From Nitrospira lenta (GTDB lineage: Bacteria > Nitrospirota > Nitrospiria > Nitrospirales > Nitrospiraceae), in assembly GCA_945905765.1 (NCBI GenBank), contig CAMDPZ010000007.1, positions 1-51,838 of the forward strand: a stretch of 51,838 nucleotides of DNA, written 5' to 3'. This document shows positions 1 to 51,838 of the stretch, piece after piece (the stretch's first letter is position 1; each line of letters opens with the position of its first letter). A program made the position numbers and the translations under genes. The notes beneath the pieces are model-generated. The model was not told where the DNA came from. It ran no database searches and saw nothing but the letters and a program-made list of their open reading frames with translations.

Positions 1-207
1 TTTCGAGTCCTGATATTCCTCGTGCCAGGCCATCTGAATCGCTTCCAGAATCTTCTCGTTCGACTTCTTGCTATCGTCCTTGAAATCGGGGAGCGCCACG
101 ATCCAGGCATGCAGGTCGGTGAAGCGAACCGTGAGAGGGTCCGTTTCCGGATGCTCTTCGACCAAGCGAATGGCAATATCTTCTGTGTCGTTCCATTTCA
201 GGTCCAT
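1..207 (-). CDS. iscX: Fe-S assembly protein IscX (3' end cut by window edge)
   Basis: Small acidic protein of the ISC machinery, known in the family as an adaptor that binds IscS and modulates cluster assembly. The 69 visible codons are all open and start MDLKWNDTEDIAIRL; they include the family's TVRFTDLHAWI segment and a conserved SNEKILEAIQMAW stretch near the end. The stop codon lies beyond base 1, but the family is only about 66-70 residues, so nearly all the protein is present. It is the last gene of the minus-strand operon, 54 bp after hscA, as in the classical isc order. The GAAGGAGTT just upstream of the ATG is a good ribosome binding site. Confidence 0.9.
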   Translation of the reverse strand, partial: MDLKWNDTEDIAIRLVEEHPETDPLTVRFTDLHAWIVALPDFKDDSKKSNEKILEAIQMAWHEEYQDSK

Positions 208-261
208 CTGAACTCCTTCATCGTTCGTGAAGCGCGGCGAAACAGGCTTCCCGAAGCCGCG

Positions 262-2082
262 TTACGTGAGGTCTGAGACCTTCTTGCCCTGGAGCCCTCG
301 TGTGAGCGAATCGTTCAGCATGGCGACGGTCAGGCGCTGCGCCGATCGTTCAAGGTCTGCCATGCGCGCGCGGATGGCGCGGGGGTCGTTGCCGTCCTTT
401 GCGGTGGCCAGGGCCGAGAGGGCCGCTTGAATGGCTGTGACCTCTTCCGGGGCGACAAGACGACGCCCCTCGCTCAGGGATTTTTCTGTCGTTGTGATCA
501 AGGCGCCGGCTTCGAGCCTCGTTTCGATCAATTTTCTGGCGCTGACGTCCTCTACCGCAAACTTGAACGAATCCTCGATCATCTGCTCCACTTCGCGGTC
601 GGATAAACCGTACGAGGGTTTTACCTCGATGGACTGGCTCTGTCCGGTCCGCATGTCGCTGGCCTTCACATTCAAGATTCCATTGGCGTCGATCAGGAAC
701 GTGACTTCGATGCGCGGCACGCCGGCCGGGAGCGGAGGCACTTTCAGCCGGAACTTTGCCAGACTGCGATTATCGTTCGCCAGTTCTCGCTCGCCCTGGA
801 GGATGTGGATATCCACGCCGGTCTGCCCATCGACATAGGTGGTGAACATTTCTTTCGCGCTTGCCGGGATGGTCGTGTTCCGGCGAATCAAGCTGCTCAT
901 CACGCCGCCCATGGTTTCGATGCCCAGGGAGAGGGGCGTGACGTCGAGCAAGAGCATGTCCGTCGTGCCGCCACTGAGAATGTCCGCTTGTACGGCTGCG
1001 CCGAGGGCCACGACTTCGTCGGGATTGATCTCGCAATGGGGCGCCTTCCCGAATAGCTCCTGGACCCGTTGCCTCACGAGGGGCATGCGGGTGGAGCCCC
1101 CGACTAGCACGATTTCGTCGATGGCATCAGGGGTGAGCCCCGCGTCTTTCAAGGCCAGCCGGCAGGGAGTTAAAGTCCGTTCGATGATTCCCATGGTCAG
1201 GGCTTCGAGTTGATCCCGCGTCAGCTCGCGCGTGAAGCGTCCCTTGTTGTCCGGCAGCTCGACCGACACCTGTGTTTTCAGTTCGTCGGACAGTTGGATC
1301 TTGGCCCGTTCCGCCTCGAGCCGGATCGTTTGCATGTGGTCTGGGTAGGCGCTGAGATCGATCCCATGCTGGCGGAGAATGTCTGCCAGGAAGAGATTCG
1401 CAATCTCACGGTCTAGATCGTCTCCGCCCAGGTGGGTGTCGCCGTTCGTCGCTAACACTTCGAAGATGCCGTTTTTGAGTTTGAGGATGGAGATGTCGAA
1501 CGTGCCCCCGCCGAAGTCGTAGACGGCGATGGTGCCCTGCGTCTTTTCTTGCAGTCCGTAGGCGAGCGAGGCGGCGGTCGGTTCGTTGATGATTCTGAGC
1601 ACGTCCAGCCCGGCGATCATGCCGGCGTCTTTCGTGGCTTGCCGTTGGCTATCGTTGAAGTAGGCGGGGACCGTGATGACGGCTTTCGTGATGCTTTCGC
1701 CGAGATGCTCCTCCGCCCGTTGCTTTAGCTCTTTTAAGATCATCGCCGAAATTTGCGGGGGCGAATAGGATTTTTCGCCGAGCTTGATGCGGATGACGCC
1801 GCCTTGTTCGGTGAGTGAGTAGGGAAAGTAGGCCAGTTCACCCTGCACGTCCTCAAGGGCCTTTCCCATGAAGCGCTTCACGGAGTAGACCGTTCGCTCA
1901 GGATTGCGAGTCAGGTGTTCCTTCGCCGGATCGCCGACGATCAGGCCATTGTCGGTCATGGCTACGACGGAGGGCACCATTGTCCGTTCGTTCCGGCCTG
2001 GAATGACGCAGGGGTGGCCCTCTTTCATATAGGCCACGAGCGAATTCGTGGTGCCGAGATCGATGCCGACGATGCGTGACAT
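262..2082 (-). CDS. hscA: Fe-S chaperone HscA (Hsp70 family)
   Basis: Specialised Hsp70 that, with HscB, releases the [2Fe-2S] cluster from IscU in an ATP-driven cycle. The 606-residue protein starts [14 protein letters not shown], the Hsp70 phosphate-1 motif, and carries [12 protein letters not shown] (phosphate 2), LVGGSTRMP (adenosine loop) and the linker [13 protein letters not shown] before the substrate-binding domain. Length fits HscA (about 616) rather than DnaK. The reading frame stays open upstream to 2745, but that part lies antisense-frame over hscB; the DLGTTNS motif fixes the start at 2082, 5 bp after the hscB stop. The substrate motif LPPVK is present in the neighbouring IscU. 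Confidence 0.97.
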
Positions 2083-2087
2083 GGTGG

Positions 2088-2828
2088 TTATCCGATGGTT
2101 GCGACGAGGTCGTTGACGATGCTCTTGACGTAGGTGCGGTTGGAGAGAATCTCCCTCATCTGCTTCAACAGACGGTCCCGTTCGGTACGGGATTGGCTGG
2201 TCGCGTCGCCCCGATCCTGAAGCGCATCCCAGTCGGTGAAGAGCTGCTGGAGGCCGGTCTCCATGTCCTGTTTGCGCTGCTCCAGGGTGAGTTGTTCCGC
2301 TTGGAGTTTGGCGCGAAGCTGTTGCCCAATTTCCGATGTGCGGTCGGCGGCCCGATATTCGTTCAGCGTGTCTTGGAGCTCGAGGATTTCCTCGAAGAGG
2401 TCGGCCGGAGGCGAATTTCTGATCTCCTTTACGGCTCCCGCTTCCAAGTCGAGTAGATATTCGGCCCGCTGAATCGGATCGCGGAGGGTGCGATAGGCCG
2501 AATTGAGCGTGGCGGAGTTGCCCAGGCTGATGGTCTGTTCCGTTTCGCTTTTGTTCTGATAGAAGTCCGGATGGAAGGCGCGGCTGAGTTCGTAAAACTT
2601 GGCTTCCAGCTTGCTTGGGTCGATGGTGAGACGGCGAGGAAACCCGAAGCAGGTGAAGTAGTCGGTTTCTTTCGATACAGGCTGGACCTTGACGCAGCGG
2701 TCGCAGAAATATTCTCCGGACACCTCGGATTGACAGTGCCAGCACATGCTCCTGGCCATCTGCAGTTCGCGGGGGTTCGAGCTGTGGGTATGGTGATGGT
2801 CCATCCCGTTACCTTTATTGTCGTTCAT
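2088..2828 (-). CDS. hscB: J-domain co-chaperone HscB with N-terminal tetracysteine domain
   Basis: Co-chaperone that delivers IscU to HscA and stimulates its ATPase. The J domain lies around residues 55-125 with the HPD motif at 86-88 (SRAFHPDFY), followed by the C-terminal three-helix bundle. The N-terminus is unusual: a His-rich start is followed by CWHC (C29, C32) and CDRC (C42, C45), two CxxC pairs typical of eukaryotic HSC20 and absent from the short Escherichia coli HscB. The chosen ATG overlaps the iscA stop (TAATG), implying translational coupling; a later ATG at residue 9 is possible. The protein is 246 residues against about 171 in E. coli, the excess being this N-terminal domain. 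Confidence 0.93.
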   Translation of the reverse strand: MNDNKGNGMDHHHTHSSNPRELQMARSMCWHCQSEVSGEYFCDRCVKVQPVSKETDYFTCFGFPRRLTIDPSKLEAKFYELSRAFHPDFYQNKSETEQTISLGNSATLNSAYRTLRDPIQRAEYLLDLEAGAVKEIRNSPPADLFEEILELQDTLNEYRAADRTSEIGQQLRAKLQAEQLTLEQRKQDMETGLQQLFTDWDALQDRGDATSQSRTERDRLLKQMREILSNRTYVKSIVNDLVATIG

Positions 2829-3184
2829 TACGCCGAGAAGGACTCTCCGCAACCGCACGTTTTGTCGGCGTTCGGATTGACGAACTTGAAATTGCCGCTT
2901 AGCAGGTCTTTCTGGAAGTCTAACTGCGTGCCTTGCAGATAAATGGCGCTCTTGGCGTCGACAATAACTTTGACTCCGTCGATGACCTGGACCTGGTCAT
3001 GCGGTCCGATCTTTTCGTCGAAGTTGATCGTGTAGCTGAGGCCTGAGCAGCCGCCGCCCTTCACGCCGAGCCGGAGCCCGCCTTCCGTAAGGCCCTGCAC
3101 GTTGATGAGGCGTTTGACTTCCTTCAGGGCGGACTCGCTGAGCGTAATCACCGGAGCCTGGGTTTCTGCGTTGGTCGTGTCCAT
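2828..3184 (-). CDS. iscA: A-type Fe-S carrier IscA/ErpA-like
   Basis: A-type carrier that receives clusters from the IscU scaffold and passes them to targets. The 118-residue protein has the three family cysteines: one in VKGGGCSGLSY and two in the C-terminal CGCGESF. A start at MDTTNAETQAP is chosen because GAAAGGGAG lies just upstream; the frame extends further upstream only across iscU. Its position between iscU and hscB, and the TAATG overlap with hscB, support the IscA assignment, although sequence alone does not separate IscA from ErpA sharply. Confidence 0.94.
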   Translation of the reverse strand: MDTTNAETQAPVITLSESALKEVKRLINVQGLTEGGLRLGVKGGGCSGLSYTINFDEKIGPHDQVQVIDGVKVIVDAKSAIYLQGTQLDFQKDLLSGNFKFVNPNADKTCGCGESFSA

Positions 3185-3204
3185 GGCGCGCTCCCTTTCT
3201 GACG

Positions 3205-3603
3205 TTACTTTGCGTCGGTCGCGGGTCCGTCGGCTTTCTTCTGATAGTCTGCGAGGGCGGCTTTGATCGCATCCTCGGCGAGCACGGAACAATGGATCTT
3301 CACCGGCGGCAGGTTCAGCTCCTGCACGATGTCGGTATTTTTGATCTTCTGGGCCTCTTCGATGGTCTTGCCCTTCAGCCACTCGGTGGCGAGGCTGGAG
3401 CTGGCGATGGCGGATCCGCAGCCGAAGGTCTTGAACTTCGCATCCACGATCATATCGTTCTGCACTTTGATCTGAAGTTTCATCACGTCGCCGCATTCCG
3501 GGGCTCCGACCATGCCGGTGCCGACCCCTTCCTCGTCCTTCTTGAAGCTCCCCATGTTGCGGGGGTTATTGAAATGATCGACGACTTTGTCACTGTAGGC
3601 CAT
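3205..3603 (-). CDS. iscU: Fe-S scaffold protein IscU
   Basis: Scaffold on which [2Fe-2S] clusters are built from sulfur supplied by IscS. The 132-residue protein has the three ligand cysteines C37 (PECGD), C62 (FGCGSA) and C105 (KIHCSV), plus D39 and H104. The LPPVK motif at 98-102, the site bound by HscA, is intact, matching the presence of hscA and hscB downstream. The C-terminus is slightly extended (KKADGPATDAK). It lies between iscS and iscA, in the conserved order. Confidence 0.97.
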   Translation of the reverse strand: MAYSDKVVDHFNNPRNMGSFKKDEEGVGTGMVGAPECGDVMKLQIKVQNDMIVDAKFKTFGCGSAIASSSLATEWLKGKTIEEAQKIKNTDIVQELNLPPVKIHCSVLAEDAIKAALADYQKKADGPATDAK

Positions 3604-3651
3604 GATTCCCTCCGAAATCTAAAATTTACAATTGTAAATTTTTCATTGCTG

Positions 3652-4869
3652 CTAGTGGGCAGCCCATTGGACCGATTTTAAATCGACGCCTTCTTTTGCC
3701 ATCTCGTATAGCGGGGACATTTCGCGCAACTTGGTGACGATCTCAATCACCTTCTTGATCGTATAGTCGATCTCGTCGTCCGTGTTGAAACGGCCCAGGC
3801 CGAAGCGGATCGAGGAATGCGCCAGTTCCGTTCCGACTCCCAGGGCGCGGAGCACGTAGGAGGGCTCCAATGTGGCCGAGGTGCAGGCCGAGCCGGACGA
3901 GAGGGCGATATCCTTCATGCCCATCAGCAACGACTCGCCTTCCACATAGGCAAAAGAGATATTGAGGTTGCCGGGGAGCCGGTTGGTCGGATGGCCATTC
4001 AGATAGCTTTCTTCGAGGGCCTTCATGATGCTGGCCTCCAGCCGATCGCGCATCGCAATCAACCGCGCTGTTTCCTGGACCATCTCCTGCTCGCAGAGCT
4101 CGCAGGCCTTGCCGAATCCCACGATCAGGGGCACGGGCAGCGTGCCGGAGCGCATGCCACGTTCATGCCCGCCTCCGTCCATTTGCGCCACGATGCGAAC
4201 CCGGGGATTCTTTTTTCTTACGTAGAGCGCTCCGACTCCCTTGGGTCCGTATAGCTTATGGGCTGAGAAGGACATCAGATCGATGCCCATCTCCTGCACA
4301 TCGACTGGGATCTTGCCGACGCCCTGCGTGGCGTCGCAGTGAAAGAGGATGCCCTTCTCCTTGGCGATCTTGCCGATTTCTTTGACGGGGTTGATCGTGC
4401 CGATTTCATTGTTTGCCAGCATGACGGAGATGAGGATCGTCTTCTCTGTGATCGCATTGCGCACATCCTCGGGGTTCACCATGCCGAATTTATCGACGGC
4501 GAGACAGGTGACGGTGGCTTTGCCCTTGCCCTCTAACGCTTTGACTGTGTCGAGCACGGCGCGATGTTCGGTGGAGGAGGTAATGATGTGGGTGCCCTTC
4601 TCCCCGTACATTTCCAGTACGCCCTTGATCGCGAGGTTGTCCGATTCGGTGGCGCCGCTGGTGAAGACGATTTCTTTCGGGTCGGCCTTGATTAGCTTCG
4701 CGATCTGCTTCCGGGCGTTTTCGACGGCTTCTTCCGCCGCCCACCCGAAGGCGTGGTTGCGGCTGGCCGCATTCCCGAACTTCTCGACGAAGTAGGGGAG
4801 CATGGTCTCCAGGACGCGGGGATCCATCGGGTTGGTGGAGTGGTTGTCTAAGAAAATCGGCAGTTTCAT
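3652..4869 (-). CDS. iscS: Cysteine desulfurase IscS
   Basis: PLP enzyme that converts cysteine to alanine and loads the sulfur on an active-site cysteine for IscU. The 405-residue length fits. Seen: TSGATESDN (cofactor phosphate region), TEHRA, HCDATQ, the PLP lysine K205 in [12 protein letters not shown] and the catalytic cysteine C329 in SSGSACTS on the long mobile loop of class I desulfurases. Its ATG overlaps the iscR stop by four bases (ATGA), so the regulator and the first structural gene are translationally coupled. Confidence 0.97.
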
Positions 4870-5339
4870 CGTGCAACTCCTTGTGCCGCGGAAGACTGAA
4901 TCGTAATGAGGGGTGTGCCACCCATCATGTCTTGTAGGGTCATGTTATTGAGCAATTGGGCGATGCTGTCCTGGACCTTCAACAGCGGTGTGCGGATATT
5001 GCAATTGTCCCGCTGCATGCAGAACTCTCCATCTTTTTCGTGCGAACAATCGGTGATGCCCAACGGTCCTTCGATGCTTTCGAGAATTTGCGCGATCGTA
5101 ATTTTGTCTGCGCGCCGCGCCAGCACGTAGCCGCCTTTCGGGCCATTGTGGCTTTCGATCAGCGCGTTCTTGGACAGGGTCTGGAGCACCTTGGCCAGGA
5201 GTTCGAGGGGGATGTTATATTCCTCCGCGATTTCCTTTGTGTTCACGACGCGGCCCGGCATGACGTCGCCGAACTGGGCGGCAGCGATGTGCTGGAGGGC
5301 CATGAGGGCGTAGTCTGCTTTTTTTGAAATTTTCAACAT
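4866..5339 (-). CDS. iscR: Rrf2-family Fe-S sensing repressor IscR
   Basis: First gene of the isc operon; IscR carries a [2Fe-2S] cluster and in other bacteria represses its own operon when clusters are plentiful. The 157-residue protein begins [15 protein letters not shown], the start of the Rrf2 winged helix, with the PKGGYVLAR wing near 67-75. Cluster cysteines C98, C107 and C113 are visible; the first gap is longer than in the E. coli protein (C92, C98, C104). The frame is open 16 codons further upstream, but that part would overlap the operator-like inverted repeats, and alignment to the family favours the start given here. Confidence 0.93.
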
Positions 5340-5360
5340 TGCTATTGCCGATCTCCAGGG

Positions 5361-5397
5361 TCGGAGACTATAATGATCTCCGATCAATAAGGTCGGA
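5361..5397 (-). promoter_or_regulatory. isc operon promoter with two overlapping inverted repeats (candidate IscR operator)
   Basis: Immediately upstream of iscR, TCGGAGA and TCTCCGA form perfect 7-bp arms around a 9-bp spacer (5361-5383). A second pair, TCCGA/TCGGA, also has a 9-bp spacer and shares part of the first (5379-5397). On the minus strand TATAGT (5369-5374) is a plausible -10 box inside the first spacer; no strong -35 is seen. A dyad overlapping the -10 region suits autorepression by IscR. The sequence does not clearly match either E. coli IscR motif class, so the assignment rests on position. Confidence 0.55.
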
Positions 5398-5473
5398 CTA
5401 AGGATAGCACGCAGATTTCTGCCCTGTCAACAATAGCAAGGAAGACTGAGTTTGGCTTCGAAAGGAACGGCAT

Positions 5474-5890
5474 ATGGGCGGAACCAATCCCTATATTGAA
5501 AAAGCTGACTATGAGTTGCCTCAGCGAACCTATAGCGTTACTTTTGTCGCCCCCAATGGAGTGACGACGAAGGTGTTGGTCGATCCAGCCAAGATTCCCT
5601 ACGGCCCGACTGGGCTTCCGGGAAGTCTCCTGGATGTGGCGATGGGTAGCGGGGTGGCGTTAGAGCATGTCTGCGGAGGGGTCTGCGCCTGTTCGACCTG
5701 TCATGTGATCGTGAAGCAGGGGCTGGAGAGTTGTAGCGAAGGCACGGACGATGAGTTCGACCAGTTAGAGAAGGCGCCGCTCACCACGTTGCAGTCACGG
5801 CTCGGCTGCCAATGTGTGCCGAACGGGACGAAAGATATCGTGGTTGAGATCCCGGCTGTGAACAAGAATCTCGTGAAAGAAGGGCACTAA
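5474..5890 (+). CDS. fdx: [2Fe-2S] ferredoxin, ISC/adrenodoxin type
   Basis: Electron donor for cluster assembly, normally the penultimate isc gene but here transcribed away from iscR. In the 138-residue protein the vertebrate/ISC-type ligand set is C67, C73, C76 (in CGGVCACSTC) and C112 (LGCQC), spacing C-x5-C-x2-C-x35-C; C71 and C114 are extra cysteines. The N-terminus is about 20 residues longer than E. coli Fdx. AAAGGA lies about 7 bases before the ATG. Its 3' end overlaps the convergent reductase-like gene by four bases. Confidence 0.92.
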   Translation: MGGTNPYIEKADYELPQRTYSVTFVAPNGVTTKVLVDPAKIPYGPTGLPGSLLDVAMGSGVALEHVCGGVCACSTCHVIVKQGLESCSEGTDDEFDQLEKAPLTTLQSRLGCQCVPNGTKDIVVEIPAVNKNLVKEGH

Positions 5891-6591
5891 TCGTAGGTTT
5901 CAGTTTTGACTTCTTTCCGCTCGTATCCCGCTTCCATAAGATAGGCCCGCAATGGCCGCACGAACCCCTTCACTCCGCTAAGCAGTGGCGCCGTTTTCTG
6001 TTTGCTTGCGATGAGGGGGCGCAGGACCGTCAGCACCGCCTCGACCACTTCCTCGTCTGCCCCCTTCACCACCATCGGTATATAGCGGAACGAAGGTTGC
6101 TGTGCGGCGAAGGCTAGCAGTTCATCGTGGTAGAGCAGTTCATTTTCCGCCGGACCGACCGCAATCAGGGTGGCAGGCGGCAGTGGGCCTGAAGCTGCCA
6201 ACTGTTTCAATATGCAACGGATCGGCACAATGCCGGTGTAGCGACTGACGAAGAGCAGTGCTCGATCGAGCGAAGGTGGTAATGAGAAGTTTCCATAGGG
6301 GCCGGACAACAGTAGCTCATCGCCCGGCTTGAGCCCGTAGAGATAGTTGGATCCAGTTCCATCAGGGACTCGATCGAAGACCAGGGTCAGTTGTCCTGTC
6401 TGGGAAGGGGGCTCTGCCAGCGAATAGGCGCGATTGAGGGGAGGTTTGATGCCGACCGGGAGCTGGAGCGAGATCCATTGGCCTGGCAGGAAGAGGATCT
6501 TCTGCGTCTTGGGGAGCAGAACCAATTGACGAACGTGGGGTGTGAGATCTTTGACCGAGAGGACCGTTGCCGATTGTGTGGGTTCCGCCAT
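5887..6591 (-). CDS. FAD-binding oxidoreductase, ferredoxin reductase-like, with altered pyridine-nucleotide motif
   Basis: Member of the ferredoxin-NADP reductase superfamily, a plausible partner of the convergent ferredoxin gene. The FAD domain is recognisable: RAYSLA at 54-59 (the RxYS flavin motif) and LLSGPYGNF ending at 102. The NAD(P) domain follows, but the usual GTGIAP motif is SRYTGIVPIR at 116-125 and the C-terminal CGPxxM region reads LLSGVKGFVRPL, without the cysteine. GGGAGATCG precedes the ATG. Length 234 is normal for single-chain reductases without a ferredoxin domain. Nucleotide preference and partner cannot be told from the sequence. Confidence 0.75.
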   Translation of the reverse strand: MAEPTQSATVLSVKDLTPHVRQLVLLPKTQKILFLPGQWISLQLPVGIKPPLNRAYSLAEPPSQTGQLTLVFDRVPDGTGSNYLYGLKPGDELLLSGPYGNFSLPPSLDRALLFVSRYTGIVPIRCILKQLAASGPLPPATLIAVGPAENELLYHDELLAFAAQQPSFRYIPMVVKGADEEVVEAVLTVLRPLIASKQKTAPLLSGVKGFVRPLRAYLMEAGYERKEVKTETYD

Positions 6592-6658
6592 GACGATCTC
6601 CCTTCTCTTCTCTTATCAGATGACAGCTCCGGATGAAAGGGCGCGTCTCACGCGATTC

Positions 6659-6688
6659 TGTACAAGACTTTTCACCCCATGCTATAGA
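6659..6688 (+). promoter_or_regulatory. Candidate sigma-70 promoter for gltX
   Basis: TGTACA (four of six matches to the -35 consensus), an 18-bp gap and TATAGA precede gltX, with AGAGGA upstream of its ATG. Only moderate similarity to consensus. Confidence 0.4.
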
Positions 6689-6722
6689 TACCGACCGTTC
6701 CGCAACGATAGAGGATCATTTG

Positions 6723-8138
6723 ATGAGTCAAGTGAGAGTCAGATTCGCTCCCAGTCCCACAGGCTTTCTCCACATCGGTGGGGTTCGCACAGCCCTGTTT
6801 AATTGGCTCTTTGCCCGCCAGCAGAAGGGCGTGTTTGTCCTGCGCATCGAAGACACAGACCAGGACCGCTCGACCGATGAGTCGATCCAGGCCATCCTTG
6901 AGGGGCTGAAGTGGGTGGGGCTGGATTGGGATGAGGGGCCCTTCCGTCAGACTGAGCGCATCGACCTCTATCGCAGTTATGCGATGCAGCTGCTAGAGAA
7001 GGGCCAGGCCTATTGGTGCTCCTGCAAAGCGGAAGAACTTGAAGCCAGGCGGAAGGAAGCAGAGGCCAAGGGGCTGTCTCCGAAATACGATAGCCGTTGC
7101 CGGGATCGTGGCCAGGCCAACCCAGCTGGTGATGCAGCCCTGCGCTTCAAGGCTCCGCTAGAGGGGGAGACGGTGGTCGATGACCTGATCAAGGGCAAGA
7201 TTGTCTTCGATAATAGTGTGCAGGACGATCTGATCATTCTCCGGTCGAACGGGTACCCGACATACAATTTTTCAGTGGTGGTCGATGATGCGCTGATGAA
7301 CATTACCCATGTGGTGCGGGGCGACGATCACCTGACCAATACGCCGCGGCAGATCCCGATCTTTCAAGCCCTCGGCTTTCCCGTTCCTCAGTTCGGGCAT
7401 CTGCCGATGATTCTGGGTTCGGATAAATCCCGCCTGTCGAAGCGGCATGGGGCCACGTCGATCATGGCCTATAAAGAGATGGGCTATCTGCCGGATGCCA
7501 TGGTGAATTATCTCGTCAGGCTTGGGTGGTCATGCGGGGATCAGGAGCTCTTCGCCAGACAGGAGCTGATCGAGAAATTTTCCTGGAAGAACGTGCAAAC
7601 CTCTCCCGCCGTGTTCAATCCTGAGAAGCTGATTTGGGTGAACGCGGAATATATCAAGATCAGCCAGCCGGATCAGGTCGCGCAGGCTTTGGTGCCTCTG
7701 CTGGAGGCAGCGGGTCTGACAGACGAAGTCCGGGCGGTTTCGCCCGATTGGCTCGCGCAATTGGTTGTCCTCGTGAAAGAGCGGGCGAAGACATTGGTGG
7801 AGATGGTTGAATGGGTGAGGCCCTATTTCGGGCAGGCTGTGACGTTCGATGAGGAGGCGGCAAAGAAGTTTTTGACGCCGGCGGTCGCGCCGGTCCTTGG
7901 CAAATTGCTCGTTCGCTTCGAATCCTTCCCTGTCTTCTCCAAGCAGCAATGGGAAGAGGCCTTCAAGCAGCTGGTCGAAGCCGAGGGGCTGAAAATGGGC
8001 CAGCTGGCTCAGCCGGTCCGGGTGGCCTTGACCGGCCGGACTGCCAGCCCTGGCCTTTTCGAGGTGATGGAGGTTTTGGGGCGAGACAGGACCCTCTTTC
8101 GGCTCCGCCAGGGGCTGGATCGGGCCTCGCAGGCCTGA
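6723..8138 (+). CDS. gltX: Glutamyl-tRNA synthetase
   Basis: Class I synthetase charging tRNA-Glu. The 471-residue protein begins MSQVRVRFAPSPTGFLHIGG, placing the HIGH-type motif at 17-20; the KMSKS-type loop is KSRLSKRHG at 235-243. The cysteines C99, C101 and C126 correspond to the zinc site of bacterial GluRS, with D128 where E. coli has histidine. The frame is open 30 codons further upstream but has no conserved sequence there. A separate GlnRS is encoded about 2 kb downstream, so this enzyme need not charge tRNA-Gln. Two tRNA-Gln genes follow directly. Confidence 0.96.
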   Translation: MSQVRVRFAPSPTGFLHIGGVRTALFNWLFARQQKGVFVLRIEDTDQDRSTDESIQAILEGLKWVGLDWDEGPFRQTERIDLYRSYAMQLLEKGQAYWCSCKAEELEARRKEAEAKGLSPKYDSRCRDRGQANPAGDAALRFKAPLEGETVVDDLIKGKIVFDNSVQDDLIILRSNGYPTYNFSVVVDDALMNITHVVRGDDHLTNTPRQIPIFQALGFPVPQFGHLPMILGSDKSRLSKRHGATSIMAYKEMGYLPDAMVNYLVRLGWSCGDQELFARQELIEKFSWKNVQTSPAVFNPEKLIWVNAEYIKISQPDQVAQALVPLLEAAGLTDEVRAVSPDWLAQLVVLVKERAKTLVEMVEWVRPYFGQAVTFDEEAAKKFLTPAVAPVLGKLLVRFESFPVFSKQQWEEAFKQLVEAEGLKMGQLAQPVRVALTGRTASPGLFEVMEVLGRDRTLFRLRQGLDRASQA

Positions 8139-8166
8139 GAAAGTTCTGTTTCGATCAGCATCGATC

Positions 8167-8193
8167 TTGACGAAGCCAAGAGCCTTATATTAT
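8167..8193 (+). promoter_or_regulatory. Candidate promoter of the tRNA-Gln genes
   Basis: TTGACG followed after 15 bp by TATTAT, ending 13 bp before the first tRNA-Gln. The gap is short for sigma-70; a -10 shifted by one or two bases gives a gap of 16-17 with weaker matches. Confidence 0.45.
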
Positions 8194-8206
8194 TGTGGCT
8201 CTAGGT

Positions 8207-8280
8207 TGGGGGATCGTCTAGCGGTAGGACGTCAGTTTCTGGATCTGACTACCTAGGTTCGATTCCTAGTCCCCCAGCCA
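8207..8280 (+). tRNA. tRNA-Gln (anticodon CTG)
   Basis: Full cloverleaf with acceptor TGGGGGA/TCCCCCA, discriminator G and encoded CCA. The anticodon loop is TTCTGGA, giving anticodon CTG (codon CAG); the 31-39 pair of the anticodon stem is a T-T mismatch. The T arm is CTAGG-TTCGATT-CCTAG. The U1-A72 first pair is the usual bacterial tRNA-Gln feature. Apart from the anticodon arm it is identical to the second tRNA-Gln 55 bp downstream, which suggests tandem duplication. Confidence 0.95.
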
Positions 8281-8334
8281 AATAATCTTTCCCGCCCCGT
8301 ATTTTCAGACCCATGCCTCGATTCCGTACCGCGC

Positions 8335-8408
8335 TGGGGGATCGTCTAGCGGTAGGACGCCGGCCTTTGGAGCCGGCTACCTAGGTTCGATTCCTAGTCC
8401 CCCAGCCA
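8335..8408 (+). tRNA. tRNA-Gln (anticodon TTG)
   Basis: Second glutamine tRNA with encoded CCA. The anticodon stem CCGGC/GCCGG closes the loop CTTTGGA, giving anticodon TTG (codon CAA). Acceptor, D and T arms are identical to the upstream tRNA-Gln(CTG). No separate promoter is evident, so the two are probably co-transcribed. Confidence 0.96.
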
Positions 8409-8459
8409 TTTCTCCCGATCCCTTCTTCCCGTTTTCCCCGCGCCGTGGCGCGCCGTGCG

Positions 8460-8876
8460 CTATGAAGTCCGCCGGGCCAGTTCAGCTGAAAATATGTCGC
8501 AGACGCGGTCGAACTCTTGTCGTACCACCGGGATGAGCGTTGACGCTTCTTCCAGGGATTGAGAAGTTCTGAGCCCTTCAAGCTGGTCGCACAGTTCGGA
8601 GAGCCGGGCTGCGCCGACCATAGCGCTACAGGACTTCAGCCCGTGGGCCGATTCCTGGAGGGCTTGACCATCCCGTTCTGCGAGGGCGGTCAGTAACGAG
8701 TCGACCAGCTTCCGTGAATCTTCGAGGTAGAGTCTCAGCATCTTGGCAAGAATGTCGGGGCGTCCCGGTCGCTGGGCTTCCAGGATCGGCTGCCAGGCCT
8801 TCGGATCAACGGACAGGGCGGGGGACTGTTTGTCATCCTTGACGGGCTGGCCCAATATTTCCCGCGATGGTCGCAT
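8460..8876 (-). CDS. HPt-domain phosphotransfer protein
   Basis: Histidine phosphotransfer protein, the intermediate of multi-step phosphorelays between hybrid kinases and response regulators. The helical bundle covers roughly residues 25-130, with the phospho-accepting H78 and the following K81 in ESAHGLKSCSAMVGA, the HPt signature. No kinase or receiver gene lies beside it, so its partners are encoded elsewhere or are the regulators near 42-46 kb (speculative). It is 138 residues with no signal peptide, hence cytoplasmic. Confidence 0.85.
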   Translation of the reverse strand: MRPSREILGQPVKDDKQSPALSVDPKAWQPILEAQRPGRPDILAKMLRLYLEDSRKLVDSLLTALAERDGQALQESAHGLKSCSAMVGAARLSELCDQLEGLRTSQSLEEASTLIPVVRQEFDRVCDIFSAELARRTS

Positions 8877-8928
8877 GAGGGGTTTCCTTCCACAGAAGCA
8901 GAAATGTCGTCAGCTCGGGACCAGGGTC

Positions 8929-9972
8929 CTACGTGAGTGATCCGAGATCGATGACGAATCGAAAACGCACATCACCGCGGAGGACTCGTTCGTAGGCTTC
9001 GTTGACTTGTTGAATGGGAATCACTTCGACATCGGACTCGATCCGGTGCGTCGCGCAAAAGTCGAGCATCTCCTGCGTTTCACGGATGCCGCCGATGACG
9101 GAGCCAGCGATGCGGCGGCGATGCAGGATGAGGGGAAAGGGTTCCAGGAGTGTTGGTTTATCCGGCACGCCGACGAGAATCATCGTGCCGTCGGTCTTCA
9201 ATAAATTCAGGTAGTCGTTGTAGTTGTGCGGCGCGGAGACAGTATCCAGAATGAAGTCAAACCGCCGCTGCAGCTTGGCAAAGGTTTCGGGCTGGGAGGT
9301 GAGGGCGAAGTCCGATGCGCCGAGCCGCTCTGCATCTTTCCGTTTCCGTTCGGAGGTGCTCAAGACGGTGACCTGGGCTCCGAGCGCCGTGCCAATCTTC
9401 ACCGCCATATGGCCCAGTCCGCCCAATCCTACGACCGCCAGCTTGTGATATTTGCCGATGCCCCAATGGCGCAGAGGGGAGTAGGTCGTGACCCCCGCGC
9501 ACAAGAGGGGAGCGGCTCCGGCAGGCGACAGGGCTGAGGGAATCCGCAGCACGTACTGTTCGTTTACGACGATCTGGGTGGAGTAGCCGCCTTGCGTCGG
9601 CTGGCCGTCTTTATCGCGGCCGCTGTAGGTGAGGAGCATGCCGGCTTCGCAATATTGCTCCTGTCCCTCACGGCAGGCGGGGCAGGTCCGGCAGGAATCC
9701 ACGAAACAGCCGACGCCAGCCGTTTCGCCCACATGGAACCGTGTGACCGAGCTTCCGACCTGTGTGACCCTGCCGACAATTTCATGGCCCGGCACCATGG
9801 GGAAAATCGAGCCGCCCCATTCGTCGCGGGCTTGATGGATATCCGAATGGCAGATGCCGCAATGGGTGATCGCGATGAGCACGTCATGGGGACCCACGTC
9901 CCGTCGCGCAAAAGAGAAGGGTTGCAGGGCGGCCTTGGCGGTCATCGCGGCATAGCCGTTCGTCGGCAGCAT
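8929..9972 (-). CDS. Zinc-dependent NAD(P) alcohol dehydrogenase (cinnamyl-alcohol/YahK type)
   Basis: Medium-chain dehydrogenase/reductase that interconverts aldehydes and alcohols. The 347-residue protein has catalytic zinc ligands C38 (THCGICHSDIH), H63 (PGHE) and C158 (PLLCAGVT). Structural zinc ligands C94, C97, C100 and C108 lie in the SCRTCPACREG region. The Rossmann glycines are VVGLGGLGHMAV near 180-191. The subfamily is the NADPH-preferring CAD group found in many bacteria; the real substrate is unknown. It appears to stand alone as a single gene. Confidence 0.9.
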   Translation of the reverse strand: MLPTNGYAAMTAKAALQPFSFARRDVGPHDVLIAITHCGICHSDIHQARDEWGGSIFPMVPGHEIVGRVTQVGSSVTRFHVGETAGVGCFVDSCRTCPACREGQEQYCEAGMLLTYSGRDKDGQPTQGGYSTQIVVNEQYVLRIPSALSPAGAAPLLCAGVTTYSPLRHWGIGKYHKLAVVGLGGLGHMAVKIGTALGAQVTVLSTSERKRKDAERLGASDFALTSQPETFAKLQRRFDFILDTVSAPHNYNDYLNLLKTDGTMILVGVPDKPTLLEPFPLILHRRRIAGSVIGGIRETQEMLDFCATHRIESDVEVIPIQQVNEAYERVLRGDVRFRFVIDLGSLT

Positions 9973-10064
9973 GGCTCGTGCTCCTAGTGAGGGGTCTCAG
10001 TCGACCGTAACCATAGCAAGATGTCAGGGGCTTGCCAACTATGAAACGTGCGAGCGGGAGTTCG

Positions 10065-10259
10065 TCATCCGGGGTTTCGATCGTCGTCGTCTTCCTGTGA
10101 GTCGGAGAACGAGGTGTCGATCGTGAGCGAGGGGCCTGGTATGCGGTAGCGGTCTGCGGCCCAGGCGCCGAGGTCGGTCACTTGGCATCGTTCTGAGCAG
10201 AAGGGGCGCCAGGGATTGCCGTCCCATGTGGTGGGTTGGCGGCAGAGGGGGCAAGTCAT
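10065..10259 (-). CDS. yacG: Zinc-binding DNA gyrase inhibitor YacG
   Basis: Small zinc protein; the E. coli homologue binds GyrB and inhibits gyrase. Ligands are C3, C6 (CPLC) and C21, C25 (PFCSERC), followed by the family's [14 protein letters not shown] segment and an acidic tail. The family core begins directly with the start given here. An ATG three codons earlier (10268) is possible, but it overlaps a TATAAT -10 box; a transcript from that box would begin at about the chosen ATG. Confidence 0.85.
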
Positions 10260-10266
10260 GCTCGGC

Positions 10267-10294
10267 ATTATATCATGCTGAATTGAAGAGTCGA
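10267..10294 (-). promoter_or_regulatory. Candidate yacG promoter, apparently giving a leaderless transcript
   Basis: On the minus strand TCGACT (-35, four of six), a 16-bp gap and a perfect TATAAT lie so close to yacG that the start site would fall about seven bases after TATAAT, on the A of the chosen ATG. No Shine-Dalgarno sequence is present, consistent with leaderless translation. Confidence 0.45.
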
Positions 10295-10298
10295 TGAG

Positions 10299-10314
10299 GG
10301 GACAGCCCTGTCCC
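10299..10314. repeat. Perfect 7-bp inverted repeat between glnS and yacG
   Basis: GGGACAG and CTGTCCC flank a 2-bp centre, directly after the glnS stop codon and upstream of yacG. It could act as a simple hairpin terminator for glnS, but no T tract follows on either strand, and a 2-bp centre means the inner pairs must open to form a loop. A protein-binding dyad is equally possible. Confidence 0.4.
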
Positions 10315-12009
10315 TTACTTGGAGGGGTGAGCTTTTTCGATCTTGGCCCAGGCGTCTTTGAGCGGCACGGTGCGGTTGAAGACCAACGCCTCTGCCGTTG
10401 AATCGATGTCGGTACAGAAGTAGCCCAGCCGTTCGAATTGGTGCCGGGCGCCGGGCGTTGTGTGCCGCAAGCTGGGCTCGACGAGGCAGCCTGTGATTCG
10501 CTCCAGCGACGCGGGGTTGAGATAGGTTGTCCAATCCTGGTCCTGCGGCACCTTCGCCAGGTCGGTCGTCAGTAACGGATTATAGAGACGGACTTCGGCT
10601 TTCGCTGCATGGGCTGCGGACACCCAATGGATCGTGGCTTTGACTTTGCGTTGCTCCTGGGATGCGCCGCTCATGGTATCGGGATCGTAGGTGCAATGGA
10701 GCTCGATGATCTCGCCGGTCTGCGGGTCTTTCGTCACGCTGACGCATTTGATGATGTAAGCGTAGCGAAGCCGCACTTCGCGGTCAGGGGCGAGGCGGAA
10801 AAATTGTTTGGGCGGATCTTCGCGGAAATCGTCCTGCTCGATATAGAGGACGCGGGAGAAGGGGACCTGCCTGCTCCCTGCCGCAGGATCTTCTGGGTTA
10901 TTGATGGCGCCCAATTCCTCGGACTGGCCTTCGGGATAGTTATCGAGGATGACCTTGAGTGGCCGTAAGACTGCCATGACGCGAGGCGCTCGTTTGTTCA
11001 GGTCCTCGCGAATGAAGTGTTCGAGCAGTTGCATCTCGACGGTGGCCTCGCGCTTGGCGACCCCGATATGGTCGCAGAAGGCCCGAATCGCTTCCGGGGT
11101 ATAGCCGCGGCGGCGCAGGCCCTTGATCGTCGGCAGGCGCGGATCGTCCCATCCGGTCACCAGTTTTTTGCTGACCAATTCCAGCAGCCTTCGCTTGCTC
11201 ATAACGGTATAGGTCAGGTTTAAGCGGGCGAATTCGATCTGTTGCGGTCGGTGCGGCGCATCGGCCTGTTCAACCACCCAGTCGTAGAGAGGCCGGTGAT
11301 CTTCGAATTCCAAGGTGCAGATCGAGTGCGTGATGCTCTCAAGCGCGTCCGAGAGTGGATGCGCATAGTCGTAGGCCGGGTAGAGGCACCAGGCGCTGCC
11401 GGTTCGATAATGGGTCGCATGTTTGATGCGGTAGAGGACCGGGTCGCGCAAGTTGATATTGGGCGAGGCCATGTCGATCTTGGCCCGGAGGGTGTGGGTG
11501 CCATCGGCGAATTCGCCGGCCTTCATACGTCGGAAGAGGTCCAGATTGTCGTCGATGGAGCGGCTGCGCGAGGGGCTGTTCTTCCCAGGCTCCGTGAGGG
11601 TGCCACGGTAGGTCCGCATCTCGTCTGCCGTCAGGGTGTCGACATAGGCGAGACCTTTTTTGATCAGGTGCACCGCAAATTCGTGGAGCCGCTCGAAATA
11701 ATCCGAGGCGAAAAACATTTTCCCGTGCCAGTCAAATCCCAGCCAGCGGACGTCCTCCTGAATGGCCTGGACATATTCGGGGTCTTCGGTGGTCGGGTTG
11801 GTATCGTCGAATCGCAGGTGGCAGACGCCGCCAGGAGTGCCGTTTGCCAGGCCGAAATTCAGGCAGATGGATTTTGCATGGCCGATATGGATATAGCCGT
11901 TGGGCTCGGGCGGAAAGCGCGTGACGACTCGGCCGCCATGTTTGCCGGCTGCGTGGTCGGCAGCCACGATCTCGCGAATAAAATTTGACGCACTGGACGG
12001 TTCAGACAT
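10315..12009 (-). CDS. glnS: Glutaminyl-tRNA synthetase
   Basis: Charges both tRNA-Gln isoacceptors encoded 2-4 kb away. The 564-residue protein shows the GlnRS-type [15 protein letters not shown] (HIGH at 41-44), LRFDDTNP, the VMSKRRL loop, and a GlnRS-type C-terminal anticodon-binding beta-barrel region ([14 protein letters not shown]). It is clearly GlnRS and not a second GluRS, so this organism probably does not rely on the GatCAB route for Gln-tRNA. The chosen start, [10 protein letters not shown], aligns with known GlnRS; a start six codons earlier lacks a ribosome binding site too. Confidence 0.95.
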
Positions 12010-12175
12010 GTGCGGCTGTTCTACCATAAGAACGGCACAGGGGAGAAGGCCTCATAACAGGCGGGCGAAGATAGCGCGCCAGGCGGCAGGATGTCCGCTC
12101 CATCGCTGTTGCGCGAGAGTTCTGTCACTTGCCAGAAGGATGAGTGGGTCAGCGGGAGACTTCAGCAGACGCCGA

Positions 12176-12712
12176 TTAGCCGATGGATGCTGCGTCGCCG
12201 CGGCTTTCCGTTACATCGCCAAAGAGGGTGAGGCCTGTGCCGATGCGGCAGTAGTGCGGGCTGATAGTGACTAATTCGCCTTGGTGGGAATAGAAGTGTC
12301 CGACGGTGATGCGAACTTTTCTTCTCTGGATGAGGCAGGCTTCGAATACCGTGTGGCCGCTTGCCCGGTCGGCCACGGTGACGGAAGGAGAGTCGTCCTG
12401 CGTTGCCTCGCGTCCGGTCTTGGCCTGGACGGTGAAGCGGCCTGCGCTATGGGCGGAGAGCGCGTTCCGTCTGATATGTCCAACGCGCGTGCCCTGGTCA
12501 TCGTAAAAGTCCATGGTGAGGAGGAGCGCTAAGGGCTCGGACTGCATCTCCAGCACCACCTGCTCCTTGCCTTGGAGCGTGAGGACACCATTCGTGTTTC
12601 GAAACACGTTCGAGCCGACCTGCAACTCGAGGCCCTGTTCGGGCTTTTCGAGGTCGATCAGCTCCGGGGAGTCTGTGATGCCGGTGGTTTTTGTTTGGAG
12701 CGGATTGTTCAT
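12176..12712 (-). CDS. Hypothetical beta-rich protein
   Basis: Not recognised. The 178-residue protein has no signal peptide or membrane segment. The middle part (about 30-165) alternates short hydrophobic strands with polar turns, e.g. VLEMQSEPLALLLTMDFYDD and RKVRITVGHFYSHQGELVT, suggesting an all-beta fold. It contains no obvious catalytic motif. The gene is separate from glnS (about 165 bp) and precedes the tRNA-Glu on the other strand. Codon use looks like that of neighbours, so it is probably resident. Confidence 0.65.
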   Translation of the reverse strand: MNNPLQTKTTGITDSPELIDLEKPEQGLELQVGSNVFRNTNGVLTLQGKEQVVLEMQSEPLALLLTMDFYDDQGTRVGHIRRNALSAHSAGRFTVQAKTGREATQDDSPSVTVADRASGHTVFEACLIQRRKVRITVGHFYSHQGELVTISPHYCRIGTGLTLFGDVTESRGDAASIG

Positions 12713-12880
12713 GTTTTCGGATGGGTCTGTTGATGGGGAGCGGGGCGGCTATCGAAGAATCCCCTCTCCCTGAGGCCCGTCACGCGTATTTTCCTCAAGG
12801 TAGGCTATGCCACGGTCTCTGTCAAGTTTCGGGCCTGCCAGCGGGATAAGGCTCCGAGCACCGTGCCGCCCCATCAGGAA

Positions 12881-12910
12881 TTGAAAAGTGAAAAGCCCCT
12901 GTGCTACTGT
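12881..12910 (+). promoter_or_regulatory. Candidate promoter of tRNA-Glu
   Basis: TTGAAA, an 18-bp gap and TACTGT lie upstream of tRNA-Glu, leaving about 22 bases of leader to be removed by RNA processing. Confidence 0.45.
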
Positions 12911-12939
12911 GACCGTTCGATCACACGTCATGGATGTCT

Positions 12940-13017
12940 GGTCCCATCGTCTAGCCTGGCCTAGGACGGAGCCCTCTCAAGGCTTAAACACGGGTTCAAA
13001 TCCCGTTGGGACCACCA
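12940..13017 (+). tRNA. tRNA-Glu (anticodon CTC), integration target
   Basis: Acceptor GGTCCCA/TGGGACC, discriminator A and encoded CCA. The anticodon loop CTCTCAA gives anticodon CTC (codon GAG). The T arm is ACGGG-TTCAAAT-CCCGT. The D arm has the long loop usual for bacterial tRNA-Glu. The last 30 bases are part of a 32-bp repeat that recurs 7.1 kb downstream, showing that the gene served as attB for the island and was restored on integration. Confidence 0.95.
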
Positions 13018-13019
13018 CA
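12988..13019 (+). repeat. attL: tRNA-Glu 3' end, 32-bp direct repeat
   Basis: Covers the T arm, acceptor 3' strand and CCA of tRNA-Glu plus two bases. It is identical to 20111-20142 over 32 bp; the flanking bases differ on both sides. This is the expected crossover identity block of a tRNA-integrating tyrosine recombinase. Confidence 0.9.
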
Positions 13020-13039
13020 TTGTTTTTGTTCAGGTTTTT

Positions 13040-13087
13040 GCCATCATGTTTGAGGACCATTGACTTGGTCCTTAAACATGAAATGGC
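13040..13087. repeat. Long inverted repeat between attL and the integrase gene
   Basis: The core arms CATGTTTGAGGACCA and TGGTCCTTAAACATG match at 14 of 15 positions around a 6-base loop, and GCCAT/ATGGC extend them. No T tract follows on either strand, so a classical terminator is not supported. Position beside attL suggests either a recombinase or accessory-protein site, or a structural barrier between convergent tRNA and integrase transcription. Confidence 0.6.
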
Positions 13088-13096
13088 AGGCCTGTT

Positions 13097-14038
13097 CTAA
13101 CTCGTCAGTATCCGCCTTGCCGGCTCTTCATAAAACGACACCACTTGCTTCAGCCGCGAGGGCCGAATCATCGTGTAAACCTGTGTCGTATCGATGCGCG
13201 CATGCCCGAGCAACGCCCGAACCTGTTCCAGGTCATGCTGTTGCTCCAGCACCTCCATGGCGACCCCATGACGCAAATCATGGGGCTTCAGCATCGGGTA
13301 GCCAATGAGCCGCCCGTAGGTTTTGCAGAGCCGCCAGATGTTTTTCCCCTGCATCGGTTCGCGACTCTTTCCGATGGTCCGCCGTCCCCAGTGAGACCAG
13401 AAGAGCGGCGTCTCCGGCCCGAGCTGGTTCACCGCGTGCGCCAACCCTTCGACGTACCCATGGAGAAAGGCCATCACGCTCTCCGGCAACGGAATGTCCC
13501 GCGTCTGCCCGCCTTTGACACGTACCCGTCGTAAGCCCCAGGTGCCATCGAGGTGTCGGACTTGCAGCGTGGCGACCGACTCGCGCCGCATCCCCGTATA
13601 CCGCATGATGAGAAAGATCGCGATATCACGAGGCCGCTGACGTTGCTGGGCCGCAGCGATCAACGCATCCATGAGGGCCGGTGTCGGCACTTGCCGCGGG
13701 GGTTCCATTCGATGAGGCGGGCGGTCCATCGCCGCGACGGGATTCGCCGGAAGCACGCCCCGCTTCACGAGCCAGCTACAGAAGCTCGATAGCGTAGACT
13801 GGCGGGTGCGTATCGTACTGAGGGCGAGATCACTGCCTGCCATATCGTCCATCCACATTTGAATGGTGGAAAGCGTTAGGTCGGTCGCTCTGGCCAACCG
13901 TCCGGAGCGGGATCTGACGAACATCAGAAACTGCTCTAATACCCAGCGGTAGGATTGAACCCCTCCTTCCGTTTTACCGCGCTGTTTGAGCTGGTACTGA
14001 CAAAACTGCTCCACGAGATCCACTAACTGTTGCGTCAT
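13097..14038 (-). CDS. int: Tyrosine recombinase/integrase of the island
   Basis: Site-specific recombinase that integrates and excises the island at tRNA-Glu. The 313-residue protein has an N-terminal SAM-like core-binding domain (about 1-100) and a catalytic domain with R151 (YTGMRRES), K175 (VKGGQTRD), H253/R256 (HDLRHG), H279 (LLGHARI) and nucleophile Y288 (TTQVYT), so the active site is complete. The frame stays open 98 codons upstream, but that part is Arg/Pro-rich and unlike integrases, while GGAGAGG precedes the chosen ATG. It lies 77 bp from attL. Confidence 0.93.
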   Translation of the reverse strand: MTQQLVDLVEQFCQYQLKQRGKTEGGVQSYRWVLEQFLMFVRSRSGRLARATDLTLSTIQMWMDDMAGSDLALSTIRTRQSTLSSFCSWLVKRGVLPANPVAAMDRPPHRMEPPRQVPTPALMDALIAAAQQRQRPRDIAIFLIMRYTGMRRESVATLQVRHLDGTWGLRRVRVKGGQTRDIPLPESVMAFLHGYVEGLAHAVNQLGPETPLFWSHWGRRTIGKSREPMQGKNIWRLCKTYGRLIGYPMLKPHDLRHGVAMEVLEQQHDLEQVRALLGHARIDTTQVYTMIRPSRLKQVVSFYEEPARRILTS

Positions 14039-14192
14039 GGCATTGCCTCTCCGGTCCCTGCCACGACCACGACTTCGCCGGGGAAGAGTATGCGGAGGAA
14101 CCACCCACCCGTCAAGCGTGTCAGGGGAGCCCTGGGAGCGTTCTGTGGCCATCAATTTGGTGTCCATGCGGTTGCTCAATGCAGCACGAATC

Positions 14193-14214
14193 GGGGGCGT
14201 CTTCCGACGCCCCC
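14193..14214. terminator. GC-rich hairpin between the zinc-ribbon ORF and int
   Basis: GGGGGCGTC and GACGCCCCC form a perfect 9-bp stem with loop TTCC in the 354-bp gap 14039-14392, which otherwise shows no gene. It lacks a T tract; it may attenuate int transcription or protect an mRNA end. Confidence 0.4.
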
Positions 14215-14392
14215 AGTTCCCTTCTGCGCTCGCGTCAGTCCGCCAGCGTCCCTTGGGTGGCGGCGCGGGTGCGAGGGAGCATCGAGCCGGCCTTCCAGCA
14301 GCCCTCCAGGCCTGCCCGTTGCAATTCGCCACGCCCCGCGACTCGGATTCGTCCCTGCCCCGGACTTGGTGGGGGGCAGGGACCCATGATCG

Positions 14393-14830
14393 TTATCGAA
14401 CTAGGGCCTTCAGTTGGTCTTTGTCCAAGCGCACCCCGCACCGCCGTTGGAGCTCTTGTCCCATCTCCGTCCAACTCCGCCCCAGGGCCTTCAGTTCTCG
14501 AAGCATCTTCAACCCGTTCGCGAAGGACAGGGCCTCGGCTGCTTTCGTGGCCCTATCGGTTGCTGCGGCGACAACCGGCTCCCTTTCCATTCGGGAAGGA
14601 TTCCTCGCTGGGAGGTCCATCCGACGAGGGCGATCCCAATAGGGGCTCTTGCACCTCGGGCACCGAAGTGTGCGGATCGGACTGCGGGGCCACCAACGAT
14701 GTGTACAACGCAGGCACTGTCGCTCCCGAAGGGTGCTCTTATGCGGGGACCCGCTGCGATCCGAACCGGCCAGGCCGTCAGGTGTCCCTATAGGGGCAGA
14801 GATTGTCATCGTAACCGCTGATTCTTTCAT
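14393..14830 (-). CDS. Island protein with four-cysteine zinc ribbon
   Basis: Function not recognised. Residues 39-60 contain two CxxC pairs (C39, C42 and C57, C60) with a Trp/Arg-rich loop (RWWPRSPIRTLRCPRC), typical of a small zinc ribbon that may bind DNA. The C-terminal third is helical (LKMLRELKALGRSWTEMG) and ends with a segment that could be a helix-turn-helix. Located between the excisionase-like gene and int on the same strand, so a role in recombination control is a reasonable guess. The start is uncertain; an ATG at residue 8 is an alternative. Confidence 0.55.
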   Translation of the reverse strand: MKESAVTMTISAPIGTPDGLAGSDRSGSPHKSTLRERQCLRCTHRWWPRSPIRTLRCPRCKSPYWDRPRRMDLPARNPSRMEREPVVAAATDRATKAAEALSFANGLKMLRELKALGRSWTEMGQELQRRCGVRLDKDQLKALVR

Positions 14831-14880
14831 GGGAAGGGCTTACTTCTCGTTGAGTGTCCGTTGCGATACGAGCCCCCGTA

Positions 14881-15129
14881 TTACCAATCGGGGGCGTTCT
14901 GCGGAGCGCGCGGCCGGCTCACGCCGCCCGGCGCGCCCGCCGATTCCTTTCGTAGGTGGACGACAGTATTTTGTTCCATTCGGTGCCGAACCTGGCGCAG
15001 ATTGAATCGATAGGCCGTGCCCACACGGGTTGAGGGAATGTCCCCTCTGCGAGCGGCTCGACGAATGGTATCCGTGCTCACGCCAATGAAGGCCGCCAGT
15101 TCCTTGATCGACAGATCTGATGTCTTCAT
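14881..15129 (-). CDS. Excisionase-like helix-turn-helix protein
   Basis: An 82-residue protein whose first 55 residues fit the MerR/excisionase-type winged helix: LSIKELAAFIGVSTDTIRRA is the helix-turn-helix, RRGDIPSTRVGTAYRF the wing. Such proteins act as recombination directionality factors or DNA-binding regulators. A strong AAGGAG lies 7 bases before the ATG. It lies upstream of the zinc-ribbon ORF and int on the same strand, and directly downstream (minus-strand sense) of the phased repeat array at 15185-15455, its likely binding region. The C-terminal tail is Pro/Ala/Arg-rich. Confidence 0.75.
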   Translation of the reverse strand: MKTSDLSIKELAAFIGVSTDTIRRAARRGDIPSTRVGTAYRFNLRQVRHRMEQNTVVHLRKESAGAPGGVSRPRAPQNAPDW

Positions 15130-15184
15130 ACGGGCTCCTTATATGTAGAACCAGGCACCACGATAACGTCGGAGATCCTGCCCT

Positions 15185-15455
15185 GGGAATTAGGCAGATG
15201 TATGCTTATGTATGCTTTGGTGCGCTCTAGTGATCATTCCAGCGTGATCTGGCCTACACTCTGACGAGCGTAGGGCAAAAAGAAGGAGATGGGAATTAGG
15301 CAGATGACCGCTGATGTCTGCTGATGGCTGCTCATGTATGCAGGTCATTGCACTCCGGTGATCTAGCCTGCGCCAATTCGATAGGATGACGAGTGTAAGG
15401 CAACGAGGAGGGGAGAGGAATTAGGCAGGTGGGGGCAGTTTGAGGCAGTTAAGGC
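15185..15455. repeat. Three-copy direct-repeat array with 10-bp internal periodicity
   Basis: GAATTAGGCAG recurs at 15185-15200, 15291-15306 and 15417-15431 with matching flanks (GGGAATTAGGCAGATG twice, then GAGGAATTAGGCAGGTG). Each copy is followed by short motifs repeating every 10 bp: GATGTATG-like after copy 1, CTGATG after copy 2, GCAG after copy 3. Copies 2 and 3 are also preceded by related GTGATCT(G/A)GCCT(A/G)C sequences. Helical phasing is typical of cooperative protein binding. It fills most of the 484-bp gene-free stretch between the excisionase-like gene and the MazE-like gene. Confidence 0.7.
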
Positions 15456-15613
15456 TAAGACGGTTTCGATTGGCATGTGCCGCGCTCCCCGTCTAATCGC
15501 CAGCCCGGACAGTGGTCTGGTGCAGGGTCTTCTCGGGTCACACGTTTTCTTTGACGCCACCCCGCGACGTAAGGTAGTCTCTACACTGTATCTACATAAT
15601 GGAATGGAGGGTC

Positions 15614-15862
15614 ATGAAAATGAAAACCACGGCTCAAAAATGGGGAAATAGTTTGGCCATCCGTGTGCCGAAGAGCATTGCCCTGCAGGCCGGACTCAAA
15701 GTGAAGGATGCCTTGGACATCGAAGTGCGGAAAGGGGTGGTTTTACTGAGGCCTCATCTGCGTCGAGTCTACAAGCTGGAGGATTTGGTGAAGCGCATGA
15801 CCCCGCGTAATATGCACAAGGAACTCGATTTTGGCGGGCCGGTGGGCCGGGAGGCGTTGTAA
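15614..15862 (+). CDS. MazE-like AbrB-family antitoxin
   Basis: Swapped-hairpin AbrB/MazE DNA-binding antitoxin: MKMKTTAQKWGNSLAIRVPKSIALQAGLKVKD is the diagnostic N-terminus, in which WGNS and IRVPK stand out, followed by a C-terminal toxin-binding tail. GGAGGG sits just before the chosen ATG, which is five codons inside the longest frame. The stop overlaps the toxin start (TAATG). In this family the antitoxin neutralises MazF and represses the operon. Confidence 0.88.
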   Translation: MKMKTTAQKWGNSLAIRVPKSIALQAGLKVKDALDIEVRKGVVLLRPHLRRVYKLEDLVKRMTPRNMHKELDFGGPVGREAL

Positions 15863-16200
15863 TGAGTGCGCGGCCGTATGTGCCGGATCGCGGCGACATT
15901 GTCTGGCTGCAATTTAACCCGCAAGCGGGCCACGAACAGGCCGGACACCGACCGGCCCTTGTCCTGTCGCCGGCGAGCTACAACCGTCGGAGCGGATTAA
16001 TGCTGTGTTGTCCTATGACCAGCCAGAGGAAAGGCTATCCCTTCGAAGTGGTGATCGAGGTGGACACCGATCGCGAGAGCGTGGTGCTTGCGGACCAAGT
16101 CAAGAGTCTGGACTGGAAAGTCCGGAAGGCGGTGAAGAAAGGGACCGTGTCGATCGACGTGATCGCGGAAACGCTGAGCAAGCTTCAAACGCTCCTCTGA
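15862..16200 (+). CDS. MazF-like endoribonuclease toxin
   Basis: 112-residue MazF/PemK-fold toxin. The family hallmarks are visible: PDRGDIVWLQFNPQAGHEQ(A)GHRPALVLSP at the N-terminus (conserved Arg of the active site), CCPMTSQRKGYPFEV (TSQ-type strand) and LADQVKSLDWKVRK. Known members cleave mRNA at short sites; the specificity here is unknown. It looks intact and overlaps its antitoxin by one base. Such pairs often stabilise islands against loss. Confidence 0.9.
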   Translation: MSARPYVPDRGDIVWLQFNPQAGHEQAGHRPALVLSPASYNRRSGLMLCCPMTSQRKGYPFEVVIEVDTDRESVVLADQVKSLDWKVRKAVKKGTVSIDVIAETLSKLQTLL

Positions 16201-16383
16201 TAACTGGCAGGCGGTTCCCATATCTCCTCATATCATGCCAGCAGAGATTCGTGGTCTCGGTAGATCCTCCCATTGAAATTCTAAATTGTGCTTCCCAGAG
16301 ATTGGCGTTATCGCAGGTCAGCCGTAGAGAAAAGTGATTGTTGTTTCGAGGCAGGTAGGCTTGTGAGCAGGGAAGAGGTTCAC

Positions 16384-16590
16384 ATGACCAAGGTCTATGA
16401 GCAGAGGATTCTAGCGAAGCTTCGGCAGCTGCCCCAGGAACGGTTGGCTGAAGTCGAAGATTTCGTTGATTTTCTGGCGCATCGTGAGGCGGATGAGCGT
16501 GGTCTGACCCATGCCGCCGGACAACTCGCCACAACCGCTTTCATGCGAGTCTGGGACAACCCCGCCGACGCCGACTATGACCAGCTATAA
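16384..16590 (+). CDS. Short VapB/DUF2281-like antitoxin
   Basis: A 68-residue acidic protein starting MTKVYEQRILAKLRQLPQERLAEVEDFVDFLAHREADE, a pattern common in antitoxins of the DUF2281/addiction-module type: helical N-terminus with LPQERLAEVEDFVDFL, then a divergent tail. AGGGAAGAGG precedes the ATG. The following toxin gene overlaps its end but is truncated, so this antitoxin is probably an orphan. Confidence 0.7.
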   Translation: MTKVYEQRILAKLRQLPQERLAEVEDFVDFLAHREADERGLTHAAGQLATTAFMRVWDNPADADYDQL

Positions 16591-16669
16591 GTTCGGGGCT
16601 CTCGTCTTAGTCCCCTTTCCCTTCACGGATCAATCAGCAGTCAAACGTCGGCCTGCCGTCAGCCCGTAG
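16577..16669 (+). pseudogene. Truncated PemK/MazF-like toxin
   Basis: The first 27 or so residues (MTSYKFGALVLVPFPFTDQ) match the start of PemK/MazF toxins that follow such antitoxins, but the frame stops after 30 codons within the conserved RRPAV segment. No continuation of a MazF fold is found in other frames; downstream only a 36-codon open stretch (16683-16793, ending EGFPEVVYVE) remains and is not recognised. The rest up to 17089 holds no gene. The toxin is therefore probably dead. Confidence 0.6.
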
Positions 16670-17089
16670 CGGCTCGTCGGAAATGCAGAATGCCCACGAC
16701 TCTCGACTCGCAACGGCAAAAGACCAGGCAGCCGAAGTAGCCACGGGTGACGTAGATCTGGAAGGATTTCCTGAAGTAGTTTACGTTGAGTAGGTGGCCA
16801 AGGCAGTTCTCTGTTCCAGCGTTAATATAGACTCCCAGGTGATTCTCTTAGCCATATGCAGCCTTCCAAGTGTGCTCATTTCGAGTGTCTCAATCTAGGG
16901 GGCAGTCCACACTTCATGCTTCTTGTTCTACTCGGCTTCTGACCAAAGCACATCTGAGCCTTGGCGGGGCAGGATTTGGATCGTGCGCGAGTGAGACGGG
17001 CTGAATTAGCCCAAGTATCGGCTTGCCTCCAGCCGGCAAGTTCTTCTTGTCATTGACCGCAACAGGCGCTTACGACATACTCCGCGCCA

Positions 17090-18790
17090 ATGCGTATCCA
17101 CACCGTCAAGACCCTGTTATCCCTAGTCGCATTTTATTTTTCCTGCGCTGATATAGCGCTACCCGCCAGCTTCGATTGCACTCAAACATCAAATAAAACT
17201 GAAGTAGCCATTTGCGGAGATGCTGAGGTGTCAAATCTTGATGACGTGGCTAGCAGTGAATACCAGGCTGCGAAAAAACGACTAGCCCAACCAGACGACC
17301 TTGTAGAAGAACAGCGCCAATGGCTGAGCGGAACTAGGAACGACTGTGACGGAGATTTAACATGTCTTCGTAGGGTTTACCGAGACAGAATAGATTTTCT
17401 TGAGTTTGTTGGAGACTTCAAGCCTGCGCCCGCTGCTGAAATCAATGTCGCCCCAGAAGCACCTACTCCTTCAACCTCTCGGGCCGATAATAGCCAGAAC
17501 TTGATTGAGCAACACTCAGAATCAACAACAGCAGCCGAGCAGCACCCACAACCAACAGCAGATGCTGTCAGCGGTAGACAGCCCGCGCAAAACGACACTG
17601 AGTCTAATATCCCTGTTGTAGGCACAGAAGAAAATAAGATGGGGGGATGGGTCGTTATTATACTTTCGTTTTTAGCGATATGCTTTGTGTGGAAAATGCT
17701 CATGGGAATGGGCCGGAAGTCCAAAATCCAGGCCAAGGAATCTGAGGAAAGAGCGGAAAGGCAGGCCAAGAAGGTCAGGCTCAGTAAGTACTTAGAGGGG
17801 GAGGCCGTTAATATAACGCTATCTGCGCTGGCATTGGAATATCTGAAAAATGGGCGCACAGGGAGCATTACGTCGCTTGGTCAATTGTCAGAAGCTCGGA
17901 TTGAGCAAGTAGACACTATACTTCGCGCGCTAAAAATCAATCCGCAGTTTGCGTTTATGGCAAATGCGGAATATTTGCCTATGATAGAAAAATGCAAATC
18001 AGAATTCTTGGAGATAGACATTAAGCCTGCACTTGCGAGGAGAATATTTAATTTTATCTTCAGTGAGTTTGCTCAAAGCATGAGCTTGACTGAAAACGAT
18101 AAGGCCATGTTGGACGATATCGTTCCCTACATTGATGAGAGTTTGCGCCCTGTACTGTTAAAGCGAAAGTCGCAAATGTCTAATATCACGGCAATAAGGG
18201 CGAGACAATTTGACAAGGCTAACTTCATCACCGAGAAATTAAGTGTCAAGCTGAATTCAGATGAAAGAGTTATCTTCCTGGAGCCGCAAATTAGTTTCTA
18301 TCATCTAGAAGAGATGGAGGTCGCAACAACTGATGGGCAGACATCAACTGCTGGGGTAACGTCAAGTTCTGGCACTATTGAATTGCAAACTCTTTCAGGG
18401 GGCCTGTCGCACAGTAGCTCATCTAGAGACAGCAATCATAAAGACACCAATAGCTTTGCTGCTTCTTACTCAGGATCCAGTGGAACCAGTTCTACCCAGG
18501 GAACCAGTTCTACCCAGGGAACCTTTGGGTCGAAAACTACGACGATCAAGCAGGATCATTTACAAGAAGTCGAGAGTGGCGATTTAATCGTAACGACGCA
18601 GAGGGTATGGTTTGTTGGTCCCAATCGAGTACTCAATATAAAATTCTCTGATATTCTGCGGCATAAAGTCCTTGATGATGGGGTATTGATTAACAAGGAT
18701 GGCGAGCAAAAGCCGCTAGTTTTTAAATCGCAAACTCTGGATGCCTGGTATTTTGATGTAAGCGTGCGCGCCGGCTCTTTCATTAATTAG
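17090..18790 (+). CDS. AT-rich island membrane protein: LprI-like domain, TM helix, PH-like cytoplasmic domain
   Basis: 566 residues. A signal peptide (about 1-26) is followed by an LprI/DUF1311-like domain (about 28-105) with paired cysteines C30-C42 and C86-C92 and the EEQRQWLSGTRNDC motif; relatives inhibit lysozyme. A Pro/Ser/Thr/Gln-rich linker leads to a single membrane helix at about 184-206. The cytoplasmic part starts with a charged helical stretch, has a helical domain (about 230-360), a Ser/Gly/Thr low-complexity segment with an 18-bp tandem repeat, and a C-terminal PH-like region (GDLIVTTQRVWFVGPNRV). Base composition is clearly AT-richer than the chromosome, indicating transfer. 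Function is unknown; envelope sensing is a guess. Confidence 0.75.
   Translation: MRIHTVKTLLSLVAFYFSCADIALPASFDCTQTSNKTEVAICGDAEVSNLDDVASSEYQAAKKRLAQPDDLVEEQRQWLSGTRNDCDGDLTCLRRVYRDRIDFLEFVGDFKPAPAAEINVAPEAPTPSTSRADNSQNLIEQHSESTTAAEQHPQPTADAVSGRQPAQNDTESNIPVVGTEENKMGGWVVIILSFLAICFVWKMLMGMGRKSKIQAKESEERAERQAKKVRLSKYLEGEAVNITLSALALEYLKNGRTGSITSLGQLSEARIEQVDTILRALKINPQFAFMANAEYLPMIEKCKSEFLEIDIKPALARRIFNFIFSEFAQSMSLTENDKAMLDDIVPYIDESLRPVLLKRKSQMSNITAIRARQFDKANFITEKLSVKLNSDERVIFLEPQISFYHLEEMEVATTDGQTSTAGVTSSSGTIELQTLSGGLSHSSSSRDSNHKDTNSFAASYSGSSGTSSTQGTSSTQGTFGSKTTTIKQDHLQEVESGDLIVTTQRVWFVGPNRVLNIKFSDILRHKVLDDGVLINKDGEQKPLVFKSQTLDAWYFDVSVRAGSFIN
18482..18523 (+). repeat. 18-bp tandem repeat inside the island membrane-protein gene
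   Basis: Two full copies and a partial third copy of GGAACCAGTTCTACCCAG encode GTSSTQ-GTSSTQ-GT in the low-complexity linker. In-frame repeat number can vary without disrupting the gene. Confidence 0.85.
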
Positions 18791-18933
18791 AAACGTGTGG
18801 GCTGCTGTCGATTTAGTTGACATCAACCTGCACTAACTTAGCTTTACCGCCTCAACTTTGAACTCTCGCGTAAACTTGCGTCGCTCCATGGCCCACCTCG
18901 GTTTCCTTCATGCACCTAACTCGGTGTCTTTGA

Positions 18934-19044
18934 AGCCGGCAGCAGCACAACAAAGAGAAACAAAGAGACGAACGGCTAGATGCCTTAGAAGCAAAGGGGA
19001 TTGCCGCTCCCAGCAAGGACTTCGGTAATCCCCCCGTATTGTGA
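18934..19044 (+). pseudogene. C-terminal remnant of an unidentified gene
   Basis: A 36-codon frame directly after a stop reads with coding character (EKQRDERLDALEAKGIAAPS then KDFGNPPVL), a charged helix with a typical protein tail, but has no start codon. A second short frame (19063-19143, MSLTSFYGIIKRYPGAVVYV) follows. These fill the 356-bp gap 18791-19146, which is otherwise empty, and suggest decayed cargo genes. Family not identified. Confidence 0.35.
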
Positions 19045-19146
19045 TCCCACGGCAAGTATTCAATGTCATTGACATCGTTCTACGGAATCATCAAGCGCTA
19101 TCCGGGAGCGGTGGTGTATGTGACCCTTGAGGCTGAAATGTAATGT

Positions 19147-19653
19147 TCAGGCTCGATCAATGAGTAATTTCTCAATACTGTCCCACCTATTTTTATATTG
19201 AGCAACATTCCATCCAGCATTAGAAGCTTTTGGGGACAGGTCAATAATGCGCATCGTGGTTTCATTGTGTTGTTGGTTATTTTTACCTGGCGTTGCCAGC
19301 CATTTGCCATGGCCTTCTTTAACGTTTTTCGCAACATCAGGCGAAGGAATTATGTAGTACTCAAACGAATCTTTGCTTTTTGATGTGGGTATTCCTGCAA
19401 GCACCCAGATGAAATTCTTCCCATAGTCAATTTCCGCCTTCTTTCCTACGGCAACTTTTTTATGTCCTGGCTCATATGTTTTAACCTGAATATGTACAAA
19501 CTTTGTACCTCCCAAATTACTACAGAGAATATCTGTAGTAGGGGCATTACCCATAGTTACTACTGCAATTAAGCCGCGCCTACATAATTCCCCCGCAACA
19601 AAGAATTGCGCCGCACTGCCTCTGGAGTTTTTATTTTTCGTATCCGTAGACAT
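19147..19653 (-). CDS. Putative PD-(D/E)XK-fold protein
   Basis: 168 residues, not assigned to a named family. The N-terminal half has the restriction-endonuclease-like pattern: E22 in a helix (FFVAGELCRRG), D41 after a strand break (PTTDIL) and Q56-x-K58 in HIQVKTYE, i.e. E...D...QxK. The rest is lysine-rich with a mixed alpha/beta pattern and an aromatic tail. It could be a nuclease or a substrate-binding relative without catalysis. The gene is AT-rich like its neighbour and the only intact gene near the distal end of the island. Confidence 0.6.
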   Translation of the reverse strand: MSTDTKNKNSRGSAAQFFVAGELCRRGLIAVVTMGNAPTTDILCSNLGGTKFVHIQVKTYEPGHKKVAVGKKAEIDYGKNFIWVLAGIPTSKSKDSFEYYIIPSPDVAKNVKEGHGKWLATPGKNNQQHNETTMRIIDLSPKASNAGWNVAQYKNRWDSIEKLLIDRA

Positions 19654-20110
19654 ATTATTTTAATTTCTCCATCCGAGTTACTTGGGCAAGAATCCTTCTG
19701 TGAGGGGCTCTATTCTGGACAGTCTCTGCCGAGTGAAGGGGGGAATCAAGAGAGGGGGTACATGTCCCCCGTTGGGTTCCCTTTCTTTGGCCCCGCCATC
19801 GACGATAGGCCCCCCGGCCTCGATCCCCCAGGAATGGGCCAAGCTTTTTCTGGCACGCGCCACTGTCAAGTAACTGTCAGGCAGGGTTGCAGGAACGTCG
19901 GAGATGCCGAGGGGCACCAGTCCCATTCTTACTGCTTCAATCTCTCTTATCGGCTTGAGGCGTTCTGAGAGACTGCGACGTATGCGGGATTAGGAACGAG
20001 CCTTTTCCAGCATACGCTTTAAGCCCTGGTGTTTAAGTCGTGCCCCTTTCTGACTTGAAGTAAATGCTCGAATGTACTGAAAATATGGGCGAAGTCGTAG
20101 TCGTGTTAAT
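19654..20110. other. Gene-free distal end of the island
   Basis: 457 bp before attR. Open frames here (82 codons minus, 120 codons plus) lack recognisable domains and ribosome binding sites and are probably chance. Visible structure: GGGGG-TACATGT-CCCCC near 19757 and a distant CGTATGC/GCATACG pair near 19980-20015, which could be arm-type recombinase sites. Confidence 0.4.
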
Positions 20111-20142
20111 ACACGGGTTCAAATCCCGTTGGGACCACCACA
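20111..20142 (+). repeat. attR: second copy of the 32-bp tRNA-Glu end
   Basis: Perfect copy of bases 12988-13019, containing T arm, acceptor 3' strand and CCA but no other tRNA part, so it is not a functional tRNA. It marks the right end of the island; base composition returns to chromosomal style after it. Confidence 0.9.
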
Positions 20143-20237
20143 CCATGCTCGCCAGGCTTATACTCACATCAGGACGATCCCTTCGCTGCAGGCGTTGCTC
20201 GCCGGCTTTTCTCGTCGCGTCTTGCGCGGCAACTTCG

Positions 20238-20267
20238 TTGACGCCTCTATTGCCGGTTGTGTATGTT
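20238..20267 (+). promoter_or_regulatory. Candidate promoter of the deoxyhypusine-synthase-like gene
   Basis: TTGACG, an 18-bp gap and TATGTT, followed by about 50 bp of leader. It lies between attR and the gene, so expression does not depend on the island. Confidence 0.5.
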
Positions 20268-20322
20268 GTGCGTAACGAATGTGCCGTGCTGCTGTTCACT
20301 TCTATGGTAGGTAGACTCTCCT

Positions 20323-21429
20323 ATGGCTGCACGTGAATTCCGTGATGGGGCGCAAGATGGGCTCGAGGCGCTTGAGCCTCTCGATCCGGACCAGATCGCC
20401 TCGTTCGATGGTCTGTTGACTGCCATGCGCAAGACCGCTTTCGGGGGCCGCCGCTTGGGCGAGGCCTACGAAGTGCTGTGGGCGATGATCGAGGATCCGG
20501 ATTGCTTTGTCGTGTTGACGCTGTCCGGGGCGATGACCATTGCCAAGATGGGCAAGATCATCAGCTCGATGATCGACCATGGGATGGTGCAAGCGGTCGT
20601 CTCGACCGGCGCCTTGATCGCGCATGGGCTGAGCGAGTCGGTCGGCAAGACCCATTATCGGCATCACCCGTCCATGTCAGATGAAGAGTTGTTCCAAAAG
20701 GGCTACAACCGGGTATATGACACGCTGGAAATGGAATCCAACCTGAACTACGTGGAGCAGGTCGTGTCCCAGACGATGAAGCGGGTCAAGCCTGAGCAGA
20801 CCCTCTCCTCCGAGATTCTGACCCGTGAACTGGGTCAGACGCTTGCGGAAGAATATGAGGGGGCTGGTATTCTTAAAAGCGCCTACCTGAAAAAAGTCCC
20901 GGTCTTCATTCCTGCCTTTACCGATTCCGAGATGGGGCTGGATGTCGGAACCTGGGCGATGGGGCGGGAGCTCGATCGGGCCCGTGCACAGCTTCAAGGG
21001 GGGAGCGACCTTGATGTGTTGCGGGCGATTCATTGCGCCTATCCCTCGTTCAATCCCTATCTCGATCTCAATAGTTACGCGAGCCACATCGTGTCGGCCA
21101 AGAAGCTGGGGATCTTTACGATCGGCGGGGGCGTCCCGCGCAATTGGGCGCAACAAGTCGGCCCCTATATCGAGATCAGCAATTCACGGCTCGGCCTCAA
21201 TGTGCAGCCGCCTCGATTCCAGTACGGTGTGCGCATCTGCCCGGAACCGGATTATTGGGGCGGATTGAGCGGCTGTACCTACCAGGAAGGTATTTCGTGG
21301 GGAAAGTTTGTGCCGCCTGAAGAAGGCGGGCGCTTTGCGGAAGTCTTGAGCGATGCCACGGTCGTCTGGCCTCTTCTCATGGTCGGATTGCTGGAGCGCG
21401 CCAAAGCGAAGCGCGCGGCCCGCCCATGA
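20323..21429 (+). CDS. Deoxyhypusine synthase-like protein (possible homospermidine/aminobutyl transferase)
   Basis: 368 residues of the deoxyhypusine synthase fold, an NAD-dependent enzyme moving an aminobutyl group from spermidine to a lysine or amine. Seen: the TLSGAMTIAKMGKII and VVSTGALIAHGL nucleotide-binding region, FTIGGGVPRNW, and K328 in QEGISWGKF, equivalent to the catalytic lysine (K329) of the human enzyme. Bacteria lack eIF5A, and some bacterial and plant relatives make homospermidine from putrescine, which suits the arginine decarboxylase and agmatinase genes 3-4 kb downstream. Its stop overlaps the next gene's start, so it leads an operon. Confidence 0.85.
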   Translation: MAAREFRDGAQDGLEALEPLDPDQIASFDGLLTAMRKTAFGGRRLGEAYEVLWAMIEDPDCFVVLTLSGAMTIAKMGKIISSMIDHGMVQAVVSTGALIAHGLSESVGKTHYRHHPSMSDEELFQKGYNRVYDTLEMESNLNYVEQVVSQTMKRVKPEQTLSSEILTRELGQTLAEEYEGAGILKSAYLKKVPVFIPAFTDSEMGLDVGTWAMGRELDRARAQLQGGSDLDVLRAIHCAYPSFNPYLDLNSYASHIVSAKKLGIFTIGGGVPRNWAQQVGPYIEISNSRLGLNVQPPRFQYGVRICPEPDYWGGLSGCTYQEGISWGKFVPPEEGGRFAEVLSDATVVWPLLMVGLLERAKAKRAARP

Positions 21430-22130
21430 TGATGGCGCGCCTGTTTTGCACAATGGCGGCGTTGGTGCTGGCCCTCGTGCCATTGACGCAGGCAAGCGCC
21501 GGGTCGATCATAGACGACGGCCGCATCAGGGGACGGGTAGATGCGCCGCTGACCCTGATCGAATATTCCGATTTTACGTGCGGGTACTGCGTCAAGTTTT
21601 TCAAAGAGACGTTGCCCCGGTTGCAGGCTAAATATATCGAGACGGGCAAAGTGCGGTTTGTGTATCGGGATTATCCAAGGGCAGACCAGGGAGTTGCCGT
21701 TGAAGCGGCAGTGGCGGCACGTTGCGCCGGAGCGCAGGGCCGGTATTGGCCGATGCATGATCGGCTCTTCAGCGGCGGCGGCCGGTTAGATTCTGGATCG
21801 TTCAAGGGCTATGCAAAGTCGATGGGCTTGGATCAGGCGGCTTTTGCCAAGTGTTTCGACGAGCGCCAACATCTGGAAGCTATTTTTCAGGATCGTCAAG
21901 AAGCGAACCGGTGGGGGTTTCATGGCACTCCCGGCTTTATTCTGATCCGGACGGTCGGGGGACCAACGGAAAAAGAGCCGGCCATCGCGATTCCAGGCGC
22001 ATTTCCGTTCGAAGAGTTTGCCGAAGAGATTGATCGCATGTTGGCCACGGCTCCGCGTTCCCAGGGAGCTCCCACGGAGCCTTCCGGGCCGACGGCGGTG
22101 GCGCAGAACAGTCAGTCCACCATTCATTAA
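21426..22130 (+). CDS. Exported DsbA/thioredoxin-fold oxidoreductase
   Basis: 234 residues with a signal peptide (about 1-25) and a thioredoxin fold of the DsbA/BdbD type: CGYC at 52-55 after LIEYSDFT, and the cis-proline region GTPGFIL. The helical insertion between (about 75-150) is typical of DsbA. It would act in the cell envelope on disulfide formation or isomerisation. A Pro/Ser/Thr-rich tail ends the protein. Three ATG codons in a row occur at the start; the first overlaps the upstream stop by four bases. The reason for its pairing with the deoxyhypusine-synthase-like gene is unclear. Confidence 0.85.
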   Translation: MMMARLFCTMAALVLALVPLTQASAGSIIDDGRIRGRVDAPLTLIEYSDFTCGYCVKFFKETLPRLQAKYIETGKVRFVYRDYPRADQGVAVEAAVAARCAGAQGRYWPMHDRLFSGGGRLDSGSFKGYAKSMGLDQAAFAKCFDERQHLEAIFQDRQEANRWGFHGTPGFILIRTVGGPTEKEPAIAIPGAFPFEEFAEEIDRMLATAPRSQGAPTEPSGPTAVAQNSQSTIH

Positions 22131-22140
22131 GGATCACCCT

Positions 22141-22410
22141 ATGTCTGCCACACAATCGTTCTGGTCCGTTTCGCAGCGCGCAGGGGAGCCTGCCTACAGA
22201 GTTTGCATGTCTTGTCTGTCGGAAGTGTTCTATCTCAAGGTGCCCATGCCGGATTGTCCGACCTGCCATGGCGTCTCGACCTATGAGGCCTTCACGCTCG
22301 AAGCGATTCGTGACTGGGGGACAGAGGACCTGATTGCCAAGGCCGGTATCGCCCAGCAAGAGGCCAGCCTTGAGCCGGTCCCTGCAGCATCGGTCAAGTC
22401 CGCCGACTAA
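22141..22410 (+). CDS. Small zinc-ribbon protein
   Basis: 89 residues with CxxC pairs at C22/C25 and C39/C42, a rubredoxin-like or zinc-ribbon knuckle, followed by a helical acidic tail. The function is not recognised. It starts 10 bp after the DsbA-like gene and is followed by the aldehyde dehydrogenase, so it is in the same operon. A longer frame upstream only overlaps the DsbA-like gene. Confidence 0.65.
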   Translation: MSATQSFWSVSQRAGEPAYRVCMSCLSEVFYLKVPMPDCPTCHGVSTYEAFTLEAIRDWGTEDLIAKAGIAQQEASLEPVPAASVKSAD

Positions 22411-22437
22411 GGCTTCATCATCCGCGGGGCGTCTCTC

Positions 22438-23877
22438 GTGCAAGACCCACGTCCATTTTTAATTGGAGGCCTGTGGCGGCAGGGGGAAACCTCTGTCCCT
22501 GTGAACAATCCCTTTACGGGGGAGCGGCTTGCTACGGTCTCCTACGCCAGTTCTTCCGACGCAGAGGCTGCGACCCAATCGACGGTTGCTGCCGCTGCCG
22601 TGATGGGAGCCCTGCCGTCCCATGCCCGCTATCAGCTATTGCAAAAGATCGCCAGTGCGATCCACGATCGGCGCGAGGAATTCGCCCGTCTGATGATGGC
22701 GGAAGCCGGCAAGCCGATCGCCGACGCGAAGCGGGAAGTCAGCCGGGCCGTCCAGACCTTTACCATTGCGGCAGAGGAAGCGAAGCGCATTCCCGGCGAG
22801 GTCATTCCTCTCGATTGGACGCCGGGGACTGATTCTCATCTCGGGATTCTCCGGCGGGTTCCGATCGGTCCTGTGCTCGGGATCACACCCTTTAACTTTC
22901 CGCTGAATCTTGTCGCGCATAAGGTCGCTCCGGCCCTGGCTGCGGGCAATGCCATCCTCATCAAACCTGCGCCACAGACGCCTCTGACTGCGCTTCTCCT
23001 GGGCGAAGTGGCGCTGGAGGCAGGGCTTCCGCCAGGCGCGCTCAATATCCTGCCCTGCGACAATACAGTGGCGGAGCAGCTCGTCGTCGACCCCCGCTTT
23101 AAGCTTCTGAGCTTTACCGGCAGCGCTCCTGTCGGATGGATGTTGAAGGCCAAGTGCGGGAAGAAAAAAGTGGTGCTGGAGCTGGGTGGGAATGCCGGTG
23201 TGATCGTGGAGCCTGATGCCGATCTGGAGTTTGCGGCGCAGCGCTGCGCCGCGGGCGGGTTCGGCTATGCCGGTCAGACCTGTATTTCCGTGCAGCGAAT
23301 TTTCGTCCATCATTCTATCGCCGCCCTCTTTACCGAGACATTGCTCGCGCAGGTCGCGCGGCTGAAGGCCGGGGATCCTAGCGATGAGGCGACGGTCGTC
23401 GGCCCCTTGATCGATCAGGCCGCTGCTCAGCGTGTGGAGGCCTGGGTCGGGGAAGCGGTCTCGCAGGGGGCGTCGGTGCTCCTGGGGGGCAGGCGCCGGG
23501 GCTCGGTCATGGAGGCCACGGTGCTCTCGCAGGTCACGCCGGCGATGAAGGTCTCGTGCCAGGAAGTGTTCGGGCCGGTGGTGACGGTGACGCCCTATCG
23601 CCATTTCAACGAAGCGATTGCGGCGTTGAACCAGTCCGACTACGGGCTGCAAGCCGGGGTCTTTACGCAGGATGTGAATGCCATTTTCCATGCCTTTCGG
23701 CAGCTTGAGGTCGGGGCGGTGCTGGCGAACGAGATCCCGACCTTTCGGGCGGACCACATGCCTTATGGGGGCGTGAAGGACTCGGGGATCGGGCGCGAAG
23801 GGGTTCAGGCGGCGATGGAGGATATGACGGAGCCTCGCATGCTGGTGTTGAACCTAAAGCCTCCGGCGGGGGCCTAA
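22438..23877 (+). CDS. Aldehyde dehydrogenase (NAD(P)-dependent)
   Basis: 479-residue aldehyde dehydrogenase oxidising an aldehyde to its acid. Catalytic residues are N152 (PFNFPLN), E248 (LELGG) and the nucleophile C282 (GYAGQTCISVQ); the C-terminal EVFGPVV and MPYGGVKDSGIGREG motifs are present. It resembles the lactaldehyde/succinate-semialdehyde/GAPN-like group more than betaine aldehyde dehydrogenases, but the substrate is undecided; oxidation of an aminoaldehyde from polyamine breakdown is possible given its neighbours. Start codon is GTG. A hairpin follows directly. Confidence 0.88.
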   Translation: MQDPRPFLIGGLWRQGETSVPVNNPFTGERLATVSYASSSDAEAATQSTVAAAAVMGALPSHARYQLLQKIASAIHDRREEFARLMMAEAGKPIADAKREVSRAVQTFTIAAEEAKRIPGEVIPLDWTPGTDSHLGILRRVPIGPVLGITPFNFPLNLVAHKVAPALAAGNAILIKPAPQTPLTALLLGEVALEAGLPPGALNILPCDNTVAEQLVVDPRFKLLSFTGSAPVGWMLKAKCGKKKVVLELGGNAGVIVEPDADLEFAAQRCAAGGFGYAGQTCISVQRIFVHHSIAALFTETLLAQVARLKAGDPSDEATVVGPLIDQAAAQRVEAWVGEAVSQGASVLLGGRRRGSVMEATVLSQVTPAMKVSCQEVFGPVVTVTPYRHFNEAIAALNQSDYGLQAGVFTQDVNAIFHAFRQLEVGAVLANEIPTFRADHMPYGGVKDSGIGREGVQAAMEDMTEPRMLVLNLKPPAGA

Positions 23878-23884
23878 ATAAAAA

Positions 23885-23911
23885 AACGCCGCGGGATATT
23901 GCGAAGCGGCG
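23885..23911 (+). terminator. Hairpin terminator after the aldehyde dehydrogenase
   Basis: ACGCCGC and GCGGCGT form a 7-bp stem, preceded by an A-rich run and followed by a modest T-rich stretch (CAATTCTT). It separates the dhs-like operon from the arginine decarboxylase operon. Confidence 0.6.
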
Positions 23912-23929
23912 TCAATTCTTGGTAGAACA

Positions 23930-24024
23930 GCCACCCTGCATGTGCAGGAAGGTCTGAGAGCCGTATGTCAGCTAACGAGGCGTCCACCTAACCGGTTGGT
24001 CGGACGAAGTAAGGAGAAGAGACG
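23930..24024 (+). other. Possibly structured leader of the arginine decarboxylase gene
   Basis: The region between the terminator and pdaD contains CCTGCATGTGCAGG, able to form a hairpin, and further short complementary stretches (ACCTAACC/GGTTGGT) before the AAGGAG ribosome binding site. No known riboswitch class was recognised, including the guanidine classes. It could simply be a processed 5' untranslated region. Confidence 0.3.
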
Positions 24025-24591
24025 ATGGTACCTACGCAGATGTTTCTGACGCGAGGCGTTGGAGTCCACAAAGAAAAGCTGGCCTCCTTCGAGGAAGCCT
24101 TGCGTAGCGCCGGCGTCGCTTATTGCAACCTGGTCACGGTGTCGTCGATTCTCCCGCCGAATTGTAAAATCATCCCGCGCGCGCGCGGCGAGAAGTTATT
24201 GAATCCCGGTGAGATTACGTTCTGCGTGATGGCGCGTTCGGAAACGAATGAACGAAATCGCTTGATCTCCGCTTCGATCGGGTTGGCGGTTCCCACGGAT
24301 CGCCGCACCTACGGCTATCTGTCCGAGCACCATGCGCATGGTGAAACCGATGAAGAAACGGGTGAATATACGGAAGACTTGGCGGCGCAGATGCTGGCCA
24401 CGACGCTCGGCGTCGAGTTCGATCCGAATATCGCGTGGAAAGAACGGGAACAGGTCTTCAAGATGGCCGGTAAGATCGTTCGGACCCAAAACATCACGCA
24501 GTCTGCGGTCGGGAAGCCCAATCGCTGGACGACAGTCGTGGCGTTTGCCGTGTTCATCCCGGAAGAAAATATCCCGAAACGGCGTCGGTAG
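24025..24591 (+). CDS. pdaD: Pyruvoyl-dependent arginine decarboxylase
   Basis: Converts arginine to agmatine. The 188-residue proenzyme is expected to self-cleave between S40 and S41 ([11 protein letters not shown]), turning S41 into the pyruvoyl cofactor, as in archaeal PvlArg[11 protein letters not shown], the YGYLSEHHA segment and the AEEYAE-equivalent acidic stretch fit the family. AAGGAG precedes the ATG. The agmatinase-like gene starts 23 bp after its stop, so the pair forms a two-step route from arginine to putrescine. Confidence 0.93.
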
Positions 24592-24614
24592 CCCTGCCAC
24601 GTGAGCATACGCCC

Positions 24615-25547
24615 ATGACACTTCCCGCCGGATGGGAAGGCATCGACCAGAACTTTCTCGGGCTTGAAGAGCCCTGGTGCCATCCAGACCAGGCGGGCGT
24701 CTACGTCCTGCCCGCGCCCTACGAACATACCTCCAGCTACGTGCGGGGCTCCGATCGGGGTCCCTCAGCCATCATCGAAGCGTCGCAACAAGTCGAGTTG
24801 TACGATGAAACGCTTGGCTGTGAGCCCTATCGCGAGTGGGGCGGCGTGGCCACCATCCGCCCGCTCGACCTTGCCGGCAAAGTCGATAAGCAGGCGGTGG
24901 ATGCGATTGAATCGTTCGTCGCGCCCCATGTAGGGACCGGGCGGTTTGCCGTCACCTTGACCGGTGAACATACAGGCGCGCTGGGGGCGATTCGGGCCCA
25001 TGCCAAACGCTACCCCGATCTCTGCGTGGTGCAAATCGATGCGCATGGGGACTTGCGGAAGGCCTACCAAGGCAATCCCTATAGTCATGCCAGCGTGATG
25101 GCCCGCGTGGTCGACGACGGGTTGCCGCTAGTCCAAGTCGGCGTTCGTTCCATCTCCCCTGAAGAAGTGGAGTTGCTGAAGAGCACCGATCGCATCGCCA
25201 CCTTCTTTGCCGCCAACATTCTTGACCCCTCCGGTCCTTACGAGGGCAAGGCCTCTCGCTGGATCCCTGAGGTGGTGAAGGCTTGCCGCGGGCCGGTTTA
25301 CCTGACGTTCGATTGTGACGGGCTCGATGCCTCGCTGGTCCCGGCGCTGGGCACTCCCGAGCCTGGCGGGTTGGGGTGGTACGACACGTTGAACCTCATC
25401 ACGGCCTTGGCCAATGGGCCCGGCATCCTCGGGATGGATATCAGCGAGATCGCTCCAATCGAAGGGTTTGTCGCGCCCCAGTTTTGTATCGCCCGGCTGA
25501 TCTACCGCATGCTGGGACGGATCAAAGCGGGCCGGCGCGTCCATTAA
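24615..25547 (+). CDS. speB: Agmatinase (ureohydrolase family)
   Basis: 310-residue arginase-fold enzyme, likely splitting agmatine to putrescine and urea. Metal ligands are H119 (GEHTGA), D142/H144/D146 (QIDAHGDLR), and D233/D235 (FDCDGLDAS), so the dimanganese site is complete, though the first motif is GEHT where GGDHS is common. HASVMAR also fits the agmatinase group. Substrate assignment rests mainly on the adjacent arginine decarboxylase; other guanidino substrates cannot be excluded. Confidence 0.9.
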   Translation: MTLPAGWEGIDQNFLGLEEPWCHPDQAGVYVLPAPYEHTSSYVRGSDRGPSAIIEASQQVELYDETLGCEPYREWGGVATIRPLDLAGKVDKQAVDAIESFVAPHVGTGRFAVTLTGEHTGALGAIRAHAKRYPDLCVVQIDAHGDLRKAYQGNPYSHASVMARVVDDGLPLVQVGVRSISPEEVELLKSTDRIATFFAANILDPSGPYEGKASRWIPEVVKACRGPVYLTFDCDGLDASLVPALGTPEPGGLGWYDTLNLITALANGPGILGMDISEIAPIEGFVAPQFCIARLIYRMLGRIKAGRRVH

Positions 25548-25562
25548 ACGTAGATCGCCTCT

Positions 25563-26297
25563 GTGACTGACAAACTACGCATCAATAAGTTTTTTACCCA
25601 TCATGGCATCTGCTCTCGGCGAGAGGCCGATCGCCTGGTCGAGTCCGGTCGCGTGACCATCAATCAGCGGGTGGCGTCCCTGGGAGATAAGGTCAGTCCT
25701 GAGGACGTGATCGCGCGGGACGGGCAAGTGATTCCCTGGGTGACAGCTCCGGTCTATATCAAGTATTACAAGCCGGTGGGCGTGACGACGACCAGTGAGT
25801 CGCATGTGACCAGGAACATCATTTCCGAGATCGGTCACCCGGAGCGAATTTTCCCGATCGGCCGGCTCGATAAGGATTCTTCCGGCCTCATCCTGCTCAC
25901 GAACGATGGAGATATCGTGAATGAGATTCTTCGAACCGAGCATGGGCATGAGCGGGAATACGAGGTGTCTGTCGATCATCCGTTCGATCAGGCCTTCATC
26001 GATAGCATGGCTCAAGGGGTCGTCATCCTCGACCGTCCGACCAAGCCCTGCCGGGTCGAGCGGATCGGTCCCGCGAGGTTCCGCATCATCCTCACCGAAG
26101 GGCGCAACCGGCAGATCCGGCGCATGTGCCAGCTCTTGGGCTACCGGGTGCTCGCGCTGCATCGTGTCAGGATCATGCATATTACGCTCGATGGGTTGGC
26201 TCCCGAGTCCTGGAAACCGCTGACCGACGAGGAGCGCAGGCAGCTCTTTCGGGCGGTCGGGCGAGGGGGCAGCCAGGGCGAGGCGCAGAGCGAGTGA
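25563..26297 (+). CDS. rluF: 23S rRNA pseudouridine synthase, RluF/RsuA family
   Basis: 244-residue enzyme isomerising uridine in rRNA. An S4 domain comes first (LRINKFFTHHGICSRREAD), then the catalytic domain with D103 in IGRLDKDSSGLILLTNDGD and EGRNRQIRRMC near the end. The short two-domain architecture without an N-terminal extension is closest to RluF/RluB/RsuA; RluF is the best guess, not certain. GTG start, 15 bp after the agmatinase. Confidence 0.85.
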   Translation: MTDKLRINKFFTHHGICSRREADRLVESGRVTINQRVASLGDKVSPEDVIARDGQVIPWVTAPVYIKYYKPVGVTTTSESHVTRNIISEIGHPERIFPIGRLDKDSSGLILLTNDGDIVNEILRTEHGHEREYEVSVDHPFDQAFIDSMAQGVVILDRPTKPCRVERIGPARFRIILTEGRNRQIRRMCQLLGYRVLALHRVRIMHITLDGLAPESWKPLTDEERRQLFRAVGRGGSQGEAQSE

Positions 26298-26385
26298 CTC
26301 AGCAGTGAATTAGTCCTGGCGCAGCGCCGGCTGCGGGCTGTCATCGGAGAGTGGATGCGGGGCCTGGTCGTGGAGGGAGTCGAGC

Positions 26386-27105
26386 TCAGATTCGGTTGGG
26401 CTGTTGGCTCGAGGGGCGGCCCCCCCCGCGCTGCCTGGTGAAAAAAAGATTTAAAAAGGCGACAAAGAAACTTCCCCCGACGATCAGCAAGCCCGTGCGC
26501 TGGATCGCTCTCGTCCCTTCATCCCGCATATCCTTGGCCACGTCCGCCACAGTGTCCAGCAGTCGATCCAGCGCCAGACTCACTTGAATCATTTTCGGAC
26601 CGGCGTTGTCGGAGGCATGCTCTTCCGCTTTCCGCCTGATGGCCTCCCGCTCTGCCGGGGAGACGGCCAGCCATTCCTGCGTCAAGAGTTGGACGGTCGT
26701 GCTGGCCACAGAGAAGTACTGATCGAGACTCTGCCTGACCGCTTCGATGTCTTCCGGTTCACTGCGGCCGCTTCGGGAGACGCGGAGCCCGGCAGCCGCA
26801 TAGCGATCGACGGCATGTTGAATTTTCGCGCGCTGGACCGGCAAAGATTCCGTGATCCGTTCGAAATCTTTCTGGCTGTCTGCTGCGAGGGCGCGGATGA
26901 TGGTGTTCCGGTAGCGCATGGCGTCTGCGGAAATGTGGGCGAGATCGGCGGCGCCGAGTGTGTACTCGGTGTACATGATTCGCAGGTCCTGATCGACGTT
27001 GCTCAAGGCCTGTCCGCTCATCCAGCCCAGTCCTGCGATGAGCAGGCTGATGAGCAGTTGCGAGGCGCTCGGGCGAAATGATCGAAAAAAGGTTATCAGT
27101 CCCAC
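26386..27105 (-). CDS. Membrane protein with four-helix-bundle sensor-like domain
   Basis: Last gene of the export operon. The layout is an N-terminal membrane helix (LLISLLIAGLGWMSGQAL), about 170 residues of long amphipathic helices resembling the 4HB sensor domain of chemoreceptors, and a second membrane helix (GLLIVGGSFFVAFLNLFF) with a short basic tail; no signalling domain follows. A GTG start preceded by GGAGGA is chosen because it begins after the ABC gene stop; the ATG 14 codons earlier overlaps that gene. It may sense a ligand or form a periplasmic part of the exporter. Confidence 0.7.
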   Translation of the reverse strand: MGLITFFRSFRPSASQLLISLLIAGLGWMSGQALSNVDQDLRIMYTEYTLGAADLAHISADAMRYRNTIIRALAADSQKDFERITESLPVQRAKIQHAVDRYAAAGLRVSRSGRSEPEDIEAVRQSLDQYFSVASTTVQLLTQEWLAVSPAEREAIRRKAEEHASDNAGPKMIQVSLALDRLLDTVADVAKDMRDEGTRAIQRTGLLIVGGSFFVAFLNLFFTRQRGGGRPSSQQPNRI

Positions 27106-27118
27106 TGTGCTCCTCCGC

Positions 27119-28825
27119 TCAATCGAGGATGATTTGCCGGTCGACATGCGGCGTCAGGTTGGGATCGTTCGACACGAAAATCACCGACCAGGGCTCATCT
27201 TTTGAGCAGAGCCGCCGCAAGATGGTCTCGCGCAGGGCCGGCTGCATGGTATGGAGGATGCCGTCGAAGATCAGAATTTGCGGGCGGGCCAGGATCGTCC
27301 GCGCGAGCAAGATTCGTATGATATGCGTCGGGGCCAGCACTTTCCCGGGCGCCCTGATGTGGGTCTTGAGTCCTTGCGGGAGCGCATCGATCTCTTCTTC
27401 CAGTTCGGTGAAGCGCAGGGCCCACCGGACGTCGCTATAGGGAACATAGGACCGCCCCAGCACGATATTATCCTCGATCGTGCCCTCGAACAGGGTGAGT
27501 TGGGAATCGATCATGAACCCTCGGCAACGATTGATCGTGTGGAGGTCAAGGTGGCGGAGGTCTACGCCGTTGTATCGGAGGACGCCGCCGGTCGGCGCTT
27601 CCATGCCAGCCAGGATGCGCGCAAGCGATATTTTGGCCGCCGCCGTGCCGGCGTAGATGCCGATCTTTTCGCCGGGGGTGACTTCCAGATTGAACTGCTC
27701 GAAGGCCGGCGGCATGCCCGGATGGGTAAACGCCAGGTCTTTGCAGGTCACGCGAATGCCGTGAATGGTTGGATCAGGCAGCGGGACGGACAGGGCGGTG
27801 GCGGCCTGGTCTTTCGGCAGCGAGAACAGGAAGTCGAGCTCGTGCAAGCCGGTTAAGAAATAATAAATATGTCCCATGCGTTTGACGACGGCATCGAGAC
27901 TCAAGAGGAGCCCGCTGACGACGACTTCGGCGGCCACCAGTTGCCCGAGCGTCAACTGGCCCATGGACAAGAGCCAGCCGGCGGTGGCGAGGAGCCCGCT
28001 GTGGGCGATGGCTTGCCAGCCGACCGACCCCAGGTACTGGCGGACCAGAATGTCGAACCGGGCCTGTCTGGTCTCGACATAGGCATGGACCAGCTCGTCG
28101 GTCTTTTTCATCAGTAGCGCTTGGCTGTCCGTGGATTTGAAGTGCAGCAGATTGTGGGAGATCTCCTGCATCCATTGCAGAGTGTCATATTTCGCATGGG
28201 ACATGTCGATGGTGGCCTTGAGTCCCCCGTGCGACATGAGAAAAAAGACGACGTTGAATCCTGCCAAAAGCAGGGCGTTATACAACAAGAAATACGGATG
28301 ATAAAAGACCAGGATGGTCATGCCGACGGCGCCGCCGACGATAACATTGATCAGGTCGACGAGGAGTACCGAGAGCGCCCGCTGCATGAAGACCGTCTCC
28401 ATGAAGTAATTGGCATAGCGGGGCTGGAATTCTGAAAACTGCAGATGGGGCAACTGTTGAGCCATGCCGAGAGCGATGCGAGCGAAGATCCGTCGCTCCA
28501 GCACATCGACGGCGTAGAATTGCAGGGCGCGAAACGTTCCGACAAACATGAGGCCGGCCACCATGACTGTCGCGAGGGTTACAATGGTGATGGGCTGAAT
28601 GGCAAAGGCAAAGGTATTGACGAGTTCCTGAACGGTGAGCGGCACGATGAGCGAGAAGAGTCCGATGGCGAGCGAATAGGAGAAAATCAGGGCGAGGACT
28701 CGCCGCTCTAAACGGAAGAGGATGCCCAGGCTGCTGAGCATCAGCTGAAATAAATTGAGTTGCCTGCCGACCTGATGTTGCACGGATTCCGCCTTCTTCC
28801 TTAGCTCAGTCCCGTCCGCTGTCAC
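27119..28825 (-). CDS. ABC transporter (membrane plus nucleotide-binding domain) with degenerate ATPase motifs
   Basis: 568 residues: a six-helix ABC exporter membrane domain (about 35-330) and a C-terminal nucleotide-binding domain (about 355-568), the layout of type I secretion ABC proteins. The ATPase motifs are eroded: Walker A reads GIYAGTAAAKIS (K398 kept, glycines lost), the LSGGQ signature is LAPTH at 497-501, Walker B ends ILIFDG with glycine in place of the catalytic glutamate, and the switch histidine region reads VSNDPN. ATP hydrolysis is doubtful. The start is GTG; a GTG at 28783 with a better ribosome binding site is an alternative. Confidence 0.85.
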   Translation of the reverse strand: MTADGTELRKKAESVQHQVGRQLNLFQLMLSSLGILFRLERRVLALIFSYSLAIGLFSLIVPLTVQELVNTFAFAIQPITIVTLATVMVAGLMFVGTFRALQFYAVDVLERRIFARIALGMAQQLPHLQFSEFQPRYANYFMETVFMQRALSVLLVDLINVIVGGAVGMTILVFYHPYFLLYNALLLAGFNVVFFLMSHGGLKATIDMSHAKYDTLQWMQEISHNLLHFKSTDSQALLMKKTDELVHAYVETRQARFDILVRQYLGSVGWQAIAHSGLLATAGWLLSMGQLTLGQLVAAEVVVSGLLLSLDAVVKRMGHIYYFLTGLHELDFLFSLPKDQAATALSVPLPDPTIHGIRVTCKDLAFTHPGMPPAFEQFNLEVTPGEKIGIYAGTAAAKISLARILAGMEAPTGGVLRYNGVDLRHLDLHTINRCRGFMIDSQLTLFEGTIEDNIVLGRSYVPYSDVRWALRFTELEEEIDALPQGLKTHIRAPGKVLAPTHIIRILLARTILARPQILIFDGILHTMQPALRETILRRLCSKDEPWSVIFVSNDPNLTPHVDRQIILD

Positions 28826-28861
28826 CCTGTTTGATTATGGCCGGGATGAGTCGTCTATGGG

Positions 28862-28877
28862 AACAGGCGCGCCTGTT
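28862..28877. repeat. Perfect 16-bp palindrome AACAGGCGCGCCTGTT
   Basis: It lies in the short gap between the TolC-like and ABC genes. It might be a protein-binding site or a transcript hairpin; nothing else decides between them. Confidence 0.5.
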
Positions 28878-28921
28878 TCGCACGCTACTAAAGCCCGAAA
28901 ATAAAAGCCACGTCTGCCATC

Positions 28922-30403
28922 TCAGTCCCTGGCGCGATAGGTGACGGGAGTTGTGTACGGCGTTCCCTTCGCCCAGGCGCCGATCGCCCATTGGTAGAGG
29001 GCCAGGGCCTTCTGATAGTCCGCTTTGGCGCGGATGACCTGGTTTTCCGAGTCGACCGAGTTGCGCTCCCGCAAGTTGACGAAGAGGACGCTGGTGGCGC
29101 CCAGGCTGAACCGGAATCGTTCCCCCTCTTCGAGCGTCTTGGCCAGGCGAAGCGATTCGGTTGCGGCGGCCACCCGTTCCTTGGCCCGCTCGATGGCGGA
29201 GAGGGCATTGTCCACGTCGACGAGCACTTGTTGCTCGCGGAATTGCTGCATGAAGACGAACCGATCCGCCTTGCCTTGCGCTTCCAGGACTTCGCCTCGG
29301 CTCTTGCGCTGGAGGATGGGAATTCTGAGCTCCAGTCCGAAGCGGTAGCCGAGTCCCAAGACGAACTTTTCCGGCGCGCGGGCCGGCGCGGCTTCCGCAT
29401 CCAGGCTCGGGAGGAGATTGTTTTTGGCCAGCTCCAGATCGATATTGTTCAGTTTGGCCTCGATGCCGATTTCTTTGATCTCCGGGCGCTCGACCTTGGC
29501 CTGGAGTTTGTGCGCCTGGATGGTGTCGGGCGCCGGCCCCGGCATCTGCGACGGGAAATTCGGGACCCGCTCCAACGGCGGAGCCACGGGGGCGTTGTTG
29601 TCCCAGAGGAACATGGAGAGTTTCAGTTGCTCCTGCTCCACCAGCCGCTGCACGGCGATGGCCGTTTCGCGCCGGCGCTGGACTTCCTGATTGGCTTCGA
29701 CCACGTCGAGCGGCGCGACGGCTCCTGCTTTGGCGCGGCCCTCGACCTGTTTATGGCGATCCTCAGCCACTCCTACGGCCCGCCGCTGCACATCCGCCAG
29801 TTTCACCGCCGTGACCCAATCCCAAAACTGCGTGGCGGCTGCGAGAAAGAGGTCCTGCCTTGTCTGGGCAATCTGCACCTCCGCGCGGGGATTGGCCAAT
29901 TCGGATCGCTGGAGTTCGGCATTTTCAGGATTCATCATGAGGCCCCGGAGGAGGGGCAGGTAGCCTCCGAGGAGGACTTGATTGTTGTTGCCGAACGAGA
30001 GGTCTGGAATGGTGGCGTCGCCGATCGCCTTTCGCACACCTGCGCTGTAGCGAAAGCCCCAGGGATGGCGAGCTTCGACGAGGGTGTCGTTGAAGCCCAC
30101 GGTTTGGGTGCCTTTGGTGGGGTCTGAACTCTTGATGAATCGTTCGAGCTCCGTATCGTTCACGAGGGTCGGTTCAAAGGCCCCGAGCGCCTTGAGCATT
30201 TTCCCGCGGGCCATCGTTTTCTCCGTGCCTGCGCCCCTGAGGAGCGGGTGCGCGCGATCGATCCAAGCGTGAATCTCTTCCACGCTCAAGGGAATCGGGG
30301 GCAGCGGTTTCGATTTTGCAGCCTCTCCCGCAGCAGCGGGGAGGGGGCAGAGCCAGATCGTTCCCAGGAGCAGGACGATCGGGATGCAGCGGCTGGCATT
30401 CAT
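28922..30403 (-). CDS. TolC-family outer-membrane channel protein
   Basis: 493 residues with a signal peptide (about 1-26, ending PLPAAAGE). Two tandem helical repeats typical of outer membrane efflux proteins follow, with long coiled-coil segments (e.g. the VAPLDVVEANQEVQRRRE and RERNSVDSENQVIRAKADY stretches). It should form the outer-membrane exit of the HlyD/ABC system encoded beside it. The ATG chosen has AAAGGA 8 bases upstream; an in-frame GTG eight codons earlier lies directly after the hlyD-like stop. Confidence 0.87.
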   Translation of the reverse strand: MNASRCIPIVLLLGTIWLCPLPAAAGEAAKSKPLPPIPLSVEEIHAWIDRAHPLLRGAGTEKTMARGKMLKALGAFEPTLVNDTELERFIKSSDPTKGTQTVGFNDTLVEARHPWGFRYSAGVRKAIGDATIPDLSFGNNNQVLLGGYLPLLRGLMMNPENAELQRSELANPRAEVQIAQTRQDLFLAAATQFWDWVTAVKLADVQRRAVGVAEDRHKQVEGRAKAGAVAPLDVVEANQEVQRRRETAIAVQRLVEQEQLKLSMFLWDNNAPVAPPLERVPNFPSQMPGPAPDTIQAHKLQAKVERPEIKEIGIEAKLNNIDLELAKNNLLPSLDAEAAPARAPEKFVLGLGYRFGLELRIPILQRKSRGEVLEAQGKADRFVFMQQFREQQVLVDVDNALSAIERAKERVAAATESLRLAKTLEEGERFRFSLGATSVLFVNLRERNSVDSENQVIRAKADYQKALALYQWAIGAWAKGTPYTTPVTYRARD

Positions 30404-30427
30404 GTGACGGATTCCTTTGCGCCTCAC

Positions 30428-31864
30428 TTACTTTGCCCCTCTCCCTGCTTTCGGCAAGAGGGTGTCGATCAGGCTCGGCGGACGCTCTTGATAGTCCGGC
30501 GGGAAGAGGTTGAAGCGCCGCCAGAGTTCGTACCAGAGGGGGACCCGATTCAAGATGACCCATCCCATCGCTTTCGTGCCTTGGCGGACATGTTCCTGGG
30601 GTGGCCAGGAGCGATCGTCAGGATCCGGGACCACCCAGAAACGAAAGCTGCCCTTGCCGTCGTCGACTTGATCGATAACCTTGATCAACCCGCCATAGGT
30701 GCCGGCCATGATTTCCGGCCAAGCGGGAAGTGGAATGGCGGGGATCCCATAGAACAGGATGCGAACTTTGCGGCCCACGTTGAGGAGCGGCGCGTCGATT
30801 CCGTCAGCCACCATCTCAATCGCTTTGTCGGTGCTCGCAGGAGAAAGCTTCACGAGTTTATCCCCGGGGCGGACGGTTTCGCCGGCCCCGGCGTGAGCCA
30901 TCTTCACCACGGTGCCATCGATCGGGGCGAGGATGCGGCTGGCGAGCCGGCGTTGCTCCGCATTGGACATCCGGAGGGAGACATCGGCCAGCTGATCGGT
31001 GGCTTTGGCTGCGTCGCCGATGGAGGCCTCACGGGCCGCTTCGGCATCGAGTAATCGCTGGAGAACGTCGGCGCTGACCTGGTCGCGGCCAAAGCTGAGG
31101 GATTTCATCGCCTGTCCTGCGCCTTTGAGGTTGGCTTGCGCTCCGGCCAGATCGGCTTTGGTGGCGATCGCCGCTTGGATGGTCAACTCGAGTTCGCGTT
31201 GCGACACGAGGCCCTGCTCCGCCAGTTGTTTGTGCCGGTTCACATTTAGCTCGGCGGTTGAGACCGCGATTTTTGCCGATTCGACCTTCTGGTAGGCTTC
31301 CCGCACTTTGTTTTCCGCTTCAACCACCCGTGCCTGGGCGGAGGGGACCGCAGCTTTGACGAGGTTCTGCATCTCCACGATCCGCTTATCCAATTGTTCG
31401 GCCCGCGCGAGCGCGGCTTTGCGAGACTGGTCCAGCGCCTTGCGTCGTTGATCCAGAAAAGGCAGGAGGTCTGGAGACATGAAGTTGGGATCGTAGTCAT
31501 CCAACTCAAGAATAAGATCGCCTTGTTTGACGCGCACCCCTTCAAAGATGTGCCATTTCTTGATTCGTCCGGTGATTTGCGCTTCGATATCTTGCGGACG
31601 CTCGTAGGGCATATAGGCGGAGAGTTGTCCTGTGACAGTAATCGTCTGGGTCCAGGGCAGGAAGGCGATGATCAGGAGGAACAGCCCCACCAGCTTAATG
31701 GCGAGGCGCGAGGAAAACTTGAGACGTTCGGGGATTTGGACCGCTTCCCAGGACTGGAGTTTTTTTGAAATTGCCAGGTCGTCGATCGCGATCTCGTTCA
31801 GACCTCTGTCCTGCTGAACGAGGGAGAGGACTTTATTTCGCAAATTCTGCGTGAAACGCGCCAC
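30428..31864 (-). CDS. HlyD-family membrane fusion (adaptor) protein
   Basis: 478 residues. A cytoplasmic N-terminal stretch of about 50 residues precedes one membrane helix (about 52-72). Then come a biotinyl-lipoyl half (KKWHIFEGVRVKQGDLILELDDYDP), a long alpha-helical hairpin (about 130-300) and the second lipoyl half and beta-barrel (ILAPIDGTVVKMAHAGAGETVRPGDKLVKLSP). This is the periplasmic adaptor linking an inner-membrane ABC exporter to a TolC channel. It is the first gene of the operon and sits behind a strong promoter. Confidence 0.9.
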   Translation of the reverse strand: MARFTQNLRNKVLSLVQQDRGLNEIAIDDLAISKKLQSWEAVQIPERLKFSSRLAIKLVGLFLLIIAFLPWTQTITVTGQLSAYMPYERPQDIEAQITGRIKKWHIFEGVRVKQGDLILELDDYDPNFMSPDLLPFLDQRRKALDQSRKAALARAEQLDKRIVEMQNLVKAAVPSAQARVVEAENKVREAYQKVESAKIAVSTAELNVNRHKQLAEQGLVSQRELELTIQAAIATKADLAGAQANLKGAGQAMKSLSFGRDQVSADVLQRLLDAEAAREASIGDAAKATDQLADVSLRMSNAEQRRLASRILAPIDGTVVKMAHAGAGETVRPGDKLVKLSPASTDKAIEMVADGIDAPLLNVGRKVRILFYGIPAIPLPAWPEIMAGTYGGLIKVIDQVDDGKGSFRFWVVPDPDDRSWPPQEHVRQGTKAMGWVILNRVPLWYELWRRFNLFPPDYQERPPSLIDTLLPKAGRGAK

Positions 31865-31907
31865 CGAGTTCTCCTCGTCAGAGCAGGGAAGCTACTGCAA
31901 CGATCCT

Positions 31908-31936
31908 ATCATAGTGGAAGTGGCGTATCTGGTCAA
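31908..31936 (-). promoter_or_regulatory. Strong sigma-70-type promoter of the export operon
   Basis: On the minus strand TTGACC, a 17-bp gap and TATGAT match the consensus at five of six positions in each box. It drives hlyD-tolC-abc-4HB and is divergent from purE. Confidence 0.65.
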
Positions 31937-31974
31937 TTTTTTAGCGTATCCGGTTATTCCGGAGCGGGCTGCGC

Positions 31975-32003
31975 TTGACCATCAGTCAGAGAATCGCTAA
32001 GGT
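31975..32003 (+). promoter_or_regulatory. Candidate promoter of purEK
   Basis: TTGACC, 17 bp, TAAGGT; about 42 bp of leader before the purE ATG. Confidence 0.5.
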
Positions 32004-32051
32004 GAGAACTTCGTTGAGAGCCATGATCCGCAAGAGAAAGGCCGCGCGAAG

Positions 32052-32636
32052 ATGTCTCGTCTCAGCAATATCCCGCGATCACAAGTCAGGCGTCGAAAGA
32101 CGGAGCGCGCACAGCCCCTGGTCGGGGTGCTGGGCGGCAGCAAGTCCGATTTCCCGATTTTAGAAAAGGCCGTGGCGATGCTGGCGGATCTCGGGATCAC
32201 GAGCGAATTGCTGGTCGTTTCCGCGCATCGGACTCCGGACCGCTTGTTTACGTATGCAGAGCAGGCTCCCGGCCGGGGGATCGAAGTCATTATTGCCGGA
32301 GCCGGCGGGGCGGCCCATTTGCCCGGGATGCTGGCGGCGAAGACCCATCTGCCGGTTATCGGGGTTCCGATTCCGACGGAGAATCTTCGCGGACTCGATT
32401 CGCTTCTCTCCATCGTGCAAATGCCAAAAGGCATTCCGGTCGCGACTGTGGCGATCGGAGGGGCGGAGAATGCCGGCTTGCTGGCCGCGCAAATCCTGGC
32501 CGGCCGGTATCCGGCGATTGCCGCCCGTGTGAAATTATTTCGTCAGACTCAGACCGACGGTGTGCTCCAGTCTCCTGAAGCGAAGGGCTTGGTGACGGGC
32601 ACGAAGGGGCCCGGCCGTCCGAGTCGCAGGCCGTGA
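32052..32636 (+). CDS. purE: N5-carboxyaminoimidazole ribonucleotide mutase PurE
   Basis: Purine biosynthesis step moving carboxylate from N5-CAIR to C4. The 194-residue protein shows GGSKSDFP (29-33 core), SAHRTP (57-62), [12 protein letters not shown] and [10 protein letters not shown]. The presence of purK next door indicates the class I (N5-CAIR) route. The N-terminus is about 20 residues longer and Arg-rich, and the C-terminus is extended past the usual end, compared with E. coli PurE (169). Confidence 0.95.
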
Positions 32637-33793
32637 AGCGAGCGGTCATCGATCCGGGATCTGTCCTGGGTGTGCTGGGCGGAGGACAATTGGGCGCCCT
32701 GTTCACCCTGGCGGCGCTCCGTCTCGGGTATCAGGTTGCAGTCTGGGATCCGGATCCAGAGGCGCCGGCCCATCGCGTTGCCACTCACAGTTTCCCCTTC
32801 TCGTTTATCGATCAGCAGACTCTCGCGCGATTTGCCGACCTGGTCAGCGTCGTGACCTATGAATGGGAGAATATCCCGGCGGAGCTCTGTCGTTCGTTGG
32901 AGCAACACAAACCGGTTCGTCCCTCGAGCGCCGTCCTGAGCGTGATTCAGGATCGTCTCGATCAAAAGGGTTTCTTGGTCTCCCGCGGGTTTCCCGTTCC
33001 CGCCTTCGCAATCCTGACTGCTCCCGATCAATTGGCGCAGACCGTTCGGCAAGTCGGCTATCCCGCCCTCTGCAAGACGGCCACGGCCGGCTATGATGGC
33101 AAGGGCCAATGGCGCATTAGCCGGGAGTCCGATGTTCGCGGGGTGGAATTGGCCCTGTCGGAATCCGCTCGTCCCGGCATGCGCTGGATCGTGGAGGCCT
33201 TTGTCCCGTTTGAGCGGGAGCTCTCGATCCTGGTGGTTCGCGGATCTGACGGGCAGAGTTGCACCTACCCTTTGGTGGAGAATGAACATGACGAGGGAAT
33301 TCTGCGAATCACCAAGGCACCGGCCCAGGCTGCTTCCGTGGTGGCAGAACGGGCGGCCACCCTTGCGCGTCAGGTGGTAGATCGGCTGGAAGGAGTCGGG
33401 GTCTTTTGTCTTGAATTATTTCAGTTGCCAGGCGGGGAATTGCTCATCAACGAGATCGCGCCGCGGCCCCATAATTCAGGCCATTACACGCTCGATGCCT
33501 GCAGCGTGTCTCAATTCGAGCAGCAGGTTCGTGCGACGTGTGGATTGCCGCTCGGTGAAGTGCGGCTGCTGAGTCCTGCCGTGATGATGAATCTTATTGG
33601 AAACGATGCCGCAGTCGTAATGGATGCGGTTGGCAGTCGAGCGTTGCTGGCTATTCCCGGCGCGGTGCTCCATCTCTATGGCAAACCGGCGATCCGCCCT
33701 CGCCGTAAGATGGGCCATGTCACATTTCTCGGCGAGACGCTCGCTCTCGCCCTCGATCATGCGCAGCAATTTCGTGACAGTCTCTCGCGGTAA
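32633..33793 (+). CDS. purK: N5-carboxyaminoimidazole ribonucleotide synthase PurK
   Basis: ATP-grasp enzyme that carboxylates AIR with bicarbonate, supplying PurE. The 386-residue protein starts near [13 protein letters not shown], shows VTYEWENIP, the [14 protein letters not shown]-binding loop and [29 protein letters not shown]. The GTG start overlaps the purE stop by four bases (GTGA), so the two are translationally coupled. Confidence 0.95.
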
Positions 33794-33796
33794 GCG

Positions 33797-34495
33797 CTAG
33801 CCGTTCCATCTGTGGCCTGGCGCGAAAAACGGCACGTCCCGTCGTTTGAACGGACCAATCAGCGCCATCCCTGCCAGGAACCCTCCGATATGGGCGAAGA
33901 AGGCCACGCCTCCTCCCTTACTGCCGATACTCATACCCCCGCTGAAGAGTTGCATCACGAACCACATACCGAGAACGAACCCCGCTGCCACTTTCGTGAT
34001 GCCCAAGCCTGGTATCAAGACCAGGACGCGAGCTCGCGGGAACAATAATAGATACGCGCCTAAGACACCGGAAATGGCGCCGCTGGCTCCGATCATGGGA
34101 ACCGTCGACGAGGGATCGGTGAGGGCGTGGCTCAAGGCGGCGAGGATGCCGCACGCGAGATAGAACAGGGCATATTTCACGTGGCCCATGACGTCTTCGA
34201 TATTGTTCCCGAAGACCCAGAGGTACAGCATATTGCCGATGAGGTGCATCCAGCCGCCGTGGAGAAACATGCTGGTGAACAGGGTCGCATAGGCGGGAAT
34301 GGCCACGACCGTTTCCGGAAGGTTGGCTTGCCCGAACAGGAGGGCCGGGATCGCCCCGTATTGAAAGGCAAAGCTGTTGTCCGGTCCGGCAGGGAGGCTG
34401 ATCTGATAGAGAAAGACGAGGACGCAGGCCACAATGGACGCGATCGTGACCACCGGCGTCAGGTCGGTCGGATTATCGTCGTGCAGGGGTATCAC
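33797..34495 (-). CDS. Rhomboid-family intramembrane serine protease
   Basis: 232 residues with six or more membrane helices. The catalytic dyad is S138 in GASGAISGVLG and H202 in FFAHIGGF; the HGGWMHLIGN loop (about 79-88) is also a family motif. The start is a GTG giving (M)IPLHDDNP, the customary beginning of this rhomboid subgroup; the longer frame upstream only runs across the DHH gene. It follows that gene after 4 bp. Substrates unknown. Confidence 0.9.
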   Translation of the reverse strand: MIPLHDDNPTDLTPVVTIASIVACVLVFLYQISLPAGPDNSFAFQYGAIPALLFGQANLPETVVAIPAYATLFTSMFLHGGWMHLIGNMLYLWVFGNNIEDVMGHVKYALFYLACGILAALSHALTDPSSTVPMIGASGAISGVLGAYLLLFPRARVLVLIPGLGITKVAAGFVLGMWFVMQLFSGGMSIGSKGGGVAFFAHIGGFLAGMALIGPFKRRDVPFFAPGHRWNG

Positions 34496-34499
34496 GGTG

Positions 34500-35399
34500 T
34501 CATGACGGGGAGGGAGGTCTGCGACGGTCGATGACTTCCCGCGGCAGCGCCGGATTATCCGGCAAGGTGCCATCGGGGCCCAGCAGGACGGAGAACCCCG
34601 CCGCATGCGTATGGCCTCCGCCACCGAAGGAGGCGGCGATGGCCCCCACGTCCGCTCCGTCCTCGCGCGAACGCATGCTGTAATAGCGGCGGCCATCGCG
34701 GTCGTGCCACATGACGCAGAACGGATGTTGCGCGGAGAGCCGCTCGCCGACTTGACTGGTCAAGATCGCGGTTTGGACCGAGGGCACGATGGCTCCCTGA
34801 AAATCGATCAAGGTCGCCTGCGCCGCCAGTTTGCTCACGAGTTCGTTTTCATACCGGAGGATGGCGCGTCCCTCCTGCTCCAGATCTTTTTGCTGGAAGT
34901 TGCTCCAGAGTTGGTAATCGAAGGGGTGGGAGGCCAGGGCCGCGCTGATTTCACGGCTGGAGGGGAGGGCCCAGGTCCAAAGGTCTTTGTCTTGGATATA
35001 GTTGAGGAGCCAGGGCGCCGGCTGATCGTGCGCCCATTCCCAGGCCAGAACCGCGCCGGACTTTTTCATATCGAAGTAGGCATAGGGAAGGCCGGCCAGG
35101 GCCTTCTCTGCGGTGATGTGGTGATCGAGAACCAGCAGGGCCTTAGTTTGAGCGGCGAGAGCGTCCAGCGTTTCGCGGGCATAGCTGAAGTCTACGATGA
35201 CGACTCGTTGATCTTCGAGTCCGGCAGGAAGAGGATTCCCATGTTTGACGGGAATGAATCGAGCCGTAGGGAACCGTTTCCAGATCGCCCAGGCTGCGCC
35301 GAATCCATCGGCGCATTCCGCGTGATAGAGGACGACGGTAGGAGGATCGGCGAATGGGTGTTGTGCACGGGAGCCAGCCATTGATGCGGAGCATACCAT
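34500..35399 (-). CDS. DHH/DHHA1-family phosphoesterase-like protein
   Basis: 299 residues. The N-terminal part resembles the DHH superfamily in YHAECADGFGAAW, VDFSY and LVLDHH (92-94), metal-binding motifs of phosphoesterases such as RecJ, NrnA and oligoribonucleases. The C-terminal DHHA1 part has GGGGHTHAAGF. Substrate could be small nucleic acid, cyclic dinucleotide products or polyphosphate-like; no more can be said. An ATG six codons in (35381) is an alternative start. Operon with the rhomboid gene. Confidence 0.82.
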   Translation of the reverse strand: MVCSASMAGSRAQHPFADPPTVVLYHAECADGFGAAWAIWKRFPTARFIPVKHGNPLPAGLEDQRVVIVDFSYARETLDALAAQTKALLVLDHHITAEKALAGLPYAYFDMKKSGAVLAWEWAHDQPAPWLLNYIQDKDLWTWALPSSREISAALASHPFDYQLWSNFQQKDLEQEGRAILRYENELVSKLAAQATLIDFQGAIVPSVQTAILTSQVGERLSAQHPFCVMWHDRDGRRYYSMRSREDGADVGAIAASFGGGGHTHAAGFSVLLGPDGTLPDNPALPREVIDRRRPPSPS

Positions 35400-35436
35400 G
35401 TGCTTCGTCGAGACTAAAGCGTCTTCCTCCGCGGGC

Positions 35437-36480
35437 TTAGAGTTTATTGAGGTGATCGATCAGTTGCCGCAACCGGCTTGCGCTCTGGCGGTTGGAGGCA
35501 AAGACCAAACGAGGCAAGTTTCTGAGATTCGGTTCGTCGAGTTCTTCCGGAAGGGCCGCGCGCAGCTCAAAGGTCCCCTCGGATAACAGATCGCCGAAGC
35601 TCTGATGAAGGCCCGCCACCTGCTCGAGGGAGAGGCCTGTTTTGAGTCGCATGGCCAATTGCCGTCCGACATACCGCATGGAATGGAATCGGCGGTAGAA
35701 CGTGTGGATTTCCTCGATGGCTTCGTCCACAGACGTGGTGATCTTGAACAGGCTGAGATCTTCCTGGTTGATCAGTTTCCTGGCCAGGAGCTGTTTGGTC
35801 ACGAAGGCATACCAGTCGTCCCAATAGTCGCAGCCGGGCGCTTGGAGGCAGACGATCGGCTGGGGGTCGCTCTTGCCGGTTTGGGCGAGGGTCAAAATTT
35901 CAAACCCTTCGTCATGGGTGCCGAAGCCGCCGGGAAAGAGCGCGATCGCGTTCGCTTCTTTCTGGAAGATCAGTTTGCGGGTGAAGAAGTATTTGAATGT
36001 GACGAGCTTCGGGTCGTCGGCGATGGTTCGATTCGGGCCCTGCTCGAAGGGCAGCATGATATTGACCCCGAAGCTGTTCTCCCGGCCCGCGCCCTCCTGG
36101 CAGGCGCGCATGATTCCGTCGGCTCCGCCGGTAATGACCATGAACCCTTCTTCGACGATTCGACGGGAAAACCGGGCGGCCATTTCGTAATTCGGATCGT
36201 CCGTGGCGGTGCGGGCCGAGCCGAAGATGCTGATCTTGCGCCGGTCGCGGTAGTCGTGGAAGACGTGGAAGGCGTGCCGGAGTTCCTTGACGGCGCGGTT
36301 GACGATCTTGAGATCCAGGGCGTCCAGATGGGAATCGTGGAGCCGGAGCGTCCCGGCCAGGAGTTCTTTCATGATCGCGGCTTGAAGGTCGTAGTCCGGG
36401 CGATCGAGCAGGGTGCGAATTTGGCTGAGTAATTCGTCGCGCGAGGGCAGAGTGCGGGAACGGCTCGTAGAAGTTTTCAT
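35437..36480 (-). CDS. LOG-family (TIGR00730-type) nucleotide phosphoribohydrolase-like protein
   Basis: 347 residues. The Rossmann-like core carries GSAR (87-90), ITGGADGIM and the family signature PGGFGTHDEGFE at 183-194 (PGGxGTxxE). Family members cleave nucleotide monophosphates at the glycosidic bond (LOG, PpnN). The extra N- and C-terminal helical regions (about 80 and 100 residues) make it PpnN-like in size rather than the short cytokinin-activating type. Possibly a nucleotide salvage or stress enzyme. Confidence 0.82.
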   Translation of the reverse strand: MKTSTSRSRTLPSRDELLSQIRTLLDRPDYDLQAAIMKELLAGTLRLHDSHLDALDLKIVNRAVKELRHAFHVFHDYRDRRKISIFGSARTATDDPNYEMAARFSRRIVEEGFMVITGGADGIMRACQEGAGRENSFGVNIMLPFEQGPNRTIADDPKLVTFKYFFTRKLIFQKEANAIALFPGGFGTHDEGFEILTLAQTGKSDPQPIVCLQAPGCDYWDDWYAFVTKQLLARKLINQEDLSLFKITTSVDEAIEEIHTFYRRFHSMRYVGRQLAMRLKTGLSLEQVAGLHQSFGDLLSEGTFELRAALPEELDEPNLRNLPRLVFASNRQSASRLRQLIDHLNKL

Positions 36481-36572
36481 GGGGTCATCCCTATGCGATG
36501 AGGGTCAGTGACTCTGGGAAAACTCTAGCAGCTGATTGCGGATCGGTCAAAGGAATGGAGAAAATCTGCCCG

Positions 36573-37349
36573 TCAGGAGCGGCTGGGGGTCGCGGGCATG
36601 GTTTGAAGCGCCCAGGCCCTGATGCGGGTGAGGTTGGAGGAGGTGAGGTCTGTGAACTGCACATCGACATGCCAGGCGCGGGGCTCCGGTGAGGCCTCGG
36701 CCTGTTCTGTTTCTGGATTCTCGCAGGCCAGCACCTTCCCGTGAATGGTCAGGGGCGTGTTTTGGCCTGAGATGGAAAAGGCGAGCACGACGTTCGTCTT
36801 GGGCGTGAGTCTCGTCGCCGATTCGATCAAGGCGCCGACATGGTTCAGCTGGATGATCATGGCGTTATAGTTGAGTCCCTGCGCCAGGGCCGGGCCTGGG
36901 ACACTCACCACGACGGGGATCCTCGCAACATGTCTGGGCGGGCTGAGCATCAGGTCTTGCGCGCTCAGCACCCCGATCGGCTGGCTCTGTTTTGTGACGA
37001 TCAGGAGGGAGGCGCCGGTCTCCAACATGAGAGTTGAGGCTTCTGACAGGGCTTGATCGTGCTCGATGAATTGAACCGGGCGAGTCATGATGTCCCGGAC
37101 TTCGATGTCGTGCGGTTCGAGCCCCTGCGCGACGACTTTTTTCACAATGTCGGTCGCGGTCATGAGGCCGAATTGCGCGTCGGTATCCTTGATCAGAAGG
37201 CAGGGGGCCTGTTCTTGTTCGAGCAACAGGGCCGCTTCGCTGACGGAGAGATCTCCGGGAATTTGCACGACGCCTGGTGTCATCATATGGGCAATCACAG
37301 TTGGTATCAGATGTGTAGCCTTGGAGGGCTTGTTCTGGGCATCCGGCAT
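36573..37349 (-). CDS. Two CBS domains fused to a PilZ-like domain
   Basis: 258 residues. CBS repeats lie at about 20-75 and 82-140 (MMTPGVVQIPGDLSVSEAALL and DIMTRPVQFIEHDQALSEAS), which usually bind adenine nucleotides. A PilZ-like domain follows; it has the RxxxR element (RHVAR), but the second c-di-GMP motif is degenerate (QLNHVG). The GAGG upstream and family alignment support the start MPDAQNKPS, 11 codons inside the longest frame. It may integrate energy state with c-di-GMP signalling; the target is unknown. Confidence 0.8.
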   Translation of the reverse strand: MPDAQNKPSKATHLIPTVIAHMMTPGVVQIPGDLSVSEAALLLEQEQAPCLLIKDTDAQFGLMTATDIVKKVVAQGLEPHDIEVRDIMTRPVQFIEHDQALSEASTLMLETGASLLIVTKQSQPIGVLSAQDLMLSPPRHVARIPVVVSVPGPALAQGLNYNAMIIQLNHVGALIESATRLTPKTNVVLAFSISGQNTPLTIHGKVLACENPETEQAEASPEPRAWHVDVQFTDLTSSNLTRIRAWALQTMPATPSRS

Positions 37350-37461
37350 GGGTGTCACACCTCTTCCGACTCGCGTCCGCACGATTCGTGAGGGTTCCGC
37401 CCCCGGCGATGTCAGCCAAGTATAGCAGACGGGGCGTTCGCGTCCGGGACCGAGGCGTTCC

Positions 37462-37491
37462 TTGTCAAACCAGGGGTTTGGCGAATAGACT
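37462..37491 (+). promoter_or_regulatory. Candidate promoter of the MNIO-like gene
   Basis: TTGTCA, 18 bp, TAGACT, ending only 10 bp before the ATG, so the transcript would have almost no leader; no Shine-Dalgarno is seen, in line with near-leaderless translation. Confidence 0.45.
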
Positions 37492-37501
37492 AGAATGATT
37501 C

Positions 37502-39010
37502 ATGGACCAATACAAGAATAGATCGATGGGCAATCACGACGCGATGCAACAGGATTTTCAACGCCGCCTCAGGTCGATTCCCCCGCAGGGGATGGGCCTG
37601 TCGGTCGATGTCTATTCCCCCGATCTGTTCGAACTGATGGCGCAGCTCAAGGAGCGAGGACTCAGGCCGAACTATCTGGAAGTTTTTAAGGCGACGACGA
37701 CCGCCCTGAGCGTGGTTCGGCAGGCGCTGCCAGATCTGGCGCTGGCCTATCACGGGGAAGGCCTCTGGATTACCCAGCCGGACGTGCAGGGGTCGCCGTT
37801 CTTTCAACAGGATGTCGATGAGATGGTCACGCAGCTTCATTGTATACAGAGTCTCTGGCTGAATCATGAATGTGCGATGAAGCAGCTGGCAGGCTATTCG
37901 TTCGGCACCTATGTGCCACCGTTGTATACGACGCTGAGCGCCGAAGTGGTGGCAGCCAATATCGCGACGGTGCAGCAGGCGATGGATCGACAGGGTGCCC
38001 GCGCGGACGGGACCGCGCCGCTGTTTCTTTTGGAGCTGCCGCCGCTTACCTATTTTTCAGCTGGCCGGATCACGATTCCTCATTTTTTCAGGCTGGTGAC
38101 AGATCTTGTGCCCTGCGGTCTTGTCTTGGACATCGGGCACCTCTGGACAGTCTATCGCTATACAGCGGTCAGCCGACGGATGTCCCTTGAGCAATTTGTC
38201 AGGGAATTTCTCGACGAGTTTCCTTTGGAGCGGGTGGTCGAAATTCATGTGGCAGGCTTGGCCTGTCATGAGTCGGCCGGTGAGGCGGAGTTGGGAGCAG
38301 AGCCTCCAGCCTGGCTGGATGCCCATGCAGCGCCGATTCCCTCGGTCCTCTTTACGATGCTCGAACAGGTCCTGGCCCATCACAATCTCGTAAGCTTGAG
38401 GGCTGTGGCGCTGGAAGTGGACACCAAGCCGATCGAGACGATTGTGGAAGAATATGCAGAGGCGGTCCGGCGTTTCGACTCTGCCGTTCAGCGGACGATG
38501 GCGCAAGGGATGGGCGCTGAACGGATGGATCGGATGTTGCCGTCTGGCTCAACCCAAGAGCCGGTCAGCCAATCCGCTCGGCAACAGCTGCGTGACGACT
38601 ATGGTCTCTATGCGAAAATTATTTCCGGGCAAGTTCCTGTGACAGGACAGGACTGGCAGGAAGCGGCGGAAGATCGGACGGGACTCATGTCCTACCGCAC
38701 GACCTATCTGCCCTACGAGATCCTCCATTGGGGTGGCGATCTGAGCGAAATGTTTCCGCAGACTTGCCGGTTGTTAGCGGCGCGAGGCGTCGATCTGGCC
38801 GAGTTCGTGGCTTTCTGGTTTCGCGCGCCCCGTCCCCTCACCGAGTCCTACGATTTTTTCCTGCTCAAGATCGAACGGTTCATCGAATTTGTGGCGGAGG
38901 TTGCGCCAGAGGCGCTGGCCTGCGTCGAAAAGGAAAGTGCGGTGCTGAGGCAGGCCTATGCAGAGGCGAATGAAGTAGTGGGGCCTGTGATGGAGAGGGG
39001 AAGCGCTTGA
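37502..39010 (+). CDS. DUF692/MNIO-like TIM-barrel protein with C-terminal extension
   Basis: 502 residues. The first 330 fit a diverged multinuclear non-heme iron oxidase (MbnB/TglH family) barrel. A family-like ligand set follows in order: H84 (YHGEGLW), H122/E123 (NHE), E178 (LELPP), D210/H213 (LDIGH), H249 (EIHVAG), D273/H275 (LDAHAAP) and E305 (LEVDTKP). Characterised members modify cysteines of ribosomal peptides. The C-terminal 150 residues form a helical domain I do not recognise. No short Cys-rich precursor is seen nearby. The downstream dus gene overlaps by one base (TGATG). Confidence 0.7.
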   Translation: MDQYKNRSMGNHDAMQQDFQRRLRSIPPQGMGLSVDVYSPDLFELMAQLKERGLRPNYLEVFKATTTALSVVRQALPDLALAYHGEGLWITQPDVQGSPFFQQDVDEMVTQLHCIQSLWLNHECAMKQLAGYSFGTYVPPLYTTLSAEVVAANIATVQQAMDRQGARADGTAPLFLLELPPLTYFSAGRITIPHFFRLVTDLVPCGLVLDIGHLWTVYRYTAVSRRMSLEQFVREFLDEFPLERVVEIHVAGLACHESAGEAELGAEPPAWLDAHAAPIPSVLFTMLEQVLAHHNLVSLRAVALEVDTKPIETIVEEYAEAVRRFDSAVQRTMAQGMGAERMDRMLPSGSTQEPVSQSARQQLRDDYGLYAKIISGQVPVTGQDWQEAAEDRTGLMSYRTTYLPYEILHWGGDLSEMFPQTCRLLAARGVDLAEFVAFWFRAPRPLTESYDFFLLKIERFIEFVAEVAPEALACVEKESAVLRQAYAEANEVVGPVMERGSA

Positions 39011-40185
39011 TGAGCTTCTGGCAATCATTGACCGGACCGATCATCGGCATGGCGCCGATGGATGGGGTCACCGATGCGACCTTTCGCCATACTGTGGCGT
39101 TGCAGGGGAAGCCGGATGTCTCCTTCACGGAGTTCACGCATGTGCATGACGTCTGCCGGGGACCGGAGTTCCTGCTGGATTCCCTCGTCTATCATGAGGC
39201 GGAACGGCCGATCGTGGCGCAGCTCTACGGGAAGGATCCGGACCTTTTCTATCAGGCGGCCCATGCCGTCTGTGAGTTGGGGTTCGACGGGTTGGACATC
39301 AATATGGGCTGCCCTTCGCGCAGCGTCGCGTCATCGGGATCTGGCGCAGGGCTGATTCGAACGCCGGACCTGGCCCATGCGATTATGCAGGCCACGCGAC
39401 AGGGGATTGCCGATTGGGCGGCAGGCCAGACCCTTGAGAGCGCGGGGCTTAAGCCAGGTAGAGTCGAGGCCATTCAGCGGATGAACGAGCAGCGGCAGGC
39501 GGCTCGCCCACTCGTTCGCGACGTAATTCCCCTGTCCGTTAAGACCCGCCTCGGCTACGACGTGGCGATCGTCGATCGTTGGATCGAGCATCTCCTCATG
39601 GACCAGCCGGCCGTGATTTCTCTGCATGGCCGCACGTTGCAGCAAATGTATCGAGGGGAGGCGGATTGGAGCGCTATTGCCAGGGCGGCAGAGATTGCTC
39701 GGGGCAGCGGAACCCTCTTGTTCGGCAATGGCGATGTGCATAGCCTTCAGGATGTCGTGCGGCGCGTGCGTGAGACAGGCGTCGATGGTGTGTTGGTGGG
39801 CCGTGCCACTCTTGGCGCTCCTTGGTTCTTTCAGCAGAAAGAGGAGGCGCGAGCCCTGCTGCGGCAGCAGCTCCCTGGCGCGGGGCCTGAGCCGGCCACG
39901 CCGTCACTCGACGCCCGTTTTGAGATGCTGCTCGATCATGCCAGACGGTTTGAGGCTGCCTGTGGAACCGGGCAGTTTAGGCGGATGCGCAAACATCTGG
40001 GGTGGTACTGCAAGGGATTTCCTCATGCAGCCTCGCTCCGGGCTAGCATGGTTCGAGTCTCATCGGCTTCCGATGTGGAGGAGGTGCTGGCGAACTTTCG
40101 CAAGACCTGCGCGACGCTCCCCGATGTTCCAGACCAGCTGCCGTTCGAACCCTTTGCTTCGACGCAACCCTTTCCGGTTCTATAG
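39010..40185 (+). CDS. dus: tRNA-dihydrouridine synthase family protein
   Basis: 391 residues, FMN-dependent reduction of uridines in tRNA. TIM barrel with GMAPMDGVTD at the start, the catalytic C101 in INMGCPSR, RLGYD, ISLHGRT and FGNGDV; the C-terminal helical RNA-binding domain has FRRMRKHLGWYCKGFP. An insertion of about 50 residues (around 120-175) separates the Cys loop from the next strand, making it longer than E. coli Dus (about 320). It probably belongs to the DusB-like group. ATG overlaps the upstream stop. Confidence 0.9.
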   Translation: MSFWQSLTGPIIGMAPMDGVTDATFRHTVALQGKPDVSFTEFTHVHDVCRGPEFLLDSLVYHEAERPIVAQLYGKDPDLFYQAAHAVCELGFDGLDINMGCPSRSVASSGSGAGLIRTPDLAHAIMQATRQGIADWAAGQTLESAGLKPGRVEAIQRMNEQRQAARPLVRDVIPLSVKTRLGYDVAIVDRWIEHLLMDQPAVISLHGRTLQQMYRGEADWSAIARAAEIARGSGTLLFGNGDVHSLQDVVRRVRETGVDGVLVGRATLGAPWFFQQKEEARALLRQQLPGAGPEPATPSLDARFEMLLDHARRFEAACGTGQFRRMRKHLGWYCKGFPHAASLRASMVRVSSASDVEEVLANFRKTCATLPDVPDQLPFEPFASTQPFPVL

Positions 40186-40818
40186 ATGACACTCATTCTG
40201 GCCTCCACCTCTCCGCGCCGCCGCGAGTTACTCGCCCTGCTTGGTATTCCGTTCGATGTGCAGAGTCCCTCGTTCGAGGAGCGGTTGGAGCCTGGCCGGA
40301 CCGCAAGCGAGCAGGTGCAGGATTTCGCGCAGGGCAAGGCCAGATCTGTGGCGCAGCAGAGGCCTGAGGCCGTCGTGCTGGGGAGCGATACGGTGATCGA
40401 GCTGGATCATGAGGTGCTGGGGAAGCCGGCCGATCTGGCGGAGGCCCGTTCGATGCTCCGGTGCCTGGCTGGCCGTGACCATCGAGTCCTCACGTCGGTC
40501 GCGCTCGTCTGTTCATCCCGCGCGATCGACCAGGTCGCCTTGTCCGCAGCCGTCGTGAAGATGAAGCCCTACGATGAGCGAGCGCACGAGGACTACCTGG
40601 CGACAGGAGAAAGTCTCGGCAAGGCTGGGGCCTATTCGATTCAGGGAGCAGGCGGTAACTTGATCGAGTCCATCGACGGTGACTTTTTGACTGTGGTCGG
40701 CTTGCCGCTCTGTCTGGTTGCGCGGTTGCTCGCGCAAGCCGGCATGAGCCTGCCGGTCGATCTTGAGGCCCTGTACGCCATGAAGCCCTACCCCAACTGG
40801 ACTCGCTTCTCCGGTTGA
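40186..40818 (+). CDS. maf: Maf-like nucleoside triphosphate pyrophosphatase
   Basis: 210 residues. ASTSPRRRELL at the N-terminus, the FEE motif, LGSDTV and the LGKAGAYSIQG loop identify the Maf/YhdE fold, which hydrolyses non-canonical or selected NTPs. The catalytic aspartate lies in GSDTV. Begins right after the dus stop; last of the MNIO-dus-maf operon. Confidence 0.93.
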   Translation: MTLILASTSPRRRELLALLGIPFDVQSPSFEERLEPGRTASEQVQDFAQGKARSVAQQRPEAVVLGSDTVIELDHEVLGKPADLAEARSMLRCLAGRDHRVLTSVALVCSSRAIDQVALSAAVVKMKPYDERAHEDYLATGESLGKAGAYSIQGAGGNLIESIDGDFLTVVGLPLCLVARLLAQAGMSLPVDLEALYAMKPYPNWTRFSG

Positions 40819-40890
40819 TTGCAAAGGGGGGAGGGTTTTCGTACAATGCCGCCCCATCATTCATTTCTGGTGCTGCGTACGGAGGAAGTT

Positions 40891-41562
40891 ATGATTGTGA
40901 GAGGTCTGACATCTGTGGCGCGAGTCGGTGGCGTCGCCACCTGTGTAGTCGTGGGCCTATTGACGGTCGTCGGTCTTCGTCCGGCCTCGGCCATCGACGT
41001 GAAGCTGTCCCCGGAAGAGGCACAGAAGGCCTTGGAGGCAGGGCGGGCGCCGATGGAGAAGGCCAACAGTCCCGAAGAGGTGAAGAAAATCCTCCAGCAT
41101 GCTTCGATGGTCACAAGGGTCGGAGCCGACCCCGAAAAAGATTCTTGTGGCGCCAGCGCCATCCTCCGGACCAAGCGTTACCGGCTGGAAGCCTTTGGCC
41201 GGCAGGAAGCGGCTGAGTCCAAGAAGCGGAAGACGGATGTGCGCATGCCCGACGAGTTCATCAAGAAAGTCGTGGACATGTCGAATATGGAGATTGAGGT
41301 GCAGCTCTGTGGGGATGACGAATATTTTGCCGAAGGCGCGTTGATCGAGTTGCAGCAGGGCTCCAAAAAGATCAAGCCGATCGATATCGCCGCTGCCGAC
41401 CGTGGCCGCAAGAACGAGGGGAGCGGGCCGGCCTACCGGTCGCGGTTTACTGCGCGGTTTGCCTATGAGAAATTCGATCCCAACGCGGCGTCCGTGTTTG
41501 TCATCAATCTGCAGGACGGAAAAGAAGTGAGAATTCCTGCTGACTTTTCCAAGGTGAAATAG
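40891..41562 (+). CDS. Exported protein of unknown function
   Basis: 223 residues with a clear signal peptide (about 1-35, cleavage near RPASA). The mature part has only two cysteines (DSCGAS, QLCGDD), which might form a disulfide, a helical first half rich in Lys/Glu and a beta-rich second half. No family recognised. GGAGGA precedes the ATG; earlier in-frame starts lack such a site. A hairpin follows the stop. Confidence 0.7.
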   Translation: MIVRGLTSVARVGGVATCVVVGLLTVVGLRPASAIDVKLSPEEAQKALEAGRAPMEKANSPEEVKKILQHASMVTRVGADPEKDSCGASAILRTKRYRLEAFGRQEAAESKKRKTDVRMPDEFIKKVVDMSNMEIEVQLCGDDEYFAEGALIELQQGSKKIKPIDIAAADRGRKNEGSGPAYRSRFTARFAYEKFDPNAASVFVINLQDGKEVRIPADFSKVK

Positions 41563-41576
41563 GTTCCGTTTTTCGG

Positions 41577-41616
41577 TCCTGGCTGATAGGGGGCTCTGGT
41601 CCTCTGTCAGTCAGGA
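41577..41616 (+). terminator. Hairpin after the exported-protein gene
   Basis: TCCTGGCTGATAG and CTGTCAGTCAGGA pair over 13 positions with two wobbles; no long T run follows, so termination efficiency is uncertain. Confidence 0.45.
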
Positions 41617-41692
41617 ATCGTCCTAGCCGCTCCGTCAGTGATCTGGCCCTACCCTTGCATTTTCATTCTGCTCAGTTGCGTGAACCATCCTA

Positions 41693-41755
41693 AAACTGGC
41701 AAATTGGGGCATTTGTACCCAAACTGGCAGGTTTGTCTGTCGCATTTTGCACCAG
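41693..41755. promoter_or_regulatory. Regulatory repeats upstream of the NtrC-type gene
   Basis: AAACTGGCA occurs twice (41693-41701, 41721-41729), followed by the imperfect dyad CTGTCGC-ATTTT-GCACCAG (41737-41755). The half-site CTGTCGC recurs as a perfect dyad at 44337-44355. A sigma-54-like TGGC...GGGGC string at 41697-41710 has the wrong spacing by one base. The elements suggest autoregulation by one of the encoded regulators. Confidence 0.45.
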
Positions 41756-41821
41756 GATGATGGGCTTTCATCGTACCCATAGCCTATTTCTGGATTGTAG
41801 TGATTGAGGGAGGATTGTGGC

Positions 41822-43195
41822 ATGACCGAAGAATGGGGCGCGATTCTCGTCGTGGACGATGATGCGGAAATGCGAGAGCTGGTTCACGATGTGCTCAAAG
41901 ACCGTGGGCATCAGATCACGACGGCAGGCAGCGGACAGGAGGCCCTCACATTATTGGGGGGGGCAGACTATGCGGTCGTGCTGACCGATCTACGGATGAA
42001 AGGGATGCTTGGGACGGAGTTGCTGACGGAGATTCGGCGTCTCTATCCGGATATCGGGGTTGTGCTCATGACGGCCTTCGGAACAGTGGACACAGCGGTG
42101 GAGGCCATGAAGCGGGGCGCTAGCGACTATCTGACTAAGCCGGTGAAGAACGACGAGCTGGTGCGGGTCGTCGAGCGGGTGATCCGCGAAGCCGGATTAC
42201 GGCGAGAAGTGAACCGGCTTAGACGGGAAGTGCATAAGGAATATAGTTTTCATCACATCATCGGCAAGAGCAAGCCGATGCAGGAGGTGTTCGATCTGAT
42301 CCGGCGCGTCGCCGACAGTCCCACGAATCTGTTGATCACCGGCGAGAGCGGCACAGGCAAGGAGTTGGTGGCGAAGGCCATTCATTATAATAGCGACCGG
42401 AAGGATGCGCCCTTTATTCCCGTTAACTGCGCTGCCATTCCAGAGCAACTGCTCGAAAGCGAGCTGTTCGGCCATATGAGAGGGTCGTTCACCGATGCGA
42501 AGATGGATAAGCGGGGCCTCTTCGAAGAAGCGCAGAAAGGCACGTTGTTTCTGGACGAGATCAGCGAGTTGCCGCTGATGCTGCAGGCCAAGATTTTGCG
42601 GGCGATCCAGGAGAAAGAGATCCGCCGTGTGGGGGCGAACAAGCCGATCTCGGTCGATGTGCGTATCATTGCGGCGACAAATCTCCATCTGACGGAGGAG
42701 GTCAAGGCGAAACGTTTCCGGGAGGATTTGTATTACCGGCTCAATGTGATCGAGCTGCGCCTGCCTCCCTTGCGCGAGCGCCGCGAAGATATTCCTTTGC
42801 TCGTGGATGCGTTCATGAAGAAGTGCGCCGAGGTTCGCGGGAAACAGATTCAGGGGGTGAGCGAGTCTGCCTTGGCGATGTTGGTGGATTATGCCTGGCC
42901 CGGCAATGTGCGCGAATTGGAAAATGTGATCGAACGGGCCGTCACACTCACCAGGAGCGAAAAAATCGTCCCTGGCGATCTTCCGGTGGCGATCCAGGGG
43001 GCCAGGGGCGATCGGCGCATCCTCGACGATGCGGCGGAACGGACCCTGCCGCTGGACGAAGTGGAAAAGGAATATATCCTCAAGATTCTCGAAAAGACCG
43101 GCGGCAATAAGTATCAGGCGGCTCAGATGTTAGGGATCGACCGCAAAACGCTCTATCGGAAGTTGGGCGAGATCGAGGGGAAGACTCCAGCGTGA
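41822..43195 (+). CDS. NtrC-family sigma-54 response regulator
   Basis: 457 residues: receiver (about 7-120; D56 in VLTDLRM, K105), AAA+ domain (about 145-375; Walker A GESGTGKE, Walker B LFLDE) and a Fis-type helix-turn-helix at the end (YQAAQMLGIDRKTLYRKL). The loop that contacts sigma-54, normally GAFTGA, reads GSFTDA at 221-226, which may change how it activates. The ATG with GGGAGG upstream is chosen over a TTG six codons earlier. Coupled to the kinase gene by a GTGA overlap, so this is its cognate pair. Confidence 0.92.
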   Translation: MTEEWGAILVVDDDAEMRELVHDVLKDRGHQITTAGSGQEALTLLGGADYAVVLTDLRMKGMLGTELLTEIRRLYPDIGVVLMTAFGTVDTAVEAMKRGASDYLTKPVKNDELVRVVERVIREAGLRREVNRLRREVHKEYSFHHIIGKSKPMQEVFDLIRRVADSPTNLLITGESGTGKELVAKAIHYNSDRKDAPFIPVNCAAIPEQLLESELFGHMRGSFTDAKMDKRGLFEEAQKGTLFLDEISELPLMLQAKILRAIQEKEIRRVGANKPISVDVRIIAATNLHLTEEVKAKRFREDLYYRLNVIELRLPPLRERREDIPLLVDAFMKKCAEVRGKQIQGVSESALAMLVDYAWPGNVRELENVIERAVTLTRSEKIVPGDLPVAIQGARGDRRILDDAAERTLPLDEVEKEYILKILEKTGGNKYQAAQMLGIDRKTLYRKLGEIEGKTPA

Positions 43196-44292
43196 GCCAA
43201 GAGTTGCACGATAGTGAGGAGCAGTTTCGTCTCATTGTGGAAGCCGCGCCTAATGGCATGTTGCTGACTGACGCGAACGGCAAGATTGTGATGGCGAACG
43301 CTTCCGCCCTTCGCCAATTCGGCTACGAGAGGGATGAGCTGCTCGGTCAGTCTGTCGAGGTGCTCATTCCTGGGTCCGCTCGATCCGATCACCGGCAGCA
43401 CCATGCGGGTTTCATGCAGGCGCCTGAAGCCAGATCGATGGGGGCGCGGCGTGAGCTGTTCGGCTTGCGGAAGGACGGTAGCGAGTTTGCCGTTGAAATC
43501 GGACTCACGCCCATTCAGACGGCCAAGGGGCGCGGGGTGGTGGCGTCGATCGTGGATATTTCCGAGCGCAAACATCTGGAGGCGCAGCTCCGGCAGGCGG
43601 AACGGTTGGCGGAGTTGGGCACCTTGGCGTCCGGTATGGCGCATGAAATCGGGACGCCGATGAATGTGATCCTGGGGCGCGCGGAATATTTGCTCCATCG
43701 CACCGCCGACGAAGGAATGAAGAAGGGGCTTACCACGATCGTCACGCAGGTTGAGCGCATCACCAAGGTGATGAATCAGCTCCTGGCCTTTGCCAGGCGG
43801 AGGACGCCGGAGCGGCGGGCTGCCGATCTCGGTGCGATCGTGGAGGATAGTCTGGAGATGTTCCAGGAGCGGATCGCCCACAGCCGCATTGAGGTCGACA
43901 AGATGTTCGCCTCGCCCTTGCCTCCTGTTCGTGCCGATCGGGACCAGCTCATGCAAGTGCTCATCAATCTCGTGATGAACAGTCTCCATGCCATGCCGGA
44001 GGGGGGCCGTCTCAGCCTGAGCCTCGCCCGTGAGGGCAACTACGCGCGACTCGACGTTGCCGATACCGGCCATGGCATGCCGGAAGAGATCCGTTCGAAA
44101 GTCTTCGATCCATTTTTCACCACCAAAGAGTTCGGAAAGGGGACTGGCTTGGGCCTCACGGTGGTGAAGGGGATCATCGAGGAACATGGTGGAACTATTA
44201 CGCTGGAGAGCGTTGTCGAAAAGGGCACGACCTTTACCATCCGTCTCCCTCTCGATTTAACTGGGACGGTCGGGACTTCCTCCTCGTCATAG
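43192..44292 (+). CDS. PAS-domain histidine kinase
   Basis: 366 residues, soluble (no membrane segment): one PAS domain (about 8-125), HisKA with H151 in [13 protein letters not shown], and HATPase with the N box ([16 protein letters not shown]), [10 protein letters not shown] and [18 protein letters not shown]. It lacks sensor features that name its signal; a cytoplasmic cue such as redox is possible. GTG start overlapping the regulator's stop indicates a two-component pair. Confidence 0.93.
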
Positions 44293-44336
44293 AGTTCTCA
44301 CTGCTTCAGAGGCCCGATCATCAGTGATTCGTTGCC

Positions 44337-44355
44337 CTGTCGCGATCTGCGACAG
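44337..44355. promoter_or_regulatory. Perfect 19-bp dyad CTGTCGC-N5-GCGACAG
   Basis: Seven-base perfect arms with a 5-bp centre in the 209-bp gap before the receiver gene; a further TTGCGACAAA half-site lies at 44421 and a related CTGTCCC...CACCAG at 44370. It is probably the binding site of one of the two sigma-54 activators encoded on either side. Confidence 0.55.
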
Positions 44356-44537
44356 AAATTGGCCTGGCTCTGTCCCAATTTTCACCAGGCCCATAGCCGT
44401 TCCTGCTGCAAGTTCTTGGATTGCGACAAAATATTAAGCGGGATGGCTCACTTACGAATCTCCTGTTCTAGCGACCGCTCGAGACCAGGCTGGCATGGGT
44501 TGTGAAGTCTTTCCCTCGCAAGGGGGCCAAGGGGGCA

Positions 44538-44939
44538 ATGAATGTGATGGTGGAAAGGAAGCCAGTGGTGTTACTCATCGCTGAAGATGATCAGGAAATG
44601 CGGAGCCTCCTCTGTGATGAACTTTGGGATCTGGGGGTATCGATCCGGGAGGCCGCCGATGGAGACGAGGCGCTTCGATCGGTGCTCGATACCCGCCCGA
44701 CGCTGATTCTCACGGATCTCCGTATGCCGGCTGGTGGATTGGATTATATTTCCAGGCTGCGGACCTTTGCTCCCGGAGTGCCGATTGTGTTGCTCACGTC
44801 ATTTGGCGATTCTCAAACGAGAGCCGATGCCTTGGCGATCGGCGTGGAGGCCTACTTCGATAAGCCGGTTCGCCTGAGTGAGCTGAAGGGGGCCGTGCGG
44901 CGGCTGTTAGGCCCGGCATTGGATGGAAAAACCAACTGA
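44538..44939 (+). CDS. Single-domain response regulator (receiver only)
   Basis: 133 residues: one receiver with acidic pocket EDD (16-18), phospho-acceptor D60 in LILTDLRMP, switch Thr (LLTSFG) and K106 (YFDKPVR). No output domain, so it acts by protein contact, perhaps with the neighbouring kinase. The ATG is chosen because AAGGGGG precedes it; a GTG 12 codons earlier is an alternative. Confidence 0.85.
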   Translation: MNVMVERKPVVLLIAEDDQEMRSLLCDELWDLGVSIREAADGDEALRSVLDTRPTLILTDLRMPAGGLDYISRLRTFAPGVPIVLLTSFGDSQTRADALAIGVEAYFDKPVRLSELKGAVRRLLGPALDGKTN

Positions 44940-44984
44940 ATTTTTGTATCGTACAACATACGTTAGCCTGTCACGAGGTATGAG

Positions 44985-46370
44985 ATGGCCGGATCTCAAA
45001 AGATTCCCTCAGCCGTTCCTCCTGCTATAGATCCCATTCTTGCCGCTCGCCTGGAAGCCATCAAGCAATTAGCCGGTGGGTTTTCCGAGCGAGTGGCGGT
45101 GGTGGATCGCAATTTCAACGTCGTATATGCGAATGAATCTGCATGGTCGGAGGAGACCTCTCCCTCGTTCGATCATTCAGCCAAGTGCTATGAGGCCTTT
45201 GCCCATAGGGAAGATCCCTGTGGCGCCTGTCCTGCGACGAATCTCTTCGAATCGTCCGAGGTCCGGTCCGTCGCCTGTTCTTCCGGAGGGGACGGCACGG
45301 ACTGCGGGATGCATCAGGCCTTTCCTCTTGCGGCGAGCAGCGGCGAGGTCAAGTCTGTGTTAGTGAGATTCAAGGGGCCGTTGCATCCTGCGAGCGGTGC
45401 GGGAAATGATGCGTCGGTTGCGCGGAAAGACGTGGGGCTCGGCGAGTTGATCGGTTCGAGCAAGCCGATGCGAGAGCTTCTCGATATGATCCGGCTGGTG
45501 GCCGACAGCAGCGCGACTGTGTTGATTCAAGGGGAGAGCGGCACAGGGAAGGAACTGGTCGCCAAGACGATTCACCGCACCAGCTATCGACGGGATAAGC
45601 CCTTCGTCGTGGTCGATTGCGGTTCGTTGCCGGAAACATTGTTGGAAAGCGAGCTGTTCGGGCATGTGAAGGGCTCCTTCACGGGCGCTCACGCGTCGAA
45701 GCGAGGGCTCTTCGAGGAAGCCGATGGAGGTACGATCTTTCTGGATGAGATTGCGGACACGACGGCGACGTTTCAATCCAAGTTGCTGCGGGTGTTGCAA
45801 GAGGGAGAGATCAAACCGGTCGGAGGCAATCAATCGATCAAGATCGATGCGCGGGTGATTTCCGCGACGAATAAGGATCTCGTCGAACTCGTCAAGGCCA
45901 AGGCTTTTCGTCAGGATCTCTACTATCGGCTCGCTGTGCTCCCGCTCTATCTGCCGGCGCTCCGGGATCGGCGAGAGGATATCCCTCTTCTGGCGCAGCA
46001 TTTTGTCGAGGTATCCTGCGCCCGCCATCGGCAGGAAGTTCGTCATGTGCCGCCGGACGTGATGCAGGCGTTGACCCAGGCTCTTTGGCCCGGCAATGTG
46101 CGGGAGTTGCAACATTATCTTGAACGGGCGGTCGTCACGACGAGCGGGTCCGAGTTGCAGTGCAAGGATCTCGTGGCGGCGGGATCGGAGCAGGCGGGGC
46201 ATGACCTCCGCACCGTGGCGCGCGGGGCCGCCCAGCAGGCCGAACGTGCGAGAATTCTGCAAGCGCTTCAGCAGACCGGAGGCAACCGTGCCAAGGCTGC
46301 CAAGCTCCTCAAGATCAGCCGGGCCAGCCTCTATAATAAGCTTCGAGCCTACGAATTGGGCGACGTCTAG
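44985..46370 (+). CDS. Sigma-54-dependent transcriptional activator with PAS-like sensor
   Basis: 461 residues: a PAS-like N-terminus (about 20-135) with five cysteines (C68, C79, C82, C98, C107; pattern C...CxxC...C...C), then AAA+ with GESGTGKE, a standard GSFTGA loop (230-235) and Walker B IFLDE, and a Fis-type helix-turn-helix ([20 protein letters not shown]). The Cys cluster could bind metal, haem or an Fe-S cluster or sense redox. There is no receiver domain, so it would respond directly to a ligand. The next gene, about 600 bp on, is the large multicopper oxidase with a sigma-54-type promoter. Confidence 0.9.
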
Positions 46371-46437
46371 CAGGCTGTTGAAAAAATCCGCTAGCGTCGC
46401 GCTCAAGAGCTCTAAAAAGTAAAGCGTCAAACGTGAA
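46371..46437 (+). repeat. Possible remnant of a dispersed repeat
   Basis: GCAGGCTGTTGAAAAAATCC directly after the regulator's stop resembles the end of a short repeat that I recall as common in genomes of this group (GCAGGCTGTTGAAAAA...), followed by AAAGCGTCAAACGTGAAACG. Only one end is present here. The stretch from 46438 to 46748 shows no gene or clear signal. Confidence 0.35.
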
Positions 46438-46748
46438 ACGAAGGGCTATCGAGCGATTTCCCTCTGAATTGTTTTGTCTTTTCCGTTCCATATCTGATGT
46501 TCCCTGTCCCAATGTTTTGTTTTCAAGAATAAGCTCTGCCCGTTTCCGCCCCATTCTGTAGCCGCAATTGTCCAAAGAGTTAGACAGCGCATCTATTTGA
46601 AATATAGCGGCTTGTCGCTATCCCTGCTTTTGGCTGTCTAGTCTTGTGGAGGTTTGACCGAAATGGGCCTTTTGTTTCACCGTGGCATCAAGTGGAAATC
46701 GCCAGTATTGGCGCGGAATAACGGCTGATTTCTGCGAATGGCTTCATG

Positions 46749-46763
46749 GGGCATGCAAGTTGC
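46749..46763 (+). promoter_or_regulatory. Sigma-54-type promoter upstream of the multicopper oxidase
   Basis: GGGCATG-CAAG-TTGC matches the -24/-12 consensus TGGCACG-N4-TTGC at 9 of 11 defined positions with exact spacing. The predicted start is near 46775, leaving a 195-base leader. Two sigma-54 activators are encoded just upstream. Confidence 0.6.
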
Positions 46764-46771
46764 GAATACGT

Positions 46772-46856
46772 AGCGCTGCTGGTGGGGGTCTGGGTAATTT
46801 TGGACCGGCCTCCGAATGACCCTTTCCTCTGCAAGGAGGAACCCCCCACCAGCGCT
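46772..46856 (+). other. Structured leader with sequestered Shine-Dalgarno-like sequence
   Basis: CTGGTGGGGG pairs with CCCCCACCAG across a 54-base loop, extended by AGCG/CGCT after a 3-base bulge. Inside, TTCCTC-TGCAAG-GAGGAA forms a second hairpin holding AAGGAGGA. No start codon follows that motif within 10 bases. A third hairpin CCGCCT-GGTG-AGGCGG lies at 46932-46947, just before the oxidase ribosome binding site. A 24-codon frame (46868-46942, MSRAGVCRTG...) could be a leader peptide. Confidence 0.45.
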
Positions 46857-46969
46857 TAATACAGGCCATGAGCCGTGCTGGAGTTTGTCGGACAGGCAAC
46901 GAAATACGCGTGACGAGTTGTTTCAACCAATCCGCCTGGTGAGGCGGGCATAACAGGGGAGGCCGTACT

Positions 46970-49900
46970 ATGAGGGGTGATGTGTTTCAACCAACGCGCA
47001 GGCGGCGCCGTACAGGGTTGGCGCTGATGCTGCAGAGCGTCTTGCTGGCCGGCAGTCTGGTGGCAACACCAGGGCTGTTTGCGGCGGGATCGGGAGAGGG
47101 GGCCCATTCAGGGCATGCCACTCCGGTTGCGATGCCGGGCTGGACCCAGCAGTTGAAAGGCCAGACAGTGGTGGAAAACGCCATTGAAGGCCGTTCCGGC
47201 AATGCAGAGAAGATGGAGATGCAGCACCATCGCCTGATGGAGAAGCTCGAGCAGCAGGCGCAGAAAGACGCCAAGGCTCAGCAGACGTCCGGTGCATTCA
47301 ACGAAATGTCGATGATGCACCAGTACATGGGACAGGACGGCAGCAGCTTCCTGCTCATGTCGGATGGTACCAAGGGTGAGCCGGTGATGGCATCGGGCGG
47401 GAAGTGTCCCGCCGGTGTGCCGGTCAAGAAGTATGACGTGTCGATGATCAACGTCGAGATCACGTTGAATCGTTGGCTCGATTTTTATCCCGGGTACATG
47501 TACGCGCTGACTCAGGATCTCGATAAGGTCCGCAGCGAGGAAGCCAAGAACAAGGCCTCTCGCGACAAAGATGGCTTCGATCCGGGAGCCGTGTCGACCG
47601 GGTTACAGGGCGATATGATCCAGCCCCTGGTGCTCCGTGCCAACCAGGGCGACTGCGTGAAGATGACCCTCCGCAATCAGATGGAAGGCGAAGACGGCAG
47701 CTTGTTCATCAGCGCCTCCAGCATGATCGTGAGCGCGACCGGCAAGCCGGCCCTGACGACGAACCCCGAGTCCATCGTGGCTCCGGGCAAGGCGCAGGAG
47801 TTCGAGTGGTACATCCATCCGCAGATGCAGGAGGGTGTGCGGCAGTTCCATTCTTACAGCCATGACCGTGAGTTGACCGTGTTGGGCCTCTTCGGCGCGT
47901 TCATCGTGGAACCGAAGGGATCGAGCTACGTCGATGCGTTGGGGACAGGCCCTGACAAGCAGGTCACGAGCGGCTGGCAGGTGAACATCGATAACGGGTC
48001 CGGACCGGACTTCCGCGAGTTCGTGCTGTTCTATCACGAAATCGGCGACGAAGCCTTCCGCCCCTTGAACAAGAAGGGCGACTTCTTGCCCCAGCGCGAT
48101 CCGCTGACGGATGCCTATCGTCCGGGAGGCCGTGCGATCAACTATCGCAGCGAGCCGTTCGGTATCGATCAGATGCATCTGCAGCATGAGTATTTCGGCT
48201 TCGAAGACGAGTCGATGGCCTACAGCGCCTATACGTTCGGCGATACCCCGACCACGATTGCCCGCGGTTATCTGGGCGATCCGGTCAAGTGGCGGCTGGT
48301 CCATGGTGGATCGGAAGTGTTCCACTCCCACCATCCACACAGCGGAACGATCCGTTGGCAGCGCAGCCCGCGCGCCGATCAGGAAGAACATTGGTATAAG
48401 GGTCAGGATGGTCCGGTGAAGTATCCGGTCGTCCGGACCAAGTCTGATCGCGTGGACGTGGAAGTCATCGGGCCTTCAGAAGCCTTGGACCTCGAACCGG
48501 AATGCGGCGGCGGTGGCTGTCAGCATCTGGCGGGCGAGTTCCTCTATCACTGCCACGTGGCGCACCACTATGTGGCGGGCATGTGGGGTTACGGACGTTT
48601 CTACAATACGTTGCAAGTCGGTTCGGCCCACACGGACACGATGCCTGACTTGGCGGAATTGCCGGACCGTAAGGGCCGGATGAAGATGGGCGTGTCGTCC
48701 GACAAGCTGATCGGCACGACCGTCGATTGGTTCGGGAAGGTCTTCAAGATTGTCGATAAGAGCCAGAAGACCAACTGGAAGTCCGATCCTGTCATTGTGA
48801 ACATCAAGGATTGGGTCGAGATGTTTGTGCCGGCCGCCGGTCAGCCAGGCCACACGAATGATGAGAAGGGCCAGATCATGGCCTACGATTCCACCGTGTG
48901 GGATTGGAAGTGGGATGGCAACATTGCCAGGGGCGAGCGCGAAAGCACCGCTCTGAATCCGAAATATACAGCGGCCGCCAAGTGGGATGACAGCACCAGA
49001 CCTGCCATCCTGTTTGATCCGACCACGGCCAAGATGTCCTGGCCGTTGTTCAAGCCGCACTTCGGCAAGCGGGTGCCTTTCTCCGCGAACCACAGTGGTG
49101 CGCCATGGCTGGAACCGATTCACCAGGATGCAAACGGTGAACGGACTTCCGAGCCGGCACAGCCGGGCGAGCAGGGCCGTTGGAGCCTCTGCCCCGACAA
49201 TGCCAATCGTAAGCATTACAATATCCATTTCGTTCGTATGCCGATTACTCTAGTCAAAAAGCAGGGCAAAGAGCCGGCGATGGTCGACAAGGACGGTCTG
49301 ATCTACGTGCTCCATGAAGAGGAGAACCTGACCAGAGCGAACGACGACCTCAAGCTCCCCGCCGTCATCCGCGCAAACGTGTATGACTGTGTGGACTTGC
49401 TGTTGACGAGCGAGTGGGACGACGACGATTACACGAATTTCCAGTCGTCCAAGATCAACATCCATCCCCACTTCTTCCAGTTCGACACGGGGAATTCGGA
49501 TGGTGTGATTTCAGGGTTCGAGTATGAAATGTCGGTCCGGCCGTTCACCATGTGGGGTAAGAAGACCAAACATGGGTTGCCGGCGCCGATGGTCGGGAAG
49601 TTGACGGGTGCCGCGAAGGCGGGCACTGCGTCCATCACTATTCAGATGGCGCCTGGCGCCACGCCGTTCCATGTGAACACTGAAGTGATGGTGGGCATGG
49701 ATTGTTTAGAGAAGGGCCATGACGCTGCGGCTTCGTTGCCGCGGGACAAGAGCTGTCAGGAAGTCGCCCGGATCAAGGAGATCAATGGTTCGACTGTGAC
49801 GTTCTTCAAGCCGCTGAAGCAGAACCATCCGGCGGGCGATCTCGTGTCGCCGGAGTTCGTCCGCTACCGGTGGTGGGTGGACGTCGATATGGGGACCGTG

Positions 49901-51838
49901 TTCTGGCATGACCACGCGTTCGGCGCGACGACCTGGCCGCATGGCGGGTTCGGCGTGACGATCGTGGAGCCGTTCGGGTCCACCTATCACGATCCGAAGA
50001 ACGGCAAGCTGGTGTATAGCGGCCCGATTGCCGATATTCACAGCAACGAGCCGATCGGAGCCGGTGTCAGCGGCAGCTTCCGTGAGTTGATGGTGTCGAT
50101 CCATGACACCGTTCCGCACACGGTGAACACCATTGAGGCGGGCAATCCTCCGGGACAGCCCATCGAAGTGGCGTTGGAAGCCGGTAAGACCATTTCGTTC
50201 CAGATGCCGGATAAGATTCTGGCCTCTCCGAACAAGTACATCAACGGCGGTACGCATACGACCGGCAGCGGTTTCAACTTCCGCGCGGCTCCGTTTGCAC
50301 AACGTCTGTCCAACAATCCGGATACGTCCAAGCTGTTCAGCAGCGCGATCCATGGCGATCCCGGTACGCCGCTCTTGCGGGCGTACACAGGGGACACGAT
50401 GGTGTTCCGTCTGTTGCACCAGCTCATGAACGAATCCCACGTCTGGACGATCTCCGGCCATACGTTCCTCACGGAACGTTATGCGGCGGATGCCAATCGG
50501 AAGAACTCGATTCACGTCGGGATCGCCGAGCGGTATGACCTCGTGACCAAGGCGGGCGGATTCCAGGGTATGCCGGGCGACTACATTCACTTCAACGGCA
50601 GAACGTCACACTTCGCCGAAGGTGGATGGGGCATCGTGCGCGTACTCGACAAGGAAACGGCTGATCTGAAGCCGCTCCCGAAGGGGACCAATCCTCTCGG
50701 GATTCCCGCCACGCCGAACTCGGTCTGTCCGGCTGATGCTCCGGTGAAGAACTTCAACGTCGTGTCCTTGGACCGTCCGTTGAAACTTCATCCGAAGGCG
50801 CCGGATACGATCGAAGTCGACTTCGAGCGCAAGATTGAAATGACGGTGCCGGAAGGCAAGATCTTCGCGCTGGAAGAAGAAGCGACCACCGTGTCGGGCA
50901 ATGTGATGCCAAGTCCGCTCACGTTGCGCGTCAACCTTGGTGACTGCATCAAGGTGAATCTGAAGAACAAGATGAAGGCGAGCCGGGCGTCATTCTTTGC
51001 GCCGGGCCTGGCCTTCGATCCGAGAGACAGCCAGGGCTTGAACGTCGGCAACAATGCCGGCGATCAGACGGTGGCCCCGGGCGAGAGCCGCACTTATACC
51101 TATTACGCACATCCGGCGAACAAGGAAACGACGTCGCTGGTGTGGGACGGTGGCAACATCGTCGTGAATCCGCGCAACGGATTGTACGGCGCCATCGTGG
51201 TCGGTCCGCGCGGGTCGCAGTATCGCGATCCGGTGACCGGTGCGGATGTGTCGCAGAAGAATGCCTGGAGAGCTGACGTCATTGTCGACGCCAGCTTGAC
51301 GGAGAACGTCGGCAAGCGGAACTACCGTGACGTGGCCCTCTTCTTCCAAGACGAGGACAACATCATCGGCACCGCGTTCATGCCCTATGTGCAAAACGTG
51401 GCCGGGTTGACGTCGGTCAACTACCGCGCGGAACCCTATAAGTTCCGTGAGGAGCAAGGCTGCTCGCTAGGCAAGATTTTCCAGCCCTGCGTGGTGGACA
51501 AGCCGGAAGATCCGGTGACGCCTCTGATCGAGGCGCATGCCGGTGACGCGGTCCGTATCCATGTGATCGGCGCGAACAGCGAACAGAACGGGATGTTTGC
51601 GGTCGAAGGCCATGAATGGCCGATCGAACCCTACATGCCCGGCGCCGACCAGATCAGCGTCGTGGAGTACGCCGGGTCCGAGATCCTCGATGTCTTCATC
51701 CGCGGCGGTGCGGGCGGCCCGTATCGTCAGGTGGGAGACTTCGTGTGGTCCAATGCACGGCTGCCCTATACGCAGTCGGGACAATGGGGCTACCTCCGTG
51801 TGTTGCCAGCCGGTGACTCACGGATCCAACCGCTGGGC
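46970..51838 (+). CDS. Very large multi-domain multicopper oxidase, MofA-like (3' end outside window)
   Basis: At least 1,623 residues and still open. The N-terminus has RRRRRTGLALML and a hydrophobic stretch, a possible Tat signal. Copper motifs occur in two main sets: HSHHPHSG (452) with HCHVAHHYVAGM (527), and IHPHFFQFD (832) with FWHDHAFG (980) and SHVWTISGH (from 1157). Further cupredoxin-like units follow (e.g. EGHEWPIEPYMPG). The segment around HPHFFQFDTGNSDGVISGF and the size resemble MofA-type manganese oxidases. Copper oxidase is certain as a family; Mn(II) is an inference. GGGGAGG lies 7 bases before the ATG. Confidence 0.9.
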   Translation, partial: MRGDVFQPTRRRRRTGLALMLQSVLLAGSLVATPGLFAAGSGEGAHSGHATPVAMPGWTQQLKGQTVVENAIEGRSGNAEKMEMQHHRLMEKLEQQAQKDAKAQQTSGAFNEMSMMHQYMGQDGSSFLLMSDGTKGEPVMASGGKCPAGVPVKKYDVSMINVEITLNRWLDFYPGYMYALTQDLDKVRSEEAKNKASRDKDGFDPGAVSTGLQGDMIQPLVLRANQGDCVKMTLRNQMEGEDGSLFISASSMIVSATGKPALTTNPESIVAPGKAQEFEWYIHPQMQEGVRQFHSYSHDRELTVLGLFGAFIVEPKGSSYVDALGTGPDKQVTSGWQVNIDNGSGPDFREFVLFYHEIGDEAFRPLNKKGDFLPQRDPLTDAYRPGGRAINYRSEPFGIDQMHLQHEYFGFEDESMAYSAYTFGDTPTTIARGYLGDPVKWRLVHGGSEVFHSHHPHSGTIRWQRSPRADQEEHWYKGQDGPVKYPVVRTKSDRVDVEVIGPSEALDLEPECGGGGCQHLAGEFLYHCHVAHHYVAGMWGYGRFYNTLQVGSAHTDTMPDLAELPDRKGRMKMGVSSDKLIGTTVDWFGKVFKIVDKSQKTNWKSDPVIVNIKDWVEMFVPAAGQPGHTNDEKGQIMAYDSTVWDWKWDGNIARGERESTALNPKYTAAAKWDDSTRPAILFDPTTAKMSWPLFKPHFGKRVPFSANHSGAPWLEPIHQDANGERTSEPAQPGEQGRWSLCPDNANRKHYNIHFVRMPITLVKKQGKEPAMVDKDGLIYVLHEEENLTRANDDLKLPAVIRANVYDCVDLLLTSEWDDDDYTNFQSSKINIHPHFFQFDTGNSDGVISGFEYEMSVRPFTMWGKKTKHGLPAPMVGKLTGAAKAGTASITIQMAPGATPFHVNTEVMVGMDCLEKGHDAAASLPRDKSCQEVARIKEINGSTVTFFKPLKQNHPAGDLVSPEFVRYRWWVDVDMGTVFWHDHAFGATTWPHGGFGVTIVEPFGSTYHDPKNGKLVYSGPIADIHSNEPIGAGVSGSFRELMVSIHDTVPHTVNTIEAGNPPGQPIEVALEAGKTISFQMPDKILASPNKYINGGTHTTGSGFNFRAAPFAQRLSNNPDTSKLFSSAIHGDPGTPLLRAYTGDTMVFRLLHQLMNESHVWTISGHTFLTERYAADANRKNSIHVGIAERYDLVTKAGGFQGMPGDYIHFNGRTSHFAEGGWGIVRVLDKETADLKPLPKGTNPLGIPATPNSVCPADAPVKNFNVVSLDRPLKLHPKAPDTIEVDFERKIEMTVPEGKIFALEEEATTVSGNVMPSPLTLRVNLGDCIKVNLKNKMKASRASFFAPGLAFDPRDSQGLNVGNNAGDQTVAPGESRTYTYYAHPANKETTSLVWDGGNIVVNPRNGLYGAIVVGPRGSQYRDPVTGADVSQKNAWRADVIVDASLTENVGKRNYRDVALFFQDEDNIIGTAFMPYVQNVAGLTSVNYRAEPYKFREEQGCSLGKIFQPCVVDKPEDPVTPLIEAHAGDAVRIHVIGANSEQNGMFAVEGHEWPIEPYMPGADQISVVEYAGSEILDVFIRGGAGGPYRQVGDFVWSNARLPYTQSGQWGYLRVLPAGDSRIQPLG

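Follow-up and report, generated by a model that had tools for sequence, protein, structure and literature searches.

A large share of global nitrite oxidation is due to bacteria of the genus Nitrospira. Anti-Shine-Dalgarno regulatory RNAs and translational riboswitches are a known general class, and MofA of Leptothrix is a protein of giant size. MofA and OmpB of Geobacter are described as exported multicopper oxidases (MCOs), and the gene for MofA has mofB (PPIase) and mofC (cytochrome c) as neighbours (PMC5566968). For Nitrospira and Nitrospina, the passages on the MCO in Luecker et al. 2013 (PMC3578206) present an enzyme that resembles the Mn oxidase of Bacillus SG-1 and is highly conserved in N. 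defluvii, and propose, as a speculation, a role in Mn(III)-based ROS defence. The giant MCO described here is itself of this known kind, already reported for Nitrospira. What is new is an uncatalogued folded leader RNA in front of its gene and a matching 12-nt site at the ribosome-binding site of a sister MCO gene, which suggests that one RNA could coordinate both.

A giant multicopper oxidase with a single copper centre

The window, that is, the whole stretch of 51,838 nucleotides that was analysed, is the entire contig C7 of a 2.33-Mb Nitrospira MAG, in agreement with the Nitrospira-like genome perceived in an earlier, sequence-only reading. An ATG-started frame of 1623 codons, with no stop up to the window end, occupies 46970-51838 of the + strand, as expected from the more than 1,620 stop-free codons counted in that reading. 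Because the window is the whole contig, the gene is truncated, its 3' end being cut by the contig end, and because its 96%-identical relative (L042) is 1646 aa long, about 23 residues appear to be missing. Pfam recognises Cu-oxidase_3, in two stretches, and Cu-oxidase, and the three segments that had attracted attention originally, HPHFFQFD, SDGVISGF and FWHDHAFG, are all present. The gene and its copper motifs are as follows.

46970..51838, + strand: clade-A giant multicopper oxidase (ORF, Pfam, NCBIfam, structure match, homologues); 3' end off the contig
48323..48340, + strand: copper motif H452xxH455xH457, invariant in the alignment
48548..48583, + strand: copper motif H527-C528-H529xxxH533xxxxM538, with the type-1 Cys, invariant in the alignment
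49463..49471, + strand: copper motif H832xH834, invariant in the alignment
49907..49915, + strand: copper motif H980xH982, invariant in the alignment

Homologues were detected in 58 of the 61 related genomes, mostly in several copies per genome, so giant copper oxidases are near-universal in Nitrospira, and we found no demonstrated function for them. By clade A we mean the gene of the window and those closely related to it, by clade B homologues of about 67% identity and by clade C those of about 53%; these labels were set by identity, and in the tree the leader-bearing MCO genes of the marine family group near clade B. The genome that contains the window has a single clade-B copy, on contig C18, and an MnxG-family search of this genome found nothing beyond the two MCO copies. 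A plasmid search with the MCO yielded remote relatives only, with 31% identity at best coverage.

In an alignment of 15 Nitrospira homologues and 5 outgroup proteins, exactly one complete set of copper ligands is conserved, namely, the four motifs listed above, and a second conserved set in the other cupredoxin-like units is absent; the "at least two complete copper-site sets" of the sequence-only reading are thereby reduced to one. The set is divided between residues 452-538 and 832-982, an arrangement common to the outgroups too, and by its motifs represents one type-1 site and one trinuclear cluster in permuted order. AlphaFold gave models of low quality for residues 140-1240 (mean pLDDT 39) and 800-1623 (mean pLDDT 45). 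The signal peptide is Arg-rich; the twin arginines are conserved neither in orthologues nor in paralogues, and the suggested export by Tat is accordingly not borne out.

The best solved relative of the window MCO is MnxG (PDB 9bxa, E=3e-83). Against the MnxG equivalog model NF041487 of NCBIfam, however, the protein scores 112.4 bits, compared with a cut-off of 3100, so that the function of MnxG is not transferable to it; with TIGR01480, the model for CopA/PcoA copper-resistance MCOs, it scores 26.4 bits (cut-off 478.95), and there is no MofA model among its NCBIfam or Pfam matches. The profile search that had been proposed as a check thus identifies a remote relative of MnxG that stays below the cut-offs of both the MnxG equivalog and the CopA/PcoA model, and the MofA-like assignment holds to the extent that this is a giant, exported MCO of the MnxG/MofA type. 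Judging from these sequence features, the window ORF is a clade-A giant MCO of Nitrospira, predicted to be exported and related to MnxG, with one type-1/trinuclear copper centre.

The neighbours of clade-A MCO genes encode a CarboxypepD_reg protein, two FGE-sulfatase proteins and a beta-barrel protein. The CarboxypepD_reg protein follows both clade-A and clade-B MCOs (L008:6349-7269; L002:2117-3160) and contains a CxxHxxM motif, possibly similar to a type-1 copper site; perhaps, it is a redox partner of the MCO. The two FGE-sulfatase (SUMF1-like) proteins are encoded after the clade-A MCO at L042:7463-9460, and the second of these genes has, at its start, an extended complement to the leader loop described below (GGAGGCCGGTTATG). 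By eye, no obvious link to nitrite oxidoreductase is apparent in the flanks of the clade-B MCO of N. moscoviensis or the clade-A MCO of N. defluvii.

A structured leader RNA in a sigma-54 setting

Immediately upstream of the MCO gene, the window contains a sigma-54 promoter element and a structured leader RNA (46750-46859) that the sequence-only reading did not mention. These, and the regulatory genes that precede them, are listed here.

43192..44292, + strand: PAS histidine kinase (Pfam PAS, HisKA, HATPase_c), syntenic upstream of many clade-A MCOs
44502..44939, + strand: response regulator, receiver domain only (Pfam Response_reg), syntenic
44985..46370, + strand: sigma-54 activator with AAA+ and Fis-type HTH (Pfam Sigma54_activat, E=7e-70; HTH_8), syntenic
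46750..46763, + strand: sigma-54 -24/-12 element GGCATGCAAGTTGC, at fixed spacing before the leader core
46775..46859, + strand: structured leader RNA, three-way junction (model R1; 99.7 bits; covariation)
46778-46788 with 46843-46853, + strand: leader helix P1 (model R1)
46792-46795 with 46819-46822, + strand: leader helix P2 (model R1)
46828-46830 with 46835-46837, + strand: leader helix P3 (model R1)
46802..46813, + strand: loop region GGACCGGCCTCC, invariant in 40 sequences, its GGA pairing with TCC

The block of kinase, response regulator and activator is syntenic in many Nitrospira, N. defluvii included. An equivalent -24/-12 element is located 49-54 nt upstream of the leader core in 88 of 97 distinct upstream sequences, compared with 0.3 in shuffles, and seven of the nine sequences that lack it come from loci fetched for the bare 12-mer alone. 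With an element at fixed spacing and an adjoining Sigma54_activat gene, the locus qualifies as a sigma-54-dependent unit with a predicted promoter, and the transcription start predicted from the element would coincide with the first base of the leader. The activator (44985-46370) has a Cys-rich N-terminal region (CYEAF...CGACP...) and no receiver domain, and may sense metal or redox state through this region. In genus g8 (L110, L111, L112), a sigma-54-like element is retained before the MCO gene, with the leader RNA replaced by other sequence.

Alignment of 40 leader sequences yields a three-way junction whose core is almost constant; the CCGGCC of the loop is predicted to be exposed (unpaired probability near 1). 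When divergent members are added, compensatory changes are seen in 15 of the 21 base pairs, 96.6% of the cells pair, and 85 double-change cells are observed versus 19.9 +- 3.5 in shuffles and 10-16 in slid controls; for this count the alignment had been fitted to the model, a procedure that works in favour of the structure. P1 is the best-paired helix (99.1% of cells), and in one divergent leader (L033) it is largely replaced and yet still pairs. Rfam 15 gave only chance matches, none of them falling on the leader, the literature that we searched contains no description of such an RNA, and the leader core is absent from IMG/VR. Downstream of the leader, the window contains nothing that resembles a terminator, and thus gives no indication of a free small RNA; a terminator/anti-terminator alternative was not seen either. 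We considered and dismissed a conserved leader peptide, since the reading frame is disrupted within the best-conserved stretch by an indel of one base (GATTAGG vs GATTTTGG). Taken together, the leader structure and its sigma-54 setting are well supported.

The leader is found 5' of every clade-A MCO gene with enough upstream sequence, at about 60 loci, the exceptions being at contig edges. The leader model matches in 34 of the 61 relatives and in 64 of 246 genomes of the phylum, and among the genomes searched the leader is seen only in Nitrospirales. Nearly all of the inspected matches precede giant MCO genes, namely, those of clade A, clade C and the marine family; clade-B MCO genes are without a leader, one match precedes a beta-barrel gene, and a few are at contig ends or unclear. 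The leaders of clade C2 lack both the sigma-54 element and the matching Shine-Dalgarno sequence. In the beta-barrel case (L148:4106-4189, genome G049), a copy of the leader with its sigma-54 element stands before an outer-membrane beta-barrel gene rather than an MCO gene, and a similar beta-barrel gene is located downstream of the clade-A MCO gene at L042 (9628-10320). A weak leader-like match of 23.5 bits (L158:2976-3055, on G025:C88) lies directly behind a good sigma-54 element and is followed by an ORF whose small product looks exported; the match might belong to a wider RNA family.

Complementarity of the leader loop to MCO start regions

Over 12 nt, the leader loop GGACCGGCCUCC is perfectly complementary to the start region of clade-B MCO genes (GGAGGCCGGUCC-AUG), which reads AAGGAGGCCGGUCC-AUG and in the genome under study is found at G000:C18:262-273, on a contig other than that of the leader. 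The pattern GGAGGCCGGTCC-N0-3-ATG has 16 occurrences in 37 genomes: 15 mark clade-B MCO starts and the remaining one falls within coding sequence. The reversed control does not occur at all. The pattern GGAGGCC[AG]GTCC, which covers the site and its A variant, gives 31 matches in 61 genomes, 26 at giant-MCO starts and five at chance places. The additional copies of the 12-mer do not coincide with ribosome-binding sites of conserved genes, except for a glutaredoxin start in G023, which we take as chance.

The predicted energy of pairing with the loop averages about -29 kcal/mol for clade B versus a background mean of -13 over 339 gene starts. The clade-B median is not attained by any non-MCO start among these approximately 339. 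The top-scoring background entry turned out to be a fragment of a clade-B MCO, and several of those ranked just below it belong to genes that lie downstream of a clade-A MCO, within the clade-A operon. Seven further bases between the Shine-Dalgarno sequence and the AUG are conserved in clade B, with variable sequence on either side. In G049, the leader loop is GGACUGGCCUCC and the MCO start region is GGAGGCCAGUCC, a matching change on both sides, and G014 possesses both loop types together with the A site. There are also misfits: in G032, the A-variant site coexists with a detected leader of the C-loop type, and a perfect clade-B site is retained without a detectable leader in G044, G047 and G054. 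Overall, a perfect site is present in 16 of 20 leader-positive versus 5 of 16 leader-negative genomes (Fisher p=0.006, hand-tabulated, relatedness ignored), and the leader-negative genomes more often have a degenerate clade-B site. On these observations, pairing of the loop with the clade-B start region is likely.

A second, near-identical loop-complementary site lies about 70 nt upstream of the clade-B MCO site on C18 (L159:193-204 and 262-273; GGAGGCCGGTTC) and recurs in G001, G009 and G017. The clade-B start region is changed, to GGAGGCGGTTCC or GGAGGCGGTTTC, in six of the seven genomes of genus g8. A GGAACCGCCTCC partner for this altered site was looked for, but the matches were mostly the sites themselves and coding-looking sequence, with the conserved match resembling a glutamate-synthase gene; no compensating RNA was found for g8.

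The MCO gene of the window has a complement of its own to the loop, given in the following line.

46958..46965, + strand: Shine-Dalgarno region GGAGGCCG of the MCO gene (sequence; 8-nt complement of the loop)

This cis pairing is not exceptional, given that 41 of 339 other starts do as well, and no more than suggests an interaction between the leader and the gene's own Shine-Dalgarno sequence.

A possible role of the leader RNA and the alternatives

We consider it fairly probable that a sigma-54-driven leader RNA pairs, through its loop, with the ribosome-binding site of the clade-B MCO in trans and with its own mRNA, tying translation of the paralogues to the signal. The MCO gene would be transcribed from the sigma-54 promoter, probably under the control of the adjoining kinase, regulator and activator, with the 5' end of its transcript expected at the base of the three-way junction. 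The RNA would then present its fixed loop to ribosome-binding sites, pairing over 12 nt with clade-B MCO mRNA in trans and over about 8 nt with its own mRNA, and masking or freeing of these sites would couple MCO translation to sigma-54 signalling. The pairing may repress rather than activate translation, and the leader might act as a separate small RNA. More tentatively, as a possibility to which we give somewhat less than even weight, this is a new RNA family in which a sigma-54-controlled 5' leader also acts in trans through the 12-nt pairing, so that two MCOs would be coordinated or mutually exclusive.

A cis-acting riboswitch could also account for the compactness and strong conservation of the junction, whose core scarcely varies even outside the loop (GAAUGACC), a feature that target pairing does not explain. 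On this reading, a metal ion or metabolite (copper, manganese or nitrogen species) would be recognised by the junction and would thereby control how accessible the gene's own Shine-Dalgarno sequence is, the clade-B match being secondary and coming from shared ribosome-binding-site sequence. The partial complementarity of that Shine-Dalgarno sequence to the loop and the invariable position of the leader 5' of a metalloenzyme gene, bar one beta-barrel gene, are compatible with such a switch, but the 12-nt match at clade-B starts shows specificity for MCO genes, the leader matches none of the known riboswitch families and no terminator/anti-terminator alternative is seen; we regard this account as rather unlikely. 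Alternatively, the leader might serve to stabilise the 5' end or to recruit an RNA-binding protein, with a strong stem at +1 protecting the long MCO mRNA and no antisense role, which would fit a P1 that is the best-paired helix and begins at the predicted transcription start; for a generic stabiliser, however, an invariant loop complementing MCO starts would be superfluous, and so would the double change in G049, which makes this quite improbable. Finally, the loop CCUCC matches any Shine-Dalgarno sequence, GGAGG being common to most start sites, and the remainder of the match might be lineage-conserved sequence, as the three leader-negative genomes with a perfect site and the mismatch kept in G032 would suggest. 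Such a coincidence appears improbable in view of the seven extra bases conserved up to the AUG between variable flanks, the specificity to MCO starts across two families and the compensatory pair in G049.

With regard to the protein, the sequence-only reading favoured a MofA-type Mn(II) oxidase serving energy metabolism or detoxification. Remote kinship with MnxG and the Mn(III)/ROS role proposed in the MCO passages of PMC3578206 speak for it; against it stand the score below the MnxG equivalog cut-off, the failure to see mofB and mofC neighbours and the near-universal occurrence of the MCO in Nitrospira genomes whatever the habitat, which rather suggests a core function. To this view we accord little probability, and nothing in the analysis supports Mn(II) oxidation by the enzyme or Mn oxidation as an energy metabolism.

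To return to the leader RNA as a possible regulator of MCO paralogues, conserved control by sigma-54 and RNA would provide a handle on when these enzymes are made and which paralogues cooperate, so that the role of giant MCOs would become approachable through their regulation. The leader would, moreover, add to Rfam a structured RNA family now missing from it.

Comparison with known systems

To MnxG of Bacillus (9bxa, NF041487), the window MCO is related over much of its length, the regions of the HxxHxH and HCH motifs being aligned, and it has the complete MCO ligand set; in the tree, however, the Nitrospira lineage is separate from the Priestia MnxG-like protein and the other outgroups. Export is shared with MofA and OmpB as described (PMC5566968), whereas mofB (PPIase) and mofC (cytochrome c) are not seen beside the clade-A MCO of Nitrospira. 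The MCO in the relevant passages of Luecker et al. 2013 (PMC3578206) is the same kind of protein, but those passages do not refer to a leader RNA, a sigma-54 promoter or complementarity between paralogues. As in anti-Shine-Dalgarno RNAs and translational riboswitches, a structured RNA here offers a CCUCC-containing loop to ribosome-binding sites; it differs from these in having no Rfam match and in combining a sigma-54 element, a tie to giant MCOs and a 12-nt match to a paralogue.
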